The notes under the pieces were generated by a model. The model searched no databases. It was not told where the DNA came from and saw only the letters and a list, made by a program, of their open reading frames with translations. Below are positions 1-64,000 of a stretch of 64,000 bases of DNA, piece by piece. Position 1 is the first letter of the stretch. Every line of letters starts with the position of its first letter. Made by a program: the position numbers and the translations under genes. The DNA is from Flavobacterium sp. TR2 (GTDB lineage Bacteria > Bacteroidota > Bacteroidia > Flavobacteriales > Flavobacteriaceae), in NCBI RefSeq assembly GCF_025252405.1, contig NZ_CP104307.1:4650001-4714000 (forward strand), in the 5' to 3' direction.

Positions 1-1488
1 TCGACCAAAATATTCTTAAACGACGAAGTTTTAAATCTTACGGGATATTCAAAATCTGAATTCATCGAAAATAATCTGTCTTTTCTATCGTTAATTCATC
101 CAGAAGACAAAGAAGAAGTAATTAACAATCAAATCGATAATCTCCAAAACGGAATGCCTCTGCATAATGTGTATCGCATTAAGCGCAAAACTGGCGAGTA
201 TATTTGGATAGAAGAATTTGGAGACGTAATTAAGCGAGATGATGAAATTGAATTTGTTGGCGGAATTTATTTTGACATTACAAGCAAAAAAGAAATCGAA
301 GACGCCATAAAAGCCAAACAGCTGGCAGAAGCCGCAAGCAAATCAAAATCTGACTTTTTAGCCAATATGTCGCACGAAATCAGAACTCCTCTAAACGGAA
401 TTATTGGTTTTACACACTTATTAATGAAAACAGATTTGGAGGAAATTCAAGAGAAATATATGACCACAATTAACCAATCGGCACATTCTCTTCTTGAAAT
501 TATTAATGATATTTTAGATTTCTCAAAAATTGAAGCTGGAAAATTGGAGCTGTTTATTGATCTGTATGATATTAAAAAAATCTTAGGGCAGGTTTTTGAC
601 TTGATTGTTTATGAATCCAACAAAAAGAATCTCGAACTTGAATTGAATATTGATCCAGATGTTCCAAAATATATCTGGACAGATATTGTCCGCATCAAAC
701 AGATTTTAATCAATCTGCTTTCAAATGCTGTAAAATTTACAACCGAAGGTTCTATCAAATTAAATGTTTCGGTTTTAGAAAAAAAATCAAACAATACTAC
801 TATTCGTTTTGCTGTAGTCGATACTGGGATTGGTATTCTGGAAAAAAATCAAAAGAAAATTTTCAAAGCATTTTTACAAGAAGATAGTTCTACTACAAGA
901 AAATTTGGAGGAACAGGATTAGGCTTAACCATATCCAATCAGCTGTTGGCTTTAATGGAAAGCCGTTTACAGCTGGAAAGCAAAATTGATGAGGGAAGCA
1001 CTTTTTTCTTTGATTTGAATCTAAAAACAAGCAACCAAAGCATTAATGACAAATACAACGCCGAACTCAAAAGTTTAAACATTGATTTAGATGCCAGCGA
1101 AATAGAAGCAAATGGCAGCAATATTACTTTTCTAATTGTTGAAGACAACAAAGTAAATATGCTCCTTCTTAAAACCATTATAAAAAACCTTTACAACAAC
1201 GCTTATATCTACGAATGCGAAAATGGATACGAAGCCATTCAACAGTTTGAACAAATTAATCCAACTATCATCTTTATGGATATCCAGATGCCGATTATGA
1301 ATGGTTACGAAACTGCAAAAGCCATTAGGAACACTAAAAAAGGCCGTGATGTCCCGATAATCGCTGTTACCGCTGGTGCCGAAAAAGAAGAACGCAACAA
1401 ATGTCTTTCTGCCGGAATGGATGATTACATCTCTAAACCTATTATGAAAGGAACTGTAGAAGAGGCTTTAATCAAATGGTTGGGATAA
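1..1488 (+). CDS. Hybrid sensor histidine kinase/response regulator (5' truncated by window)
   Basis: The reading frame is open from base 1, so the N-terminus lies outside the window; the ATG at 154 is internal. The visible part begins inside a PAS fold (the HPEDKEE segment and the GEYIWIEEFGDV segment are PAS_3-like). Then follow a HisKA dimerisation domain with the phospho-acceptor His in MSHEIRTPLNG, an HATPase_c domain with N box (LINLLSNAVKFT), G1 (VDTGIGI) and G2 (GGTGLGL), and a C-terminal receiver domain with the phospho-acceptor Asp in IFMDIQMP and the conserved Lys in YISKPI. This order marks a cytoplasmic-facing hybrid kinase that passes phosphate from His to its own receiver. Its input signal and any partner phosphotransfer protein cannot be seen here. 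No output domain follows the receiver. Confidence 0.93.
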   Translation, partial: STKIFLNDEVLNLTGYSKSEFIENNLSFLSLIHPEDKEEVINNQIDNLQNGMPLHNVYRIKRKTGEYIWIEEFGDVIKRDDEIEFVGGIYFDITSKKEIEDAIKAKQLAEAASKSKSDFLANMSHEIRTPLNGIIGFTHLLMKTDLEEIQEKYMTTINQSAHSLLEIINDILDFSKIEAGKLELFIDLYDIKKILGQVFDLIVYESNKKNLELELNIDPDVPKYIWTDIVRIKQILINLLSNAVKFTTEGSIKLNVSVLEKKSNNTTIRFAVVDTGIGILEKNQKKIFKAFLQEDSSTTRKFGGTGLGLTISNQLLALMESRLQLESKIDEGSTFFFDLNLKTSNQSINDKYNAELKSLNIDLDASEIEANGSNITFLIVEDNKVNMLLLKTIIKNLYNNAYIYECENGYEAIQQFEQINPTIIFMDIQMPIMNGYETAKAIRNTKKGRDVPIIAVTAGAEKEERNKCLSAGMDDYISKPIMKGTVEEALIKWLG

Positions 1489-1656
1489 AATTGATTTTAA
1501 GTTCCAAACCGCTAACAGCTACTAAAAACCGTAGCATCAACTGAGATTAAAAACCTAATTTTTTTCAAAACATAAAGCTTTAATTTTAAAAATTTATCAT
1601 AAAAAATCTATAAATTCGTACAACGTTTTAAATAACAAGTTAAAAAACAATTCAAT

Positions 1657-2508
1657 ATGAAATGGCAAGGCAGAAGACAAAGTGATAATGTCGAAGACAG
1701 AAGATCAATTTCTGGCGGTGGTAAAGCAATAATTGGCGGTGGCGTTATCGGAATCATTGTTTTGCTGCTTAATGTTTTTGGCGGTGAAACTGGCCAGCAG
1801 ATAGCTCCAATTTTAGAACAAATGCAAGGCGGAGGCCAGCAGACAGAAGCTACAGCCCCATTAAGCAAAGAGGATGAAGAATTAGGGAATTTTGTAAGAG
1901 TTGCTCTAGCTGATAATGAAGATATTTGGACTAAAATTTTTGCCGAACACGGCATGACTTACGAAACCCCAAAATTAGTTCTTTTTAAAGGCGCTGTACA
2001 AACAGCTTGTGGCGGTGCGTCATCTGCTTCAGGTCCTTTTTATTGTCCTGGAGACCGTAAAGTTTACATGGATTTAGGTTTCTTTGAAGAATTAAAAAGC
2101 AAATTTGGCGCAAAAGGAGGCGATTTTGCCATTGCGTACGTTATTGCGCATGAGGTTGGCCATCACATTCAAACTTTAATGGGAACATCTTCTAAAATGC
2201 GTCAGATGCAACAAGGAAAAAGCGAAGCAGAAGCCAATAAATTATCGGTAGCATTAGAATTGCAAGCCGATTTTTATGCTGGAGTTTGGGCGCACTACAA
2301 TCAAGCCAATCTAGATACTGGCGATATTGAAGAAGCTTTAAGTGCCGCAAATGCTGTTGGAGACGATGCCATTCAGAGTAAAATGCAAGGACACGTAGTT
2401 CCAGATTCTTTTACCCACGGAACGTCAGAGCAAAGAATGTATTGGTTTAAAAAAGGCTTCAAAACTGGAGACATTACACAAGGCACTACATTTGAAGAAA
2501 TTCGATAA
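1657..2508 (+). CDS. ypfJ: YpfJ-family neutral zinc metallopeptidase
   Basis: The 283-residue protein matches the YpfJ/KPN_02809 family (Pfam Zn_peptidase, PF04228). It starts MKWQGRRQSDNVEDRR, as is typical of the family, followed by a Gly-rich segment and one membrane helix at about residues 24-42 (IIGGGVIGIIVLLLNVFG). The catalytic part has HEVGH at 165-169, a two-Cys segment (C118, C130), and the downstream LELQADFYAG segment that supplies the third zinc ligand. It is probably anchored in the inner membrane with the protease domain outside the cytoplasm. The substrate is unknown for the whole family. It stands alone and has its own terminator at 2537-2569. Length is normal. Confidence 0.92.
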   Translation: MKWQGRRQSDNVEDRRSISGGGKAIIGGGVIGIIVLLLNVFGGETGQQIAPILEQMQGGGQQTEATAPLSKEDEELGNFVRVALADNEDIWTKIFAEHGMTYETPKLVLFKGAVQTACGGASSASGPFYCPGDRKVYMDLGFFEELKSKFGAKGGDFAIAYVIAHEVGHHIQTLMGTSSKMRQMQQGKSEAEANKLSVALELQADFYAGVWAHYNQANLDTGDIEEALSAANAVGDDAIQSKMQGHVVPDSFTHGTSEQRMYWFKKGFKTGDITQGTTFEEIR

Positions 2509-2536
2509 TACATAAACCAAATATAATAACCACCAG

Positions 2537-2569
2537 AAAAGCACAACTTAAGCAGTTGTGCTTTTTTTT
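2537..2569 (+). terminator. Rho-independent terminator of ypfJ
   Basis: AAGCACAACT and AGTTGTGCTT form a 10-bp stem around a short loop and are followed by a run of T. It lies 29 bases after the ypfJ stop. Confidence 0.85.
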
Positions 2570-2660
2570 ATATTTCTAATATTTTAATTTTTAAATTCTA
2601 ATCTGTAATACGATTAGGAATGAGCAATCTCATTTCTAACAAATATTGGTTAATATAAAA

Positions 2661-2754
2661 CATAACCAACGCTTTCATTCGCTGGAACGCAATGTCACCG
2701 CAACGCGCATTCGTATCGTCCACGATGTTGAAACCGCGGGCTAGGTTTGAAATA
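2661..2754. repeat. 94-bp direct repeat, copy 1
   Basis: This segment runs from CATAACCAACG to GGTTTGAAAT and is nearly identical to 2777-2870, with a handful of mismatches. It is clearly richer in G+C than its surroundings and contains CCGCGG. No open frame, tRNA or rRNA fold was recognised. The 516-base gap from 2509 to 3024 otherwise holds only the ypfJ and tRNA terminators. Confidence 0.85.
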
Positions 2755-2776
2755 TATTCGTTTTATTTTCAGAGGA

Positions 2777-2870
2777 CATAACCAACGTTTTCACTCGCTG
2801 GAACGCAATGTCACCGCAACGCGCATTCGTATCGTCCACGAGATTGAAACCGCGGGCTATGTTTGAAATT
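2777..2870. repeat. 94-bp direct repeat, copy 2
   Basis: Second copy of the element at 2661-2754, offset by 116 bases and separated from it by a 22-base AT-rich spacer. Confidence 0.85.
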
Positions 2871-2987
2871 ATCGTAAAAAATAAAATATAGGATTTCCAA
2901 ACGTCCATTTTTTAGACTCAAGAAGTTAGAGCGCAATCTAAAATGAACTTATATAACTTATATAGTTAAAAAGAAAATTAAACGCAC

Positions 2988-3018
2988 AAAAAAAGCCTTG
3001 AATTTCTTCAAGGCTTTA
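2988..3018 (-). terminator. Terminator of tRNA-His
   Basis: On the minus strand AGCCTTGAA and TTCAAGGCT form a 9-bp stem followed by a run of seven T, just downstream of the tRNA gene. Confidence 0.85.
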
Positions 3019-3024
3019 AATCTG

Positions 3025-3099
3025 GGTGGCTGACCGGGTTCGAACCGGCGACCCGCGGCACCACAAACCGCTACTCTAACCAGCTGAGCTACAACCACC
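3025..3099 (-). tRNA. tRNA-His(GTG)
   Basis: The minus strand folds as a complete tRNA. The acceptor GTGGTTG pairs with CAGCCAC and carries an extra G at -1 opposite discriminator C73, the hallmark of tRNA-His. The D-arm is GCTCAGCTGGTTAGAGT, the anticodon stem GCGGT/GCCGC with loop TTGTGGT gives anticodon GTG, and the T-arm has GCCGGTTCGAACCCGGT. CCA is not encoded. A terminator follows at 2988-3018. Confidence 0.96.
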
Positions 3100-3177
3100 A
3101 TTTTTCTGCTTAGCGAGTGCAAATATAGAACAAAGGTTGAGTTCTACAAAGAAAAAAATGAAAAAATTTTCAAAAAA

Positions 3178-3894
3178 TTAAATCAAATTTCCTAAGCTAT
3201 TGACAGCCAAACATCTTTCAACTGTAAAACCTTCTGCAAAATCTTTCCCAACTAGTCTTCCTAGGTCCTTTGCACGATAATTTAAGCTTTCAAAAAAGTT
3301 TTTACTCGTAATTGGCGTTGCAGGTTCATTTGAATTCGGATCGTAAAATTGCGTTTTATACGCCATTATCGCTTCTACTTTCTTTTCTTCAAATCCTGTG
3401 ATGTCTACAACGAAATCTGGGGTTATATTTTTCCATTGAATATAATGGTAAACTATTTTTGGCCTCCAAGCTTCTTGTTTCACTCCGTCTATTGAAGTTT
3501 CTATTTTCATTAATCCAGACAAAAAGCAAGAATCAGAAACGAGCTTACTCCCTTTTCCGTGATCAATATGACGATCGTCAACGGCATTGCACAAGACAAT
3601 CTCTGGTTTATACTTACGAATCATTTTTATGACTTCTAATTGATGTTTTTCGTCATTAACGAAAAATCCATCGCGCATACGCAAATTTTCACGTACTAAA
3701 ACCCCTAAAATTTCTGCAGCATCTTTTGCTTCTTGATCTCTAATTTCTGCAGTTCCGCGCGTTCCCAATTCGCCTCGGGTTAAATCTACAATGCCTACTT
3801 TTTTTCCAAGGGAAACTTCCTTTAAAATGGTTCCGGCACAACCTAATTCTACATCATCTGGATGCGCACCGAATGCTAATATGTCTAATTTCAT
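3178..3894 (-). CDS. bshB1: Bacillithiol biosynthesis deacetylase BshB1
   Basis: This 238-residue PIG-L/LmbE-family enzyme is expected to remove the acetyl group from GlcNAc-malate to give GlcN-malate, the second step of bacillithiol synthesis in the cytoplasm. The zinc-binding AHPDDVE motif is at residues 14-20, and DDRHIDHGKGS supplies the distal His ligand. GTRGTAEIRDQEA is characteristic of the BshB1 branch rather than of general LmbE proteins. The start is the first in-frame ATG and the length is normal. It is monocistronic here; bshA and bshC are not in the window. Family assignment is strong; assignment to BshB1 rather than BshB2 rests on overall resemblance. Confidence 0.92.
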   Translation of the reverse strand: MKLDILAFGAHPDDVELGCAGTILKEVSLGKKVGIVDLTRGELGTRGTAEIRDQEAKDAAEILGVLVRENLRMRDGFFVNDEKHQLEVIKMIRKYKPEIVLCNAVDDRHIDHGKGSKLVSDSCFLSGLMKIETSIDGVKQEAWRPKIVYHYIQWKNITPDFVVDITGFEEKKVEAIMAYKTQFYDPNSNEPATPITSKNFFESLNYRAKDLGRLVGKDFAEGFTVERCLAVNSLGNLI

Positions 3895-3976
3895 TTTTTT
3901 GTTTTTGTTTGTTTTGTTTCAGGTTTCAAGTTTCTCCCGAAGCTTCGGGATCAGGTTTCAAGTTTTGCTCGTTCTG

Positions 3977-4030
3977 TCAGGCTGAGCGAAGTCGAAGCCC
4001 TTTGAGCCCTTCGACTTCGCTCAGGGTGAC
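3977..4030. repeat. Inverted repeat with 16-bp perfect arms (CTGAGCGAAGTCGAAG family)
   Basis: CTGAGCGAAGTCGAAG is mirrored by CTTCGACTTCGCTCAG across an 11-base loop (core 3983-4024), with partly matching outer GTCA/TGAC ends. A single half of the same palindrome appears at 27781-27797. It lies between bshB1 and menF and looks like a small mobile or REP-like repeat; it has no T-run. Confidence 0.8.
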
Positions 4031-4041
4031 ACACTGCTGAA

Positions 4042-4092
4042 AACTCATAACTCATAACTCATAACTCATAATTCATAACTTCTAACTCATAA
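4042..4092. repeat. 9-bp tandem repeat (ATAACTCAT)n
   Basis: About five imperfect copies of ATAACTCAT run into the last codons of menF: its terminal Met-Ser-stop is made from one repeat unit. The repeat may have altered the C-terminus of that protein. Confidence 0.7.
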
Positions 4093-5152
4093 TTCTCAAG
4101 ACTCTTTTCATTGTCATCGATTTGTTGACGCTTTCTTCCCATTCTTTTTCGGGAATACTTTCTTTAGTAATACCGCAGCCCATATACAGAATCGCTTTAT
4201 CGTCCTGAATCTGCATACATCGTAAATTTACAAATAAATCAGAACTCGAATTATTTCCTGCAAAAGTGCTGTTTAATTCGCCTAGAAAACCGGTATAGAA
4301 AGTTCTTTCATAATTTTCATATTCCAAAATAAAGGCTTTCGATTTCTTTTTAGGAAGTCCGCAAACGGCAGGTGTCGGATGCAAAGTGTCAATTACTTCT
4401 TCTAAAGTTGAATTATCTTTTAAAACACCTGAAATATCGGTTTTAATATGCCAAATCGATCCCGCTTTTAAACTGTAAGGTTCAGAAACTACTACCGAAG
4501 CAGTAAACTCTCGAAGTCTCTTTACAATAAAATCAGTCACAAATTGCTGTTCGTCTTTTTCTTTTTGCTGCCAGACAATTTCTGTTTCCTTATTATCTTT
4601 CTGCGTCCCTGCCAAAGCCATAGTTTCAAAAACACTATCATTCGCTTTTAACAACTTTTCGGGCGTCGCTCCCATCCAAAGTCCGACTTTTGGGTGAAAA
4701 AAGCAATAACAAAAAGTTGCAGGATACAATTGAACCAAGTGCTGGAAAGTTTCGATAAAATCAAACTCAGCCAACGGAACTTCTTCGCTTCGTGACAAAA
4801 CCACCTTTTTAAATTCTTCATTTTTGATGGCTTGAATTCCCTGTGCAACCAAATATTCATATTGAAATTTAGCTTCAACGTCAAAATTCAAATCATCAAT
4901 TTCTATTGGTTCAAATGAAGTCAGTTCTTTTTCGGCAGTAATAATTTCAGATTCATTTTCAGGAATCAAGATCAATTGTTTTTCATCAAAAGAAGCAAAA
5001 ACAAATCCTTTTTCACTGTAATCTGAAACAGTATTCAGAAGATTATTTTGCTGTAAAATTCCAACATAGTTTGTTGCATTGGGTTTGGAATAAAGTACAA
5101 AAGGCAAATTTTGTTCTTTATGGTTTTTAATTTTTAAGAAAAATGCATTCAT
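4082..5152 (-). CDS. menF: Isochorismate synthase (chorismate-binding family)
   Basis: A 356-residue enzyme of the ADC synthase/chorismate-binding fold that isomerises chorismate to isochorismate, the entry step to menaquinone. Family signatures are AIKNEEFKKVVLSRS, the WMGATPEKLL segment, the HPTPAVCGLPKKKS segment and ERTFYTGFLGE near the C-terminus. The downstream position of a hotdog thioesterase start 3 bases before this ORF on the same strand favours a menaquinone role over a siderophore role (entC). menD is not adjacent. The last codons overlap a 9-bp tandem repeat. Confidence 0.88.
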   Translation of the reverse strand: MNAFFLKIKNHKEQNLPFVLYSKPNATNYVGILQQNNLLNTVSDYSEKGFVFASFDEKQLILIPENESEIITAEKELTSFEPIEIDDLNFDVEAKFQYEYLVAQGIQAIKNEEFKKVVLSRSEEVPLAEFDFIETFQHLVQLYPATFCYCFFHPKVGLWMGATPEKLLKANDSVFETMALAGTQKDNKETEIVWQQKEKDEQQFVTDFIVKRLREFTASVVVSEPYSLKAGSIWHIKTDISGVLKDNSTLEEVIDTLHPTPAVCGLPKKKSKAFILEYENYERTFYTGFLGELNSTFAGNNSSSDLFVNLRCMQIQDDKAILYMGCGITKESIPEKEWEESVNKSMTMKRVLRIMS

Positions 5153-5155
5153 AAT

Positions 5156-5587
5156 TTACTCACTTTTCTTTCTATCCAAAACCATATTCGTCAGTTTACA
5201 AAGCGAAACCAAATTTCCTTCCTCATCGGTAATTTTAATTTCCCAAAGATGAAGACTTCTTCCTTTGTGGATAATTCTGGCTGTTCCGAAAACATAGCCT
5301 TCACGAATGCTTTTTAGATGATTTGCCGAGATTTCGATGCCTCTTACCTCCTGCTCTTTCGGATTGATAAAAAAGAAAGAAGCCGCACTTCCAACACTTT
5401 CTGCCAAAGCTACAGAGGCGCCTCCATGAAGCAATCCCATTGGCTGGTGAACGCTTGGATTTACAGGCATTTTTGCAGTTAAAAAATCTTCTCCGGCGTC
5501 GATATATTCAATTTTCAGCGTTTCCATTAATGTGTTTTTAGAAAACTCATTACATCGCGCTAAAATCTGCTCTTTTGTATAATTCAT
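5156..5587 (-). CDS. PaaI-type hotdog thioesterase (probable DHNA-CoA hydrolase)
   Basis: A 143-residue single-domain hotdog protein. The signature HQPMGLLHGGASVALAESVGSA contains the catalytic-helix residues of the 4HBT/PaaI family. I start it at the ATG at 5587 (MNYTKEQ...), because the frame upstream is AT-rich, non-conserved-looking and opens within a repeat-like region. It ends 3 bases before menF, so both are probably one transcript. That pairing suggests hydrolysis of 1,4-dihydroxy-2-naphthoyl-CoA in menaquinone synthesis. Other acyl-CoA substrates are possible on sequence alone. Confidence 0.85.
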   Translation of the reverse strand: MNYTKEQILARCNEFSKNTLMETLKIEYIDAGEDFLTAKMPVNPSVHQPMGLLHGGASVALAESVGSAASFFFINPKEQEVRGIEISANHLKSIREGYVFGTARIIHKGRSLHLWEIKITDEEGNLVSLCKLTNMVLDRKKSE

Positions 5588-5745
5588 TAAAATAAACTTT
5601 AAAAAACGTAAAATTAAAGAAAGATAAGACACAAATCGTAAAATCAATCCCGAAATTTCGGGACTAAAATTAGAATTCAATTATGAACTAATCAGTTTTT
5701 TGCTATTTTTACAAAAACAATCAAAAATCAATCTTTGGCTCATTT

Positions 5746-5905
5746 TTTTTGCCACTGATTACACAGATTAAAGGGATTTTAAAATACTTTGTGTTGATTT
5801 TTTCCGCCACGAATTCACGAATTTTTCTAATTTAAAAAATAAACAATTCGTGAATTCGTGGCGAAAAAAAATCTTTTTAATCCTTTTAATCTGTGGCAAA
5901 AAAAA
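5746..5905. repeat. Nested inverted repeat (two pairs of arms)
   Basis: The inner arms CGCCACGAATTCACGAATT (5805-5823) and their exact complement (5845-5863) give a perfect 19-bp stem. The outer arms, around GCCACTGATTACACAG at 5751 and AATCTGTGGC at 5888, are imperfect and embed the A-rich run before the next gene. This fills most of the 329-base gap between the thioesterase and the beta-helix lipoprotein. A decayed relative of the inner arm is at 13774-13823. Confidence 0.8.
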
Positions 5906-5916
5906 GAAAAATAACA

Positions 5917-7428
5917 ATGCGTCAATATTTTACAATCTTCATTCTGGGTTTAATTCTAATTTTTAGTTCCTGCCGAACTGACTTTGATACCGTTGCCAGT
6001 AATGGAAATTTAAAGTTTTCAAAAGACACCGTTTATTTGGATACTGTTTTTAAAAACATTGGCTCAAGCACTTACCAATTAAAAGTGTACAACCAGAGTA
6101 AAAATGATATTTCGATTCCAATTGTCCAATTTAAAAAGGGCCTGAATTCTAAGTACAGAATGACCGTTGACGGAATGAGCGGCAACAACGGAAAGATTTT
6201 TAAAGATGTTACGCTTTTAGCAAAAGACAGTTTATACATTTTTATAGAAACCACCGCAGACATTACAGATGCCAATCCAACAGATTTTTTATATACCGAC
6301 GAAATCCAATTTGACAGCGGAGCCAATCTTCAGGAAGTGGCTTTGGTGACTTTGATTCAAGATGCTATTTTTTTATATCCAAACCAGAATCCTGATGGGA
6401 CTAAGGAAAAAATAAAAATCGACGGCAAAGATGTTGACGGATTTTATTTAAGCGAAAATGATCCAACAAACGGAAACGAACTTATTTTTACAAACGACAA
6501 GCCTTACGTTATTTACGGCTACGCAGGAATTCCCGAAAACAAAACCGTAACTTTTGAAGCTGGCGCAAGAGTTCATTTTCATGCCAATTCAGGATTATAT
6601 GTTGGTAAAAATGCTTCGCTTAAAATTAATGGCACCGCTTCTTCAACTGAAAAATTAGAAAACGAAGTCATTTTTGAAGGCGATCGTTTAGAATCGCTTT
6701 ATTCTGATATTCCTGGACAGTGGAAATCGGTTATTTTTGAAAAAGGAAGCGCCAATCATTCCATTAATCATCTAACTTTAAAGAATGCGACTGTCGGCTT
6801 AGATTTTAGAAGTCCGTTAAATGCTATTGAAATCAAAAATTCGCAGATTTACAATTGCGCCGAGTACGGAATTTTAGCCCAAAATACTCAGATTATTGGA
6901 GAAAATCTAGTGATTAATTATGCTGGATTAGCGAGTTTGTCCTGCGTTTACGGCGGAAATTACAAATTCACACATTGCACTTTCAACAACAGCTGGCCGA
7001 CTCCTTCACAATTTGCAGTCCATTTAAGCAATTCTTTGGCAGGAGCAACTCCAGAAACCAATCCGTTGACACAGGCTACTTTTAACAACTGCATTATCTA
7101 CGGCTCAAGCACAAACGAATTTAATTTGAGTAAGAATATCAATGCGCCTTTTGTCTATCAGTTAAATAACTGTCTTTTAAAATTCAGCAGTTCAACAACA
7201 AATCCTGATTACCAATTCAAAACAGATGCTGAACATTATAACAACATCATTCTGAATGAAAATCCGAAGTTTTATAATGTTTCGCAGAACAAATTCAATA
7301 TCGATAAAACTTCTTCTGCTTTCGCGAAAGGAAATCAGGTCTACATAATCCAGACTGATATTTTAGGAATTACCAGAACTTCTCCACCCGATTTGGGCGC
7401 TTATCAGAGTAAAGACTTTCCAAAATAA
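5917..7428 (+). CDS. Right-handed beta-helix repeat lipoprotein
   Basis: About 503 residues with an N-terminal lipoprotein signal (MRQYFTIFILGLILIFSSC, lipobox FSSC). A GTG start at 5893 would add eight residues encoded by the flanking repeat, so I prefer the ATG at 5917. After an N-terminal beta-rich region (TVYLDTVFKNIGSSTYQLKVYNQS), residues from about 200 to the end show short repeated beta-strand turns (INHLTLKNATVGLDF, IEIKNSQIYNCAEYGILAQN) typical of parallel beta-helix proteins. It ends with LGAYQSKDF, as seen in related choice-of-anchor proteins. Probably tethered to the outer membrane or exposed on the surface. No catalytic motif was recognised and the function is unknown. Confidence 0.85.
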   Translation: MRQYFTIFILGLILIFSSCRTDFDTVASNGNLKFSKDTVYLDTVFKNIGSSTYQLKVYNQSKNDISIPIVQFKKGLNSKYRMTVDGMSGNNGKIFKDVTLLAKDSLYIFIETTADITDANPTDFLYTDEIQFDSGANLQEVALVTLIQDAIFLYPNQNPDGTKEKIKIDGKDVDGFYLSENDPTNGNELIFTNDKPYVIYGYAGIPENKTVTFEAGARVHFHANSGLYVGKNASLKINGTASSTEKLENEVIFEGDRLESLYSDIPGQWKSVIFEKGSANHSINHLTLKNATVGLDFRSPLNAIEIKNSQIYNCAEYGILAQNTQIIGENLVINYAGLASLSCVYGGNYKFTHCTFNNSWPTPSQFAVHLSNSLAGATPETNPLTQATFNNCIIYGSSTNEFNLSKNINAPFVYQLNNCLLKFSSSTTNPDYQFKTDAEHYNNIILNENPKFYNVSQNKFNIDKTSSAFAKGNQVYIIQTDILGITRTSPPDLGAYQSKDFPK

Positions 7429-7500
7429 AGCCATATTTTTTTTTCACCATATAAGTGATATAAGAAAATTTGAGTTTTTTTGATCTCACAAAGTATATCT

Positions 7501-7573
7501 GTCGAGACGCACTGCAGTGCGTCTACGCAAAGAAAATCCACAATTCATTAGACGCACAGCAGTGCGTCTCGAC
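7501..7573. repeat. Double palindrome of the AGACGCAC..GTGCGTCT family
   Basis: A perfect 20-bp palindrome (7505-7524) and a second near-palindrome (7550-7569) together form a larger inverted repeat with 15-bp arms GTCGAGACGCACTGC and its complement at both ends. Members of this family recur at 33752-33777, 34207-34232, 35892-36242 and 40059-40230. The 395-base gap 7429-7823 holds this element and, at about 7640-7675, a fragment of the CTTAGCGCCTTAGCGG repeat. Confidence 0.85.
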
Positions 7574-7823
7574 GAAATAATTGGGCTAAAAATTCAATCT
7601 TTACTAGACTTCTTAAGGAGATTAACTTTAGTAAAAAAAAAATCTTAGTGACTTAGCGCCTTAGCGGCAAACAAAACGATAGTAAGAAAATATATCTAAA
7701 ATTAAACATCACTTAACGCATTGCTTTCATAAAAGTAGTAGATTTGCTACAATAAGATTTTAAAAAACTAACAATCAAGTTTTTAAAATTATTTTCTCAA
7801 CCAAATCTTAAAAACTATTACTT

Positions 7824-9668
7824 ATGAAAAAAAACTACTTTTTACTGTTATTATTTCTTACTACACTTGGTTTTGCCCAAATTCCTTCTGGATATTACAG
7901 CACTGCAACTGGAACGGGCTATACTTTAAAAACTCAATTGTACAACATTATCAAAGGACATACTGATAACGGTTACGCTGGATTGTATACCACTTATCAA
8001 ACTTCTGATGTTGATAATTTTTATGAAAATGACGGAACTGTTTTAGATATGTATTCTGAAAATCCTTCTGGAACAGACCCTTACAATTACAGCACAGGAA
8101 GCACTCAACGATGCGGCAATTATGCTGCAGAAGGCGACTGCTACAATAGAGAGCATATTATTCCGCAATCTGTTTTTAACGAGCAGTCGCCAATGGTTGC
8201 TGATGCACATTTTATTACACCAACTGACGGAAAAGTAAACGGAATGCGTTCCAATTATCCGCATGGAAATGTAAGTTCTGCAACATACACATCGCAAAAC
8301 GGAAGCAAATTAGGATCAAGCGCAGTTTCTGGATATTCAGGAACCGTTTTTGAACCAATAAATGATTTTAAAGGAGATATCGCGAGAATGTATTTCTATT
8401 TTGCGACACGATATGAAAATACAGTTGCAGGTTATTCTTATGCCATGTTTAATGGCACAAGCAACCAAGTTTTTACAACCGCTTTCTTGAATGTGCTTTT
8501 GGCTTGGCACGCGCAAGATCCTGTAAGCGCAAGAGAAATTGCCAGAAACAATGCCGTTTATGCAAGACAAAACAATCGAAATCCGTTTATTGACCATCCT
8601 GAATATGTAAATCAAATTTGGGGAGGAACACCTTCTGGAGATACTCAAGCACCGACTGCTCCGACGAGTTTGGCTTCGACATCAAAAACTGCTACTTCAA
8701 TTACGCTTTCGTGGACAGCTTCAACAGATAATGTAGCCGTTACAGGTTATGAAATTTATGCAAATAGTGCTTTAAAAACAACGGTTTCCGGCACAACCGC
8801 AACAATTACAGGCTTAACAGCTTCAACAGCTTATTCAATTTATGTAAAAGCAAAAGATGCCGCTGGAAATTCTTCCGCATTAAGCAACACTATTTCAGTC
8901 ACTACTGACAGCAACGGAACAGGAACAGCAACCGATCTTCTTTTCTCTGAATATATTGAAGGTTCTGGAAACAACAAAGCTCTAGAAATTGCAAACAACA
9001 CTGGAGCTTCTGTTAATTTATCTGCGTATACAATCAAAAAACAAACAAATGGCGCAGGTTCTTGGAGCACAGGTTTAGCATTGACTGGCAATTTGGCAAC
9101 AGGAAGCAAATTTGTAATTGTAAACAGTTCTATGTCATCAAGCTGTTTTTCCACAAGCGCTGCCAATATTTCGACAGCCGCAACCGAACTAACTTTTAAC
9201 GGAAATGATGCTGTAGGCTTATTCAAAAATGGTGTTTTAATTGATATTATTGGTACTTTCAATGGCGGAACAGCCAATTTTGCGATAGATGTTACTTTAA
9301 GAAGAAAATCGACTGTGACTTCTCCAAGCACGACATTCAATTTAAGCGCACAATGGGATTCGTATTCACAAGACACTTGCAACAATTTAGCCAGCAAAAT
9401 GGTTCAGGCTCCTGAAATCGAAGAAGAAATTGCTGCAGATGAAATTTCAATTTATCCAAATCCTTCGAATGGAAATTTCGATATTAACCCAGGCAATACA
9501 GATGATCCTTATTCAGTTGAAATTTTCTCATTCTCCGGCCAGAAAGTTTTTGAAAAACAAAACACCACTTCTCCAGAAGTTTCTGTGCATAATCTTTCAA
9601 CAGGAATCTATATTATAAAAATTACAAAGGGAAACAAAACAGCTTTTAAAAAGGTCATTATTAATTAA
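7824..9668 (+). CDS. Secreted endonuclease I with FN3, lamin-tail and T9SS sorting domains
   Basis: A 614-residue secreted nuclease. Residues 1-19 are a Sec signal peptide (MKKNYFLLLLFLTTLGFAQ). Residues about 20-270 are an Endonuclease_1 domain (PF04231; Bsn/EndA-like) with the catalytic CYNREHIIPQSVF segment and the HFITPTDGKVNGMRSNYPHG segment. A fibronectin type III domain follows at about 275-362, then a lamin-tail domain at about 368-520 (LLFSEYIEGSGNNKALEI). The last about 75 residues are a type A T9SS sorting domain (ISIYPNPSNGNFDI ... GIYIIKITKGNKTAFKKVIIN). It should be exported through the type IX system and degrade extracellular DNA or RNA for nutrients. A strong terminator follows. 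Confidence 0.94.
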   Translation: MKKNYFLLLLFLTTLGFAQIPSGYYSTATGTGYTLKTQLYNIIKGHTDNGYAGLYTTYQTSDVDNFYENDGTVLDMYSENPSGTDPYNYSTGSTQRCGNYAAEGDCYNREHIIPQSVFNEQSPMVADAHFITPTDGKVNGMRSNYPHGNVSSATYTSQNGSKLGSSAVSGYSGTVFEPINDFKGDIARMYFYFATRYENTVAGYSYAMFNGTSNQVFTTAFLNVLLAWHAQDPVSAREIARNNAVYARQNNRNPFIDHPEYVNQIWGGTPSGDTQAPTAPTSLASTSKTATSITLSWTASTDNVAVTGYEIYANSALKTTVSGTTATITGLTASTAYSIYVKAKDAAGNSSALSNTISVTTDSNGTGTATDLLFSEYIEGSGNNKALEIANNTGASVNLSAYTIKKQTNGAGSWSTGLALTGNLATGSKFVIVNSSMSSSCFSTSAANISTAATELTFNGNDAVGLFKNGVLIDIIGTFNGGTANFAIDVTLRRKSTVTSPSTTFNLSAQWDSYSQDTCNNLASKMVQAPEIEEEIAADEISIYPNPSNGNFDINPGNTDDPYSVEIFSFSGQKVFEKQNTTSPEVSVHNLSTGIYIIKITKGNKTAFKKVIIN

Positions 9669-9689
9669 AAATTAGATTTTTCATCAACT

Positions 9690-9716
9690 AAAAAAGCGGC
9701 GAATTGCCGCTTTTTT
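9690..9716 (+). terminator. Terminator of the T9SS endonuclease
   Basis: AAAAAGCGGC-GAATT-GCCGCTTTTTT: 9-10 bp stem and T-run, 22 bases after the stop codon. Confidence 0.88.
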
Positions 9717-9998
9717 CATAACTCATGAAAGATTTTTCTTTTAAAATCCTTTTTTAATCTATTTCAGCTTTTCGTAAATTTTGCAAATCAGTCCAAGTAT
9801 CAGCATAAAAATTATGCTGTTTCATTTTTGCTTTTTTCCTTTCTAAAAGTTTAATATTACAGAACATATCAAAAAAGAAAATTTAATAAAACATTAAATT
9901 TCACGAAAGACCGAAACCACTTGATATTGCGTCTTTTTGGTAGAAAAAATGCAAGAAAAAAGCAATTTCATTTTTTTTGAAAAGAGATGGTTTTCAAA

Positions 9999-10030
9999 TT
10001 TGCGCTTACTATTTATTTACATTAAATTTG
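9999..10030 (+). promoter_or_regulatory. purL promoter (Bacteroidetes-type)
   Basis: TTTG at 9999-10002, a 20-base spacer and TAAATTTG at 10023-10030 match the TTTG/TAnnTTTG consensus of the primary sigma factor in Bacteroidetes. The expected start is about 20 bases before the purL ATG. The rest of the gap from 9717 shows nothing I can name. Confidence 0.7.
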
Positions 10031-10055
10031 CAGCTCAATACAACAAACTACACAA

Positions 10056-13000
10056 ATGATCCATTTCTTTGAAAACCAAAGCAAAACTGTTTTTGCCGTA
10101 CAAACGCAAAACGAAATTTCAGCTCAAGACATTTCAAAATTAAACTGGCTTTTTGCCGACGCAAGTAAGATCGAAAAATCTGCATTGACAGGTTTTTTTG
10201 TTGGTCCTCGCGCTACCATGATTACGCCCTGGAGTACAAATGCTGTAGAAATTACTCAAAACATGGGAATTTCTGGCATCATTAGAATCGAAGAATTTCA
10301 TCCTGCAACGGAAGATTTTACTGATTTTGATCCAATGCTTTCACAAAAATTCAACGAATTAGATCAGGAAATCTTCACTATCAACATTCAGCCGGAACCA
10401 ATCTTGGAGATTGATGATATTGCAGCTTACAACAAAGTTGAAGGTTTAGCTTTAAGCGAAGAAGAAGTTGATTACTTAAACAATCTTTCGACTAAATTAG
10501 GAAGAAAACTAACTGATTCTGAGATTTTTGCTTTCTCGCAAGCAAACTCAGAGCACTGCCGTCACAAAATCTTCAACGGAACATTTGTGATCGACGGAGA
10601 AGAAAAAGAAACTTCTCTTTTCAAATTAATCAAAAAAACATCTCAGGAAAATCCTAACGATATTGTTTCTGCTTACAAAGACAACGTTGCTTTTGTAAAA
10701 GGACCAAAAGTGCAGCAATTTGCACCAAAATCGGCCGATAAACCTGATTTTTACGAAATAAAAGAATTTGATTCGGTTATCTCTTTAAAAGCCGAAACAC
10801 ACAATTTCCCAACAACAGTTGAGCCTTTCAACGGAGCTGCAACAGGATCAGGAGGAGAAATTCGTGACCGTCTTGCAGGTGGACAAGGTTCTTTGCCATT
10901 AGCAGGAACTGCAGTTTACATGACTTCTTACTCTCGTTTGAAATCATCTGATACTCAGGATGACAGAAAATGGGAAAACGCGGTTGAAGAAAGAAAATGG
11001 TTGTATCAAACACCAATGGATATTTTGATCAAAGCTTCAAACGGAGCTTCTGATTTCGGAAATAAATTTGGTCAGCCGTTGATTACAGGTTCTATTTTAA
11101 CTTTCGAGCACGAAGAAAACGAGCGTAAAATTGGTTACGATAAAGTAATCATGCAGGCTGGTGGAATTGGTTACGGAAAATTAGATCAATCAATTAAAAA
11201 GAAACCACAAGAAGGCGATAAAATCGTTATTCTTGGAGGAGAAAATTATAGAATCGGAATGGGTGGTGCTGCGGTTTCGTCTGCAGATACAGGTGCTTTT
11301 GGTTCAGGAATCGAATTAAATGCCATTCAGCGTTCAAATCCAGAAATGCAAAAACGTGCTGCAAACGCGATTCGTGGTTTGGTAGAAAGCGACAATAACC
11401 CAATTGTTTCTATTCACGATCACGGTGCGGGTGGACACTTAAACTGCCTTTCGGAATTGGTTGAAGAAACTGGAGGTTTGATCGACTTGGACAAATTGCC
11501 AGTTGGAGACCCAACGCTTTCAGCAAAAGAAATTATCGGTAACGAATCTCAGGAAAGAATGGGATTGGTTATTGGTCAAAAAGATATCGATACTTTGCAA
11601 AGAATTGCTGACAGAGAGCGTTCGCCAATGTATCAGGTTGGAGATGTAACGGGAGATCACCGTTTTACTTTCCAATCACAATCAAATGGTTCAAAACCGA
11701 TGGATTATGCTTTAGAAGATTTCTTCGGAAGTTCTCCAAAAACGGTTATGACTGACAATTCAGTAGATAGAAAATATGCTGATGTTGCTTACAATTCAGC
11801 TGACTTTGAAAGCTACTTAAAAGACGTTTTACGTTTAGAGGCAGTTGCTTCAAAAGACTGGTTGACTAATAAAGTGGATCGTTGCGTTGGAGGAAAAGTA
11901 GCTAAGCAGCAAAATGCAGGTCCGTTACAATTGCCATTGAATAATGTTGGAGTTATGGCTCTGGATTATTTAGGTAAAGAAGGAATCGCAACTTCTATCG
12001 GGCACGCTCCTATCGCGGCTTTGATCGACCCTGTTGCGGGATCTAGAAATGCAATTGCAGAATCATTATCAAACATTATCTGGGCGCCAATTAAAGACCA
12101 ATTAAAAGGAATTTCATTGTCTGCAAACTGGATGTGGGCTTGTAAAAACGAAGGTGAAGACGCTCGTTTGTACGCAGCTGTTGAAGGCTGTTCTGAATTT
12201 GCAATTGAATTGGGAATCAACATTCCGACAGGAAAAGATTCACTTTCGATGAAACAAAAATATCCAAACGATGAAGTAATCGCACCAGGAACGGTTATTA
12301 TTTCAGCTGCTGGAAACTGTACTGATATTAGAAAAGTAGTAGAACCTGTTTTACAGAGAAACGGAGATTCTATTTATTATATCAATTTGTCTCAGGATGA
12401 TTTCAAACTTGGAGGTTCATCTTTTGCACAAATTAGAAATACAATTGGAAACGAAACTTCTACTATTAAAGACGCTTCTTTCTTCAAAAATGCATTTAAT
12501 ACAGTTCAGGATTTAATTGTTGACAACCAAATTTTAGCAGGTCACGATATCGGAAGCGGTGGTTTAATCACAACTTTATTAGAAATGTGTTTTGCTGATG
12601 TGAATCTTGGAGCTAAAATTGATTTCAGCGCTTTCGCGGAAAAAGACCTATTGAAAATCCTTTTCGCAGAAAACATCGGAATCGTCTTCCAGGCAAAATC
12701 TGATGCGGCTGTTGAGGCTAAATTAAAAGCGAATAACATCGAGTTCTTCAAATTAGGTTCAGTTCAAAGTACAGCAAGTTTGGAATTTGGAATTTATAAT
12801 TTGGACATTGCGAAGTATAGAGACGTTTGGTTCGAAACTTCTTATTTATTAGATCAAAAACAATCTAAAAACGGAAGAGCTCAGGCACGTTTTGAAAACT
12901 ACAAAAATCAGGTTTTAAATTATACTTTCCCTGTACACTTTACAGGAAAAAAACCAGAAATTGACAATTCTAAACCAAGACCTAAGGCGGCTATTATTCG

Positions 13001-13724
13001 TGAAAAAGGAAGTAATTCTGAGCGTGAAATGGCAAATGCAATGTATCTAGCAGGATTCGATGTAAAAGACGTTCACATGACGGATTTAATTTCTGGTCGT
13101 GAAACTCTTGAAGATATTCAGTTCATTGGAGCGGTTGGAGGATTCTCTAACTCTGACGTTTTAGGTTCTGCTAAAGGTTGGGCCGGAGCCTTCTTATACA
13201 ACGAAAAGGCAAAAACTGCTTTAGATAATTTCTTCAAAAGAGAAGATACTTTATCTGTTGGAATCTGTAACGGATGCCAGCTGTTTATGGAATTGGAAGT
13301 GATTAATCCTGAGCATGAAGTTCACGGAAAAATGCTTCATAACGAAAGCCAGAAACACGAAAGCATCTTTACTTCTGTAACAGTTCAGGAAAACAATTCT
13401 GTGATGTTATCAACTTTGGCAGGAAGCACTTTGGGAGTTTGGGTTTCTCACGGAGAAGGTAAATTCAAATTGCCTTACTCAGAAGACCAATACAACATTG
13501 TTTCTAAATATGCTTACGAAGGTTACCCTGCAAACCCTAACGGTTCTGATTACAACACTGCTATGATGTGCGATAAAACCGGAAGACATTTGGTTATGAT
13601 GCCTCACATTGAACGTTCAACTTTCCAATGGAACTGGGCTCATTATCCAAAAGACAGAAATGACGAGGTTACGCCTTGGCACGAAGCTTTTGTCAATGCC
13701 AGAAAATGGATTGAGAAAAACTAA
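10056..13724 (+). CDS. purL: Phosphoribosylformylglycinamidine synthase (large single-chain PurL)
   Basis: 1222 residues, the long form of FGAM synthase, which converts FGAR, glutamine and ATP to FGAM in de novo purine synthesis. The ATPase half shows [13 protein letters not shown] and [28 protein letters not shown], followed by [17 protein letters not shown] and related AIR-synthase repeats. The C-terminal class I glutaminase starts near residue 970 ([17 protein letters not shown]) with the nucleophilic Cys in [12 protein letters not shown] and the distal [16 protein letters not shown]. Full length, single gene, with its own promoter and terminator. Confidence 0.97.
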
Positions 13725-13741
13725 GAAATATATTTTTACTA

Positions 13742-13772
13742 AAAGCGCCCGAATTTATCGGGCGTTTTTTTA
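13742..13772 (+). terminator. Terminator of purL
   Basis: GCGCCCGA-ATTTA-TCGGGCGTTTTTTT: 7-8 bp GC-rich stem with T-run, 18 bases after the stop. Confidence 0.88.
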
Positions 13773-13773
13773 T

Positions 13774-13823
13774 AGCCGCGAATTCACGAATTATTACTTA
13801 TAAAAATTCTTGAATTTGTGGCT
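13774..13823. repeat. Imperfect inverted repeat related to 5805-5863
   Basis: AGCCGCGAATTCACGAAT is mirrored imperfectly by TTCTTGAATTTGTGGCT. It is the same sequence family as the perfect inner arms of the repeat at 5805-5863, here with several mismatches. Confidence 0.7.
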
Positions 13824-13857
13824 ATTAAATATATCTCAAAACAAATTCTTCATTATA

Positions 13858-13896
13858 AAAAAACGCTTCGACGCTATCCCTAAGTCGAAGCATTTT
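13858..13896 (-). terminator. Terminator of the small membrane-protein gene
   Basis: On the minus strand TGCTTCGAC and GTCGAAGCG pair around an 11-base loop and are followed by a run of T. It lies directly after the stop codon of the gene at 13899. Confidence 0.8.
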
Positions 13897-13898
13897 TT

Positions 13899-14234
13899 TT
13901 AGCCTCTAAAGGAAGAAGCGATGCCAGTTACCACATTTGAAGCTCCAAAAGCAAACAGCCCTGAAGCAACAGCATTCTGACCAGCAAAAAATTGATTTTC
14001 GGCAATGGCGTTGCTAAAGAACAATCCGCCTGCAGCTCCCGCTATAAGTCCTATTCCAATTAATGCAATAGTCCACCAAGGTTCTGGATCTGGCGGTGGC
14101 GGCGGATTTTTCCAAAAACGTCTCCACCAGCCTGGGTATTTGGTTCCGCACCAGCCCATTGCTAAAAATAAAGCAGTTTCCATAGTTTCATGATTTAATT
14201 TTGCGCCTACTCTTTTGCTTTTCGGCTTTCGCAT
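13899..14234 (-). CDS. Small hypothetical protein with Pro-rich segment and one or two membrane helices
   Basis: 111 residues from the first ATG; the in-frame ATG at 14183 (METALFLAMGWC...) would give 94 residues and is a credible alternative start. The sequence has a Trp/Arg-rich stretch (YPGWWRRFWKN), a run of five prolines and a hydrophobic Gly-rich helix (TIALIGIGLIAGAAGGLFF) followed by a small-residue helix. No family was recognised. It is monocistronic with its own terminator, which supports a real gene. Confidence 0.65.
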   Translation of the reverse strand: MRKPKSKRVGAKLNHETMETALFLAMGWCGTKYPGWWRRFWKNPPPPPDPEPWWTIALIGIGLIAGAAGGLFFSNAIAENQFFAGQNAVASGLFAFGASNVVTGIASSFRG

Positions 14235-14417
14235 TTCGGTAAAGTAAAATTAGGACAAGGCCAATTGCATATCACAAGGCAAACCACTGTTTTTCAAAGG
14301 GGAAAAAGACCCTTTTTTTCTTCATTAACCATACTCTAATTAACATATAAGAATAGCTTAATGATATCTTAAGGCGCATTTTAAAGCTTCTTTTCATTCG
14401 ATAAATATCTTTGCCAA

Positions 14418-16829
14418 ATGAAAAATATGATACAAAAAACATACCTTCCGATTCTTTTAGTGATTATAAGCCAATTTTCCTTTGCACAAAAAACTTCTTC
14501 TTTGCGCGGAACAGTCACAGACGGAAAATCACCCATAGAATTTGTCGATGTCGTTCTAAAAAATGTAAGCGATTCAACAAAAATTGCCAATTATACTGTT
14601 ACTGATGTTTCAGGAAATTTCTCATTAGACAATCTGACTTCTGGAGATTATTTGCTTCAATTTAAGCTAATAGGCTTTAAAACGAATACTAAAAAAATTA
14701 CTTATACAGGCTCCTCAATTTCACTTGGCACAATTGCTTTGCAAGAAGATGCAAAACAGCTAAATACAGTAGTTGTAAATTCACAGAAAAAACAGATTCA
14801 GAAAACAAACGAAGGTTTTATTTTTAATGCCGTTTCGAATATCTCGCAAACAGGCGGAACTGCTACAGATATGCTTAAGAGCATTCCAACTGTTGCTGTT
14901 GATGCTGAAGGCGGCATTACTTTAAGAGGAAAATCGCCTATGATTTTGATCAATGGAAAAAATTCTGCCATTACCAACATGGATCAAATTGCCGCGAGCA
15001 GTATCGAAAGCATCGAAGTGATCAGTAATCCCACGGCTAAATATGATGCAAATGCCGAAAGCGGAATCATCAATATAAAGCTCAAAAAAAACAACCTAAG
15101 CGGTACAAATGGTGCGGTAGCTTTAGGCGCAGGTTTTGGAGCAAAAGGAAGAGTTAATAGTTCTGTTCTTTTTAACCATAAAACTGAAAAATGGAATTTT
15201 GGTTTAGGATATGATAATCGTTTTGCAGGAAGAACGAAAAAAATAAATGCCGATCGAACAAATTATTATATTGATGATGAGCATTATATTTATCAAAACA
15301 GAAGCGACCAGCGAACTGAAGGCCTGCAGAATTTGAAGTTAAACATTGATTTTTCTCCAAATGACAAAAACAGCTTTTCTTTTGAAGCATTGGGAAATAT
15401 TGAAACTCAAGACAATGACGAGACTTTATATACGCAGGTGAATACAAATACAAACGCATTTTTCTCAAACAACAGAAGACATTCTTTAGAACTGGAACGT
15501 TCAAAAGTTGGCGAGCTTGCTTTTACTTATGATCGAAAATTTTCTGATGAGCGAAAAAGTTTAAATGCTTCAATTACTTCTTCGTTCGGAAAACACAGAG
15601 AAAATACCGATATTGACACGTACAATTACGATGAATACCAGCAGCAGATTGGCGATGCGCAATTACAGCGAACGCACAATTATGAAAATCAGAATATTTC
15701 TAATGCAATTGTGAATTATGCTTTTCCAATTTCAGAAAAATCGATTATAGAAACGGGCTACAAAGGGACTTTTAGATTTTTCAATTCAGATTTTGAAAGT
15801 GCTGATATGGTTAATGGAGAATACGTTGTAAATCCGTTAGCGAGCAATACTTTCAAATTTAACGAACAGATAAATGCTGTCTACGGTCTGATGAACTCCT
15901 ATATTGGCGAAAGCGAAAATCCAAAATGGAAATACAATTTGGGTCTGCGTGCAGAAAATGTTTCCAATACAGGAGCAACGCAAAATAATAGCGATCGATT
16001 CAGCAATAATTATCTGAAACTATTTCCATCGGCTTCTTTACAGCTGAATTTAGAATCAGATGAGTTTATCAAATTAGGTTACAGCAAACGAATTAATCGT
16101 CCTGATCTTGATGATTTGAACCCTTTCATTGATATTACAGATGCACTGAATCCGCATGGAGGAAATCCGTACTTAAAACCGGAGATCATTCATATTGCTG
16201 AAATGAGCTATAATAAAAACTGGAAAAATTATTCTTTTTCGACCAATGCTTTTTACAGAAATGCAACCGACGCTATTAGACAATATGCCCAGCTTTTGGA
16301 CAATGGCGTAGTGTTACTTCAGCCTCAAAACATTGGAAGCACTGTTACATATGGTTTAGAAACCATTTTCAGCCTTAAGCCAATTGGATTTTATGATGCA
16401 AATATTAGTTTGACCGCTTTTCAGCAAAACATCAATGCAGACAATTTACCGCAAGCGCAAGATATTGTCAGCAGTGCTTTCAGCTGGTACGGAAAAATAA
16501 TCAACAACTTTGTTCCTTGGAAGGGAGGAAAACTTCAACTAATCGGAAATTACAATTCTGCCGTTGCAACTCCGCAAGGAAAAAGAATTCCAATTTATAA
16601 TGTGGATATGGGATTTCAGCAGAAATTAGGAAAAGGAAATGCAAGATTAGGTTTGGTTGTCACCGATATGTTCAACACTTTAGAAAGCGGTTACAAAAAC
16701 AATACCCTTTTGTTTAGCAATCACCGCACCAACAAGTCAGACACACGTGCTCTGATGGTTACTTTTGCCTATACTTTCAGATCTGATTTTAAAGAAAAAT
16801 TACTCGAAAATCAGTTTTCTACGGAATAA
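14418..16829 (+). CDS. Outer-membrane beta-barrel protein with carboxypeptidase-regulatory-like N-terminus
   Basis: 803 residues: a signal peptide ending near SQFSFAQ, a carboxypeptidase-regulatory-like domain (SLRGTVTDGKSPIEFVDVVLKN, residues about 27-110), a plug-like region (TDMLKSIPTVAVDAEGGITLRGKSPMILING, then SSIESIEVISNPTAKYDANAESGIINI), and a long C-terminal beta-barrel of the OMP_b-brl_3 type. It resembles TonB-dependent receptors but belongs to the barrel family without a clear TonB box. A -7-like box TATCTTTG at 14406-14413 lies so close to the first ATG that the second ATG (14427) may be the true start. Ligand unknown; no SusD-like partner is adjacent. Confidence 0.9.
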   Translation: MKNMIQKTYLPILLVIISQFSFAQKTSSLRGTVTDGKSPIEFVDVVLKNVSDSTKIANYTVTDVSGNFSLDNLTSGDYLLQFKLIGFKTNTKKITYTGSSISLGTIALQEDAKQLNTVVVNSQKKQIQKTNEGFIFNAVSNISQTGGTATDMLKSIPTVAVDAEGGITLRGKSPMILINGKNSAITNMDQIAASSIESIEVISNPTAKYDANAESGIINIKLKKNNLSGTNGAVALGAGFGAKGRVNSSVLFNHKTEKWNFGLGYDNRFAGRTKKINADRTNYYIDDEHYIYQNRSDQRTEGLQNLKLNIDFSPNDKNSFSFEALGNIETQDNDETLYTQVNTNTNAFFSNNRRHSLELERSKVGELAFTYDRKFSDERKSLNASITSSFGKHRENTDIDTYNYDEYQQQIGDAQLQRTHNYENQNISNAIVNYAFPISEKSIIETGYKGTFRFFNSDFESADMVNGEYVVNPLASNTFKFNEQINAVYGLMNSYIGESENPKWKYNLGLRAENVSNTGATQNNSDRFSNNYLKLFPSASLQLNLESDEFIKLGYSKRINRPDLDDLNPFIDITDALNPHGGNPYLKPEIIHIAEMSYNKNWKNYSFSTNAFYRNATDAIRQYAQLLDNGVVLLQPQNIGSTVTYGLETIFSLKPIGFYDANISLTAFQQNINADNLPQAQDIVSSAFSWYGKIINNFVPWKGGKLQLIGNYNSAVATPQGKRIPIYNVDMGFQQKLGKGNARLGLVVTDMFNTLESGYKNNTLLFSNHRTNKSDTRALMVTFAYTFRSDFKEKLLENQFSTE

Positions 16830-16972
16830 AAATTGGTCAAAAATAAATAATATGTAAAAATTTCATTCTTGTATTTTTAAGCTATAATTCTATTAAAAAA
16901 TTGAATTATATTCGCCGAAAGAAATCAGCCCGACAGATTTTTTCAGCCCAAAAACACTTAAACCTACATAGA

Positions 16973-17407
16973 ATGAAATTTTTAAAATTGCTTTTCATTT
17001 GCAGCTTATTCTTTGCTGTTACCACATCACATTCACAAGTTCACGTAGACCAAATCATTCACAATTCTAAGGAGCGTTATATCACGACAACAATCGGTTA
17101 TCCGGTTCCAGGAACTTATGCCCCGTTAAACCAAAAACAGCCTATTACCGTTCTAAATCCAGACGGAACAGGTTTTATTCAAGCTGAAGATTTAAGCAAG
17201 CAAAAAATAAATTGGGGAATAGAATGCTCAGAAGAAGGAGTTCCTGTATTCAAAGAAGGATTCAATAGTGCCTCTTACACTTTCTGGTACAGACCAAATG
17301 ACAGCGAAGAATGGTACTATTCTCAATTTTCTATTCATTTTGCCAAGAAAAAAATGTTTTTAATGGGAGAAAGAGTAAAAGAATACGTAGATTACAATGT
17401 TCAGTAG
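16973..17407 (+). CDS. Small secreted protein of unknown function
   Basis: 144 residues from the ATG at 16973; an upstream TTG at 16901 would only add a basic tail before a clear signal peptide (MKFLKLLFICSLFFAVTTSHS). The mature part (HVDQIIHNSKERYITTTIGYPVPGTY..., YTFWYRPNDSEEWYYSQFSIHFAKKKMFLMGERVKEYVD) is aromatic-rich and looks like a compact beta protein. I recognise no family. It stands alone between the barrel gene and the acyl-CoA ligase. Confidence 0.8.
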   Translation: MKFLKLLFICSLFFAVTTSHSQVHVDQIIHNSKERYITTTIGYPVPGTYAPLNQKQPITVLNPDGTGFIQAEDLSKQKINWGIECSEEGVPVFKEGFNSASYTFWYRPNDSEEWYYSQFSIHFAKKKMFLMGERVKEYVDYNVQ

Positions 17408-17585
17408 CCTATAAAAATTTGCCCTCTCATTAAATTTTTCTTCATTTTTGATAAAATTTCCTATCAAAAAGAAAACGTTTTCGTTGATTTTTAATAGTCT
17501 CTATAAATTTTCCCATTAAATTTTATAAAACTGAAAATCATACCCAATTTTTATTTAATTTGCAATAAAATTCAATATATTAAAC

Positions 17586-19364
17586 ATGGTTTCAATCACA
17601 CGCCTTTTTGATTTTCCCTATTATCAACAAGAAACTTACAACCTTCCAGTTGCTCTTGCAACCAAAAAAAATGGAGTCTGGGAAAAAACATCTAGCGAGG
17701 AATATATTGCAAAAGCAAATGCTATTTCGAGAGCATTATTGCGTATGGGCGTTCAGAAAGATGATAAAATTGCTTTAATTAGTTCAAATAACCGTACCGA
17801 GTGGAATGTAATGGATATTGGTATTTTGCAGACCGGTGCGCAGAATGTTCCTATTTATCCAACAATTGCTGAGGAAGATTACGAATATATTTTAAATCAC
17901 AGCGGCAGTATTTATTGCTTTGTTTCTGATGAAGAAGTTTTACAGAAAGTAAATGCAATTAAAGCCAATGTGCCTTCGCTAAAAGAAGTTTATTCTTTTA
18001 ATGAAATTTCAGGATGCAAACACTGGTCAGATTTATTGGTTTTAGGCGAGGACAACAGCAATCAAAGTGAAGTTGAAGCTCGAAAAGACAGCATCAAAAC
18101 AGACGATTTAGCTACCATTATTTATACTTCTGGAACAACAGGAAGACCAAAAGGCGTTATGCTTTCGCACAAAAATATTGTGTCAAATGTTTTAGACAGC
18201 TCTCCAAGAATTCCGTTTGATCCAGGAAAAAGCACTGCTTTAAGTTTCTTGCCAATCTGCCACATTTTTGAAAGAATGATTTTGTACATCTATCAATATT
18301 ATGGCGTATCGGTTTATTTTGGAGAATCTATAGACAAAATCAGCGATAACTTAAAAGAAGTCCGTCCAACTGTAATTACGGCTGTACCAAGACTTTTAGA
18401 AAAAGTTTACGATAAAATTTATGCTAAAGGAGCTGAATTGACAGGCATCAAGAAAAAACTGTTTTTCTGGGCCATCGATTTAGGTTTAAAATATGAACCA
18501 TACGGAGCAAATGGCGCTTGGTATGAGTTTCAGCTAAAAATCGCACGTAAACTTATTTTCAGTAAATGGAAAGAAGGTTTGGGCGGAAATTTAGATTTAA
18601 TGGTTTCTGGAAGCGCGGCTTTACAGCCACGTCTTACGAGAGTTTTTGCTGCTGCAGAAATTCCAGTTATGGAAGGTTACGGTCTAACGGAAACTTCTCC
18701 GGTAATTGCTGTAAACGATCAGAGAAACAAAGGATTCAAAATTGGAACCGTTGGAAAACCAATTCGCAATGTAGAAGTTAAAATTGCCGAAGACGGAGAA
18801 ATTTTATTAAAAGGTCCAAACGTAATGTTAGGCTATTATAAAGATCCTGAAAAAACTGCAGAAGCCGTAATAGATGGCTATTTCCATACGGGAGACATTG
18901 GAGAAATTGACAGTGAAGGTTTCTTAAAGATTACAGACCGTAAAAAAGAAATGTTCAAAACTTCTGGAGGTAAATATATCGCTCCGCAAATGATCGAAAA
19001 TGCCATGAAACAATCTCGTTTTATCGAGCAGATTATGGTTATTGGCGAAGGCGAAAAAATGCCTGGCGCTTTTATTCAGCCAAATTTTGAATTTGTAAAA
19101 GAATGGGCAAAAATCCACAAAATTACCTTAGGAGCTTCTGATGCCGAAATTAGTGCAAATCCAGATGTAATTAAACGCATCGATGAAGAAGTGGAAGGCA
19201 TCAATAAAAAATTTGGACACTGGGAACAAGTGAAAAGATTTGAACTTACTCCAGACGTTTGGTCAATTGATGGCGGACAGCTTACTCCTACTTTAAAATT
19301 AAAACGTAAAATTATTAAAGAGATTTACAAAGATCTATACGTTAAAATCTACGGAAACAATTAA
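17586..19364 (+). CDS. Long-chain fatty acid--CoA ligase (AMP-binding)
   Basis: 592-residue ANL-superfamily enzyme that activates fatty acids with ATP and CoA. Core motifs are TIIYTSGTTGRPKGVMLSH (P-loop-like A3), MEGYGLTETSPV (A5), GYFHTGDIGEID (A7), and KEMFKTSGGKYIAPQ with the A10-type lysine region near the C-terminus. Overall it resembles the bacterial long-chain ligase group often called FadD15-like. It is not in an operon with the beta-oxidation genes at 42-48 kb, but probably feeds that pathway or lipid synthesis. Terminator follows. Confidence 0.93.
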   Translation: MVSITRLFDFPYYQQETYNLPVALATKKNGVWEKTSSEEYIAKANAISRALLRMGVQKDDKIALISSNNRTEWNVMDIGILQTGAQNVPIYPTIAEEDYEYILNHSGSIYCFVSDEEVLQKVNAIKANVPSLKEVYSFNEISGCKHWSDLLVLGEDNSNQSEVEARKDSIKTDDLATIIYTSGTTGRPKGVMLSHKNIVSNVLDSSPRIPFDPGKSTALSFLPICHIFERMILYIYQYYGVSVYFGESIDKISDNLKEVRPTVITAVPRLLEKVYDKIYAKGAELTGIKKKLFFWAIDLGLKYEPYGANGAWYEFQLKIARKLIFSKWKEGLGGNLDLMVSGSAALQPRLTRVFAAAEIPVMEGYGLTETSPVIAVNDQRNKGFKIGTVGKPIRNVEVKIAEDGEILLKGPNVMLGYYKDPEKTAEAVIDGYFHTGDIGEIDSEGFLKITDRKKEMFKTSGGKYIAPQMIENAMKQSRFIEQIMVIGEGEKMPGAFIQPNFEFVKEWAKIHKITLGASDAEISANPDVIKRIDEEVEGINKKFGHWEQVKRFELTPDVWSIDGGQLTPTLKLKRKIIKEIYKDLYVKIYGNN

Positions 19365-19390
19365 TAAATCAGAATAATATAACCAAAACG

Positions 19391-19422
19391 AAAAGGCTGT
19401 CCCATTTGAGACAGCCTTTTTT
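19391..19422 (+). terminator. Terminator of acyl-CoA ligase gene
   Basis: AAAGGCTGTC-CCATTTGA-GACAGCCTTT stem (10 bp) with T-run, 27 bases after the stop codon. Confidence 0.88.
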
Positions 19423-19506
19423 AATGCGTCAAAAACAGGTATTTATACTTTGAATATCGATCCGTAAATACAGTATTTTAGCTTTATCTTCTACAACTGT
19501 AAAGCT

Positions 19507-20415
19507 ATGCCTTGGAACACTCTTGAACATTTATGGAAACGTACTGTTGATCCTGAAAATACCAATCTTGACCAGACGAACTGGAACAACGAAATCAGAA
19601 CCTTGTATCAGCTGGGCATTGGCATGGAAGATGCTTTACTATTTTTGTATTCGAAAAAACCAGATTTTGAATCTTTTAAAACATGGATCGGCGACCGAAA
19701 ACGAGATGTTTTTTCTGAGGTCGAAGATTTAGCAGAAAATGTGCTATCAGAAGAAGATCTGGAATTCTGGAACCTTAATGGCTATATAGTGGTTAAAAAT
19801 GCAATCTCAGCAGAAGACTGCGAAAATACTCAAAAAGCTATTTGGGAATATTTGAAAATGGATCCTAATGAAAAGGAAAGCTGGTACAAAAGACATGAAG
19901 ATCAAAAAGGGCTAATGCTTAACTTTTCTGATCATGAAACTTTAAACAGGAACCGTTTTTCTCCAAGGATAAAAAAAACGTACGAGCAGCTTTATAATAC
20001 CACAAAAATCTACAAAACGATAGATAAGGTAAGTTTTAATCCGCCTGAAACGGAGAGTTTCAAATTTCTGGGAAGTCCGCTTCATTAGGATATGAGTTTA
20101 AAAAGGCCCTTTGCCTTTAGACTTCAGGGGTTGCTTTATTTAACCGATTGCGGACCAAATGATGGCGCTTTTCATTGTGTTCCTGGTTTTCATAACCAAA
20201 TCGATCAGTGGCTTGATGCGCTTCAGCCTCTTGAAAATCCGAGAGAAAAAGCATTGCAGACATTACAGCCCAAACCAATTGAGGGGCAGGCAGGAGATTT
20301 TATCATTTGGAATCAAACGCTTCCGCATTGTGCTGCTCCAAACAAAGGAGAAAAACCGCGAATGGTTCAATATCTCACGTATCTTCCAGATGATTACAAT
20401 GCAGCTGGAGAGTGA
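19507..20415 (+). pseudogene. Phytanoyl-CoA dioxygenase-like gene interrupted by an in-frame TAG
   Basis: Two ORFs (19507-20088 and 20092-20415) are in the same frame and separated only by TAG (20086-20088) and one Asp codon. Joined, they give a 302-residue protein with the Fe(II)/2-oxoglutarate dioxygenase features of the PhyH family: the LNGYIVVKNAISAEDC segment, the proximal ligand motif LH-x-D where the x codon is the stop, GLLYLTDCGPNDGAFHCVPGFHNQ, and the distal His in TLPHCAAPNKGEKPRMVQY. Relatives usually have Trp at x, so TGG to TAG is the simplest change. It is either a young pseudogene, an amber-suppressed gene or a sequence error. Without readthrough the first product lacks the Asp and distal His ligands. 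Confidence 0.85.
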
Positions 20416-20460
20416 ATTTGAACCATTCTGGGTATTTATGTAAAAAACTTTGCGTCTTTG

Positions 20461-20795
20461 CGCCTTGCGAGATTTTTTAATCGCAAAGGGCGCTAAGATT
20501 TGCGCAAAGCAACGCTAAGATTAGTTTCACGCAGATTGGGCAGATTGAGCAGATTTTTTAATAATCTTTTTTAATTCTTTATCTCTGACCGCCTTGCGAG
20601 ATTTTTTAACCGCAAAGGGCGCTAAGATTTGCGCAAAGCAACGCTAAGATTAGTTTCACGCAGATTGGGCAGATTGAGCAGATTTTTTAATAATCTTTTT
20701 TAATTCTTTATCTCTGACCGCCTTGCGAAATTTTCTAACTGCAAAGGGCGCTAAGATTTGGGCAAAGCAACGCTAAGATTAGTTTCACGCAGATT
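20461..20795. repeat. 129-bp tandem repeat, about 2.6 copies
   Basis: Units start at 20461, 20590 and 20719 with CGCCTTGCGA. The first two are almost identical; the third is partial and more diverged. Each unit holds a GCAAAGGGCGCTAAGATTTG stretch and a TTTCACGCAGATT stretch. The gap 20416-20843 contains nothing else except flanking fragments of the same CTTTGCGCCTTG family. Confidence 0.9.
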
Positions 20796-20843
20796 TATCT
20801 GCGGATAAAAAACTTAGCGTCTTTGTGCCTTTGTGGCAAAACC

Positions 20844-21347
20844 CTAGAAAAACATACTTTTAAAATCTAGAAAGAAACTTCTTTTCTTAGACTTTTTCTC
20901 ATGCTTCTCTTTTTTTGCAGCACTCTTTTTTTCAAGAACAGCTTTAGCTTTCTCTATCCGCTTAACTGGTTTTGTCCCTTCAGTTTTAGAATTTTCGTAA
21001 AACTTTTTGAAAGGACGAGGCTCAAAATCAACCAAAATTGCAGCCATGTTTATAGCGTCAATGTTTGATGGATCTGTTTCTCCCTTTAAGAAGGTTTCGA
21101 TAGGTCTAAACTTATCTTTTTTCTCCTTAAACTTATTCTTTTTGCTGTGATCGAAATCTAAGCCCAATAGGTTGCTGAAAACATTCAAGTCATCCTTTGT
21201 TGGGCTATTTTCGAAAATTAGCCAGCACAAATCACGAAGTTTTCCACGAGAAGGCTTGTACAAGTAATCAAAGTATTTGCCTTCTTTTTCTATTTCGTAT
21301 TTTTTTCTAATTGCTTTTTTGTATTTATCTAGTGTATTGTTTTGCAT
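20844..21347 (-). CDS. Hypothetical basic protein with Lys-rich tail
   Basis: 167 residues from the ATG at 21347 (MQNNTLDKYKKAIRKKYEIEKEG...); a start at 21368 would add seven residues. The N-terminal about 110 residues look like a folded helical domain (YLYKPSRGKLRDLCWLIFENSPTKDDLNVFSNLLGLDFD, then KFRPIETFLKGETDPSNIDAINMAAILVDFEPRPFKKF); the last about 50 are a low-complexity Lys/Glu/Ser tail ending RSFFLDFKSMFF. I do not recognise a family. It lies downstream of a 52-codon ORF on the same strand. Confidence 0.72.
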   Translation of the reverse strand: MQNNTLDKYKKAIRKKYEIEKEGKYFDYLYKPSRGKLRDLCWLIFENSPTKDDLNVFSNLLGLDFDHSKKNKFKEKKDKFRPIETFLKGETDPSNIDAINMAAILVDFEPRPFKKFYENSKTEGTKPVKRIEKAKAVLEKKSAAKKEKHEKKSKKRSFFLDFKSMFF

Positions 21348-21458
21348 GGTATTTTTTGGTTTTTGCAATTCTTGGGAATCTCAGGAAATCGAAGGTTTTC
21401 TGGGAAATCCAATATCACAAAAGTTTAAAAGCACCCTTGCTTTACCAGAGAAATATCT

Positions 21459-21617
21459 CTAAATGATATATATGGTTTCCCTAAAATTGACCCTTTCTTT
21501 CCACAGGTTAATCAGTTCCAAATCTTTCTTTTTAATTGAGGCAAATGACGGTTCACTTCCTTCCAGTTTATCTGTTTGACCACTATGGCCCGACGTAAAT
21601 CCTATTTCTTGATTCAT
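21459..21617 (-). CDS. Candidate small protein, 52 aa
   Basis: The minus-strand ORF begins MNQEIGFTSGHSGQTDKLEG and ends NFRETIYII. TTTAAGG lies just before the ATG. The C-terminal half could form an amphipathic helix (IKKKDLELINLWKERV). It ends 111 bases upstream of the 167-aa gene, in the same direction, and may be co-transcribed. No promoter box was found. Gene status is a guess from composition and position. Confidence 0.4.
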   Translation of the reverse strand: MNQEIGFTSGHSGQTDKLEGSEPSFASIKKKDLELINLWKERVNFRETIYII

Positions 21618-21735
21618 CCTTAAATTTTTATTGTTAAACTTTTTTCTGCCGCTAAGGCGCTAAGAGTCTAAGTTTTATTTTTTGTTTTCTTAAAAACCTT
21701 TGCGCCTTTGTGCCTTTGCGACTAACAAATAAGCA

Positions 21736-21763
21736 CAAAAAAAGCACCCTATTAAGGTGCTTC
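21736..21763 (-). terminator. Terminator of the 31-aa ORF unit
   Basis: On the minus strand AAGCACC-TTAATAG-GGTGCTT is followed by TTTTTTT. It lies 25 bases after the stop of the 31-codon ORF. Confidence 0.8.
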
Positions 21764-21787
21764 TATAACAAATACGATATCACTATC

Positions 21788-21883
21788 CTATTGCCTATAT
21801 TGATGCACCGATATGAAAAAGCATTCACGATCCGAAGTCGCGGCTACTAGTCCTGGGTTGTGTATGTATAATTTAAAACTCAT
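21788..21883 (-). CDS. Candidate micro-protein, 31 aa (unit 2)
   Basis: ATG at 21883 opens a 31-codon frame (MSFKLYIHNPGLVAATSDRE..., one Cys). It has a consensus promoter 70 bases upstream, a 5' leader with a (CAA)n run, and a terminator just downstream, so it is a complete short transcription unit of about 210 bases. Its centre (L-x-x-x-[TS]-S-x-R-x-C-hydrophobic) faintly resembles the 30-aa ORF at 22356-22448. It could instead be a small RNA with a chance ORF. No family recognised. Confidence 0.45.
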   Translation of the reverse strand: MSFKLYIHNPGLVAATSDRECFFISVHQYRQ

Positions 21884-21893
21884 TTTATTTATT

Positions 21894-21925
21894 TTTTATA
21901 ATTGTTGTTGTTGTTGTTGTTGTTT
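21894..21925. repeat. (TTG)n/(CAA)n microsatellite
   Basis: About seven tandem TTG triplets on the plus strand, that is (CAA)n in the leader of the minus-strand 31-aa ORF, ending about 20 bases before its ATG. Confidence 0.85.
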
Positions 21926-21955
21926 TCTGAAACGCTTTGTTTCAAATTTGTTCGG

Positions 21956-21988
21956 CAAAGATATGATGGAAAAATTCATATTTCCAAA
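21956..21988 (-). promoter_or_regulatory. Promoter of unit 2
   Basis: Reading the minus strand: TTTG (21988-21985), 21-base spacer, TATCTTTG (21963-21956). This matches TTTG-N19-21-TAnnTTTG. Confidence 0.65.
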
Positions 21989-22290
21989 TGTTTACAAATA
22001 ATAATTTTATGATTATCAATTAGTTAACAGCAAAATAAAAGCAAAGAAATTCCTGTCCGCATACTTGTGCAGATTCATCTTTTTATCAAATGACTGTTAC
22101 TCATCAGATTACTTTTCAAGACTATATTTCCCTATTTTGATTAATCATTAAACATTTTGGCTAATTATTTTTTCAGTTTTTTTAGTTATGGTTTGTTTTC
22201 TATCATTTTAAACATCTTTTTTATCACACTGAGCGATCCCGAGGCTTCGAGAAAATTACTTTTTAGTAACATATCGAAATGCCTAAAAAC

Positions 22291-22321
22291 AAAAAAAGCG
22301 TCCCAAAATGAGGACGCTTTT
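22291..22321 (-). terminator. Terminator of the 30-aa ORF unit
   Basis: On the minus strand AAAGCGTCC and GGACGCTTT form a 9-bp stem around an 8-base loop, followed by a T-run. It lies about 35 bases after the 30-codon ORF. Confidence 0.8.
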
Positions 22322-22355
22322 CTATTCTATGATGAGTTTGACTCTAAGTTCTACC

Positions 22356-22448
22356 TTATAATTTCATAAAAATATATATGCATCCTGATCTTTCAGCTGA
22401 AGAATCTCCGGCTAAAGGTTCAAAAAATGGGCTTGTTAAAAGTTTCAT
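22356..22448 (-). CDS. Candidate micro-protein, 30 aa (unit 1)
   Basis: ATG at 22448 opens MKLLTSPFFEPLAGDSSAER... (30 residues, one Cys, Ile/Phe-rich end). A consensus promoter sits about 30 bases upstream and a strong terminator about 35 bases downstream, giving an isolated unit of roughly 180 bases. This arrangement is repeated at 21736-21988. The remaining bases of the 21369-22656 gap hold a degraded GAGCGATCCCGAGGCTTCGAG repeat near 22225 and no other supported feature. Confidence 0.45.
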   Translation of the reverse strand: MKLLTSPFFEPLAGDSSAERSGCIYIFMKL

Positions 22449-22478
22449 ATATATTTTTCTAATTATTAATTACAGGTA

Positions 22479-22511
22479 CAAATATACTATATTTTAGAAT
22501 AATTTAACAAA
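22479..22511 (-). promoter_or_regulatory. Promoter of unit 1
   Basis: Reading the minus strand: TTTG (22511-22508), 21-base spacer, TATATTTG (22486-22479). Same spacing as the promoter at 21956-21988. Confidence 0.65.
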
Positions 22512-22656
22512 ATACACTTAAAATATATTTTTTACAACAAAAAAAAACAGCTGGTCGAATCTTCTATTGAATTTGTTTTTAAATCGATAAAGAACTTTGT
22601 CAAAGTTTTAAACTTTGACAAAGTAACAAACTTTACAGGTTTAATCCACTATTTAA

Positions 22657-25600
22657 TTAAGCGTACGTTTTATCAATCTGCCTTAAAATAGTAGGATCTT
22701 GAATTTCATTGTCTTTGGCAAATAGCAATACTTTAGACATTACCTCAGCCGATTTCGGGTCATCATCAGCAAATGGCAAGAATAAACGCCCTCTATGCTG
22801 CGAATGAATTGGCAGTACTGATAAATATTTGCCTGGAACCTGATGCACCACTGCACTTCCTAAATGCACGCTGTATTCTGCCATTTGTCCTTTTATAATG
22901 GCATGGTTTCCTGTAATTTCAACATTCTTAATTTTGAACAGACGGAGTGTTTCTCTTAGCAATACCGCTCTCATTTCGATAGAAGAATGGCTCGCTTCTG
23001 GATCAACTCCACCCACGTGGGCAACGCTTACCACCAAATCAATGTCACGCATTACTTCTGAGAAAATCCTCGGATTAATATCTTCAAAAGCTACATTTTT
23101 ATAATCTTTTAGCGAATGGAATTCAATCGTTTCTAAAGTCGGACTTTCTACATCTGCTGGAGAGAACCAGTCTGCCAATGCGTACATTTTGACCTGATAG
23201 CCTTCTTTATGAAAAACTTTCTGCAAACCTTCTTCATAATCTACTTTCCAACCTCTTCCTTTCAGCAATGCCAAAGTTTGGTTTGGCTGCACTTGATGTC
23301 CTGCGTAACGTCTTGAAATTGATTTTTCTTTCAATTCGTCTGGCGTTGGAACATATAGCTCTCTAAAGATTTGTTTAAACGGCTGCTGCAATTTATTGTC
23401 AAAACAATATTTCTGAAAATCTGTCCAAACCTTATTTTTATGCAAATCAAAACAGTGTGCAATTCTAAAAGTTTGGTTTTCGTTTAATGGAATCATTTCT
23501 CCCAAAGCCGTTACCAGATTTCCATCTACATAAAAACCAACTTGTTCTTCGTTTGAAATAAAAACCAGTTTTTCTAAATGTTTCGAAATAATTGGATGCT
23601 CAAAAAGGTTTTGCATTTCTGCGAATAAAAACTCGTCTCCGCGAATCATACTTTCTTCTAGGCCTTTTCTCGAACGCGTCCACTGCTCTCGCATGGTTTT
23701 GCGATAATTGGTCAATTCCAGTACTCCTTTATCTTTTTTGTATTTTGGCGGAATCGATTTTAATTCTTTATCTCCTTTCAAAGTAACCAAATCAGCTTTT
23801 CCTTCTTTACTGATAACAAGACTTATAGTTACATCATCTAATTTTAGCTCCGTTTCTTTAGATAAAATATTCTGAATTTGTTTGGTTTCCATCGCCCAAG
23901 TCAAGCGAACGGGATCTGGATAACCTGCATTTCGAGCTAAGTTTTCTAATGCTACGCGAATTGCCAAAGCTTCGCTAGCCTGTTTCATCGAACCAAATTC
24001 TTTGCTTTCTTTTTTAAACTGCTGCAAATATTCGTAACGCGCCAAAATATCTTTTTCTGGACTTGCTTTGCTTAAGGGCACTAAACCGTAAACGCGCAAA
24101 TAGTCTTGATCGCGTTTGTCTTTTACTTTTGCAGTTACTTCCCTGATTTTCAAATCGCCCATAATCGTATCTGCGTACAAGCGCGCACGGCGGTGTCCGT
24201 TTCCGTCTGTTACGTATTTAGCCGATTCGTAGAGCATTTCCCATTTGGCTTTGCCCAATTTTTTATAAGCCGATACAAACCAGTCTTTGTCAACCGCTCC
24301 ATCTTTAAAATCCTGCAAATCGATAGACGAGAATTTTGCCATTTCGCTTTCCAACTCCGAATTTACGGCGCTGTATGTTGCGGTTTTAGTATGCGCATGA
24401 AACCACCAGATTCCTTCATCAAGACCTTTCCAGTCTAAATAATTACTGATTAGCTTTTGCCATTGCGGAGCATAAATTGCAGTCTGAATTAATCTTTCTT
24501 CTGAAATTTTAGCCTTTTTAACGGCCTCATTAAAGATTTTCTGCGTATCTGAAGCTAAAGGGTAACATCTTTTCAGCAAATAGCTAAACAGTTTTTGTTT
24601 CGTCAATTCGGTATAGCTCCACGAATAAATGTAGCCTTTGTACAAACTTGCTTTTCCAAGCGCCGTAAGCATCTCGACTAAACGATTAACGCCATAAATT
24701 TTCTGGAAACTCTGAACCAAAGGCGTAACCGAAGTATTTGAATCACCTCTTTTGACCTCAATATCCAAAAATGTTTCTCTGATTTTATCAATCATCGGCA
24801 CTAGAAACGGAAATCTAACCAATAATTCTTCGCTTCCAAAATGTCTGTAATGCCTGCTTCCGCCCGTTAAAACCGAAATTCTCTCAGGTTCCAAAATGCC
24901 TTCATACAATTCGCCTTCAGTAATTAATTTTTGTTCAAAAGCGGTGCAGTACAAATGAATTGGCGGTCTGCAGTACGAAATATTTCTTTCCAATCCGTTA
25001 AGTTGTCGCCATCTGTACAGATTCCACATCTTATTTTCCTGATCTGCCGTTAAATCGCCTAAACTGATTTTATTCAGATAAACATCAAAAAAACCTTGAT
25101 TCTGCCAGCCGTTTCCGCTATCCGAATTATAATAGTATTGATCTTTTCCCGGTTTGAATTCAAACTCCAAGATCGATTCTGGAAGATCGGCATACAAAGC
25201 TGCGCAGGCATCAATTAAGAAATCTGTTTTTTCTTTAAAGACATATTTCAGCTGTAAAGCATTCAAAATATTCAGGATTGCATTGTCCCAATCGTAACCT
25301 CTTTTGTTTGGATGCGGCAATAATTCTTTATAGTAAAAAACGTGTTTTTCAAGGAAATCACGCCAGATTTTTCGATCGCAATTGCTTACGAGCGTCAATA
25401 AAAACAAATCTCTTTCTTGTAATCCAGAATCTTGAAACCAGCCCGACCAGACCTCATACAAAGGATAATTTGTCGCTGCAGCTTCCTGGTCTTTTTCGTC
25501 TTTCAGCTTTTTAAATTGTCTAAAAGTATTTCCGAGCAGTACAGTCTCTTTACTGTTATCGTAGTTTTCAATTTCGTATTCAAAATTTCGATTGTCTTCA

Positions 25601-27729
25601 AACAATTTATAGAGTTTCGAAATCTCGGTTTTAATATGCGACATTGATTTTGAAAAACCATATTGCTGTTCTTTCACCGTTTTTGAATACAAAGAATCCG
25701 AAGCAGGTTTTGGAAGCTCATAAGCCGATATAAAGTTTGGCGTAAAAAATCCGTAACCGTTTTCGGCGCTTAGAATATTTTTATTTTGCGATGGTTCTAA
25801 CTGCTCTATAAATTTGGTTTCTTTTTCGGTGATTTTTGGTCTCGCCGAATATGCTTTTACCCAGTCATTTACTTTATCAGCCAATTTATTGTTTTTCTGC
25901 AGTTGCAGCATAATGTCCAAAGCCGACATACGCTGTTCCAGATCGCCTTTTTCTAGAATAGCTTCTACAAAAGAAGTGATTTGAGGCTCTTCCTGTTTCA
26001 GTAAAATTGCCGTTAGGTTTTTCTTTAAATTGGAATTTTTACGTTTGTACAATTCCTGAAAAGTAGTCAATTCATCAGACGTCAGCGTGAGATTGTTCAA
26101 TGTGCAAATTGCCGAAGCGACAAGCGATTCTCCCCTATCTTTCAGGATTCTTAAAGCAAAACTTCGCTGAAAATCGGTTGGAGCTTTTTTCTCCCTTCCG
26201 CTATTGCTTTGAAAATTGTAAAACGAATAACAGTAATAACCGCCCAAAATCTGGCGCGTAAGTTTTTCTCTCAAATTGATGGCGAAACTTTCGAACTGGC
26301 TTAAAATAAGTTCTAATCTATCGTTATGATCACCAATTAAATTAATAGCCGACGAATACAAAGTATCTTTTTCGAACTTCGCATTCAGCCACGAAAATAC
26401 TTTTCCTTCAAACGCTTTTTCTTTTACCGTTATGCTTTGCGCAAGATTATACACTTTATTGAAAAAGTCTGGATAATCGGCATTGTCGATATAATATTTC
26501 GATTTGATATTGGCATCCAAAAGCGCGTTCAATCTCGGAGCGGCAAATGCCAAAACCTGAAGATTTTCGTCTTCTAAAGCTTTAAAGTAAAGCGGCATTT
26601 CGATATACGGATCGTGCGTTTCTCCCGCAAATTTCAGCGCTAGACATTTCTTTTCTACCGTACCTTTTTCTAACAACTCATGCAGAAACGGAACTGTTTT
26701 TTCGACATCCAAAACGCCCTGAACCCAAAGCGCCATATAGGCTTCATTATTATTTTTGCTGCGAATGCCTGTCGGAATCGTTTCCGGATTTGAAAAATAG
26801 CCATAAGCCAACTCGATAATATTGCGAACCGTAGTTTCTTTTTCGGCATCCCAGCCCAAACCTGTCCACGTGTCTATCGCTCGCACAACCGATGAAAAAC
26901 GGCTCAGTTTATTATCGATAATCACTTTAATCATGTATTGCAAAGCGCCGATACTGGTTTCGTCCAGCGCTTCTAAAACAACCTGACGCAATCCTTCCTG
27001 ACGCTGAGCAGACAAAAGCAGTTTTTCTACCAGCTCCCAGTTTTCTTTTTTCTCACTGTTTAAAAGTCCTTTGATGATATTTCTTGAAACTTTTCCCTGA
27101 GGATCTTTATTGAAAATAATATCTTCAAACAGCTGAAAAAGGCCTTCTTTATTCAAATCAAGCGCTGCAGACCACACCATAAATTGGCTATGCGAGTTCG
27201 AAATCTCCGTATCATAACGAATTCGATCTTCTATACTCAAATTATAATAGACCATTTTAGCGTCCTGATAATAGTATTTACTGGCGCCATTCAATAACGA
27301 ACGCAGAAAATTAACTTGATTTACGAGCAGATAACTCTTGTGATTTGGCGCTCTAAAAGATCGTCTGGAATAACCTGTCTGATACATTTTTTGAGGCAGT
27401 CTGTTCCAAGCTTCTTTTACGAAAGCGGCATTTTCTTCTCCAAAAAAGAAAACCAGAAGCTCATAATAGTTTTTGTCTTCCCAGATATTTTCTTTTACCA
27501 GCGTTTCAAACTTTTCGGCTTCTTTTGAGCCCAAAGAAATATACGTGCCATAATAGTTGTCCTCAAACTTAACCAGTTCCAGACCAAACTCGGCCACTTC
27601 TTTTTTGAGTTTTGTTCCAGAAAATAATTTCGTAACCAGATTGCTGTTTACAATTTCTTCCAGTTCTTTCTTGAACCTCTTAATCGGATTCTCGACTATT
27701 TTATTTTTTAAAAGATCTTCTATCGTCAT
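22657..27729 (-). CDS. Giant DUF4132-type protein
   Basis: 1690 residues. The N-terminal two thirds is made of helical, HEAT-like repeats (for example LLEKGTVEKKCLALKFAGETHDPYIEMPLYFKALEDENLQ), and the C-terminal third (WAMETKQIQNILSKETELKLDDV ... LVVSVAHVGGVDPEASHSS ... FAKDNEIQDPTI) resembles the DUF4132 family that includes E. coli YehI/MolR-like proteins. No Walker, nuclease or membrane motif was seen, and there is no signal peptide, so a large cytoplasmic scaffold or regulator is likely. The function of the family is not established. A 144-aa gene precedes it by 117 bases on the same strand. Codon use looks like the core genome. Confidence 0.85.
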   Translation of the reverse strand: MTIEDLLKNKIVENPIKRFKKELEEIVNSNLVTKLFSGTKLKKEVAEFGLELVKFEDNYYGTYISLGSKEAEKFETLVKENIWEDKNYYELLVFFFGEENAAFVKEAWNRLPQKMYQTGYSRRSFRAPNHKSYLLVNQVNFLRSLLNGASKYYYQDAKMVYYNLSIEDRIRYDTEISNSHSQFMVWSAALDLNKEGLFQLFEDIIFNKDPQGKVSRNIIKGLLNSEKKENWELVEKLLLSAQRQEGLRQVVLEALDETSIGALQYMIKVIIDNKLSRFSSVVRAIDTWTGLGWDAEKETTVRNIIELAYGYFSNPETIPTGIRSKNNNEAYMALWVQGVLDVEKTVPFLHELLEKGTVEKKCLALKFAGETHDPYIEMPLYFKALEDENLQVLAFAAPRLNALLDANIKSKYYIDNADYPDFFNKVYNLAQSITVKEKAFEGKVFSWLNAKFEKDTLYSSAINLIGDHNDRLELILSQFESFAINLREKLTRQILGGYYCYSFYNFQSNSGREKKAPTDFQRSFALRILKDRGESLVASAICTLNNLTLTSDELTTFQELYKRKNSNLKKNLTAILLKQEEPQITSFVEAILEKGDLEQRMSALDIMLQLQKNNKLADKVNDWVKAYSARPKITEKETKFIEQLEPSQNKNILSAENGYGFFTPNFISAYELPKPASDSLYSKTVKEQQYGFSKSMSHIKTEISKLYKLFEDNRNFEYEIENYDNSKETVLLGNTFRQFKKLKDEKDQEAAATNYPLYEVWSGWFQDSGLQERDLFLLTLVSNCDRKIWRDFLEKHVFYYKELLPHPNKRGYDWDNAILNILNALQLKYVFKEKTDFLIDACAALYADLPESILEFEFKPGKDQYYYNSDSGNGWQNQGFFDVYLNKISLGDLTADQENKMWNLYRWRQLNGLERNISYCRPPIHLYCTAFEQKLITEGELYEGILEPERISVLTGGSRHYRHFGSEELLVRFPFLVPMIDKIRETFLDIEVKRGDSNTSVTPLVQSFQKIYGVNRLVEMLTALGKASLYKGYIYSWSYTELTKQKLFSYLLKRCYPLASDTQKIFNEAVKKAKISEERLIQTAIYAPQWQKLISNYLDWKGLDEGIWWFHAHTKTATYSAVNSELESEMAKFSSIDLQDFKDGAVDKDWFVSAYKKLGKAKWEMLYESAKYVTDGNGHRRARLYADTIMGDLKIREVTAKVKDKRDQDYLRVYGLVPLSKASPEKDILARYEYLQQFKKESKEFGSMKQASEALAIRVALENLARNAGYPDPVRLTWAMETKQIQNILSKETELKLDDVTISLVISKEGKADLVTLKGDKELKSIPPKYKKDKGVLELTNYRKTMREQWTRSRKGLEESMIRGDEFLFAEMQNLFEHPIISKHLEKLVFISNEEQVGFYVDGNLVTALGEMIPLNENQTFRIAHCFDLHKNKVWTDFQKYCFDNKLQQPFKQIFRELYVPTPDELKEKSISRRYAGHQVQPNQTLALLKGRGWKVDYEEGLQKVFHKEGYQVKMYALADWFSPADVESPTLETIEFHSLKDYKNVAFEDINPRIFSEVMRDIDLVVSVAHVGGVDPEASHSSIEMRAVLLRETLRLFKIKNVEITGNHAIIKGQMAEYSVHLGSAVVHQVPGKYLSVLPIHSQHRGRLFLPFADDDPKSAEVMSKVLLFAKDNEIQDPTILRQIDKTYA

Positions 27730-27846
27730 GATTATTTTAGATTTTAGATTGCAGATTTTAGATTACTTCACTTTGTCGTCCTGAGCGAAGTCGAAGGATT
27801 TCCCCAAACAGATTTTGGAATTTGGGATTTATTTTTTGGAATTTAA

Positions 27847-28281
27847 TTACCAGTAGCTTCCCGCCAAGAACGTAAGCCTGATAAAAGTGATCGGTTTATT
27901 TTGAGATAAATCAATTTCCTCTGTTAGCGTTTCGAGCTGATCGTCGCCGAAGAAAACTGCGTACAGACCGTCTTCGAAAGCTACAATTGCATTTTCCTGC
28001 GCTTTGGCCAAATCGACTTTGTTATGGTTGTAAAGTGCGCCAAAACCGACTTTTCCGGTATCGGTTAAAATGGGAAGGTAATTTTCTTTTGGGAGATGGA
28101 TTTTGTCTTCGTCCTCAAACTCAAAAGAAGAAGAATGAAACAATTGAACTTGATAATCTACAATCGATTCAATGAGTTTTTGTACGGAAATTACTGGATT
28201 TTCTATAGCCAGCGCTATATTTTTTTCCTGAAGAAGCGGATGTTTTTTGCCTAATTGCTTGACAGATATGCTTATATTCAT
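27847..28281 (-). CDS. Small hypothetical protein upstream of the DUF4132 gene
   Basis: 144 residues, no signal peptide or membrane helix. Visible pieces: NISISVKQLGKKHPLLQEKNIAL at the start, TDTGKVGFGALYNHNKVDLAKAQENAI in the middle, and a hydrophobic end ITFIRLTFLAGSYW. It reads into the DUF4132 gene direction with a 117-base gap that contains half of a CTGAGCGAAGTCGAAGG repeat. Its position suggests it works with the DUF4132 protein. I recognise no domain. Confidence 0.78.
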   Translation of the reverse strand: MNISISVKQLGKKHPLLQEKNIALAIENPVISVQKLIESIVDYQVQLFHSSSFEFEDEDKIHLPKENYLPILTDTGKVGFGALYNHNKVDLAKAQENAIVAFEDGLYAVFFGDDQLETLTEEIDLSQNKPITFIRLTFLAGSYW

Positions 28282-28403
28282 TAGTTAGTGGCATTTAATT
28301 TGAAGCTGTAAAGTAAGATTTTTAAAGCAATTTTCTCTTAAAATAATATCTTTTTAATGTTAAAAAATCGAGGCGTTAAAACGGCTATTTTATACTAAAA
28401 AAA

Positions 28404-28433
28404 TATCCCGATAGCTGATGTTATCGGGATTTG
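28404..28433 (-). terminator. Terminator downstream of the truncated gene remnant
   Basis: On the minus strand ATCCCGATA-8 bases-TATCGGGAT is followed by A-TTTTTTT. It would end transcription coming from the Hachiman genes and the remnant. Confidence 0.8.
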
Positions 28434-28438
28434 AGTTT

Positions 28439-28660
28439 TTATTGGGTTATTTTACGATTGCTTACACAAGCCTTATGAATCTGCCTATCTGAAAATGGCG
28501 ATAAAGTTTCTGCCAAATTACGACTGGTTCTTAAACAGCTTAGTATTTTTTGCCTTAAATTGATATCGTCGCCAAACTCTGTATGCATTAAAAGCTCGAA
28601 GATTTCCTGCAAATACAAGGGCTGTTCTTTGTAATCTCCCTCAAACAATTCGTCTGATAT
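28439..28660 (-). pseudogene. C-terminal gene remnant next to the Hachiman island
   Basis: A frame of 73 codons is open from 28660 but has no ATG; the only start candidate is a TTG at 28648. It reads ISDELFEGDYKEQPLYLQEI..., then LRTSRNLAETLSPFSDRQIHKA, and looks like the helical end of a longer protein. It begins 9 bases after the hamB stop and is followed by a good terminator. The simplest reading is that the AT-rich helicase/nuclease pair replaced or displaced the 5' part of an older gene. The parent family was not recognised. Confidence 0.55.
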
Positions 28661-28669
28661 TTAGCTACC

Positions 28670-31330
28670 TTAACTTTCCTCAATTAATAAATAACCTTTT
28701 CTCTTTAGATAATCGTTATAAATTTTTTGAATTTTTAATTCTTTTTGAGTTGACAACCATTCTATTGGTTTTTCAATATGTTCCTCAGGTATAATTTTAT
28801 AAATTTTAATTGCAATTGATCTCGAAATCCCTTTAGAAATTAAAAATAAAACTAAATTATCTCTAGTTCCTAACTCTAACATTGTAGGTAAAGAAAGACT
28901 TAATTTATACAACTCTAATTCTTCTTCTGTAAGCATATATTCTAAAATATCCGCCAGAAGCTTTGTATATTTTACTAAAACATAACTTATAATGGATGAA
29001 TAAATTTTTATTACTTCATTTATTGTTTTATTCACATCTTTTTTATTATCCCTATCAATACTTTTCTTAGTATCTGCATTAAAATTAATCTCCCTAATTA
29101 TCAACTCTTTAAAACTTTTATTTTCTAACCATAAAGTGGCATAAAATACCATTTGTGGAACCGTTCGGGAAATATCATGCTTAAAATATGCCTCTCTATT
29201 AAAATCAAATACTTCATCCAACTTATATAAAATATTCTTCAATTGACCATAAAAATTACTTTCCTCGTGAACCTTTTTCGATAACGTCTCCCTATTCCAT
29301 TTTGCATTTATATGTTTATGCATATGGAGAACCCAATTTTTTATACCTTCTTCTTTTATTCTTAAATATAGTGCATTTTGAAGTTCAGGATCTATGCTTG
29401 GATTAAGCCTTAATACATCACTAGGAAGTTTAATATCTTCTAATTTTTTAGAGAGATTACTTACTATCACTTCTATTGATTCCTTATCAGCATTTTTATC
29501 TTTTAAATATTCAACAAGTTTTTCTTCTCCTTTTAGGTACTTTAGTTTCAGAAAAATAACTCCAAATTCTATTTTTTTATTTCCAATATCTAGTGGTTGA
29601 TTTAAAGCATTAACTAAATCATCAATCGGATAACTTAATATTTTATTAATTGCTGGAATAATTTCTTTATCTGGTTCATTTTCAAAAAAATCTTCAGCCC
29701 ATTCTTCTTCTTCTTTTTCTAAGCAAATTATTGTTCCTGTAAGTGCATCTCTAATCCTACCAGCCCGACCGACGATGTTTCCAAATTCAAATGGGCTTAA
29801 TTTCTTTTTATCTTTTCTTGGATATGGAATGAAAATTTTTTCAGCGGGAAGATTAACTCCTTCTACTAATGTTGAAGTACAAATAATATTATCGAGATAG
29901 CCATTTGAGAAAAGATATTCTAATTCACCTCTTATAATTTCAGGTAATTTACCATGATGAAAAGCAGATTTAATTTTTAGTATATCTATTAAATTGTATT
30001 GATGATGAATCTCCTCTTTTATCAATTCAATCAATTCAAATATTTCTTCACTCAATTCCGGTTTTTCATTCATTTTTTCTATTGCCAAATAATTCGAAAA
30101 TTGCTCTACAAAATTTGTCTTTGGTAAATAGATTAAATTCTTGCTATTCTTTCCAAATCTCAACAAAACCTTTACAGTAGTTTTTAACTTATTATCCGTT
30201 ATCTGCTTTCCATAATCAAAATCAATTGGAACCTCAACTTTATTAATTAATTCTTCAAGAAAAAAAATTTTAGCCAAAACGAACTTACTATCTTTTAGTG
30301 GTTTTAGACTAATTTTTAATTGAAATACTGGCGAGAATATTGTTTTTAAATTCTCACTAAACTCTTTAAACATTTGTTTTAATAAGAAGTCTGGATTATT
30401 CAAAAATGGTCCTGCAGTTACCTTTCTAGATTTTTTCCAAATAGCTTCTATTTCATTGATTAAATGTTCAAAAATAAAACCCCTATTCCCTTCATCTTCT
30501 ATATTTTGAACTTCGTCTATAAAAATTATATCTGGATAAAAATCATTTTTATAAGAATACTGTATTAATTTTAATGTTCTTTCTGGAGTTAATATAAATA
30601 TCTCTTTATCTGAAAATTGTTCTTTTAAAGTAAGATCTTCTTTTTCAATGAATGCAGTATTTATGTTTACATCGGAATCTAATATTTTCCTAAAATCTTC
30701 TGAAACTTCTGAAATTAAAGCTCTTGTAGGAACAATGTAAACTACAAAAAAAGATTTTCTATTTAAAAATGAATGTCTAACAAAATTTTGAACTATAAAC
30801 GATTTACCAGCAGAAGTTGGGGCAGATATCGCTACATTTTCATTACTTTTTGTTAATATAGTCCATAAATACTTTTGATAATCTGAACCAATAATTTTTC
30901 CTTTCCCACTCTCAATTTCATTTAATGCTATTTTGGATCCCAATTCAAAATCCATTACAGTACCAAAACTATCATCAAAAAATAAATCTCCTGATATTGA
31001 ATTTATTGTTATAAGCTCTTTAAAAAAACGAGTTGTAATCAAATTACCAGATCTCGATAAAATTATATATGCAACCTTTCTATACTCTTTAGATTCAAAT
31101 TCTAAAAAAAGAGCAATTCCAAATACTGAACTCAAATATTTGTCACTTTCTTCTGTACTAGTAGCAATTATAGAAGCAAGCCATATCGCCTTGTCTAGAT
31201 TATTTTCATCTATCAAGTTTTTTTTAGACTCTAAATCTAATTCTGAATAAAATCTATTAGTTATTAAAGAATGTAAAACCTCTCTAAAAACAGGATGCTC
31301 TTTTGCTGATTTAATCGTTAAATTAGTCAT
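28670..31330 (-). CDS. hamB: Hachiman defence helicase HamB
   Basis: 886-residue superfamily 2 helicase. Motif I is APTSAGKS (Lys 176), motif Ia VPTRALISEV, motif II FIDEVQNIEDEG, then ICTSTLVEGVNLPA (IV/V) and NIVGRAGR (VI). The C-terminal about 300 residues are helical. Its ATG overlaps the stop of the DUF1837 gene by 4 bases (31327-31330), so the two are translated together. DUF1837 plus such a helicase defines the two-gene Hachiman anti-phage system, in which HamB senses aberrant DNA and holds HamA in check. The pair is visibly more A+T-rich than the flanking genes, pointing to transfer. Confidence 0.88.
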   Translation of the reverse strand: MTNLTIKSAKEHPVFREVLHSLITNRFYSELDLESKKNLIDENNLDKAIWLASIIATSTEESDKYLSSVFGIALFLEFESKEYRKVAYIILSRSGNLITTRFFKELITINSISGDLFFDDSFGTVMDFELGSKIALNEIESGKGKIIGSDYQKYLWTILTKSNENVAISAPTSAGKSFIVQNFVRHSFLNRKSFFVVYIVPTRALISEVSEDFRKILDSDVNINTAFIEKEDLTLKEQFSDKEIFILTPERTLKLIQYSYKNDFYPDIIFIDEVQNIEDEGNRGFIFEHLINEIEAIWKKSRKVTAGPFLNNPDFLLKQMFKEFSENLKTIFSPVFQLKISLKPLKDSKFVLAKIFFLEELINKVEVPIDFDYGKQITDNKLKTTVKVLLRFGKNSKNLIYLPKTNFVEQFSNYLAIEKMNEKPELSEEIFELIELIKEEIHHQYNLIDILKIKSAFHHGKLPEIIRGELEYLFSNGYLDNIICTSTLVEGVNLPAEKIFIPYPRKDKKKLSPFEFGNIVGRAGRIRDALTGTIICLEKEEEEWAEDFFENEPDKEIIPAINKILSYPIDDLVNALNQPLDIGNKKIEFGVIFLKLKYLKGEEKLVEYLKDKNADKESIEVIVSNLSKKLEDIKLPSDVLRLNPSIDPELQNALYLRIKEEGIKNWVLHMHKHINAKWNRETLSKKVHEESNFYGQLKNILYKLDEVFDFNREAYFKHDISRTVPQMVFYATLWLENKSFKELIIREINFNADTKKSIDRDNKKDVNKTINEVIKIYSSIISYVLVKYTKLLADILEYMLTEEELELYKLSLSLPTMLELGTRDNLVLFLISKGISRSIAIKIYKIIPEEHIEKPIEWLSTQKELKIQKIYNDYLKRKGYLLIEES

Positions 31331-32265
31331 TCTTTCCTTTCATATTTCTTTCCATTATGAAAAATCTGATAACACATTTCTCTAAAAGAACTAACATCTT
31401 TCACTGGCATCATAAAAAATTCAAGCGTGGTATCTAAAACATCAGGTAACGATTTTTTAATATAATTGGCTCTTTTAGATTTAACTGATTTAATTAATTT
31501 TAAAACTTCGTTTTCTATTTCTGTTAAGTCCTCGTCAATTATTTTACCAATTTTTTTTTCTTTATACATTAAAAAAGCTGGATAACAAATACTGTATTCC
31601 TTAAATTCTTTTTGTTTGACTCTTAAGCTTTGATAAATAAAATCCAAATCACCTCGCTCTAAATTATGTAAATTCCTACTTAAATGTTTTTTTGCCACAT
31701 CAAGTTCTCTTTCTACTGTTCCAGAATCACTTATAAATCTTCCTAGTGATTCCATTACATCTCCTACGCATAAATTAAAATTATTACGCATCTTAGATTC
31801 ACCAATTAATAGAGTTGCCTTATCATTAATATTTCCTATAAAAATTCCGTCTGCTCCTTTTACCTGATCATTATTATTATATGTTTGAGAAATTTTATGA
31901 ACAATCATTGGTGCTTGCAATACAGACTCAACAAATAGATATAGAATTAGTTCTCCATATCGTCCATCAGTTAAAGGGTCAATATCTCCAAAATAGCTTA
32001 GAGCTTTCTCAAGGGGACTATATCCATCCTCAATAAGTTCTTTTATTTCTTTTTCATCAAATACATATTTTTCAACTTCACAATACAGGTAATTTATAAA
32101 ACCTTCTATATTCAGCTCATTATTTTCACATTTTAAACTGTAAAATTTAACTTTTATATCATCTGAAATCACTTCTTCTTCATGTAGAAAAAACCACTTT
32201 AAAAAAGTATCTCTATCTACTTTAATAAGCTTTAACCAATCTATTTCTTTAATTCTACTTGCCAT
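31327..32265 (-). CDS. hamA: Hachiman defence effector HamA (DUF1837 nuclease)
   Basis: 312 residues. The PD-(D/E)xK nuclease core is readable: GRYGE (Glu 105), KGADGIF (Asp 139) and LIGESKM (Glu 156, Lys 158). The N-terminal about 95 residues are mixed helical and the C-terminus is helical. DUF1837 proteins next to a helicase are HamA of Hachiman; once released by HamB they degrade DNA and abort infection. Start is the first in-frame ATG; upstream lies a perfect 13-bp inverted repeat (32345-32375) that could be its control site. Base composition is as low in GC as hamB. Confidence 0.88.
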   Translation of the reverse strand: MASRIKEIDWLKLIKVDRDTFLKWFFLHEEEVISDDIKVKFYSLKCENNELNIEGFINYLYCEVEKYVFDEKEIKELIEDGYSPLEKALSYFGDIDPLTDGRYGELILYLFVESVLQAPMIVHKISQTYNNNDQVKGADGIFIGNINDKATLLIGESKMRNNFNLCVGDVMESLGRFISDSGTVERELDVAKKHLSRNLHNLERGDLDFIYQSLRVKQKEFKEYSICYPAFLMYKEKKIGKIIDEDLTEIENEVLKLIKSVKSKRANYIKKSLPDVLDTTLEFFMMPVKDVSSFREMCYQIFHNGKKYERKE

Positions 32266-32344
32266 TTATAATTTCTTATATTATTTCCACAGTAAATATA
32301 TAAAGATTTTTACTACATAATTTTACGGTTTTCCATAATCACCA

Positions 32345-32375
32345 CAATTTAGAAAACTTATTGTTTTCTAAATTG
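32345..32375. promoter_or_regulatory. Perfect 13-bp inverted repeat upstream of hamA
   Basis: CAATTTAGAAAAC-TTATT-GTTTTCTAAATTG, arms identical over 13 bp, 80 bases upstream of the hamA ATG. It could be an operator, or an island-edge terminator lacking a T-run. No recognisable -7 box overlaps it. Confidence 0.5.
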
Positions 32376-32438
32376 TATATAAACAAAAAGCCTTCAAACC
32401 AAGTACAAACCCCTGATTTAAAAGCCAACAAATAAATA

Positions 32439-32465
32439 CCTAACAGGTTTTAGAAACCTGTTAGG
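32439..32465. repeat. CCTAACAGGTTT palindrome
   Basis: CCTAACAGGTTT and AAACCTGTTAGG form a 12-bp perfect stem with a 3-base loop, 10 bases after the tatD stop. It is a palindrome type often seen between flavobacterial genes and may serve as a weak terminator; no T-run follows. Confidence 0.65.
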
Positions 32466-32474
32466 AAGATAAAC

Positions 32475-33272
32475 CTAAATCCCAAAAAAGCTTTTAGAAT
32501 TCCTAGTTGTTTCCTCCGCTACTTTAGCCAAAGTAATTCCTTTAAACTGTGCAATTGTTCCGGCAACATACGGTAGAAAAGCAGGTTCGCAACGGCGTTC
32601 GTGGTATTTCTTCAAAAGGCTGTTCGGGACATTTTTAGGAAGCATAAACGGCGCATCAGTTTCAATCATCATTCGGTCGAGCGGTACGTACTGAATGACT
32701 TCTTTTAAATGGCTGAAACGCTTGGCATCTGAAATCGCTCCCGTAAAACCCAGATAAAATCCGTTATCGAGATAGGTTTTGGCTTCTTGCAAAGTTCCTG
32801 TAAAACAATGCACAACGGCTTTGGGCAGTTTCGGCAGATAGTCTTTGGTAATATTCATAAACGAACTAAAAGCGCTTCTTTCGTGCAAAAACAACGGTTT
32901 ATGTACATCAATCGCCAATTCTAATTGGGCTTTATAACATTCTTCCTGTTTATTTCGGGGCGAAAAGTCACGATCAAAATCGAGTCCGCACTCCCCAACC
33001 GAAACGACGTGTTTCTGTTCTAATAATTTCCTAAGTTTCGAAATGCTCTGCGCATCAAAACTCTTCGCATCATGCGGGTGTATTCCCGCCGTAGCGTATA
33101 ACACGCCCGGATACTGTCTCGCAATCTTCGCAGATTCTTCGCTATTACGTACGCTCGTGCCCGTGAGTATCATCTGCGATACGTCGGCGTCGAGCGCGTC
33201 TTGTACGACATCGTCTATGTCGTTTTGGAATTGTTTATTCGTTAAATTAATTCCGATATCTATATATGTCAT
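32475..33272 (-). CDS. tatD: TatD family metal-dependent deoxyribonuclease
   Basis: 265 residues, closely parallel to E. coli TatD along its whole length: IDIGINLTNKQF at the start, STAGIHPHD-like TAGIHPHD, VGECGLDFDRDFS, VHCFTGTLQEA, MIETDAPFMLP and the final FFGI. These supply the metal-binding His, Glu and Asp residues of the TIM-barrel hydrolase. TatD acts as a 3'-5' exonuclease on damaged single-stranded DNA or RNA and takes part in repair and turnover. Codons at 33100-33230 are unusually CG-rich for this genome. Confidence 0.93.
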   Translation of the reverse strand: MTYIDIGINLTNKQFQNDIDDVVQDALDADVSQMILTGTSVRNSEESAKIARQYPGVLYATAGIHPHDAKSFDAQSISKLRKLLEQKHVVSVGECGLDFDRDFSPRNKQEECYKAQLELAIDVHKPLFLHERSAFSSFMNITKDYLPKLPKAVVHCFTGTLQEAKTYLDNGFYLGFTGAISDAKRFSHLKEVIQYVPLDRMMIETDAPFMLPKNVPNSLLKKYHERRCEPAFLPYVAGTIAQFKGITLAKVAEETTRNSKSFFGI

Positions 33273-33545
33273 TTTTTTTAAAAGTTAGTAAGGTTCTGAG
33301 AGACTAAGGTTTTTTCTCTCTATTGCCTTAAATTATTTTTTATTTTTTTGCCACTAAGGCGCTAGGACGCTAAGATTTTTGTTTTTAATCTCGCAAAGGC
33401 GCAGAGTCGCTAAGTTTTTTTTCACGCAGATTTAAAATGATTTAAGCAGATATGCGCAGATTATTTATAAAAATCTTTTTAAATCCGCTGGAATCTGCAA
33501 AATCTGCGTGAAAAATTATTTACAGTCAAAGTAACCACAATATTT

Positions 33546-33673
33546 GTCATTTCGACGTTAGGAGACCCGAGCGATAGCGAACAGGCGAAACAAATCTCCA
33601 CAAGTAGCTCCGTAACATTAGTCCAATCTTTGTGGAGTTTCTCGCGGAGATTTCTCCCTTCAGTCGAAATGAC
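33546..33673. mobile_element. MITE-like element with 11-bp terminal inverted repeats, copy 1
   Basis: GTCATTTCGAC at one end and its exact complement GTCGAAATGAC at the other bound a 128-bp non-coding segment with internal complementarity (AATCTCCACAAG / CTTTGTGGAGTT). It carries no ORF and would need a transposase in trans. Confidence 0.65.
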
Positions 33674-34008
33674 ATAAAATGAGGAAAAAACCTTTCCGAA
33701 CCTTGCGTAGATCTTAGCGAACTTTGCGGTTAAAATTGCCACAATGCGTTAGACGCACTGCAGTGCGCCTCTACACTGAAAACTAAAAAACTGATCACTG
33801 ACCACTAATCCTCCTTGCTTCCATCATCTACCATTCTAACTAGATCTTTAATCTCGCGAAGTCGCTGAGTCGCAAAGTTTTTTTTCACGCAGATTTAAAA
33901 TGATTTAAGCAGATATGCGCAGATTATTTGTAAAAATCTTTTTAAATCCGCTGGAATCTGCAAAATCTGCATGAAAAATTATTTACAGTCAAAGTAACCA
34001 CAATATTT

Positions 34009-34135
34009 GTCATTTCGACGTTAGGAGACTGGGCGATAGCGAACAGGCGAAACAAATCTGCACAAGTAGCTCCGCAACGTGAGTCCAATCTTTGTGGAGT
34101 TTCTCGTGGAGATTTCTCCCTTCAGTCGAAATGAC
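34009..34135. mobile_element. MITE-like element, copy 2
   Basis: 127-bp near-identical copy of 33546-33673, carried within the second unit of the 463-bp duplication rather than by a separate insertion. Confidence 0.65.
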
Positions 34136-34266
34136 ATAAAATGAGGAAAAAACCTTTGCGAACCTTGCGTAGATCTTAGCGAACTTTGCGGTTAAAATTG
34201 CCACAATGCGTTAGACGCACTGCAGTGCGCCTCTACACTGAACACTAAAAAACTGATCACTGACCA

Positions 34267-35688
34267 CTAATCCTCCTTGCTTCCATCATCTGCCATTCTA
34301 ACTAGTTTCGGGGTAAATTTGGCAACCACATCTACTAAATCCTGTTGTGCTTCCATAACCTGATTGATATCTTTATACGCCATTGGGGCTTCGTCTAGGC
34401 CTGCTCCGATAAGCGTAACGCCATGATCGCTCAGGATCGCTTTCATCTCGGTTTGTGTAATGCTTTTTATGGCTTGGGTTCTGCTCATTTGTCTTCCTGC
34501 TCCATGCGAAGCGGAATTTATGGCGTTCTCCTCGCCTTTTCCTCTCACCAAAAATCCCGGTGCGGTCATACTTCCGGGAATGATTCCCATAACGCCTTTT
34601 CCGGCTGGAGTTGCTCCTTTTCTATGTACGATCACTTCTTCGCCGTTCCAGATTTCTTTCCAAGCAAAATTATGGTGGTTTTCGACTTTGGCTAAAATCG
34701 CCGCACCCAAAGCGCGTTCCATTTTGTTATGGATAATCTCGTGACAAGCAGAAGCGTAATCTCCAGCCAAATTCATCGCCAGCCAATATTCCTGACCCAA
34801 TTGCGAATTCATATCCAAGTAAGCTAAATTCTTAGCCACTTCTGGAAGTCTGCACTCGTCTTTGGCAATTTTAGTGTAATGTCCGGCAATGGTTGCGCCC
34901 ATTCCGCGTGAACCAGAATGCGTTAACAAAGCGACGTATTTTCCTTTTGGAATATTCAAAACCGCATCGTCTTGTGCAAATTCCATGATTCCGAATTCTA
35001 CAAAGTGATTTCCGCCGCCAGAAGAACCTAATTGCGACCAAGCTTTATCTTTCAAGTTCTTCACAAACGGATTCATATTGAAAGTCTCGTTCTCCAAAAC
35101 CGCGTGATCTGATCTGTACTGGCCGTGAAATCCGTGACCTGCTCCAAAAATGGAATTCGAGATTAATTCTTTTTTGAATTTGGCTTCGTTTTCAAAGTAA
35201 AAATCCTCTGGAATATCGTAAACCGACAACGCCATTCTACATCCAATATCCACCCCAACACCATATGGAATAATGGCATTTTTTGTAGCTAGAACTCCGC
35301 CAATCGGTAATCCGTAACCTTGATGCGCATCTGGCATTAAAGCTCCTGCAACCGTAATAGGCAACTTCATGGCCACTTCCATCTGTTTTCTGGCTCCATC
35401 TTCGATATGATCCAATCCGTAAGCAGAATACGCATTCGGGTTCTGATTTAAAGCAATGAAATCTTCTGGTTTTTCATTCGATTTTTCGATTAAAGCAACA
35501 GCCAGTTTGCTGAACACTTTATCGTCTATATAATTCTCAGGAGCTTCTAGAACATTTTTGTAATGAGCGATCATCTCGTCTCTTGTGAATCCGTTTCTTT
35601 TGCTGTTTATTTTTAAGGCAATCCCAATTATTTTTCCTTCTGGGAATCCTAATTCTAATATATCTGTACCGCTTATTTGTGTTTTCAT
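34267..35688 (-). CDS. rtcB: RtcB RNA ligase
   Basis: 473 residues from the ATG at 35688 (MKTQISGTDILELG). An open frame continues upstream to 36147, but those residues come from the tandem repeats and are not part of the protein. RtcB joins RNA 2',3'-cyclic phosphate or 3'-phosphate ends to 5'-OH ends using GTP and Mn2+. Metal and guanylylation residues are all present: GVDIGCRM (Asp 147, Cys 150), GGGNHF (His 228), THSGSRG (His 257), ENHHNFA (His 339/340) and NSASHGAGR (His 395). No rtcA or archease gene is adjacent. A 17-bp palindrome at 35750-35766, shared with the RNA array promoter, lies 62 bases upstream. Confidence 0.95.
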   Translation of the reverse strand: MKTQISGTDILELGFPEGKIIGIALKINSKRNGFTRDEMIAHYKNVLEAPENYIDDKVFSKLAVALIEKSNEKPEDFIALNQNPNAYSAYGLDHIEDGARKQMEVAMKLPITVAGALMPDAHQGYGLPIGGVLATKNAIIPYGVGVDIGCRMALSVYDIPEDFYFENEAKFKKELISNSIFGAGHGFHGQYRSDHAVLENETFNMNPFVKNLKDKAWSQLGSSGGGNHFVEFGIMEFAQDDAVLNIPKGKYVALLTHSGSRGMGATIAGHYTKIAKDECRLPEVAKNLAYLDMNSQLGQEYWLAMNLAGDYASACHEIIHNKMERALGAAILAKVENHHNFAWKEIWNGEEVIVHRKGATPAGKGVMGIIPGSMTAPGFLVRGKGEENAINSASHGAGRQMSRTQAIKSITQTEMKAILSDHGVTLIGAGLDEAPMAYKDINQVMEAQQDLVDVVAKFTPKLVRMADDGSKED

Positions 35689-35731
35689 TGTTTCTTTTTT
35701 TAAGGGACAAAGGTCCTGAGGTTCATAGGTG

Positions 35732-35766
35732 CAAAGGTTTTGCACTGCTGCGCAGTTATTTTGCGT
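35732..35766 (-). promoter_or_regulatory. Operator/promoter element of rtcB (copy C)
   Basis: Plus strand: CAAAGGTT (35732-35739), 10 bases, then GCGCAGTTATTTTGCGT (35750-35766), a 5-7-5 inverted repeat. On the minus strand this reads as palindrome followed by AACCTTTG, an off-consensus -7 box. The same layout occurs twice upstream of the RNA array at 39014-39049 and 39103-39138. Confidence 0.65.
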
Positions 35767-35879
35767 AGGTTTTTTTATTTCTCGCAAAATCGCTAAATTT
35801 TTTCTCTCGCAGATTGAGCAGATTAAGGAGATTTTTTTCATCATCTTAATCCTATCCCGACAGCTATGGGGAGTGGCAA

Positions 35880-36285
35880 AAAAACTTTGCGGAGACGCAC
35901 AGCAGTGCGCCTCTACAAAACCTTTGAACCTCTGAACCTTTGTACCTAATTTCCCAAACTTTGCGAAGACGCACAGCAGTGCGCCTCTACAAAAAACCTT
36001 TGAACCTTTGCCTCTCTGAACCTTTGTACCTAATTTACCAAACTTTGCGGAGACGCACAGCAGTGCGCCCCTACAAAAACCTTTGAACCTTTTTCCTCTC
36101 TGAACCTTTGTACCTAATTTACCAAACTTTGCGAAGACGCACAGCAATGCGCCTCTACAAAAACCTTTGAACCTTTGCCTCTCTGAACCTTTGTACCTAA
36201 TTTACCAAACTTTGCGGAGACGCACAGCAATGCGCCTCTACAAAAACCTTAGCATCTCAGAACCTTAGTACCTCAGCACCTTTTT
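35880..36285. repeat. 74-84 bp tandem repeat, five units, upstream of rtcB
   Basis: Units beginning at AAACTTTGCG recur at about 35882, 35956, 36040, 36124 and 36207 (offsets 74, 84, 84, 83). Each contains one palindrome of the GACGCACAGCAGTGCGCCTCTAC type followed by ACCTTTGAACC-type text. The array fills the gap between rtcB and the upstream RING-like gene; its translation gives the spurious upstream extension of rtcB. Confidence 0.9.
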
Positions 36286-36287
36286 TC

Positions 36288-38528
36288 TTAATCTATTAAC
36301 AACTGTGTAACAACCGCTGGATTCATTGCCCATTGCGCTGTATACACCTCATCGGCAATTTCATTTTCGGTGATTGTCAAACCTTGAGCTTCCGCTTTAA
36401 GCTGTAACAAACTACCAATATTCAATTTGCTGTTTAGTTTTGCCAACAACGCCTGAACACCTTTGAAATCCAATCCGCCTACAACCTGACCTCCGAAAGT
36501 CATCTCTAACCAAACGATTTCTCTTTTGGCTACATCCAACACTCCAAAAACCAAACCTTTGGCCACATTCTGCGTCACACGAACCTGATGATCTACACAC
36601 GACGGATCGTACGCGACACCTGTTTTCTCCGAAATTTTCATCGGATACTTGCTGTTCATCCAACCTACAACCAAATTTGGCGTAATACTTCCGTTGCTGT
36701 ACGCATTGCAGGTAAACGTTACAAACTTAGCTTTGGCTTTCGCCAATTCGTCGATGTTGATGTTGATATATTCGGCAGTTCCAATTTTATTCGGAATGCT
36801 TCGGATATCACCGCTATGCTGGCAACCTGTTGTGGTCAATCGGCTGAAAGAACAAATATCTGAACGATCTTCGTAGGCAATATGACAGCTTAAATCCATA
36901 TCCAAATGTTGTGCAGGAAGATCTTTACCCCATTGCATAAACAATCGCACTTCGTTTCCTTCAACTGGAAAACGGGTTCCCATTAAAGCAACTGGCAAAT
37001 CTTGAACTGTTTCGCTTCGATCTCCTATAGAAACCGGAATATTAAACAATTGCGGATCGATATAGATTGTTTTGCTGGTATTTGGAACTGCAGCAAATCG
37101 TTTTTTTATGGCCAAAAGACATAATTCTTCAATTTGGTTTTTCATTGCTTCCAACTGAAAATCTTCGTACAACTTCAATAAAGCGTTAGCTTCAATTCGT
37201 TTGTTTGTTCCGCCCAAAGGTTTCACGCTTCTCTGCATATTTTTATCAAAATAATTTTGAGCATACATATTTAAAGTAAACACCAATCGAGCCGGAACTT
37301 TATCGATGATTTCCTCAAAATGGGCAACAGTTTCGTCCGCACCAAACCAAAGCATATTCGAAAATAACGAACGTGCAAATAAGCCTGGACGCTGTTTTAA
37401 CAATGCAAATGTTTTATCGGCATCAAATTTTAATCTTGACGAATTCACTTTGCTTTGCCAAACGTCATACACTTGGTTGTAGAACACATCCATTAAAAAA
37501 TTCAATTTCTCGAATCCTTTTCTTTTGCTGTATTCTGCCAAACGAAGCGCTCGGATAAAACGAACCCACATTCCTCTTTTTGGATGCATGGATTCGCACA
37601 TCGCTTCAACTTCCATATCCATATTATTCAGCCAATTTGCTACCATCAAACATTCTTTTCGAGAATATTTCAGTTTCAAATCTTTCTGAGATGCAATTCT
37701 CGCCTGAACGCTTGTATCCAAAACATTATGAAAATGCTGTCCGTTTTTTGATGTTCTTTTGATAATTGTTTTTGGCTCAATAATTTGAAGCATACCTGTG
37801 TTTTTATACCACAAGTATCGCAAGATATCTGTTGGCGTTTTCAAAAACTGAGATGCTTGGTCTTCTTTACCATTTTCAATCAAAAGATCGATCACCAGCA
37901 TTAAAGTTTCCTTCATTGCCACTTCTGTTTTTGGCAAAGGCAAATAGTGCATCGCCATTTTTAAACTATCTACCTGAGTAGCGTCTAAAGCGGTTTTAGA
38001 TTGCAATAACGATATATAGAAATCATTTAAATCTTTTTCTGTCCATAATTCCAACATTTTCAATTTGCTTCCTTGTCCGATATTTTCCAGTTTTCCAAAT
38101 TCAAACGGAGTTCCGCAGAACGGACAACCATTGTATCTTTCTAGTGGAAAAGTATTATCTGGAATACTATGACCGCACTGTAATTTAGTTCCATTTTTAG
38201 TCTGAAAAATATTTCCAAAAAACGTGATGATATGATCTACAACAGATTCATTGGTTGGAATATTCCATTCTTTTACCAATGGCGTCCAATTTTTATCTGT
38301 TCCTAAAATTGCTCTCAAGACTTCTAAAACCTCGATTTTATAAGTCGGGCTCACATTGTTTAAAGCATGAAGCAAAGACTCAGAAAATGTAAATCCAAGT
38401 TTAGAAACATTGGCTAACAAAACTGAAGTTGTTCCTGATAAATTTTTAACGTCATTCGCAATCATTTCTGACGGAATGAAAATAGCATTTTGGCGTAAAC
38501 TGATTTTTAATAATTCTTTTGTTTTCAT
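36288..38528 (-). CDS. RING-like/TerD-like protein (MXAN_6230/SCO0854-type)
   Basis: 746 residues. A zinc-finger segment KLQCGHSIP ... GCPFCGTPFEFG places Cys118, His120, Cys135 and Cys138 in a treble-clef or RING-like arrangement. A long helical middle follows (about 150-480). The C-terminal about 200 residues resemble the TerD fold (HLDMDLSCHIAYEDRSD ... AEYININIDELAKAKAKFVTFTCNAYS ... VVGWMN). The overall plan fits the MXAN_6230/SCO0854 family of prokaryotic RING-containing proteins; the biochemical role is unknown. It lies upstream of rtcB on the same strand, and its leader is the five-module RNA array at 38551-38963, so a role in RNA damage or repair is inferred. Confidence 0.8.
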   Translation of the reverse strand: MKTKELLKISLRQNAIFIPSEMIANDVKNLSGTTSVLLANVSKLGFTFSESLLHALNNVSPTYKIEVLEVLRAILGTDKNWTPLVKEWNIPTNESVVDHIITFFGNIFQTKNGTKLQCGHSIPDNTFPLERYNGCPFCGTPFEFGKLENIGQGSKLKMLELWTEKDLNDFYISLLQSKTALDATQVDSLKMAMHYLPLPKTEVAMKETLMLVIDLLIENGKEDQASQFLKTPTDILRYLWYKNTGMLQIIEPKTIIKRTSKNGQHFHNVLDTSVQARIASQKDLKLKYSRKECLMVANWLNNMDMEVEAMCESMHPKRGMWVRFIRALRLAEYSKRKGFEKLNFLMDVFYNQVYDVWQSKVNSSRLKFDADKTFALLKQRPGLFARSLFSNMLWFGADETVAHFEEIIDKVPARLVFTLNMYAQNYFDKNMQRSVKPLGGTNKRIEANALLKLYEDFQLEAMKNQIEELCLLAIKKRFAAVPNTSKTIYIDPQLFNIPVSIGDRSETVQDLPVALMGTRFPVEGNEVRLFMQWGKDLPAQHLDMDLSCHIAYEDRSDICSFSRLTTTGCQHSGDIRSIPNKIGTAEYININIDELAKAKAKFVTFTCNAYSNGSITPNLVVGWMNSKYPMKISEKTGVAYDPSCVDHQVRVTQNVAKGLVFGVLDVAKREIVWLEMTFGGQVVGGLDFKGVQALLAKLNSKLNIGSLLQLKAEAQGLTITENEIADEVYTAQWAMNPAVVTQLLID

Positions 38529-38550
38529 TTTTTTTAATTTTTAAAATTTA

Positions 38551-38963
38551 GATAATGGTGTTTCTGAGTTCTACCTAAAAGATTTTGAAGTAAGAAACAC
38601 TTGACCTGAAATTTGACGATAATGGATTAACTAAGCTAAAATGGAGCGGGCTACCGCGAAAGAAGTAAGTTAATCTTGACCCTCGATTTTTATTAATGAT
38701 GATTTTAAAACTTGCCGGACTCGAACCGTAGTATCCAATTTCCTGAAGTAAGTTTTAATTGACCATTAATTGTAAAGCAGGTGGGATTCGAACCCACGAC
38801 CCGGACATTAAAAGTGTAAGAAGTAAATTTTGATTGACCTTTGATGGATAATTTCAAAACTACCTGCTCTACCACTGAGCTACTGCTTCCTATATAATGG
38901 AATAAAAAGGTAATGGTGTAAGTGTGTACGTGGAAAGTGTTTCGAAGTAACTCAAACTTGACC
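38551..38963 (-). ncRNA. Array of five covarying RNA modules (leader of the RING-like gene)
   Basis: On the minus strand, element X = GGTCAA-N7-TTACTTC occurs five times, exactly, at 38944-38963, 38820-38839, 38745-38764, 38662-38681 and 38587-38606. Element Y = N7'-[CA]AT[TC]A[TC]C occurs at 38909-38922, 38847-38860, 38698-38711, 38618-38631 and 38551-38564. In each X/Y pair N7 and N7' are complementary although their sequences differ: GTTTGAG/CTTACAC (6 of 7), TCAAAAT/GTTTTGA (7 with one G-U), TTAAAAC/GTTTTAA, GATTAAC/GTTAATC, GTGTTTC/GAAACAC. Four pairs enclose a 28-40 base loop with X first; in the second, Y precedes X inside a tRNA-like RNA. An extra 8-bp stem (38966-38973 with 38900-38907) surrounds the first module. 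The last module ends 22 bases before the RING-like ATG. Confidence 0.85.
38773..38889 (-). ncRNA. tRNA-like RNA with expanded anticodon region
   Basis: The minus strand has a 7-bp acceptor (GAAGCAG/CTGCTTT, first pair G-U), U8-A9, a normal D-arm (GCTCAGTGGTAGAGC) and a perfect T-arm (GTGGGTTCGAATCCCAC). In place of a 17-base anticodon arm there are about 63 bases that contain Y (GTTTTGA-AATTATC), a 7-base linker and X (GGTCAA-TCAAAAT-TTACTTC), so the module stem GTTTTGA/TCAAAAT replaces the anticodon stem. No anticodon can be assigned and CCA is not encoded. It may be a Y-RNA-like tRNA mimic or a tRNA with an intron-like insert. A second, weaker T-arm-like piece (CGGTTCGAGTCCG) sits in the loop of the next module at about 38717-38729. 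Confidence 0.75.
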
Positions 38964-39013
38964 TGTTTTATTCTTTATTTTATTTCTATGAACGTTTGTT
39001 TTTATTTTCTGAA

Positions 39014-39049
39014 CAAAGATTTCAAAACTAGCGCGCAGTTATTTTGCGC
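39014..39049 (-). promoter_or_regulatory. Operator/promoter element of the RNA array (copy A)
   Basis: Plus strand: CAAAGATT (39014-39021), 11 bases, then GCGCAGTTATTTTGCGC (39033-39049), a perfect 5-7-5 inverted repeat. On the minus strand the palindrome sits where a -33 element would be, and AATCTTTG is a near-consensus -7 box. Transcription would start about 45 bases before the first RNA module. Confidence 0.65.
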
Positions 39050-39102
39050 AGTAAAATTTTTGCTTCATTTTTTTAGAAATACTGTTTGTTTTATTTCTTG
39101 AG

Positions 39103-39138
39103 CAAAGATTTCGAAACTACTACGCAATTATTTTGCGC
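39103..39138 (-). promoter_or_regulatory. Operator/promoter element of the RNA array (copy B)
   Basis: Plus strand: CAAAGATT (39103-39110), 11 bases, then ACGCAATTATTTTGCGC (39122-39138). It is a direct repeat of copy A, 89 bases further upstream; about 40 of 46 bases match across the pair. Confidence 0.6.
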
Positions 39139-39235
39139 AGTAAAAAAAGAATTTTAAATTTGAGTAAAACATTTATTTACAAAAGTCACATAAGTCAAAG
39201 CGGGACTGAATATTTAAAGCTTTTTGATTATGCCT

Positions 39236-39313
39236 AAAAAGAGCCCCAGCGGGGTGACATATATTAATGAGATGCAAAAATTGTGGGTGTCGCTCCGCTG
39301 GAGCTTTTTTACT
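39236..39313. repeat. GAGCCCCAGCGGGGTGACA inverted repeat
   Basis: AAAGAGCCCCAGCGGGGTGACA is mirrored imperfectly by TGTCGCTCCGCTGGAGCTTTTTT across about 30 bases. It is a flavobacterial intergenic repeat type and could end transcription on the plus strand because of its T-run. The rest of 39139-39447 holds no supported feature. Confidence 0.7.
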
Positions 39314-39447
39314 ATCGTCTATAAATTTGCTATAAATATTTAGCTCTTCCAGAGCTATTTATGCGGCTTGAATATTAATCAATTATAATTAAGCTTTAAA
39401 ATATTACGCTTCTTTGAAGCTTTTCATAGATTTAAATAAAAAACAAA

Positions 39448-40062
39448 ATGATTCTAAAGAAAATATATTCTGATTTACTCTCCAATATTGGCTTTTCAGC
39501 AAATGAAATTCAGCAAAACTGGTTGGATTTAGAAAAGGCATATTCTAAAAAATCAAGACATTATCATAATCTCACGCATTTAGAAGAAATGATTGAGAGT
39601 TTTGAAACGTATCGTGGCAAACTTCAAAACCCAAACGAAATATTGTTTTCTATTTTCTATCACGATTTTGTGTATTCGGCTTCCAAAAAAGATAACGAAC
39701 TCAAAAGTGCCGAATATGCTTTATCGATTCTGCCCAAAAATATCAATCTTAATAAACAATTGGTCTTTGATGCGATCTGTGCCACGCAGCAACATCAGCA
39801 TAATTCTATTGAAGACATTAATTGGCTAATTGATTTTGATTTGAAAATTCTGGCTAAAGATTGGGACGATTATAAAATCTATTTTGAACAGATCAGAAAA
39901 GAATACCGCATCTATCCTGATTTTCTCTACAAACCTGGGCGCGCGAAAGCGCTGAAGCATTTTCTGGAGAATGAATTTATTTTTCAAACCGATGAATTTA
40001 GGAGTTTGTATGAAGAGAAAGCAAGACAAAATATCGAAAAGGAAATTTCATTATTAATGTAG
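39448..40062 (+). CDS. HD-superfamily metal-dependent phosphohydrolase
   Basis: 204 residues of the predicted metal-dependent HD phosphohydrolase group. The ligand His/Asp residues are visible in SRHYHNLTHLEEM, FSIFYHDFVYSASKKDNE and the later ATQQHQHN and INWLIDFDLKILA segments; a conserved YRIYPDFLYKPGRAKAL follows. The natural substrate of this group is not known. It is divergent from the RING-like gene across the RNA array and is followed by the WYL regulator, so it probably belongs to the same RNA-repair neighbourhood. Confidence 0.85.
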   Translation: MILKKIYSDLLSNIGFSANEIQQNWLDLEKAYSKKSRHYHNLTHLEEMIESFETYRGKLQNPNEILFSIFYHDFVYSASKKDNELKSAEYALSILPKNINLNKQLVFDAICATQQHQHNSIEDINWLIDFDLKILAKDWDDYKIYFEQIRKEYRIYPDFLYKPGRAKALKHFLENEFIFQTDEFRSLYEEKARQNIEKEISLLM

Positions 40063-40230
40063 AGACGCAATTCATTGCGTCTACACAACGAATATATCCA
40101 AAATGTGTTAGACGCACAGCCAATGATTTTCCACAACGAATATCCACAATGTTTAGACGCAATAAATATCCACAATGTTTAGACGCAATGAATATCCACA
40201 ATGTTTAGACGCAATGAATTGCGTCTCTAC
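40059..40230. repeat. 26-bp tandem repeats flanked by palindromes
   Basis: Three 26-base units starting TATCCACAATG at 40141, 40167 and 40193 lie between two palindromes, GTAGAGACGCAATTCATTGC at about 40059 and AGACGCAATGAATTGCGTCT at 40206-40225. It fills the gap between the HD and WYL genes and is related to the AGACGCAC palindrome family. Confidence 0.85.
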
Positions 40231-40248
40231 GTTTAAACAACACAACCA

Positions 40249-41286
40249 ATGTCACAAAACAAAAATGCCTTAATTCGGTACAAAACGATCGATAAATGCC
40301 TTCAGAATAAATACAGGCAATGGACGCTCGAAGATTTAATCGAAGAATGTTCTGAAGCCCTTTCTGAGTACGAAGGACGTCAGAACCCAATCAGCAAGCG
40401 AACCATACAGATGGATATTCAGCTGATGAGAAGCGAAAAATTGGGTTATAACGCTCCAATCGTGGTTTACGATAAAAAGTATTATAAATATGACGACGAA
40501 GATTTTTCGATAACCGATATTCCGCTGACGGAAACAGATATGAATGTTTTGACAGAAACCGTTTCAATGTTGAAGCAATTTAAAGATTTCTCTCTATTTA
40601 ATGATGTCTCAGATATTCTTCAGCGTTTGGAAGATAAAATTTACGCTGAGAAATCGCATACCAAACCAGTTATCTATCTGGACAAAAATGAGAAGCTAAA
40701 AGGACTGCATTATCTCGATGAAATCTATCAGGCCATAATCAAGAAAATGGTTCTCATCATTACTTATAAATCTTTTAAATCTGCTGAAGAAACAAAATTT
40801 CATTTTCATCCTTTTATTTTGAAGGAATTTAATAACCGCTGGTTTTTGATCGGAAAGAAAAAAGCGTCACAGCCGATTACTAATTTAGCTTTGGATAGAA
40901 TCATCTCGATTGACTACGATTTTAATCATCATTATTTGGATGAAGATTTTGATGCCGATGATTATTATAAAGATGTCATTGGCGTTACGGTTAATTCGGG
41001 ACTAAAAGCAAGACGAGTTGAATTATGGGTCGATGCCTCGAATGCGCCTTACGTGCTCACAAAACCGCTGCATATTTCGCAACGCATCATTAAGCAAAAT
41101 GAAGATGGAAGCATTATCGTGCATTTGTTTGTGATACCGAATTATGAAATGGAAAGGCTTTTTTTAGGTTTTGGAAGCTGTGTTGAAATTCTAAAGCCAG
41201 AAGGTCTGAGAAATCGTATGAAAAAGATACTTCAAGATGCTATTTTGCGCTATAATCGAGAAGAACCGACTGAAATTAATTCATAA
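40249..41286 (+). CDS. WYL-domain transcriptional regulator
   Basis: 345 residues. The N-terminal about 80 residues form a winged helix (IRYKTIDKCLQNKYRQWTLEDLIEECSEAL ... ISKRTIQMDIQLMRSE). The WYL domain lies at about 150-235 (MVLIITYKSF ... FHFHPFILKEFNNRWFLIGKKK ... ALDRIISI), and the WCX-like C-terminal part ends with MERLFLGFGSCVEILKPEGLRNRMKKIL. WYL proteins sense nucleic-acid or nucleotide ligands and often control RNA-repair and defence genes. It is the best candidate to bind the 17-bp palindromes at 35750, 39033 and 39122, but this is inference from proximity. Confidence 0.88.
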   Translation: MSQNKNALIRYKTIDKCLQNKYRQWTLEDLIEECSEALSEYEGRQNPISKRTIQMDIQLMRSEKLGYNAPIVVYDKKYYKYDDEDFSITDIPLTETDMNVLTETVSMLKQFKDFSLFNDVSDILQRLEDKIYAEKSHTKPVIYLDKNEKLKGLHYLDEIYQAIIKKMVLIITYKSFKSAEETKFHFHPFILKEFNNRWFLIGKKKASQPITNLALDRIISIDYDFNHHYLDEDFDADDYYKDVIGVTVNSGLKARRVELWVDASNAPYVLTKPLHISQRIIKQNEDGSIIVHLFVIPNYEMERLFLGFGSCVEILKPEGLRNRMKKILQDAILRYNREEPTEINS

Positions 41287-41457
41287 TTTTTTACAGAATA
41301 CAGAATTAAATGCGTTTTAAAAACAAAAAAAGGATTTTTACCGCATTAAAAATGTTAAAATCTAAAAAAAGAATAGTATATTACACTTAAAATAAACGAC
41401 CAAAACCCTCTAAATCAGGGATATTTTATAACTAACCAAAAAATTATTAAAAAATTA

Positions 41458-41489
41458 TATGCGTGCATAGTATTTTTTAATTATATTTG
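41458..41489 (+). promoter_or_regulatory. MarR-gene promoter with overlapping palindrome
   Basis: TATATTTG at 41482-41489 is a perfect -7 box. TATGC-GT-GCATA (41458-41469) lies at the -33 position, where a repressor would block the polymerase. The MarR start codon is 19 bases downstream of the -7 box. Confidence 0.6.
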
Positions 41490-41507
41490 AAATCGATATA
41501 GTTACCT

Positions 41508-41993
41508 ATGAAAGACAAAACGATAGATTATATTTTAAGAGCAACATGGCAGGCTGTTTCAAGAATGTATAATGAAGAAGCTGCAAAGTACGATGCAACA
41601 ATGGCGACAGGATTTGCTCTTTTAAGTATGGACAAGGAAGAAGGAACTCCGTCAACGGCTCTTGGCCCGAGAATGGGAATGGAAGCCACCAGCTTAACAA
41701 GAACCTTAAAATCAATGGAAGAAAAAGGTTTGATTGTTCGCAAGAAAAACCCAAGCGATGGCCGAGGTGTTTTAATTTACCTGACTGAGTTTGGAAAAGA
41801 AAAAAGAGATTTATCTAAAAATACAGTTCTAAAGTTTAATGAAACCGTTAGAAAGCACGTTTCGGAAGAAAAACTGAATCATTTTATCGAAGTTTCTGAA
41901 ATCATCAACGAACTGATTCACGATAAAAACATATTTAATCACACGAGCGCCAGCGAACTGGCGAAGCAAACAGAAAACAAAGAAAAAGAATAG
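41508..41993 (+). CDS. MarR-family transcriptional regulator
   Basis: 161 residues with the MarR winged-helix layout: N-terminal dimer helix (DYILRATWQAVSRMYNEEAAKY), recognition region (PSTALGPRMGMEATSLTRTLKSMEEKGLI), wing (RKKNPSDGRGVLIYLTEFGKEKR) and a long C-terminal helix. It precedes the hydroxyacyl-CoA dehydrogenase gene by 35 bases and should be co-transcribed with it. MarR proteins at the head of beta-oxidation operons typically respond to acyl-CoA; it probably regulates itself through the palindrome at 41458. Confidence 0.92.
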   Translation: MKDKTIDYILRATWQAVSRMYNEEAAKYDATMATGFALLSMDKEEGTPSTALGPRMGMEATSLTRTLKSMEEKGLIVRKKNPSDGRGVLIYLTEFGKEKRDLSKNTVLKFNETVRKHVSEEKLNHFIEVSEIINELIHDKNIFNHTSASELAKQTENKEKE

Positions 41994-42028
41994 CATTCTT
42001 TTCCTCCTACAAACAAATAATAACAAAT

Positions 42029-44419
42029 ATGAAACGCACAATTAAAAAAGTTGCTGTAATTGGATCCGGAATCATGGGTTCAGGTATAGCTTGTCATTTT
42101 GCCAACATTGGTGTCGAAGTTTTACTTCTAGACATTGTACCGCGTGAACTGACCGAAGCTGAAGCTAAAAAAGGATTAACACTTGAAAGTAAAGCCGTTC
42201 GTAACCGTGTGGTAAACGAACATTTGGCGAATTCATTAAAATCAAAACCTTCTCCTATTTACAGTCAGAAATTCGCTAGCCGAATTACGACTGGAAATAC
42301 GACAGATGATATGGCAAAAATTGCCAATGTAGACTGGATTATCGAAGTTGTTGTAGAGCGTTTAGACATCAAAAAATTGGTTTTTGAACAAATCGACAAA
42401 TTCCGTAAACCGGGAACTTTGGTTACTTCTAACACTTCTGGTATTCCAATTCACTTTATGAGTGAAGGAAGAAGCGAAGATTTCCAAAAGCACTTCTGCG
42501 GAACTCACTTTTTTAACCCTGCGCGTTACTTAAAATTATTTGAAATTATTCCGGGTCCAAAAACTTCAAAAGAAGTATTGGATTTCTTAAACGATTATGG
42601 ATCTAAATTCTTAGGAAAAACTTCGGTTGTCGCTAAAGATACCCCAGCGTTTATTGGAAACAGAATTGGTATTTACGGAATTCAAAGTTTATTCCACCTA
42701 GTTAAAGAAATGGGATTAACGATTGAAGAAGTTGATAAATTGACTGGTCCAGTTATCGGTCGTCCAAAATCGGCTACTTTCCGTACGGTTGACGTTGTTG
42801 GTCTAGATACTTTGGTACACGTTGCCAACGGTATTTACGAAAACTGCCCTAATGACGAACAGCACGAATTGTTTAAACTTCCTGATTTCATCAACAAAAT
42901 GATGGAAAACAATTGGTTAGGAAGCAAAACCGGACAAGGTTTCTACAAAAAAGTAGACAAAGATATTCTTTCTTTAGACTTAGATACATTAGAATACCGC
43001 GCTGCTAAAAAAGCAAATTTTGCTACTCTTGAACTAACAAAAACTATTGATAAACCAATCAATCGTTTTAAAGTTTTAGTAAAAGGAACAGACAAAGCGG
43101 GAGAATTCTACCGTAAGAGTTTCGCCGGAATGTTTGCTTATGTGTCAAACAGAATTCCTGAAATCTCAGACGAATTATACAAAATTGATGATGCCATGAA
43201 AGCTGGTTTTGGATGGGAAAATGGTCCATTCGAAATCTGGGATGCTATTGGTGTTGCCAAAGGAATTGAAATCATGAAAGCGGAAGGTTTAGAGCCTGCT
43301 GCTTGGGTTACTGAAATGTTGGCTTCTGGAAGCGAAAGTTTCTACTCTGTAAAAGAAGGAGCGACTTATTTCTATAACATTCCAACAAAATCACAAGTTA
43401 AAGTTCCTGGACAAGATTCATTCATTATTCTGAACAACATTCGCGAAAGCAAAAAAGTTTGGAGCAATAGCGGTGCAATTATTCAGGACTTAGGAGACGG
43501 AATTTTGAACTTAGAATTCCAATCTAAAATGAATACAATTGGTGGCGATGTTCTTTCAGCAATCAATAAAGCAATTGAATTAGCGGAAAAAGAACACCAA
43601 GGTTTAGTAATTGGTAACCAAGCTGCAAATTTCTCTGTGGGAGCTAATATCGGAATGATTTTCATGATGGCGGTTGAGCAGGAATACGACGAATTGAACA
43701 TGGCGATTAAATTGTTCCAGGACACTATGATGCGCGTTCGTTACTCTTCTATTCCGGTTGTTGTAGCGCCTCACGGAATGACTTTTGGAGGTGGATGCGA
43801 AATGAGCTTACACGCTGATAAAGTAGTTGCTGCTGCCGAAACATACATGGGATTGGTTGAGTTTGGTGTTGGTGTTATCCCTGGTGGTGGTGGATCTAAA
43901 GAAATGACTTTAAGAGCTTCAGATTTATTCCGCAAAAACGATGTGGAATTGAACGTTCTTCAAGAGTATTTCTTAACAATTGCTATGGCTAAAGTTTCGA
44001 CTTCTGGTTATGAAGCTTTCGACACAGGACTTCTTCAACACGGAAAAGACATTATCGTAGTAAACAAAGACCGTCAGATTGCTGAAGCTAAAAAGCACGC
44101 ATTATTAATGGCAGAAGCTGGTTATACGCAGCCAATCAGAAGAAATGATATTAAAGTTTTAGGGAAACAGGCTCTTGGAATGTTCTTAGTTGGAACTGAC
44201 CAAATGCAGGCTGGAAAATACATTTCTGAGCACGACAAGAAAATCGCTAACAAACTGGCTTATGTAATGGCTGGTGGTGATTTATCTGAAGCTACTTTAG
44301 TATCTGAACAATATTTATTAGATATCGAACGTGAAGCTTTCTTGAGTTTATGTACAGAAAGAAAAACTCTGGAGCGCATTCAATATATGTTAACTAAAGG
44401 AAAACCGCTTCGTAATTAG
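42029..44419 (+). CDS. 3-hydroxyacyl-CoA dehydrogenase/enoyl-CoA hydratase fusion
   Basis: 796 residues. The NAD-binding 3-hydroxyacyl-CoA dehydrogenase is at the N-terminus (VIGSGIMGSGIACHFANIG, then SNTSGIPIHFM and THFFNPARYLKL), followed by a second helical dehydrogenase domain and a C-terminal crotonase domain (NQAANFSVGANIGM ... FGGGCEMSLHADKV ... FGVGVIPGGGGSKEM). This order is the reverse of E. coli FadB, where the hydratase comes first. It catalyses steps two and three of fatty-acid beta-oxidation. Part of the MarR-thiolase-acyl-CoA dehydrogenase cluster. Confidence 0.94.
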   Translation: MKRTIKKVAVIGSGIMGSGIACHFANIGVEVLLLDIVPRELTEAEAKKGLTLESKAVRNRVVNEHLANSLKSKPSPIYSQKFASRITTGNTTDDMAKIANVDWIIEVVVERLDIKKLVFEQIDKFRKPGTLVTSNTSGIPIHFMSEGRSEDFQKHFCGTHFFNPARYLKLFEIIPGPKTSKEVLDFLNDYGSKFLGKTSVVAKDTPAFIGNRIGIYGIQSLFHLVKEMGLTIEEVDKLTGPVIGRPKSATFRTVDVVGLDTLVHVANGIYENCPNDEQHELFKLPDFINKMMENNWLGSKTGQGFYKKVDKDILSLDLDTLEYRAAKKANFATLELTKTIDKPINRFKVLVKGTDKAGEFYRKSFAGMFAYVSNRIPEISDELYKIDDAMKAGFGWENGPFEIWDAIGVAKGIEIMKAEGLEPAAWVTEMLASGSESFYSVKEGATYFYNIPTKSQVKVPGQDSFIILNNIRESKKVWSNSGAIIQDLGDGILNLEFQSKMNTIGGDVLSAINKAIELAEKEHQGLVIGNQAANFSVGANIGMIFMMAVEQEYDELNMAIKLFQDTMMRVRYSSIPVVVAPHGMTFGGGCEMSLHADKVVAAAETYMGLVEFGVGVIPGGGGSKEMTLRASDLFRKNDVELNVLQEYFLTIAMAKVSTSGYEAFDTGLLQHGKDIIVVNKDRQIAEAKKHALLMAEAGYTQPIRRNDIKVLGKQALGMFLVGTDQMQAGKYISEHDKKIANKLAYVMAGGDLSEATLVSEQYLLDIEREAFLSLCTERKTLERIQYMLTKGKPLRN

Positions 44420-44516
44420 AAAAGTAGAAGAAAGATGCAAGAAGCAAAATTTCAAAACAAAGTTTTGTCTTTTCTCTTGGCTCTTGCTTCTATAAATCTT
44501 AAAAAAACAAAAACAA

Positions 44517-45698
44517 ATGAAAACAGCATATATAGTAAAAGCATACAGAACAGCAGTTGGAAAAGCTCCAAAAGGTGTTTTTAGATTTAAAAGACCTGAT
44601 GAATTAGCCGCTGAAACCATTCAGTTTATGATGGACGAACTGCCTAATTTCGACAAAAAACGTATCGATGACGTTATGGTAGGAAATGCCATGCCGGAAG
44701 CAGAACAAGGTCTTAACGTTGGACGTTTGATCTCTTTAATGGGATTGAAAGTAGAAGATGTTCCTGGTGTTACTGTAAACCGTTACTGCGCATCTGGACT
44801 AGAAACTATCGGAATGGCAACTGCTAAAATCCAATCAGGAATGGCAGATTGTATCATTGCAGGTGGTGCAGAAAGCATGAGTTATATTCCGATGGGAGGT
44901 TACAAACCGACTCCGGATTATAAAGTTGCCGCTGCAGGTCACGAAGATTACTACTGGGGAATGGGTTTAACTGCTGAAGCGGTTGCCAACCAATTCAAAA
45001 TCTCAAGAGAAGATCAGGATGAGTTTGCTTACAACTCTCACATGAAAGCCTTGAAAGCACAAGCAGAAGGAAAATTTGACAAACAAATCGTTCCAATTAC
45101 TGTTGAGCAGACTTTCATCAACGAAAATGGAAAGAAAGAAACGAAATCATATGTTGTAAATAAAGACGAAGGACCAAGAGCTGGAACTTCTAAAGAGGCT
45201 TTAGCAGGTTTAAAACCCGTTTTTGCTGCTGACGGAAGTGTAACTGCCGGAAACTCTTCTCAAATGAGCGACGGTGCCGCTTTCGTTTTAATCATGAGTG
45301 AAGAAATGGTAAAAGAACTAAACCTTGAACCAATTGCACGTTTAGTAAACTTTGCTTCTTCTGGTGTTGAGCCAAGAATTATGGGTATCGGACCGGTAAA
45401 AGCAATTCCGAAAGCCTTGAAACAAGCTGGTTTAACATTGAACGATATTGAATTAATTGAATTAAACGAGGCTTTTGCTTCTCAAGCTTTAGCAGTAACT
45501 CGTGAATTAAACATTAATCCAGAAATCGTAAACGTAAATGGTGGCGCAATTGCTTTAGGTCACCCTCTAGGTTGTACAGGAGCAAAACTTTCTGTTCAGT
45601 TATTTGACGAGATGAAACGTCGAGGTAACAAATACGGAATCGTTTCTATGTGTGTGGGAACTGGACAAGGTTCTGCGGGGATTTACGAGGTGTTGTAG
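44517..45698 (+). CDS. Acetyl-CoA C-acyltransferase (thiolase)
   Basis: 393-residue thiolase, final step of beta-oxidation. Nucleophilic Cys 91 in VNRYCASGLETIGMA, then NSSQMSDGAAFVL, NEAFASQALAV, GGAIALGHPLGCTGAKL (catalytic His) and the second Cys in SMCVGTGQGSAGIYE. Length is normal. The 97-base spacer after the dehydrogenase gene contains an imperfect inverted repeat of GCAAGAAGCAAAA type. Confidence 0.95.
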   Translation: MKTAYIVKAYRTAVGKAPKGVFRFKRPDELAAETIQFMMDELPNFDKKRIDDVMVGNAMPEAEQGLNVGRLISLMGLKVEDVPGVTVNRYCASGLETIGMATAKIQSGMADCIIAGGAESMSYIPMGGYKPTPDYKVAAAGHEDYYWGMGLTAEAVANQFKISREDQDEFAYNSHMKALKAQAEGKFDKQIVPITVEQTFINENGKKETKSYVVNKDEGPRAGTSKEALAGLKPVFAADGSVTAGNSSQMSDGAAFVLIMSEEMVKELNLEPIARLVNFASSGVEPRIMGIGPVKAIPKALKQAGLTLNDIELIELNEAFASQALAVTRELNINPEIVNVNGGAIALGHPLGCTGAKLSVQLFDEMKRRGNKYGIVSMCVGTGQGSAGIYEVL

Positions 45699-45828
45699 TT
45701 TTTAAGAGGAAGGAAGCAAGAAGCAAGACTTGATTTTTGGAATGAAGATATTTTGAAAACAAGTATCTTAAAAAGTAATAAAAAACCTACTTTTTGAAGT
45801 CTTAATTCTTATCTTGCCTCAAAAAAAC

Positions 45829-46179
45829 ATGAGACATAATTTTAAGAATTTGAAAATTTGGATTTTAGCTATGGAGATCACTAATGATATCTATAAACTA
45901 ACCGCCACTTTTCCAAAGTCAGAAACGTATAGCTTGTCAAATCAAATGAATAGATGTTCTGTTTCAATGCCTTCTAATATTGCTGAAGGCTCCAACAGAG
46001 GTAATAAACATTTTCAGCATTATCTGAATATCAGTTTAGGATCATCATTTGAATTGCAGACACAATTGCTGATAGCTTCTCAAAATGATTATCTATCAAA
46101 AACAAAAACAGAAGAAATAGAAAACAAAATAATTGAATTTCAAAGGATGACATCAGGCTTCATAAGTAAGTTAAATTAA
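45829..46179 (+). CDS. Four-helix-bundle protein (23S rRNA IVP-like)
   Basis: 116 residues from the ATG at 45829; an upstream TTG at 45814 adds only five residues. MRHNFKNLKIWILAMEIT, then YSLSNQMNRCSVSMPSNIAEGSNRG and FQHYLNISLGSSFELQTQLLIA match the four-helix-bundle/S23 family, first known from 23S rRNA intervening sequences and common as stand-alone genes in Bacteroidetes. The function is unknown. It sits between thiolase and acyl-CoA dehydrogenase, bordered by GAAGCAAGAAGCAAG-like text on both sides, which suggests insertion into the operon. Confidence 0.9.
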   Translation: MRHNFKNLKIWILAMEITNDIYKLTATFPKSETYSLSNQMNRCSVSMPSNIAEGSNRGNKHFQHYLNISLGSSFELQTQLLIASQNDYLSKTKTEEIENKIIEFQRMTSGFISKLN

Positions 46180-46228
46180 AATTTTGCTTGTTGCCTCTTT
46201 CATCTTATCAATCTAAAAACAAAAAGTC

Positions 46229-48019
46229 ATGAGCGACAAAACAAGAGGAGGTCAATTCCTAGTTAAAGAAACAAAATGCGAGGACATCTTCACACCAGAA
46301 GATTTCTCAGAAGAGCAGTTAATGATGCGTGACTCTGTAAAAGAGTTCGTAGACAAAGAATTATGGGCGCATAAAGATCGTTTTGAGAAAAAAGATTACG
46401 CTTATACAGAATCATCTATGCGTAAAGCTGGTGAACTTGGACTTCTTGGAGTTGCAGTTCCTGAAGAATACGGAGGATTAGGAATGGGATTCGTATCTAC
46501 AATGTTGGTTTGCGACTACATTTCTGGAGCAACAGGTTCGTTCTCAACTGCTTTTGGTGCGCATACCGGAATTGGAACTATGCCAATTACACTTTACGGT
46601 ACTGAAGAACAAAAGAAAAAATACGTTCCAAAATTGGCTTCTGGAGAATGGTTTGGAGCTTATTGCTTAACGGAGCCAGGCGCAGGATCTGATGCAAACT
46701 CAGGAAAAACAAAAGCTGTTTTATCTGAAGATGGAAAATACTACTCTATCACAGGACAAAAAATGTGGATTTCGAATGCAGGTTTCTGTAGCGTTTTCAT
46801 CGTTTTTGCTAGAATTGGAGATGATAAAAATATTACAGGTTTCATCGTAGAAAACGATCCTTCAAACGGAATTTCTATGAATGAAGAAGAGCACAAATTA
46901 GGAATCCGTGCTTCTTCTACTCGTCAGGTTTTCTTCAACGAAACGAAAGTTCCGGTTGAAAATATGTTATCTGAAAGAGGAAACGGTTTCAAAATTGCGA
47001 TGAATGCTTTGAACGTTGGTCGTATTAAATTGGCTGCTGCTTGTCTTGATGCTCAAAGAAGAGTTACTACAGGAGCGGTAAAATATGCTAACGAAAGAAT
47101 TCAGTTCAACACATCTATTTCATCTTTTGGAGCGATCCGTTCTAAATTAGCGGAAATGGCCACTAACGCTTACGCTGGAGAGAGTGCTTCTTACCGTGCT
47201 GCAAAAGACATTGAAGACAGAATCGCTGCTCGTGAAGCGGAAGGAACTTCTCACCAAGAAGCAGAATTGAAAGGTGTTGAAGAATATGCTATCGAGTGTT
47301 CTATCTTGAAAGTAGCAGTTTCTGAAGACGTTCAAAACTGTTCTGACGAAGGTATTCAGGTTTTTGGAGGTATGGGATTCTCTGAAGACACTCCAATGGA
47401 AAGTGCTTGGAGAGATGCTCGTATCGCTCGTATCTACGAAGGCACAAACGAAATCAACAGAATGCTTTCTGTAGGTATGTTGATTAAAAAAGCAATGAAA
47501 GGTCACGTTGATTTACTTGGACCGGCAATGAAAGTTCAAGAAGAATTAATGGGAATTCCATCTTTTGATACTCCAGATTTCTCTGAATTATTCTCTGAAG
47601 AAAAAGTAATCGTAGCTAACTTGAAAAAAGTTTTCTTAATGGTTGCAGGAAGCGCTGTTCAAAAATATGGTCCGGATTTAGATTCTCACCAACAATTATT
47701 GATGGCTGCTGCTGATATCCTAATCGAAATCTACATGGCTGAAAGTACAATTTTGAGAACTGAGAAATTAGCTAAAAAAGAAGGCGAAGACAAAGTTCAG
47801 GAGCAAATCGCTATGGCAAAATTATACTTGTACAAAGCTGTAGATATCGTAAACTTAAGAGGAAAAGAAGGAATTGCTTCTTTTGCTGAAGGTGACGAAC
47901 AACGCATGATGTTAATGGGACTTAAACGTTTCACTAAATATACTAACCTGCCAAACGTGGTAGCGTTAAGAGAAAAAATCGCAGAAAAATTAGTAGCAGA
48001 AAATTCATACTGCTTCTAA
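46229..48019 (+). CDS. Acyl-CoA dehydrogenase
   Basis: 596-residue FAD enzyme that starts beta-oxidation. Visible: EEYGGLGMGFVSTML, CLTEPGAGSDANSGKTKA (FAD/substrate binding), MWISNAGFCSVFIVFARI, GIRASSTRQVFF, and the catalytic Glu in RIYEGTNEINRMLSVGM at about residue 420. The C-terminal about 150-residue extension (VQEELMGIPSFDTPDFSELFSEEKV...) is typical of the long, VLCAD-like type in this phylum. Ends with a strong terminator, closing the cluster. Confidence 0.95.
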   Translation: MSDKTRGGQFLVKETKCEDIFTPEDFSEEQLMMRDSVKEFVDKELWAHKDRFEKKDYAYTESSMRKAGELGLLGVAVPEEYGGLGMGFVSTMLVCDYISGATGSFSTAFGAHTGIGTMPITLYGTEEQKKKYVPKLASGEWFGAYCLTEPGAGSDANSGKTKAVLSEDGKYYSITGQKMWISNAGFCSVFIVFARIGDDKNITGFIVENDPSNGISMNEEEHKLGIRASSTRQVFFNETKVPVENMLSERGNGFKIAMNALNVGRIKLAAACLDAQRRVTTGAVKYANERIQFNTSISSFGAIRSKLAEMATNAYAGESASYRAAKDIEDRIAAREAEGTSHQEAELKGVEEYAIECSILKVAVSEDVQNCSDEGIQVFGGMGFSEDTPMESAWRDARIARIYEGTNEINRMLSVGMLIKKAMKGHVDLLGPAMKVQEELMGIPSFDTPDFSELFSEEKVIVANLKKVFLMVAGSAVQKYGPDLDSHQQLLMAAADILIEIYMAESTILRTEKLAKKEGEDKVQEQIAMAKLYLYKAVDIVNLRGKEGIASFAEGDEQRMMLMGLKRFTKYTNLPNVVALREKIAEKLVAENSYCF

Positions 48020-48050
48020 TTTCAAAATAGTTTTTAGCTTTTAATTTGTT

Positions 48051-48090
48051 ATAAACCCGCACAAGTCCGAAACTGTGCGGGTTTATTTTT
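48051..48090 (+). terminator. Terminator of the beta-oxidation cluster
   Basis: AAACCCGCACA-10 bases-TGTGCGGGTTT, 11-bp stem followed by ATTTTTT. Confidence 0.9.
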
Positions 48091-48250
48091 TCTGATATTT
48101 TTAGCGAAAGATATTTCTTATATCCCGCAATATTTTTGCATTTATTTGCAAAATATTTGTTAAAATTTGCTTTCAGACTGCTATGGAATAGTTAAACATC
48201 AAATGCATTCGAGTATATTTAACATTCTAAAAACTATAAAAAACAGAATA

Positions 48251-49345
48251 ATGAAACAAATTAACCTAATTGCATCATTTTTATTATGCTTTTGCCTTAC
48301 TGCTGCTTTTGCGCAAAAAAATAAGAAAATGGACATTATTGCCTATTACACTGGCGATTCTCAGCTTATTGATCAATATGAAGTTGGAAAATTGAACCAG
48401 ATTATTTTTAGTTTTTGCCATTTAAAAGATGGTAAATTAAGCGTTGATTCTGCCAAAGATTCTATTACCATCAAACATTTGGTTTCGCTTAAAGCAAAAA
48501 ATCCACAGCTTAAAATTATTGTCTCTCTTGGAGGCTGGGGAGGCTGTGAACCTTGCTCTGAAGCATTTTCGACAGCAGAAGGGCGCTTAAAATTTGCAAA
48601 ATCGGTAAAAGAAGTAAGCGACTATTTTAAGGTTGACGGTTTAGATTTAGATTGGGAATATCCATCAATTGAAGGACTTCCTGGGCATTTGTATCAAGCG
48701 GCTGATAAACCTAATTTTACTGAATTGGTTAAAATATTGCGCTCAACATTGGGCAAAAAATATGAATTGAGTTTTGCTGCGGGAGGTTTTCAAAAATGTC
48801 TAGACGAATCTATAGACTGGAAAGCTGTTGCTCCATTTGTAAATCGCATTAATATTATGAGTTACGATTTGGTAAACGGATATTCAAAAGTTACTGGACA
48901 CCATACTCCATTATACAGCACAAATCCTAAGGAAGAATCTACAGATAGAGCTGTTGAGTTTTTATTGAAAGAAGGAGTACCTGCTGAAAAATTAGTAATC
49001 GGAGGCGCATTTTATACCAGACAATGGAAAAACGTAGAAAACATCAACAACGGTTTATATCAAGCAGGAGAGCACTTTCAAGGTGTTGATTTTAAAAACT
49101 ACTCAACAGTTTATACTGAGGCCAACGGATGGAAATATTTCTGGGACGATAAAGCAAAAGCTCCTTATTGGTACAACGCTTCGACTAAAACTTTTGCTAC
49201 GTCAGATGATTTAAAATCGATCAAAGCTAAAGCAGAATATGTAAAAGCAAAAAAACTGGGCGGAATCATGTTTTGGGAACTTACTCTAGATAGTTTCCGC
49301 GACGGAATGGTAAATGAAATTTACAAAGTTAAAACTGAGAAATAA
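48251..49345 (+). CDS. Secreted GH18 chitinase-like glycoside hydrolase
   Basis: 364 residues from the ATG at 48251, which begins a clear signal peptide (MKQINLIASFLLCFCLTAAFAQ); an upstream in-frame ATG at 48167 would bury it. The GH18 motif DxxDxDxE is intact: VDGLDLDWEYPS (Asp129, Asp132, Asp134, Glu136). SLGGWGG and the conserved MSYDLVNGY and IMFWELTLD segments complete the TIM barrel. It should hydrolyse chitin or chitooligosaccharides in the periplasm or outside the cell. No sorting or binding domain is present. Confidence 0.93.
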   Translation: MKQINLIASFLLCFCLTAAFAQKNKKMDIIAYYTGDSQLIDQYEVGKLNQIIFSFCHLKDGKLSVDSAKDSITIKHLVSLKAKNPQLKIIVSLGGWGGCEPCSEAFSTAEGRLKFAKSVKEVSDYFKVDGLDLDWEYPSIEGLPGHLYQAADKPNFTELVKILRSTLGKKYELSFAAGGFQKCLDESIDWKAVAPFVNRINIMSYDLVNGYSKVTGHHTPLYSTNPKEESTDRAVEFLLKEGVPAEKLVIGGAFYTRQWKNVENINNGLYQAGEHFQGVDFKNYSTVYTEANGWKYFWDDKAKAPYWYNASTKTFATSDDLKSIKAKAEYVKAKKLGGIMFWELTLDSFRDGMVNEIYKVKTEK

Positions 49346-49347
49346 AA

Positions 49348-49386
49348 AAAATGGCTGTCTTAAAAATTGAGACAGCCATTTTTTAT
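49348..49386. terminator. Bidirectional terminator between chitinase and DUF gene
   Basis: AAAATGGCTGTCT-8 to 10 bases-AGACAGCCATTTTT, about 12 bp stem with A-run on one side and T-run on the other; serves both converging genes. Confidence 0.85.
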
Positions 49387-49399
49387 AAATCGTAAAAAT

Positions 49400-49885
49400 C
49401 TACATTACTTTATTTTTATCCATCTCACCAATAAACGGAATTGCTTCTAAAATTTCGCTTCTAATTATTGTTTGAAGATAAACTTCAAGCTGAATAAATT
49501 TTGCCGCGTTTATTGAACCTATTGCTTTTTTTGCCTGATTATAAGTTTTAGAGTAAAGTTTCTCATAATCAATATGGTTTTTCAAAGTAGCTTTAGCCAA
49601 TTCGTCAGCTTTCGCATCAGTTAAGGTTTCATAATTAGCAGCATAATCATTTATCAGTTGAAATTTAGTCTGCCCTAATGCTTTTCGGGAGACTTCATAA
49701 TTATCATAAACTTTTGTAAAAGCAGCCGCTTGCGCATCAGATAAATTCATGTACTGTTTCACCAGTTCACTTTTAGATTTTCCGTAAACACTTTGTACCA
49801 CTTCTAGATCCTCTTTATAAGAAGACTGCGCATAAGATGAAAACGAGGCTGCCGCCATGATAAGAATAAGTCCTAATTTTTTCAT
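49400..49885 (-). CDS. Small secreted helical protein
   Basis: 161 residues from the ATG at 49885 (MKKLGLILIMAAASFSSYAQ signal peptide); the 21 codons upstream lack a plausible start context. The mature part is helical and Ala/Lys-rich (QSVYGKSKSELVKQYMNLSDAQAAAFTKVYDNYEVSRKALG ...), resembling the helical periplasmic proteins of the Spy/CpxP size class but without their signature. Function unknown. Confidence 0.78.
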   Translation of the reverse strand: MKKLGLILIMAAASFSSYAQSSYKEDLEVVQSVYGKSKSELVKQYMNLSDAQAAAFTKVYDNYEVSRKALGQTKFQLINDYAANYETLTDAKADELAKATLKNHIDYEKLYSKTYNQAKKAIGSINAAKFIQLEVYLQTIIRSEILEAIPFIGEMDKNKVM

Positions 49886-49967
49886 AGTTTTAATTTTAAA
49901 TTTGTTTTTAAAAAGATATGCATACTCAAATATACTGATTTTAAACACGTTAAACTCAAATCAATTT

Positions 49968-50882
49968 CTAAAAAAAAGAATATTGATAAACTGCGGAAAG
50001 CGCATAATAATTTAGACCGTTGTTGGTATATGCCCCAACATGATATTGAAATCTAATAGACTGCCCTTTTGCAATTGGAGTAGAAAAAGTCCCTCCTACT
50101 CTCCAGTTATCGATTTGGCTGTCATCGGCAACACCATCAATGATCGTTTTTCCGCCAAAGAACCAAGTCGTATTGAAGCCAACCCACATTTGGTTTTTAA
50201 AATAATAGCTTGCATGAGCCTGAAGGCTATAGGTTGGTTTTTGCTCTAGTTTTTTTCCTAGATAGTCATTATTATCCGTATAAAACCACATTCCCCCATA
50301 GGCCTCAGCATACACATGAGCAAACCGTTTAGACACCCCTATTTCAGGTTTAAAAGCCCAACGGTTTGTTCCAATATTTACTTGCTTATCGCCATAATAT
50401 CTTCCTGTTGGGACTGAAGTAACCAAACTGACTCCAAGAATTGTTTTTTGCTCAAAACTTCTGAATTCAGATTTATCAAGTGCAGGAGAACCTAGCAAAT
50501 TAATTCCAAAACGCACTTTCATATCTGCAAAACCAGTTCTTGAGCCAGTAACCAGCTGATCGCTAATTACAGCAGATCCATCCATAAAAGTAAAAGGTAG
50601 CGCTACCTGTACACGCGCCAGTTTATCTGCCAACCCAAAAGTTCTGATATAATTTACAGCCATATTGTGGCTTTGAAGGGTAAAATCTTTTATGGGTAGA
50701 GAAGGATCTGTAAGCACATTTCCATTCATAAAAACATACCCAGCTGCAATTACATTTAAGCCTTTAGGAACATTTGCATACGCTCGAGGCTCCAAATCCT
50801 GACCAAACGCAGTGAAAGCACCAAAAGAGAAAAACAAAACCGAAAACTGCCACTTTAATAACCTAAAAGAATTTCTTACCAT
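49968..50882 (-). CDS. Outer-membrane transporter-like barrel (phenol MetA-pathway family)
   Basis: 304 residues. Signal peptide ends FTAFGQ; then DLEPRAYANVPKGLNVIAAGYVFMNGNVL, a hallmark start of the Phenol_MetA_deg family (PF13557), followed by alternating beta strands (VQVALPFTFMDGSAV, TGFADMKVRFGINLLG, TILGVSLVTSVPTGRY) and a final strand ending in YQYSFF with an aromatic C-terminus, as for outer-membrane barrels. Substrate unknown. Separated by 82 bases from the next minus-strand gene. Confidence 0.82.
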   Translation of the reverse strand: MVRNSFRLLKWQFSVLFFSFGAFTAFGQDLEPRAYANVPKGLNVIAAGYVFMNGNVLTDPSLPIKDFTLQSHNMAVNYIRTFGLADKLARVQVALPFTFMDGSAVISDQLVTGSRTGFADMKVRFGINLLGSPALDKSEFRSFEQKTILGVSLVTSVPTGRYYGDKQVNIGTNRWAFKPEIGVSKRFAHVYAEAYGGMWFYTDNNDYLGKKLEQKPTYSLQAHASYYFKNQMWVGFNTTWFFGGKTIIDGVADDSQIDNWRVGGTFSTPIAKGQSIRFQYHVGAYTNNGLNYYALSAVYQYSFF

Positions 50883-50924
50883 ATATTCAGACGAATTTGT
50901 GACAAGTTTAGCTAATGAATTATG

Positions 50925-51443
50925 TTATTTTTTCTCCGTTGTTTTGGGAGCATAGATTATTCCATCGTAATTAATTGGGGCTCTATTATTACTATTAACA
51001 GAAAGAGTTGTACTTCCGTTATAGTATATAGAAAACATTAAATCGTAAACATCGCTCTTGCCTCTTACGGTTGCTTTTAGAGTGGTATTATTCTTTTTGG
51101 TTTCAACTCTAATATTTTCAGGCTTTCCTTCAAATTTTATTCCGCCATCAGTACCGTAACCAACATTGTAGCCACGTCCAAAAAAAGGAAGATCGCAAGT
51201 TGTGCTATCAGCTTTAAACTTTAAGAAATAAGTATTATAGTCCAAATTAATTAATCTGCCGCCTTGAGGCGTTACTTTTTGGGCTTCAAAAACAAAATTC
51301 TGAGAATCGATAAGCGCTTTAATTTCATTTTGCTTTTTTTGTTCTCTTTCTTGCTTGAGCTCTTTCTTAGTTTTTTCCTGTGCAGAAACAGAAAAACTAA
51401 GAACACTTGCTAAAAACAGCAAAACAGATAGTTTCTTTTTCAT
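50925..51443 (-). CDS. DUF4251 domain secreted protein
   Basis: 172 residues with signal peptide (MKKKLSVLLFLASVLSFSVSAQ), a charged helix (KTKKELKQEREQKKQNEIKALIDS) and the DUF4251 core (FVFEAQKVTPQGGRLINLDYNTYFLKFKADSTTCDLPFFGRGYNVGYG). The family is widespread in Bacteroidetes and its function is unknown. It ends 42 bases upstream of the barrel gene and starts 4 bases after the META gene, so the three may form one transcript. Confidence 0.88.
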   Translation of the reverse strand: MKKKLSVLLFLASVLSFSVSAQEKTKKELKQEREQKKQNEIKALIDSQNFVFEAQKVTPQGGRLINLDYNTYFLKFKADSTTCDLPFFGRGYNVGYGTDGGIKFEGKPENIRVETKKNNTTLKATVRGKSDVYDLMFSIYYNGSTTLSVNSNNRAPINYDGIIYAPKTTEKK

Positions 51444-51447
51444 AACG

Positions 51448-51873
51448 CTATTTTTTAGTGAAACGCATCATGGCAATATCTCCAGAAATAAAATTCAATG
51501 TTTTGCCATCATCTGTAATATCATATGATGTAATTTTAGGCAATGTGCTCATATACGCCTGCTCACCTTTACTGCCATCCATGCACATCATCTTAGTTAC
51601 TGCCATTGGCTGTGTAAAATCTATTTTATTTCCAGTGACGTTCAGTTTTCCAGTATAAGAATTGCAACCATTGTTTCCAGACACTTGATTCTCTTTAGTA
51701 TTAAATTTTATGCTTGGCTTTTTATTCGGATATAAAGCATCAAAAGTTTGAGAATTGGAAATATAATTCAATTCCCATGTTCCATCAAGTTTAGAAACTG
51801 CATCCGTTTTTGCGCATTTGCAGGAAATTAAAAACGAACTTAAAAAAACGAGGGTAAAAATCTTTTTCATCAT
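51448..51873 (-). CDS. META-domain lipoprotein (HslJ-like)
   Basis: 141 residues. Signal with lipobox FLISC, then one META domain: LDGTWELNYI, KPSIKFNTKENQVSGNNGCNSYTGKL, MAVTKMMCMDG and MMRFTK. META proteins include the heat-shock protein HslJ; a stress-related envelope role is possible. Start may be the second Met (51870), with no difference to the mature protein. Confidence 0.9.
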   Translation of the reverse strand: MMKKIFTLVFLSSFLISCKCAKTDAVSKLDGTWELNYISNSQTFDALYPNKKPSIKFNTKENQVSGNNGCNSYTGKLNVTGNKIDFTQPMAVTKMMCMDGSKGEQAYMSTLPKITSYDITDDGKTLNFISGDIAMMRFTKK

Positions 51874-52085
51874 AACATTAAGGATTAAATGTGAGCGAAT
51901 TAGATAAATGATTTTCGGAAATTATTCGTTAAAAACCTCTACGAATTTACGCAATATTTTCTACTTTTAACTCAATCGATGTCAAATTATAACGTATAGT
52001 TTGACTTTTTTTTAACTTTTAGAGTTAATCAATTACGTTATTTTATGTTAAATTTACTTAATCTTTAACTAAAATGCCCGTAGAT

Positions 52086-52613
52086 ATGAAAAAACTAATT
52101 GTTTCTTTCGCTATAATTACAGCCTTAATCATTGGCTGTAAAACAAATAACAAGTCAAATGATGCTAAAACTCTAACTGTTGCATTAGAACCAAAAAGCA
52201 ACAGCAAAGTTGCCGGAACTGCTACTTTTGTAGAGAAAAATGGCAAAGTAACTTTTACCGCAAAAATAACTGGTTTAGAGCCAGGCGTTCACGCCATCCA
52301 TATTCATGAAAAAGCAGATTGCAGCGCTGCAGACGGAAGTTCTGCTGGAGGACACTGGAATCCTACTTTCAAGAAACACGGAAAATGGGGAGTTGGAGAA
52401 TATCACAAAGGCGATATCGGAAACTTTACCACTGACGAAAAAGGTAACGGATCTATCACTTTAAGCACTGACGAATGGTGTATTGGATGTGGTGACAGCA
52501 ACAAAGATGTTCTAGGAAAAGGCTTAATTGTACACGCAGGAACAGATGACTTTACCACTCAGCCAACTGGAAATGCCGGCGGAAGAGTAGCTTGTGCAGG
52601 AATCATCAAATAA
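52086..52613 (+). CDS. sodC: Cu/Zn superoxide dismutase lipoprotein
   Basis: 175 residues from ATG 52086 (MKKLIVSFAIITALIIGC, lipobox IIGC). Copper and zinc ligands of SodC can all be read: HAIHIHEKADC (two Cu His), GGHWNPTFKKHGKWGVGEYHKGDIG (bridging His, two Zn His, Zn Asp) and LIVHAGTDDF (last Cu His). The disulphide Cys pair is CSAADG and RVACAGI; two further Cys (CIGCGD) are an unusual extra pair. Dismutates superoxide in the periplasm. Confidence 0.94.
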   Translation: MKKLIVSFAIITALIIGCKTNNKSNDAKTLTVALEPKSNSKVAGTATFVEKNGKVTFTAKITGLEPGVHAIHIHEKADCSAADGSSAGGHWNPTFKKHGKWGVGEYHKGDIGNFTTDEKGNGSITLSTDEWCIGCGDSNKDVLGKGLIVHAGTDDFTTQPTGNAGGRVACAGIIK

Positions 52614-52722
52614 GAAAAATCATAATAACCGCTATTTTTAACAAAATCTAGCGGTTATTTCATTTTAAAATGAATTCTAAAACAAGAAAAAGACATAGCT
52701 TTGCATCAGCAAAATAAAGTCA

Positions 52723-53925
52723 ATGATTAACCCATCAGCACCAGGCTGGATCGATAAGTTTTTTAGTGAACAGAAGTTTTCAGAAGCTATTCCTTTTGAA
52801 ACTGTAGATTCGTTTTACTATAAAGTAAGAGAAACAGGGTTTATTTATGGCCATATTATTGCTATAGATTCTCAAGTTCCAATCCCGATCAAAGGCTGGT
52901 TTAAAACCGAAATTTCAAAAGTAGCTTTACTGAACACTCTCTATCATGTTTTTTGTTTGGAGAAAAGAAATTCGGAACCTAAAAATTTTATTTCAGAAGT
53001 TTTAAAGTTTTACAAACAAATGAATCCAGAGGGATTTAATTTGTTTAAAATGTTATTGCCCAAAGACACTCCTTCGCTATCTCTGGAAAACATTATAGAT
53101 CAGCGAGTTCAAACCAATGACAGCATCATCAGTAAAAACTTTTCGCATTTGGTAACCAATGCGCTATTATTTATTGATGTTTTGGCATTTAGACAATATT
53201 TGGAACATGGAGAAATTCCTGAAAAATATTTAAAAAGGATTGAAGAAACTGTTTTAGGAATTGTTGGTTTGGCTTTAAAAACCAAAACCGTAAAATCGCA
53301 GCACGACGACCTTTTAATAAAACTTTTTGAGGCTTCAATACGCTATTCGAAATTTTCAAAAGTTACTGTCGAAACTCTGGAGACTTTGAATCTTGATTAC
53401 TTCAAAAACAGACTTGAACAATATTACCTAATCGACATGGCCGGAATGGCTTTATGGAGTGATGGTGTAGTAGAAAACGAAGAATCGTATTTCTTATATG
53501 CTTTAGGATCAACAATGGGAGTTCCAGACGAATTTGTAACGAAAAGTATGGATACAACCAATACTTTTATCACCACTCACAAAAAGAAGATTCCGTACTT
53601 TAATTATTCGAATCCTGTTAAACATTTTTATGACCAAATGACGCATAGCGTAGTCAAATTAATCATACGAAACAAAAACAGGCTGATTAAAGAAATTGTT
53701 CAAAGCAAAGAATTAATGGTGCTTCTTGCCTACTCTACAACGAGAGATTTGGATGCAAAAGAAAAGAAGAAGGTAAAAAAACAGCTTTTAGACATTTGTA
53801 AAACCATTCCGTCGCTCACCATATTTTTACTTCCAGGAGGAAGTTTGCTGCTCCCTATATTGATTAAGTTTATTCCAACAATGCTGCCCTCAGCATTTAA
53901 TGAGAACTTAGACGAGAACGAATAA
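52723..53925 (+). CDS. LETM1-related protein
   Basis: 400 residues. The N-terminal two thirds are helical with a TerB-like stretch (IDMAGMALWSDGVVENEESYFLYALGSTMG). The C-terminal part (KELMVLLAYSTTRDLDAKEKKKVKKQLLDICKTIPSLTIFLLPGGSLLLPIL) matches the LETM1-like end of flavobacterial proteins sometimes called LETM1-related biofilm-associated proteins. A hydrophobic hairpin at the C-terminus suggests membrane association. Actual function uncertain. Confidence 0.82.
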   Translation: MINPSAPGWIDKFFSEQKFSEAIPFETVDSFYYKVRETGFIYGHIIAIDSQVPIPIKGWFKTEISKVALLNTLYHVFCLEKRNSEPKNFISEVLKFYKQMNPEGFNLFKMLLPKDTPSLSLENIIDQRVQTNDSIISKNFSHLVTNALLFIDVLAFRQYLEHGEIPEKYLKRIEETVLGIVGLALKTKTVKSQHDDLLIKLFEASIRYSKFSKVTVETLETLNLDYFKNRLEQYYLIDMAGMALWSDGVVENEESYFLYALGSTMGVPDEFVTKSMDTTNTFITTHKKKIPYFNYSNPVKHFYDQMTHSVVKLIIRNKNRLIKEIVQSKELMVLLAYSTTRDLDAKEKKKVKKQLLDICKTIPSLTIFLLPGGSLLLPILIKFIPTMLPSAFNENLDENE

Positions 53926-53926
53926 A

Positions 53927-53955
53927 AAAAATCGCCCTTTTTACAGGGCGATTTC
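53927..53955. terminator. Bidirectional terminator
   Basis: AAATCGCCCT-6 bases-AGGGCGATTT, 10-bp stem between two converging genes, with A-run before it and T-rich text after it. Confidence 0.85.
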
Positions 53956-53967
53956 TATTTCTAACTA

Positions 53968-54603
53968 TTAAAGATCTAATTGGTAAACTTCGTCCAGCTC
54001 ATCATTCGAAGCAATGTTTACATTTAAGTCAGTTACAAAACCTGAATTTAATCCGTAAACCCATCCGTGAAGCATTAAGTCTTGGCCATTTTTCCAAGCA
54101 TTTTGAACAATAGATGTTTTTGCTAAGTTGTAAACTTGCTCTTTAGTATTGATTTCAACAAAAGCATTAAAACGCTCTTCTTCATTCTCAATTGAGTTTA
54201 AATATTTATCGTGCAGACGGTACTCATCTTTAATATGACGCAGCCAGTTATCGATAATTCCAACAGACTGATGCCCCATTGCAGCTTTCACGCCACCGCA
54301 TCCGTAATGCCCGCACACGATAATGTGCTTAATTTTCAAAACATTTACTGCATAATCAAGAACACTCAACATATTCATATCAGAGTGTACAACCATATTG
54401 GCAATGTTTCTGTGCACAAAAACTTCACCTGGTTTTGCACCAACAATTTCGTTTGCAGGAACACGGCTATCAGAACATCCAATCCATAATAATGGCGGCT
54501 GCTGTCCTTTTGCTAAATCAGCAAAATAATTAGGATCTTTTGCTAATGAAGTTTCTACCCACTTTTTATTGTTCTCTAATAACTGCTCATAAAATTTTCT
54601 CAT
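53968..54603 (-). CDS. can: Beta-class carbonic anhydrase
   Basis: 211 residues. Zinc site: Cys43 in IGCSDSRVPANEI with the Asp45-Arg47 dyad, His99 and Cys102 in CGHYGCGGVKAAM. VHRNIANMV and FVDLN-like tail (VTDLNVNI) are also typical. Interconverts CO2 and bicarbonate in the cytoplasm. The adjacent SulP transporter on the same strand (114-base gap) suggests that bicarbonate is the shared substrate. Confidence 0.95.
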   Translation of the reverse strand: MRKFYEQLLENNKKWVETSLAKDPNYFADLAKGQQPPLLWIGCSDSRVPANEIVGAKPGEVFVHRNIANMVVHSDMNMLSVLDYAVNVLKIKHIIVCGHYGCGGVKAAMGHQSVGIIDNWLRHIKDEYRLHDKYLNSIENEEERFNAFVEINTKEQVYNLAKTSIVQNAWKNGQDLMLHGWVYGLNSGFVTDLNVNIASNDELDEVYQLDL

Positions 54604-54717
54604 TTCTTTTATTTTTTGTGTGGTAATTTCTAAGTTATAATAGTCTCAAAAAATGAACTTGATGTAAAGTTACCTAAATTTTGACATTTCTTTGGCTTTA
54701 AAAACACCTTATTTTAA

Positions 54718-56364
54718 TTATTCTTCTCTAACAACTTCTCTTTTAACCATTTCTCTTTTTGCCACATCATAATAATGTTCAATCGTTACGTGGTTACTAT
54801 TTTCTGGCGTATTTTCCAATTCGTAGGCTTCTTTAAACCCTTTGAGCTTCACTTTGATATTCTCATCAACTGCTCTGGTTTCTTTAAATTCGCGAATCAA
54901 ATCTAAAACGTCATGCGCAATATACTCCGTATCATGAGCATTGATAACGACTTTTGAGTTTTCCGGAATTTCATTTAAAGTTTGTTTGATAGCCGCTTTG
55001 TTCAAAAACGAAACTTCCTGAGCTAAATCGATATGAATGATATCCCCATCCTCGTATTCTTCTTTTTTAAAGACATAAGCTCTTTTTAGGTTTCCTCTCA
55101 AAACAAAGATGATACTGATGATAATTCCCAACGCAACACCTTTTAGCAAATCTGTCGCAACAACAAAGACCAAAGTTGCAATGAAAGGTACAAACTGGTA
55201 TTTTCCCTTTTCCCAGAAATGCATAAAAGTTGCTGGTTTTGCTAATTTATATCCAACCAAAATCAAAACGGTAGCCAATGTTGCCAATGGAATTTTGTTT
55301 AGAATAGCTGGTATAGACAATACGCTTATCAATAAAAGCACACCATGAATGATGGCAGACATTTTAGATTTTGCACCTGCATTATTATTCGCAGATGACC
55401 TAACTACGACAGAAGTCATTGGCAAACCTCCCAAAAGAGAACTTACAATATTACCAACACCTTGCGCTCTAAGCTCTACATTTGTATTGGTGTAACGTTT
55501 TTGCACATCCATTCTATCAGAAGCTTCAATACATAACAGCGTTTCGATAGAAGCGACAATGGCAATCGTAATGGCAACTACCCAAACTTGCGGATTTGTA
55601 ATAGCAGTGAAGTCAGGCGTAATTATAATTGATTTAAAGTCTTCAAAAGATTTTGGAACTGGCAAAGAAACCAAATGTTCTTTCGCAATTGCCAAAGTGC
55701 TTCCTGTAGATAAAAATATTTCGTTTAAAACTACTCCAGCAATAACAGCAACCAAAGCTCCTGGAACCAGTTTTATTCTTTTTAGGAAAGGCACTTTTTC
55801 CCAAGCTAATAAAATGACCAATGAAACTGCCGAAACCACCACAGCTCCTAAATGAATGTGATTTAAAACATCAAACAAAAATGAAAATGAATTGCTTCCA
55901 TCATTTTGAATAAAAGCTTGATCTCCTTCGAAATCTGCATCATAGCCAAAAGCGTGCGGTATCTGTTTTAAGATGATGATAATTCCGATACCCGCTAACA
56001 TTCCTTCGATTACGTTTGTTGGAAAATAATTCGATATACTTCCCGCTTTTAAAAATCCTAATGCTAATTGAATTAATCCAGCAATAAAAACAGACATTAA
56101 AAATACATTGAACGCACCTAAATCGGTAATAGCGGTTAAAATGATAGCTGTTAACCCAGCAGCTGGACCTGATACGCTAATATGCGACTGGCTCAAATAT
56201 CCTACAACGATACCCCCCACAACACCAGCGATAATTCCAGAAAATAACGGCGCTCCAGAAGCCATTGCAATACCTAAACACAACGGAAGAGCCACCAAGA
56301 AAACCACTAAACCTGAGGCAAAATCAGATTTAAGGTTGGCAAAAAGATTGATTTTTTTTGTCAT
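54718..56364 (-). CDS. SulP-family anion transporter with STAS domain
   Basis: 548 residues with about 10-12 membrane segments (for example SGLVVFLVALPLCLGIAMASGAPLFSGIIAGVVGG, a SulP hallmark) and a C-terminal cytoplasmic STAS domain from about residue 440 (IIHIDLAQEVSFLNKAAIKQTLNEIPENSKVVINAHDTEYI). SulP proteins carry sulfate, bicarbonate or other anions; next to a carbonic anhydrase the bicarbonate route is favoured by inference. Confidence 0.9.
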   Translation of the reverse strand: MTKKINLFANLKSDFASGLVVFLVALPLCLGIAMASGAPLFSGIIAGVVGGIVVGYLSQSHISVSGPAAGLTAIILTAITDLGAFNVFLMSVFIAGLIQLALGFLKAGSISNYFPTNVIEGMLAGIGIIIILKQIPHAFGYDADFEGDQAFIQNDGSNSFSFLFDVLNHIHLGAVVVSAVSLVILLAWEKVPFLKRIKLVPGALVAVIAGVVLNEIFLSTGSTLAIAKEHLVSLPVPKSFEDFKSIIITPDFTAITNPQVWVVAITIAIVASIETLLCIEASDRMDVQKRYTNTNVELRAQGVGNIVSSLLGGLPMTSVVVRSSANNNAGAKSKMSAIIHGVLLLISVLSIPAILNKIPLATLATVLILVGYKLAKPATFMHFWEKGKYQFVPFIATLVFVVATDLLKGVALGIIISIIFVLRGNLKRAYVFKKEEYEDGDIIHIDLAQEVSFLNKAAIKQTLNEIPENSKVVINAHDTEYIAHDVLDLIREFKETRAVDENIKVKLKGFKEAYELENTPENSNHVTIEHYYDVAKREMVKREVVREE

Positions 56365-56447
56365 AATATAATACTAAAAAAATTATTCATTAAAGATTTT
56401 CCGCATCTCGACAGAAATGCAGATAAAGATCAAAATAATCGAAAGTA

Positions 56448-56729
56448 TTATGCTACGTTTGGCGGTGGAGCAAATATGCTCGGAGATATATTGTCTAGTT
56501 TGACAATGTTTTCAGAAATGATTGTTTTTTTCTCGATGTAAACCGGAATCAAAACTTCGTGCTCAAGAATTGCAGGGTGAACTACATTTTTAAGTTCTTT
56601 ATGCACTTCTTCTTCAGCAATGCTAAAAGATATAGCCGTATTATTTCCTTTCTTTAACGCCTGAACAATTGTTGGGGTCGATAAGAAGGCAATGAATATG
56701 AATAATAATATGCGAGCTATAAATTTCAT
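56448..56729 (-). CDS. Small hypothetical exported protein
   Basis: 93 residues from the ATG at 56729; a TTG at 56753 would add eight. One N-terminal hydrophobic segment (FIARILLFIFIAFLSTPTIVQA) followed by a polar domain (ISFSIAEEEVHKELKNVVHPAILEHEVLIPVYIEKKTII) and a Pro-rich end. Likely membrane-anchored or exported. No family recognised. Confidence 0.75.
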   Translation of the reverse strand: MKFIARILLFIFIAFLSTPTIVQALKKGNNTAISFSIAEEEVHKELKNVVHPAILEHEVLIPVYIEKKTIISENIVKLDNISPSIFAPPPNVA

Positions 56730-56792
56730 TAAAGCAAAAATAGCGTTAAACAAATAAAATCAAAGAGATTTTTATAGAAATTTAACATAAAT

Positions 56793-56831
56793 AAAAAAGC
56801 AGAATGCAATTTTCATTCCATTCTGCTTCTA
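56793..56831 (-). terminator. Terminator of dps
   Basis: On the minus strand AGCAGAATG and CATTCTGCT pair (9 bp) and are followed by TTTTTTA. Confidence 0.8.
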
Positions 56832-56851
56832 TTTTATTAAAAACCAATATT

Positions 56852-57331
56852 TTATAATGATTCTTCTAACCAAGCATTCATCATCCAAATTGTTTTTTCC
56901 TGCTCAGCAATGAAGTCGCTCATCATAGAATTGGTTCCTTCATCATTAATTTCATCAGATTTGTTCAATATTTCTCTTTCGATTTTTAATAAATCTGATA
57001 GCGAATGAACAATCAATTGAACTGCTTTTTCGTCGTTAGAAATATTCTTCCCAACCGCTAATTTATTGTTTTTAATATAATCTTCAAAAGTATGCAGTGG
57101 CGTTCCTCCTATTGTTAGCACTCTTTCTGCAATCATATCAATTTTTAACTGTGCGTCTGTATATAATTCTTCAAATTTTACATGTAAATCAAAAAAACGC
57201 TTTCCACGAATATTCCAGTGAATTCCTCTCAAGTTTTGGTAATACACTTGAAAGTTTGACAATAAAACATTCAGTTCTTTTACTAACAATTCTGATTCTT
57301 TTACAGGTAATCCTAAAATATTTGTCTTCAT
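56852..57331 (-). CDS. dps: Dps-family ferritin-like protein
   Basis: 159 residues. The inter-subunit ferroxidase residues of Dps are visible: His in GIHWNIRGKRFFDLHVKFEELY, with the Asp/Glu pair in DAQLKIDMIAERVLTIGG. Stores iron and protects DNA by using up hydrogen peroxide. It is divergent from oxyR across a 107-base gap with TAnnTTTG boxes on both strands (TAAATTTG at 57366-57359 for dps). Confidence 0.95.
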   Translation of the reverse strand: MKTNILGLPVKESELLVKELNVLLSNFQVYYQNLRGIHWNIRGKRFFDLHVKFEELYTDAQLKIDMIAERVLTIGGTPLHTFEDYIKNNKLAVGKNISNDEKAVQLIVHSLSDLLKIEREILNKSDEINDEGTNSMMSDFIAEQEKTIWMMNAWLEESL

Positions 57332-57358
57332 AATTTAATTTTTTACACTAATTTACTA

Positions 57359-57418
57359 CAAATTTAGGGTAACTTTACTAAAATATATATAAATAAAAAT
57401 TATATTTTCTTATTTTTG
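57359..57418. promoter_or_regulatory. Divergent dps/oxyR promoter region
   Basis: Minus-strand TAAATTTG (57366-57359) faces dps and plus-strand TATTTTTG (57411-57418) faces oxyR; the 44 bases between them are very AT-rich and are the likely OxyR site. I see no clear -33 box for either. Confidence 0.5.
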
Positions 57419-57438
57419 CATCACAAATTACTATCAAT

Positions 57439-58386
57439 ATGACTATAACTCAATTGCAATATGTGTTAGCGGTTGCTGAGCATAAAAACTTCACCCTTGC
57501 TGCTGAAAAATGCTTTGTAACACAGCCAACTTTAAGTATGCAGATACAAAAAATTGAAGAAGAACTTAACATTTTAATTTTCGACAGAAGCAAAAAACCG
57601 ATCCAGCTTACTGATATAGGGCAAAAAATTGTAAGTCAGGCAAAAAACATCGTAAACGAGGCTGATCGCATAAAAGATATTGTAGAACAGCAGAAAGGTT
57701 TTATTGGCGGAGAATTTCGTTTAGGGATTATTCCAACGATTATGCCTACACTTTTGCCAATGTTCTTGAACAACTTCATTAAAAAATATCCAAAAGTAAA
57801 ACTCTTAATCGAAGAGCTTAATACAGAGGAAATTATTTTGAAATTGAAAAACGGACATCTTGATGCGGCGATTGCTGCAACTCCGCTTGAAGACGAAAAA
57901 ATCAAAGAAATCGTATTGTACTTTGAGCCATTTGTGGCCTACATTCCTGAGCATCATGCCAGTTTCCAGAAAGAAGAAATTGAAGTAGCCGACTTAAACC
58001 TGAATGAAATTCTGCTTTTGCAAGACGGTCACTGCTTTAGAGATGGCATTTTGAATTTGTGCAAAAATGTCTCAGACGCCGACCAGAATAATTTCCAGAT
58101 TCAAAGTGGAAGTTTTGAAACCTTGATTAAATTGGCAGACGAAGGCCTTGGTACAACGTTACTTCCGTACTTGCACACCTTAGACTTAAAAGAATCCGAT
58201 AAACTGAAACTTCGAAATTTTAAGGAACCTAAACCGGCTCGAGAGGTAAGTTTGATCTACCCAAAGAGCGAATTAAAGATGCAAATCATTGATGCACTCA
58301 GATCTACAATTGCTGGCGTTGTAAAAGGTGCAATTGTTTTTCAAAATGTTCAAATCATTAGTCCATTACAAAAGAAAGCGCAATAA
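57439..58386 (+). CDS. oxyR: Hydrogen peroxide-responsive LysR regulator OxyR
   Basis: 315 residues. LysR helix-turn-helix at the start (MTITQLQYVLAVAEHKNFTLAAEKCFVTQPTLSMQI), then a periplasmic-binding-like sensor domain. The redox motif GHCFRDGILNLC puts Cys at residues 199 and 208, the same positions as the peroxide-sensing pair of E. coli OxyR. Divergent from dps, a usual target. Terminator at 58388. Confidence 0.94.
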   Translation: MTITQLQYVLAVAEHKNFTLAAEKCFVTQPTLSMQIQKIEEELNILIFDRSKKPIQLTDIGQKIVSQAKNIVNEADRIKDIVEQQKGFIGGEFRLGIIPTIMPTLLPMFLNNFIKKYPKVKLLIEELNTEEIILKLKNGHLDAAIAATPLEDEKIKEIVLYFEPFVAYIPEHHASFQKEEIEVADLNLNEILLLQDGHCFRDGILNLCKNVSDADQNNFQIQSGSFETLIKLADEGLGTTLLPYLHTLDLKESDKLKLRNFKEPKPAREVSLIYPKSELKMQIIDALRSTIAGVVKGAIVFQNVQIISPLQKKAQ

Positions 58387-58387
58387 A

Positions 58388-58415
58388 AAAGGAGCCAATT
58401 TGGCTCCTTTCTTTT
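58388..58415 (+). terminator. Terminator of oxyR
   Basis: AAAGGAGCC-AATTT-GGCTCCTTTCTTTTT, 9-bp stem overlapping the end of the next minus-strand gene. Confidence 0.85.
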
Positions 58416-58612
58416 TATACTTTAATTAGTTGTAGACTTTGTTTTAATTCTGGTTTTCCGACAACGAAATTCAGCAACCATTCTTGCAATTGTTCCATTT
58501 CGTAAGGTAACAGTGTTTTGATAGCTTTTTCTAACTCTTTGCAGAAAAGTACCGGATCGAAACTAACTCTTTCAAGTATTGATTTCGTGTAATCAAACAT
58601 CATTTTTGACAT
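58415..58612 (-). CDS. Conserved small hypothetical protein
   Basis: 65 residues, three possible Met starts within the first five codons (MSKMMFDYTKSILERVSFDP...). Helical and acidic (LFCKELEKAIKTLLPYEMEQLQEWLLNFVVGKPELKQSL). The size and composition resemble the small proteins found near oxyR or dps in flavobacteria, but I cannot name a family. Confidence 0.78.
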   Translation of the reverse strand: MSKMMFDYTKSILERVSFDPVLFCKELEKAIKTLLPYEMEQLQEWLLNFVVGKPELKQSLQLIKV

Positions 58613-58778
58613 AATAAAATAAGATTTTCGGGGGTTATCTATTTTTTTAAACTCGAACCAAATTTAATCAAATAACTAACATAAATATTACTTTTAACTT
58701 ATTTTTTTAAAAACTTTAGCAACGAATACGTTTTCTTAAAACATATAAATCAATGTAGAATTATTCTAAATAACTCAT

Positions 58779-59441
58779 TTAAACCTTTTTATAAGCTCGA
58801 AACATTTCTCTTTTTCCTGGTGGACCTGTTAATTTTTCTACCGTAAATCCAACCTCTATCATACTTCTTTTAACAACTCCTCTTGCAGCGTATGTAACCA
58901 AAACACCATTAGGTTTTAAGCTATTGTACATTTTCTGAAAAATCTCGGTACTCCAAAGCTCCGGCTGCACTCTATACCCAAAGGCATCAAAGTAAATCAA
59001 ATCAAAAGTTTCAAAATCGTTTATTTCGTGAAAAAATTGTTTTCTTTTGGTTAACGAGAATAGATCGCAAATTTCTGCTTTTTCATCCCATTCGCTTTTA
59101 TGCATTTTTTCAAAAATGTTCTCAAATTCCAATGCCTCAAGTTCAGCGGCATAATTCATCTCTAAGATTTCATCTGCATCAACAGGATACGCCTCTACCC
59201 CTACGTAATCTATTTTCTGATTTTTTCTAATAGCTTCCAAAAAAGTAATAAAAGCATTCAAACCAGTACCAAAACCTATCTCTAATATACTTATAGGATT
59301 TTCAAATAATAAAAGTCCATTTTTGATAAAAACGTGCTTTGCTTCCTGAATTGCTCCGTGTTTGGAATGATAGCATTCGTCCCATTCTGGCAAACGAATT
59401 GTAGTTGAGCCATCTAGCGTTTTAATTATTTCTCTTTTCAC
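58779..59441 (-). CDS. mnmD: tRNA mnm5s2U34 methyltransferase MnmD
   Basis: 220 residues, DUF752/MnmD family. SAM-binding motif I is ILEIGFGTGLNAFITFL; DLIYFDAFGYRVQPELWSTEIF carries the acidic catalytic region, and LVTYAARGVVKRSMIEVGFTVEKLTGPPGKREMFRA is the family end. It is the methyltransferase half of E. coli MnmC without the oxidase domain and finishes mnm5s2U34 in tRNA. Confidence 0.93.
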   Translation of the reverse strand: MKREIIKTLDGSTTIRLPEWDECYHSKHGAIQEAKHVFIKNGLLLFENPISILEIGFGTGLNAFITFLEAIRKNQKIDYVGVEAYPVDADEILEMNYAAELEALEFENIFEKMHKSEWDEKAEICDLFSLTKRKQFFHEINDFETFDLIYFDAFGYRVQPELWSTEIFQKMYNSLKPNGVLVTYAARGVVKRSMIEVGFTVEKLTGPPGKREMFRAYKKV

Positions 59442-59749
59442 CTTTTTAAGAATTTAGCAATAGCTTTTTATTGATTTTCAAGCTATTTTAATATTCAAAA
59501 TTAGTCAAAACAAATGCGTAAAGCCTTAAAAAACGATACTTTTTTCATAAAATCTTTATAAAAACCAATTAAATATTTGAGTTTATTATAGGATAAATAA
59601 ATCTCAGTCAAAACGAGCAAATAATGATTTTTCACTAAGTGTTTTACAGATTTTTACGTAATTTTGCATTCAATAAATTCTATTTTACACGATATCATCA
59701 CTTTAGATTTTCTGACAGTGAAAAATATCTCACAAAAAACTACATAATT

Positions 59750-60820
59750 ATGAGTACAACTCAAACGAGCAAAATTGAAATCATTAAAGCTGCTTCTACA
59801 AAAATAAACGAAGTAGATTTTGACAACTTAAGTTTTGGTGCTGTATTTACAGACCATTTATTCGAATGCGATTTTAAAAACGGGCAATGGCAAAATCCTG
59901 TCATTAAGCCTTATGCTCCTATTTTGATGGATCCATCTTCAAAAGTCTTCCACTATGGGCAAGCTATTTTTGAAGGAATGAAAGCTTATAAAGACGAAAA
60001 CAATGACATTTGGCTGTTTAGACCAGATGAAAATTACAAACGTTTCAATAATTCTGCTGTTCGTATGGCAATGCCAGAAATTCCAGAATCTATTTTTATG
60101 GATGGTTTAAATGAATTATTGAAAATTGACCAACAATGGATTCAGAGAGGAAATGGAGCAAGTATGTACATTCGTCCTTTTATGATTGCTACAGGTCCTG
60201 GAGTTATCGCAAATCCTTCTGACGAATATAAATTTATGATTTTACTTTCTCCTGCAAAAGCATATTACGGAGGCGAAGTAAAAGTTATTATTGCAGAACA
60301 TTTCAGTAGAGCTGCAAATGGCGGTATCGGAGCTGCAAAAGCTGCCGGAAACTACGCAGCTCAATTTTACCCAACTAACTTGGCAAACAAAGATGGTTTC
60401 CAACAAGTTATCTGGACTGATGATGCAACGCACACAAAACTAGAAGAAGCGGGAACAATGAACGTTTTCTTCAGAATTAACGATACTTTATTGACAGCTC
60501 CAACAAGCGAAAGAATTTTAGATGGTGTTACTAGAAAAAGTTTGATTGCAATGGCTGAAAAAGAAGGATTAAAAGTAGAAGTTCGTCCAGTAATTGTTTC
60601 AGAATTGGTAGAGGCTGCTAAAAACGGATCTTTGAAAGAAATCTTCGGAGCAGGAACGGCAGCTGTAATTAGCGTTATCAAAGGATTCTCTTATAAAGAT
60701 GAATATTTTGAAATGGCTCCAGTCGAAAATTCTTACGCTTCTTTCTTAAAAGAGAAACTAACAAGTCTTCAAAACAAACTTTCTGAAGATACTTACGGAT
60801 GGACAGTTAAAGTTCAATAA
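59750..60820 (+). CDS. ilvE: Branched-chain amino acid aminotransferase
   Basis: 356 residues from ATG 59750; an upstream in-frame ATG (59639) adds 37 basic residues over a promoter region (TAATTTTG at 59659-59666). PLP class IV fold: FEGMKAYKDENNDIWLFRPDENYKRF, catalytic Lys in GIGAAKAAGNYAAQ, EEAGTMNVFF and GVTRKSLIAMA. Transfers amino groups between 2-oxoglutarate and Val, Leu, Ile. Apart from that -7 box, the 308-base gap upstream shows nothing else. Confidence 0.95.
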   Translation: MSTTQTSKIEIIKAASTKINEVDFDNLSFGAVFTDHLFECDFKNGQWQNPVIKPYAPILMDPSSKVFHYGQAIFEGMKAYKDENNDIWLFRPDENYKRFNNSAVRMAMPEIPESIFMDGLNELLKIDQQWIQRGNGASMYIRPFMIATGPGVIANPSDEYKFMILLSPAKAYYGGEVKVIIAEHFSRAANGGIGAAKAAGNYAAQFYPTNLANKDGFQQVIWTDDATHTKLEEAGTMNVFFRINDTLLTAPTSERILDGVTRKSLIAMAEKEGLKVEVRPVIVSELVEAAKNGSLKEIFGAGTAAVISVIKGFSYKDEYFEMAPVENSYASFLKEKLTSLQNKLSEDTYGWTVKVQ

Positions 60821-60841
60821 TCCAAAACCATATAAAAAGGA

Positions 60842-60874
60842 AACCCGATAAATTAAGTTTTATCGGGTTTTTCA
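60842..60874 (+). terminator. Terminator of ilvE
   Basis: AACCCGATAAA-6 bases-TTTATCGGGTTTTTC, 11-bp stem and T-run. Confidence 0.88.
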
Positions 60875-61035
60875 TTTGATTTTATAACATATAGAAACAT
60901 AGATTTTTTGTTTTTATAAAATAGCACAAAAAGAAATATGTTTCTTAACACATAGAGCTATGTGTATTTATAAAAGTGAAACGCCTTTTTTAAGTATCTA
61001 AAACTATGTTTTTATGCGTTTAAATTTTATAGCAC

Positions 61036-61416
61036 TTAAAATAATTTAGAAAAATCAGGTTTAAAATAATTTGGCCCTTTCATCACTTTTCCGTCTTCAC
61101 GATAAATTGGCTGTCCGTCTTCTCCTAATTTACTCATATTACTGCGCTGAATTTCATCAAAAACAGCTTCTATTTTATCTTGAAGTCCGTGCTCGATAAT
61201 GGTTCCGCACAAGATATACATCATATCTCCAAGCGCGTCTGCAATTTCAACCAAATCATTATTCTGTACCGCTTCATAATATTCCTCATTTTCTTCCTTC
61301 ATTAAATTATAACGAAGCAATTTTTTCTCTGCTCCCACATCAGCCTTTGGAGTCGTGCTGTGGCCAATTCTAAAAGCAGTGTGAAATTCTGTAACGGCAT
61401 CAAGTTGTTTTTTCAT
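61036..61416 (-). CDS. MazG-like nucleotide pyrophosphohydrolase
   Basis: 126 residues of the all-alpha NTP-PPase superfamily: LMKEENEEYYEAVQNNDLVEIADALGDMMYILCGT carries the EExxE...ExxD metal-binding pattern. Probably removes pyrophosphate from a non-canonical nucleotide or PRA-like substrate. The C-terminal KLGEDGQPIYREDGKVMKGPNYFKPD tail is common in this group. Confidence 0.88.
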   Translation of the reverse strand: MKKQLDAVTEFHTAFRIGHSTTPKADVGAEKKLLRYNLMKEENEEYYEAVQNNDLVEIADALGDMMYILCGTIIEHGLQDKIEAVFDEIQRSNMSKLGEDGQPIYREDGKVMKGPNYFKPDFSKLF

Positions 61417-61549
61417 ATAGTAGTTTTCTTTTTTTTGGCTAATTTAAGTCACTTTCTTATAAATCTGAAAATTTATTGAACGAAATGAAAAGGCAATTTA
61501 GCAGCAAATCGTTTACAAATCTCTAAATTTGCTAAAAATTTTTATAACT

Positions 61550-61738
61550 ATGTTTAGTCAAGGACAAATACTATTTGGAGTATGCTTTTTTATCGCTTTT
61601 GTAATCATTATGATTTTTGCTTATCGAAAAGATTTAAAATTACACAAAGTCTTTTACAAAGGAAATTACAAAGTATTGCTTGCCTTTCTGCTTTTCATTG
61701 TCCTTTTGTTCGTAATTAAAATCTTTCTAAAAAGATAA
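61550..61738 (+). CDS. Small two-helix membrane protein
   Basis: 62 residues from ATG 61550; an earlier in-frame ATG at 61529 lies within a -7 box (TAAATTTG 61524-61531). Two hydrophobic helices (ILFGVCFFIAFVIIMIFAY and VLLAFLLFIVLLFVIKIFL) joined by a basic loop. Function unknown. Confidence 0.78.
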   Translation: MFSQGQILFGVCFFIAFVIIMIFAYRKDLKLHKVFYKGNYKVLLAFLLFIVLLFVIKIFLKR

Positions 61739-61835
61739 ATTATTCTGGTTACAATAAAATAAAACCTAATAATTATGGGTTATTAGTAAGACTCGTAATA
61801 AAATTTATAACTTTACCGAAACCAAACAATCTACC

Positions 61836-63026
61836 ATGAAAATTCTAAAGTATTTATTTCTTTTTGCACTTTTAAGCTTTGTTGCCCTTACTGTTTTTGT
61901 TGCTACACAGAAAGGAGATTTTTCTGTAGAAAGAAGTAAAGTTATCAATTCGCCTCGTACAACAGTTTATAATTATCTGAACGACTTTAGAAATTACGAA
62001 GATTTTGAATCATGGTCTGTTGAAGATCCTACAATTAAAATGACCTACGCTAATAAAACCAGCGGAAATGGGGCTACATTTTATTGGGATGGTGCTGAAG
62101 GAAAAGGAAATTCTATTATCCTTAAAACGAAAGACGGAGAAAGCATCGATCAGAAAATGCAGTTTGACGGTACTGAAGCAGATGTAAATTGGACTTTAAA
62201 AGATACTTTGAACGGAAAAACAAAAGTTACTTGGAAAGGAAAAGGAACTATGAGTTTTTTATTTAAAATATACACTGCTCTTCATGGGGGTTCTGATCGA
62301 GTTATTGGAACTATCTATGAGAAAAGTTTAGCCAATATTGACAAAAATTTAGATTACGAAACCAAAACTTATGCTGTTAAAGTAGACGGAGTGGTTAAGA
62401 AAACAGAAACTCCTTACATCAAGCAGACTTTTACCAGCGAAATTGCCAAAGTAAGCAAAAATGCAAGAATTGTAATTCCGAAGCTTATTCGTTTTAGCGA
62501 AACAAATGGTTTATCTGCGGTAGGAAAACCTTTTATCATTTATCATACCTATGACACTAAGACTGGTTTGGCCAAAATTTCGATTTGCCTTCCAATCAAT
62601 AAAGAAATTTTAACAAGCTCAGGAAGCGATATTTTAGCAGGAAAACTAAATGGTTTTGATGCTGTAAAAACAACTCTTAACGGAGATTACTCTCATAGAA
62701 ACGAAGCTATTGCAAAAACAACAGCTTATATCAACAATCAAAAGATTATTCCAGATTTAAGCTGGTCGCATCTTGAAATTTTGACATTAAGCAAATTGGA
62801 TGTAAAAGCTTCTTCAAAATTGGTAACCGAAATTTATTTTCCAATAAAACCAAAAGTAGTTCCTGTAGCTGCCGAACCTGTTTATACTCCAGAAAGCGCT
62901 GGCGGAGAAACTCCAAGCGAACCTCGTACAGAACAGCCGCGCACAGAACCTGTAAAACGCAAACCAGCTGCACCTGCACCTGCTCCCGCGCAAACACCTG
63001 CACAAGAAGAAGATTCAGAATTTTAA
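61836..63026 (+). CDS. SRPBCC-type protein with effector-binding-like C-terminus
   Basis: 396 residues: N-terminal membrane anchor (ILKYLFLFALLSFVALTVFVAT), an SRPBCC/polyketide-cyclase domain (VERSKVINSPRTTVYNYLNDFRNYEDFESW ...), a second alpha/beta domain like the GyrI/AraC effector-binding fold (about 200-340), and a low-complexity Pro/Ala/Glu/Thr tail. Probably binds a small hydrophobic ligand. No partner seen. Confidence 0.8.
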   Translation: MKILKYLFLFALLSFVALTVFVATQKGDFSVERSKVINSPRTTVYNYLNDFRNYEDFESWSVEDPTIKMTYANKTSGNGATFYWDGAEGKGNSIILKTKDGESIDQKMQFDGTEADVNWTLKDTLNGKTKVTWKGKGTMSFLFKIYTALHGGSDRVIGTIYEKSLANIDKNLDYETKTYAVKVDGVVKKTETPYIKQTFTSEIAKVSKNARIVIPKLIRFSETNGLSAVGKPFIIYHTYDTKTGLAKISICLPINKEILTSSGSDILAGKLNGFDAVKTTLNGDYSHRNEAIAKTTAYINNQKIIPDLSWSHLEILTLSKLDVKASSKLVTEIYFPIKPKVVPVAAEPVYTPESAGGETPSEPRTEQPRTEPVKRKPAAPAPAPAQTPAQEEDSEF

Positions 63027-63105
63027 ATAATTTCAAAAGCATATTAAACCTTTTGTTTTAAATTCTGTCTAACTTCCATTAAAGTAAGTTTACAAAACAA
63101 AAAGT

Positions 63106-63648
63106 TTGATAGACGAGAAAGAATTTATAAAACAATTATTAACCCCTGAAACGCAAAACATTGCGTTTCAAAAACTCTTGTCTGATTATCAGAAACCTTT
63201 GTATTCTCATATTCGAAACATCGTTTTGAATCATGATGATGCCGACGATGTATTACAGAACACTTTTGTAAAAGTCTTTCAAAATCTTAAAAACTTTAAA
63301 GGAGAGAGCAAACTTTTTTCCTGGATGTATCGTATTGCCACCAACGAAGCTTTGACTTTTTTATCGCAAAAGGCAAAATTAAGCGGGATTACGTCTGAAG
63401 ATCTGCAGAACAAAACAATAGACGGCTTAAAAGCTGACCTATATTTTGACGGAGATGAAATTCAGATCAAACTTCAAAAAGCAATTGTAACGCTTCCAGA
63501 AAAACAGCAATTAGTTTTCAAAATGAAATATTTTGAAGAATTAAAATATGAAGAAATTGCAGATATTTTAGGAACATCCGTCGGAGCTCTTAAAGCATCT
63601 TATCATCACGCAGTAAAAAAAATCGAATTATATGTTACATCAAATTAA
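63106..63648 (+). CDS. ECF-type RNA polymerase sigma factor
   Basis: 180 residues. Region 2 is HDDADDVLQNTFVKVFQNLKNFKGESKLFSWMYRIATNEALTFL and region 4 is YEEIADILGTSVGALKASYHHAVKKIE. The frame has no ATG at the start, so TTG at 63106 is used. It precedes by 33 bases a membrane protein that could be its anti-sigma factor. Confidence 0.92.
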   Translation: MIDEKEFIKQLLTPETQNIAFQKLLSDYQKPLYSHIRNIVLNHDDADDVLQNTFVKVFQNLKNFKGESKLFSWMYRIATNEALTFLSQKAKLSGITSEDLQNKTIDGLKADLYFDGDEIQIKLQKAIVTLPEKQQLVFKMKYFEELKYEEIADILGTSVGALKASYHHAVKKIELYVTSN

Positions 63649-63681
63649 ACCTTTTGTAACTAAAACTGTCTTATAAGTATT

Positions 63682-64000
63682 ATGAAAACATTTAAATTAG
63701 AAAACGAACCCAAGATAAAATCCGGCTTTAAAACTCCGGAAAACTATTTTGATCATTTTTCAGAAAAGGTTTTACAGCAATTAAACGAAAAAGAAGTTAA
63801 AGTAATTCCTTTTTACAAACGTAAAAAAACACTTTGGACGGCTGCAGCTGCCGTAGTTGGCTTTGCATTGTTAATTCCTGCAATAAATAATTATAAAGCA
63901 AATTCAAACGATCTTGACGAAGCAACTTTAGAAAATTATTTGTCTTATCATTCGAATATAAGCCAGTACGACTTGATACAAAAATTAGACGACAGCGATA
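63682..64000 (+). CDS. Membrane protein downstream of the ECF sigma factor (3' truncated by window)
   Basis: The visible 106 codons read MKTFKLENEPKIKSGFKTPE ... KRKKTLWTAAAAVVGFALLIPAINNY: a cytoplasmic N-terminus and one membrane helix at about residues 55-75. Position after an ECF sigma gene and this layout suggest an anti-sigma factor, though no zinc motif is seen. It continues beyond the window. Confidence 0.75.
   Translation, partial: MKTFKLENEPKIKSGFKTPENYFDHFSEKVLQQLNEKEVKVIPFYKRKKTLWTAAAAVVGFALLIPAINNYKANSNDLDEATLENYLSYHSNISQYDLIQKLDDSD

Follow-up and report, generated by a model that had tools for sequence, protein, structure and literature searches.

What kind of RNA is encoded by the row of five modules that precedes a RING-TerD gene in Flavobacterium sp. 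TR2, and which protein would it serve? The modules lie within a 64,000-nucleotide stretch of DNA, called the window here, and their comparison with related loci provides a framework for reading them as Y-RNA-like elements whose partner is probably the product of that adjacent gene.

Architecture of the array

The minus strand of the window carries the motif GGTCAA-N7-TTACTTC five times without mismatch, at 38587, 38662, 38745, 38820 and 38944 with spacings of 75, 83, 75 and 124, exactly as a preliminary description of this DNA had reported. A scan of the window for this X motif with up to two mismatches returned eight matches against 2.14 expected (the largest of 100 shuffles gave 6), and the three extra matches lie elsewhere with two mismatches each. 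Each module combines strand A (X), GGTCAA-N7-TTACTTC, with a strand B (Y) of the form N7'-MATTAYC, and the stems pair at 6, 7, 7, 7 and 7 of 7 positions in array order. The partners and stems proposed earlier were thus retained, with one correction at the second copy: four modules are hairpins in the order A-payload-B, and module 2 is inside out, B-linker-A, with its partner upstream and its stem opening the other way. The features of the locus are collected in Table 1.

Table 1. Features of the window and, in the last row, a tRNA-like RNA of related loci (X, strand A; Y, strand B)
Feature	Position	Strand	Details
rtcB	34267..35688	minus	473 aa; PF01139 E 1.1e-82; start set by eye
RING-TerD protein	36288..38528	minus	746 aa; likely array partner
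Five-module array	38551-38963	minus	between doubled palindrome 39030-39141 and RING-TerD gene
Module 5	38551..38606	minus	X5 38587-38606; payload AAAATCTTTTAGGTAGAACTCA; Y5 38551-38564; 7/7 pairs
Module 4	38618..38681	minus	X4 38662-38681; 30-nt payload; Y4 38618-38631; 7/7 pairs
Module 3	38698..38764	minus	X3 38745-38764; payload with T-arm sequence CGGTTCGAGTCCG and D-loop-like TTGG (arm labels by eye); Y3 38698-38711; 7/7 pairs
Module 2	38773..38889	minus	tRNA, 5' part 38861-38889, 3' part 38773-38819; anticodon-arm split Y2 38847-38860, linker 38840-38846, X2 38820-38839; stem 7/7 pairs
Module 1	38909..38963	minus	X1 38944-38963 (GGTCAA-GTTTGAG-TTACTTC); 21-nt payload; Y1 38909-38922 (CTTACAC-CATTACC); 6/7 pairs
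Palindrome, proximal copy	39030..39052		ACTGCGCA-N7-TGCGCGCT; predicted WYL operator
Palindrome, second copy	39119..39141
204-aa gene	39448-40062		divergent from array; no Pfam match
WYL/WCX regulator	40249..41286	plus	divergent; found in 60/81 stretches
tRNA-like RNA with ~140-base gap	L053:3824, L055:3819, L079:3817, L084:3830, L103:3823, L189:5060	minus

Stem pairing and covariation

Relatives were fetched by the RING gene, which matched 115 stretches; 104 of these encode a relative and the best 80 were kept. All 80 fetched loci carry X motifs with at most one mismatch, two to seven each and none on the reverse strand, so that the homologous arrays anticipated for related genomes were found in every case (80/80 with at least two X motifs). 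Across 248 hairpin modules, with the partner set by position only, 6.58 of 7 positions pair against 3.93 with shuffled partners (largest of 1000, 4.27), and the base before N7', at the payload end, is A in 242 of them. The last module was followed separately in 30 sequences, taken from 55 distinct ones pre-selected at 5 or more of 7 pairs plus the window's own; here 99.1% of cells are paired, both sides have changed in 7 of 11 pairs, and the score was matched by none of 500 shuffles and by no slide of the partner strand. Outside the seven pairs, GGU is able to pair with AYC of the partner and the 7-bp stem could gain a U-A pair, but in the 30 last modules three of these four outer pairs are invariant, so that the outer pairs stand outside the covariation evidence. 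The stems of 74 tRNA inserts pair at 6.53 of 7 positions against 6.18 when shuffled (largest of 1000, 6.31) and add little alone, because the stem is nearly identical everywhere. The module stems covary; the earlier claim of a structured, tRNA-like RNA with compensated stems is supported by the 248-module pairing, by the last-module covariation and by the tRNA match described below. As a separate observation by eye, an AGG[GTA]A stretch recurs in last-module payloads and in loop-inserted tRNAs (TTTTAGGTAGA; AGGGA before the 3' anticodon stem).

A tRNA split by the module stem

The stem of module 2 is a 41-base insert in the anticodon arm of a tRNA, which Rfam recognises across the insert with 49.2 bits, and a tRNA with B-linker-A in its anticodon arm is present at 80 of 83 loci. 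Of 99 split-tRNA rows found, 9 without a canonical D arm were dropped and 90 kept, some of which read a locus a second time or in nested form. The insert follows two anticodon-stem base pairs and precedes a 3-bp stem with a 7-base loop in 68 of the 90, most often as ACA-CTTTTAA-TGT (34 rows) or ACA-CTTCTAA-TGT (16 rows), and the 3-bp stems covary (ACA/TGT, ACG/CGT, GCG/CGC, GCA/TGC). Ten rows have a complete 5-bp anticodon stem outside the insert, and 12 fit neither rule. By loop position we read the anticodons of CTTTTAA and CTTCTAA as probable UUU and UCU. The distance from stem to tRNA body varies by eye, the 5' parts ending in AGGTA, AGGTTA or AGGTCA and 0 to 2 bases following TTACTTC, and in one Aquimarina locus (L095) an entire hairpin module lies within the tRNA insert. 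Near a RING or TROVE gene at six loci (Table 1) stands another tRNA-like RNA, in which about 140 bases separate the D-arm-like and T-arm parts; at L053 it is surrounded by CGCA-TGCG palindromes, and the window lacks it.

Archaeal intron-containing and permuted tRNA genes carry an insert in the anticodon arm or a permuted order, are joined by the ligase RtcB and are marked by a bulge-helix-bulge. The window resembles them in the insert or permuted order and in the presence of RtcB, and differs in having a stem with conserved flanks and no bulge-helix-bulge. One explanation of the split tRNA would be that the stems align cut sites, that a nuclease or ribozyme cuts there and that RtcB seals the ends, giving a spliced tRNA and small circles; removal of the insert with a few flanking bases does restore a 2+3-bp anticodon stem and a 7-nt loop in the 68 majority rows. 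The variable spacing between stem and tRNA body argues against such processing, as do the ten rows with an outside 5-bp stem, where cuts at the stem ends would give loops of 13 to 25 bases and not 7. TROVE-type arrays, described below, carry a permuted tRNA that needs no splicing. The gene for the ligase is found within the fetched stretch at 43 of 81 loci (the window's own fetched stretch ended before rtcB and is counted as without) and elsewhere in 36 of 37 genomes of the remaining loci, which agrees with a splicing role, but in a sample of the phylum 112 of 247 genomes have rtcB and arrays occur in 6. We consider splicing or circularisation by RtcB very unlikely, and the cutting at Y-linker-X junctions with sealing into circles that had been suggested earlier finds no support, no fixed splice ruler being visible.

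Neighbouring genes and the RING-TerD protein

The preliminary description had placed the array in the neighbourhood of rtcB, and that gene is indeed near; given its presence in only 43 of 81 stretches, however, the RING-TerD gene is the closer companion. At three loci (L111, L112 and L114) a different rtcB, with 27-29% identity, lies upstream of the array. The 3' end of the window's rtcB and the sequence downstream of it form a tandem near-repeat (33479-34240) with nearly identical ORFs at 33479-33742 and 34010-34204, and several minisatellite copies (TTTGTAGAGGCGCA..TGCTGTGCGTCT..) separate the RING gene from rtcB at 35900-36290. At L092:6901-7446 and L214:5735-6229, RING-TerD is followed by a 3'-5' exonuclease-type gene; the L092 stretch showed no rtcB. 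On the other side of the array, a CGCA-N6..10-TGCG site lies at most 250 nt before the first X at 73 of 81 loci, compared with 58 of 1181 random 250-nt control stretches, and the WYL regulator likely reads this palindrome.

The RING-TerD protein matches the profile NF041916 (RING_SCO0854) over nearly its full length with E 9e-36, while its 123.4 bits fall short of the curated cut-off of 600; the likeness to MXAN_6230/SCO0854 RING proteins is thus that of a near-full-length profile match, and the family name gives no function. A recognisable homology to TROVE was considered and rejected, since PF05731 was not listed for 28 members at E<=1 and hhalign gave P 0.45. The better predicted structural model reached pTM 0.79.

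The distribution of this gene follows that of the array. In a family sample of 299 genomes the RING gene occurs in five, four of which have clustered exact X motifs and the fifth, by eye, a degenerate array; none of the 294 RING-negative genomes has clustered exact X motifs. In the phylum sample, which shares genomes with the family sample, clustered motifs occur in 6 of 6 RING-positive genomes and in 0 of 241 others. In the sampled Bacteroidota genomes, the clustered motif goes together with the RING-TerD gene.

TROVE loci as counterparts

Across the 247 genomes of the phylum sample TROVE is found in 18 and RING-TerD in 6, with both in none. In three Flavobacterium genomes, G510 (L191), G490 (L190) and G352 (L189), a TROVE gene adjoins an RtcB 96, 93 and 81% identical to that of the window. 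In G510 the order runs TatD (97%), RtcB (96%), TROVE, palindrome, 204-aa gene (85%) and WYL (93%), which matches the window except that TROVE stands where the window has the array and RING.

Downstream of TROVE lies an array of its own, UGYYGUA-N7-UACUUCG, payload, N7'-N6-UYRCY, whose motif was found at 14 of 18 loci; all 58 motifs read TACTTC, where the search pattern allowed four readings. When every pentamer was scanned with gaps of 5 to 7 and shuffles were treated alike, 36 of 51 distinct TROVE-linked modules paired at 6 or 7 of 7 positions (shuffles: mean 6.2, largest 13), with a gap of 6 in 32 of the 36. With the partner taken as the last pentamer by position alone, pairing is 3.77 of 7 against 3.00 shuffled (largest 3.44), a small signal because the last pentamer is not always the right one; a test that allowed any 8-mer up to about 190 nt away gave 47 against a mean of 36.7, just above the largest of 200 shuffles (44). 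At 13 of 18 TROVE loci a T-arm word precedes a D-arm word within one module, the order of a circularly permuted tRNA, and in L191 the stem leaves the tRNA, by eye, after D stem-A-GG, the same place as the insert of the window. None of 81 RING loci has the strict TROVE-type motif, and none of the 9 TROVE loci scanned has RING-type X (at most one mismatch).

Plasmids and phages

Rsr-linked stretches were taken from six records. In a Deinococcus gobiensis plasmid, Xanthomonas phage Olaya and the crAss-like phage csAssE-Sib, hairpins of the form GGUG..stem-UUACUUC (UUCCUUC, AUACUUC) were recognised by eye, the pattern search itself having matched Olaya only (twice) plus one chance match in csAssE-Sib. 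A Brevundimonas phage has motif variants; the motif was not seen in a Rhizobium plasmid, and a haloarchaeal virus gave no pattern match. These loci suggest that Rsr-linked Y RNAs commonly bear UUACUUC as a mark.

Among the nearer RING homologues, Hymenobacter and Segatella plasmids have a RING-type X and a split tRNA upstream, and a Prevotella plasmid has one X with one mismatch. More distant homologues (22-25% identity over 49-96% of the query) were examined in six records that either come from outside Bacteroidota or have an unknown host. Beside the RING gene, N7-UU[AC]CUUC-payload-A-N7' hairpins with 7/7 pairs lie in Rhodococcus phage Weasels2 (three), a Niallia plasmid (two), a gut phage (two) and a Streptomyces plasmid (one), while 20 base shuffles of each record averaged 0 to 0.15; stray matches of this generic rule are one each on the reverse strand in L216 and L218 and one inside the RING gene in L213. 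In Weasels2, one hairpin has a T-arm before a D-arm and RtcB is annotated in the same stretch. Variovorax and a Salicola phage have no 7/7 hairpin on the strand of the RING gene; the RING gene of Variovorax is near an annotated RtcR, an activator of RNA repair. An insert-pattern scan of viral contigs for a phage element gave six stretches, which were set aside as apparently chance matches in coding DNA without arrays.

These positions bear on whether the modules might act in cis, as a leader controlling expression of RING-TerD (and RtcB), for example through protein binding in the 5' UTR or nuclease cutting. Module 5 stops 22 nt short of the start codon of RING, and the array lies between palindrome and gene in the window and in related loci, as a leader would. 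Yet TROVE-type arrays follow their TROVE gene, and the hairpins of the Rhodococcus phage and of Niallia are downstream of RING, so that a leader position is not needed and a cis-acting role appears quite unlikely.

Relation to Y RNAs

Y RNAs are bound by Ro60 orthologues in all organisms studied, as summarised in the consulted part of a review (PMC4726728). Bacterial Y RNAs such as YrlA and Deinococcus Y RNA share with the array a basal stem, a tRNA-like domain and, in some bacteria, proximity to rtcB (as outlined in parts of PMC8394870 and PMC7790460). In the window the basal stem is formed by paired ends with an internal loop, the tRNA-like domain appears in module 2 and in the T-arm payload of module 3, and the strand motif is of the UUACUUC type; in the Rsr-linked loci examined, UUACUUC or UUCCUUC likewise follows the first stem strand. 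We infer that this motif may define Y RNAs in general. The array differs in its shorter internal loop, in one module where the stem splits an unpermuted tRNA, in standing before the gene and in its partner gene, which is RING-TerD and not TROVE. A search for TROVE in the window's genome found none, and to our knowledge no founding Y RNA partner other than Ro60 has been described. Because Ro60, the partner that defines Y RNAs, was looked for in the genome and not found, we do not class the array as Y RNA, although as far as sequence can tell it works like one and shares its mark. The tRNA-like Y RNAs of rtcB operons, which the preliminary description had named as a known neighbour, are thereby the closest kind.

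A known Rfam family for the array was sought and discarded, as only tRNA matched in the region: at E<=10 only tRNA fell below E 0.1 and no Y RNA family was listed, a weak test in that the nine TROVE-type loci examined give no match at gathering either. Elsewhere in the window, Rfam DUF805b RNA matches the minus strand at 14204-14235 with 41.6 bits. Among the matches listed in the literature searched (titles and abstract starts), no description of a RING-linked array was found.

The operon rsr-yrlBA-rtcBA of Salmonella, which holds rsr, Y RNAs and rtcBA and is induced by tRNA fragments (PMC7790460, in part), likewise brings together an RNA-binding protein gene, tRNA-like RNAs and rtcB, RNA binding by RING-TerD being predicted here; the window has WYL instead of RtcR and RING-TerD instead of Rsr. 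This induction, and the listing of YrlA as a possible competitive nuclease inhibitor in the same source, would also fit split Lys/Arg-like tRNAs acting as decoys that absorb or report attack by anticodon nucleases, with the fragments inducing the operon, and the anticodon loops are mostly CTTTTAA or CTTCTAA. Several payloads have no anticodon loop, however, and the part of PMC7790460 consulted reports that YrlA is not a substrate of the Salmonella nuclease; we regard decoys as rather unlikely.

A model for the array and its meaning

Together, the agreement with Y RNAs in position, motif and payload suggests RNA of that kind with a different protein. Our prediction from this likeness is a RING-TerD protein that binds the stems and, within a WYL-controlled repair operon, presents tRNA mimics to tRNA-handling enzymes: the array would consist of five Y-RNA-like modules whose shared stem docks on the adjacent RING-TerD, displaying tRNA-like payloads as Y RNAs do on Ro60/Rsr, a reading to which we assign a probability of roughly 0.7. 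In the RNP already known, Rsr is held by the stem of the Y RNA and PNPase by its tRNA-like domain (PMC8394870, in part). Here, RING-TerD would bind the module stems, the payloads could recruit tRNA-handling enzymes, either PNPase as in the known Rsr RNP or RtcB, and tRNA damage may lead WYL to induce the operon through the palindrome.

On balance, the RING-TerD proteins of Bacteroidota, of Actinobacteria and their phages and of Bacillota would seem to constitute a second class of Y-RNP protein without TROVE, which evolved or persisted with its own N7-UU[AC]CUUC tRNA-mimic arrays and, within RNA-repair operons, changes places with Ro60. Because the motif is conserved, such arrays can be searched for, and how a Y module relates to a tRNA is seen in the un-permuted split tRNA. 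The occurrence of either TROVE with one array or RING-TerD with another in the same operon hints at what an unnamed protein family may do, and the exchange between them offers a natural swap experiment on the role of Y RNA in RNA repair.
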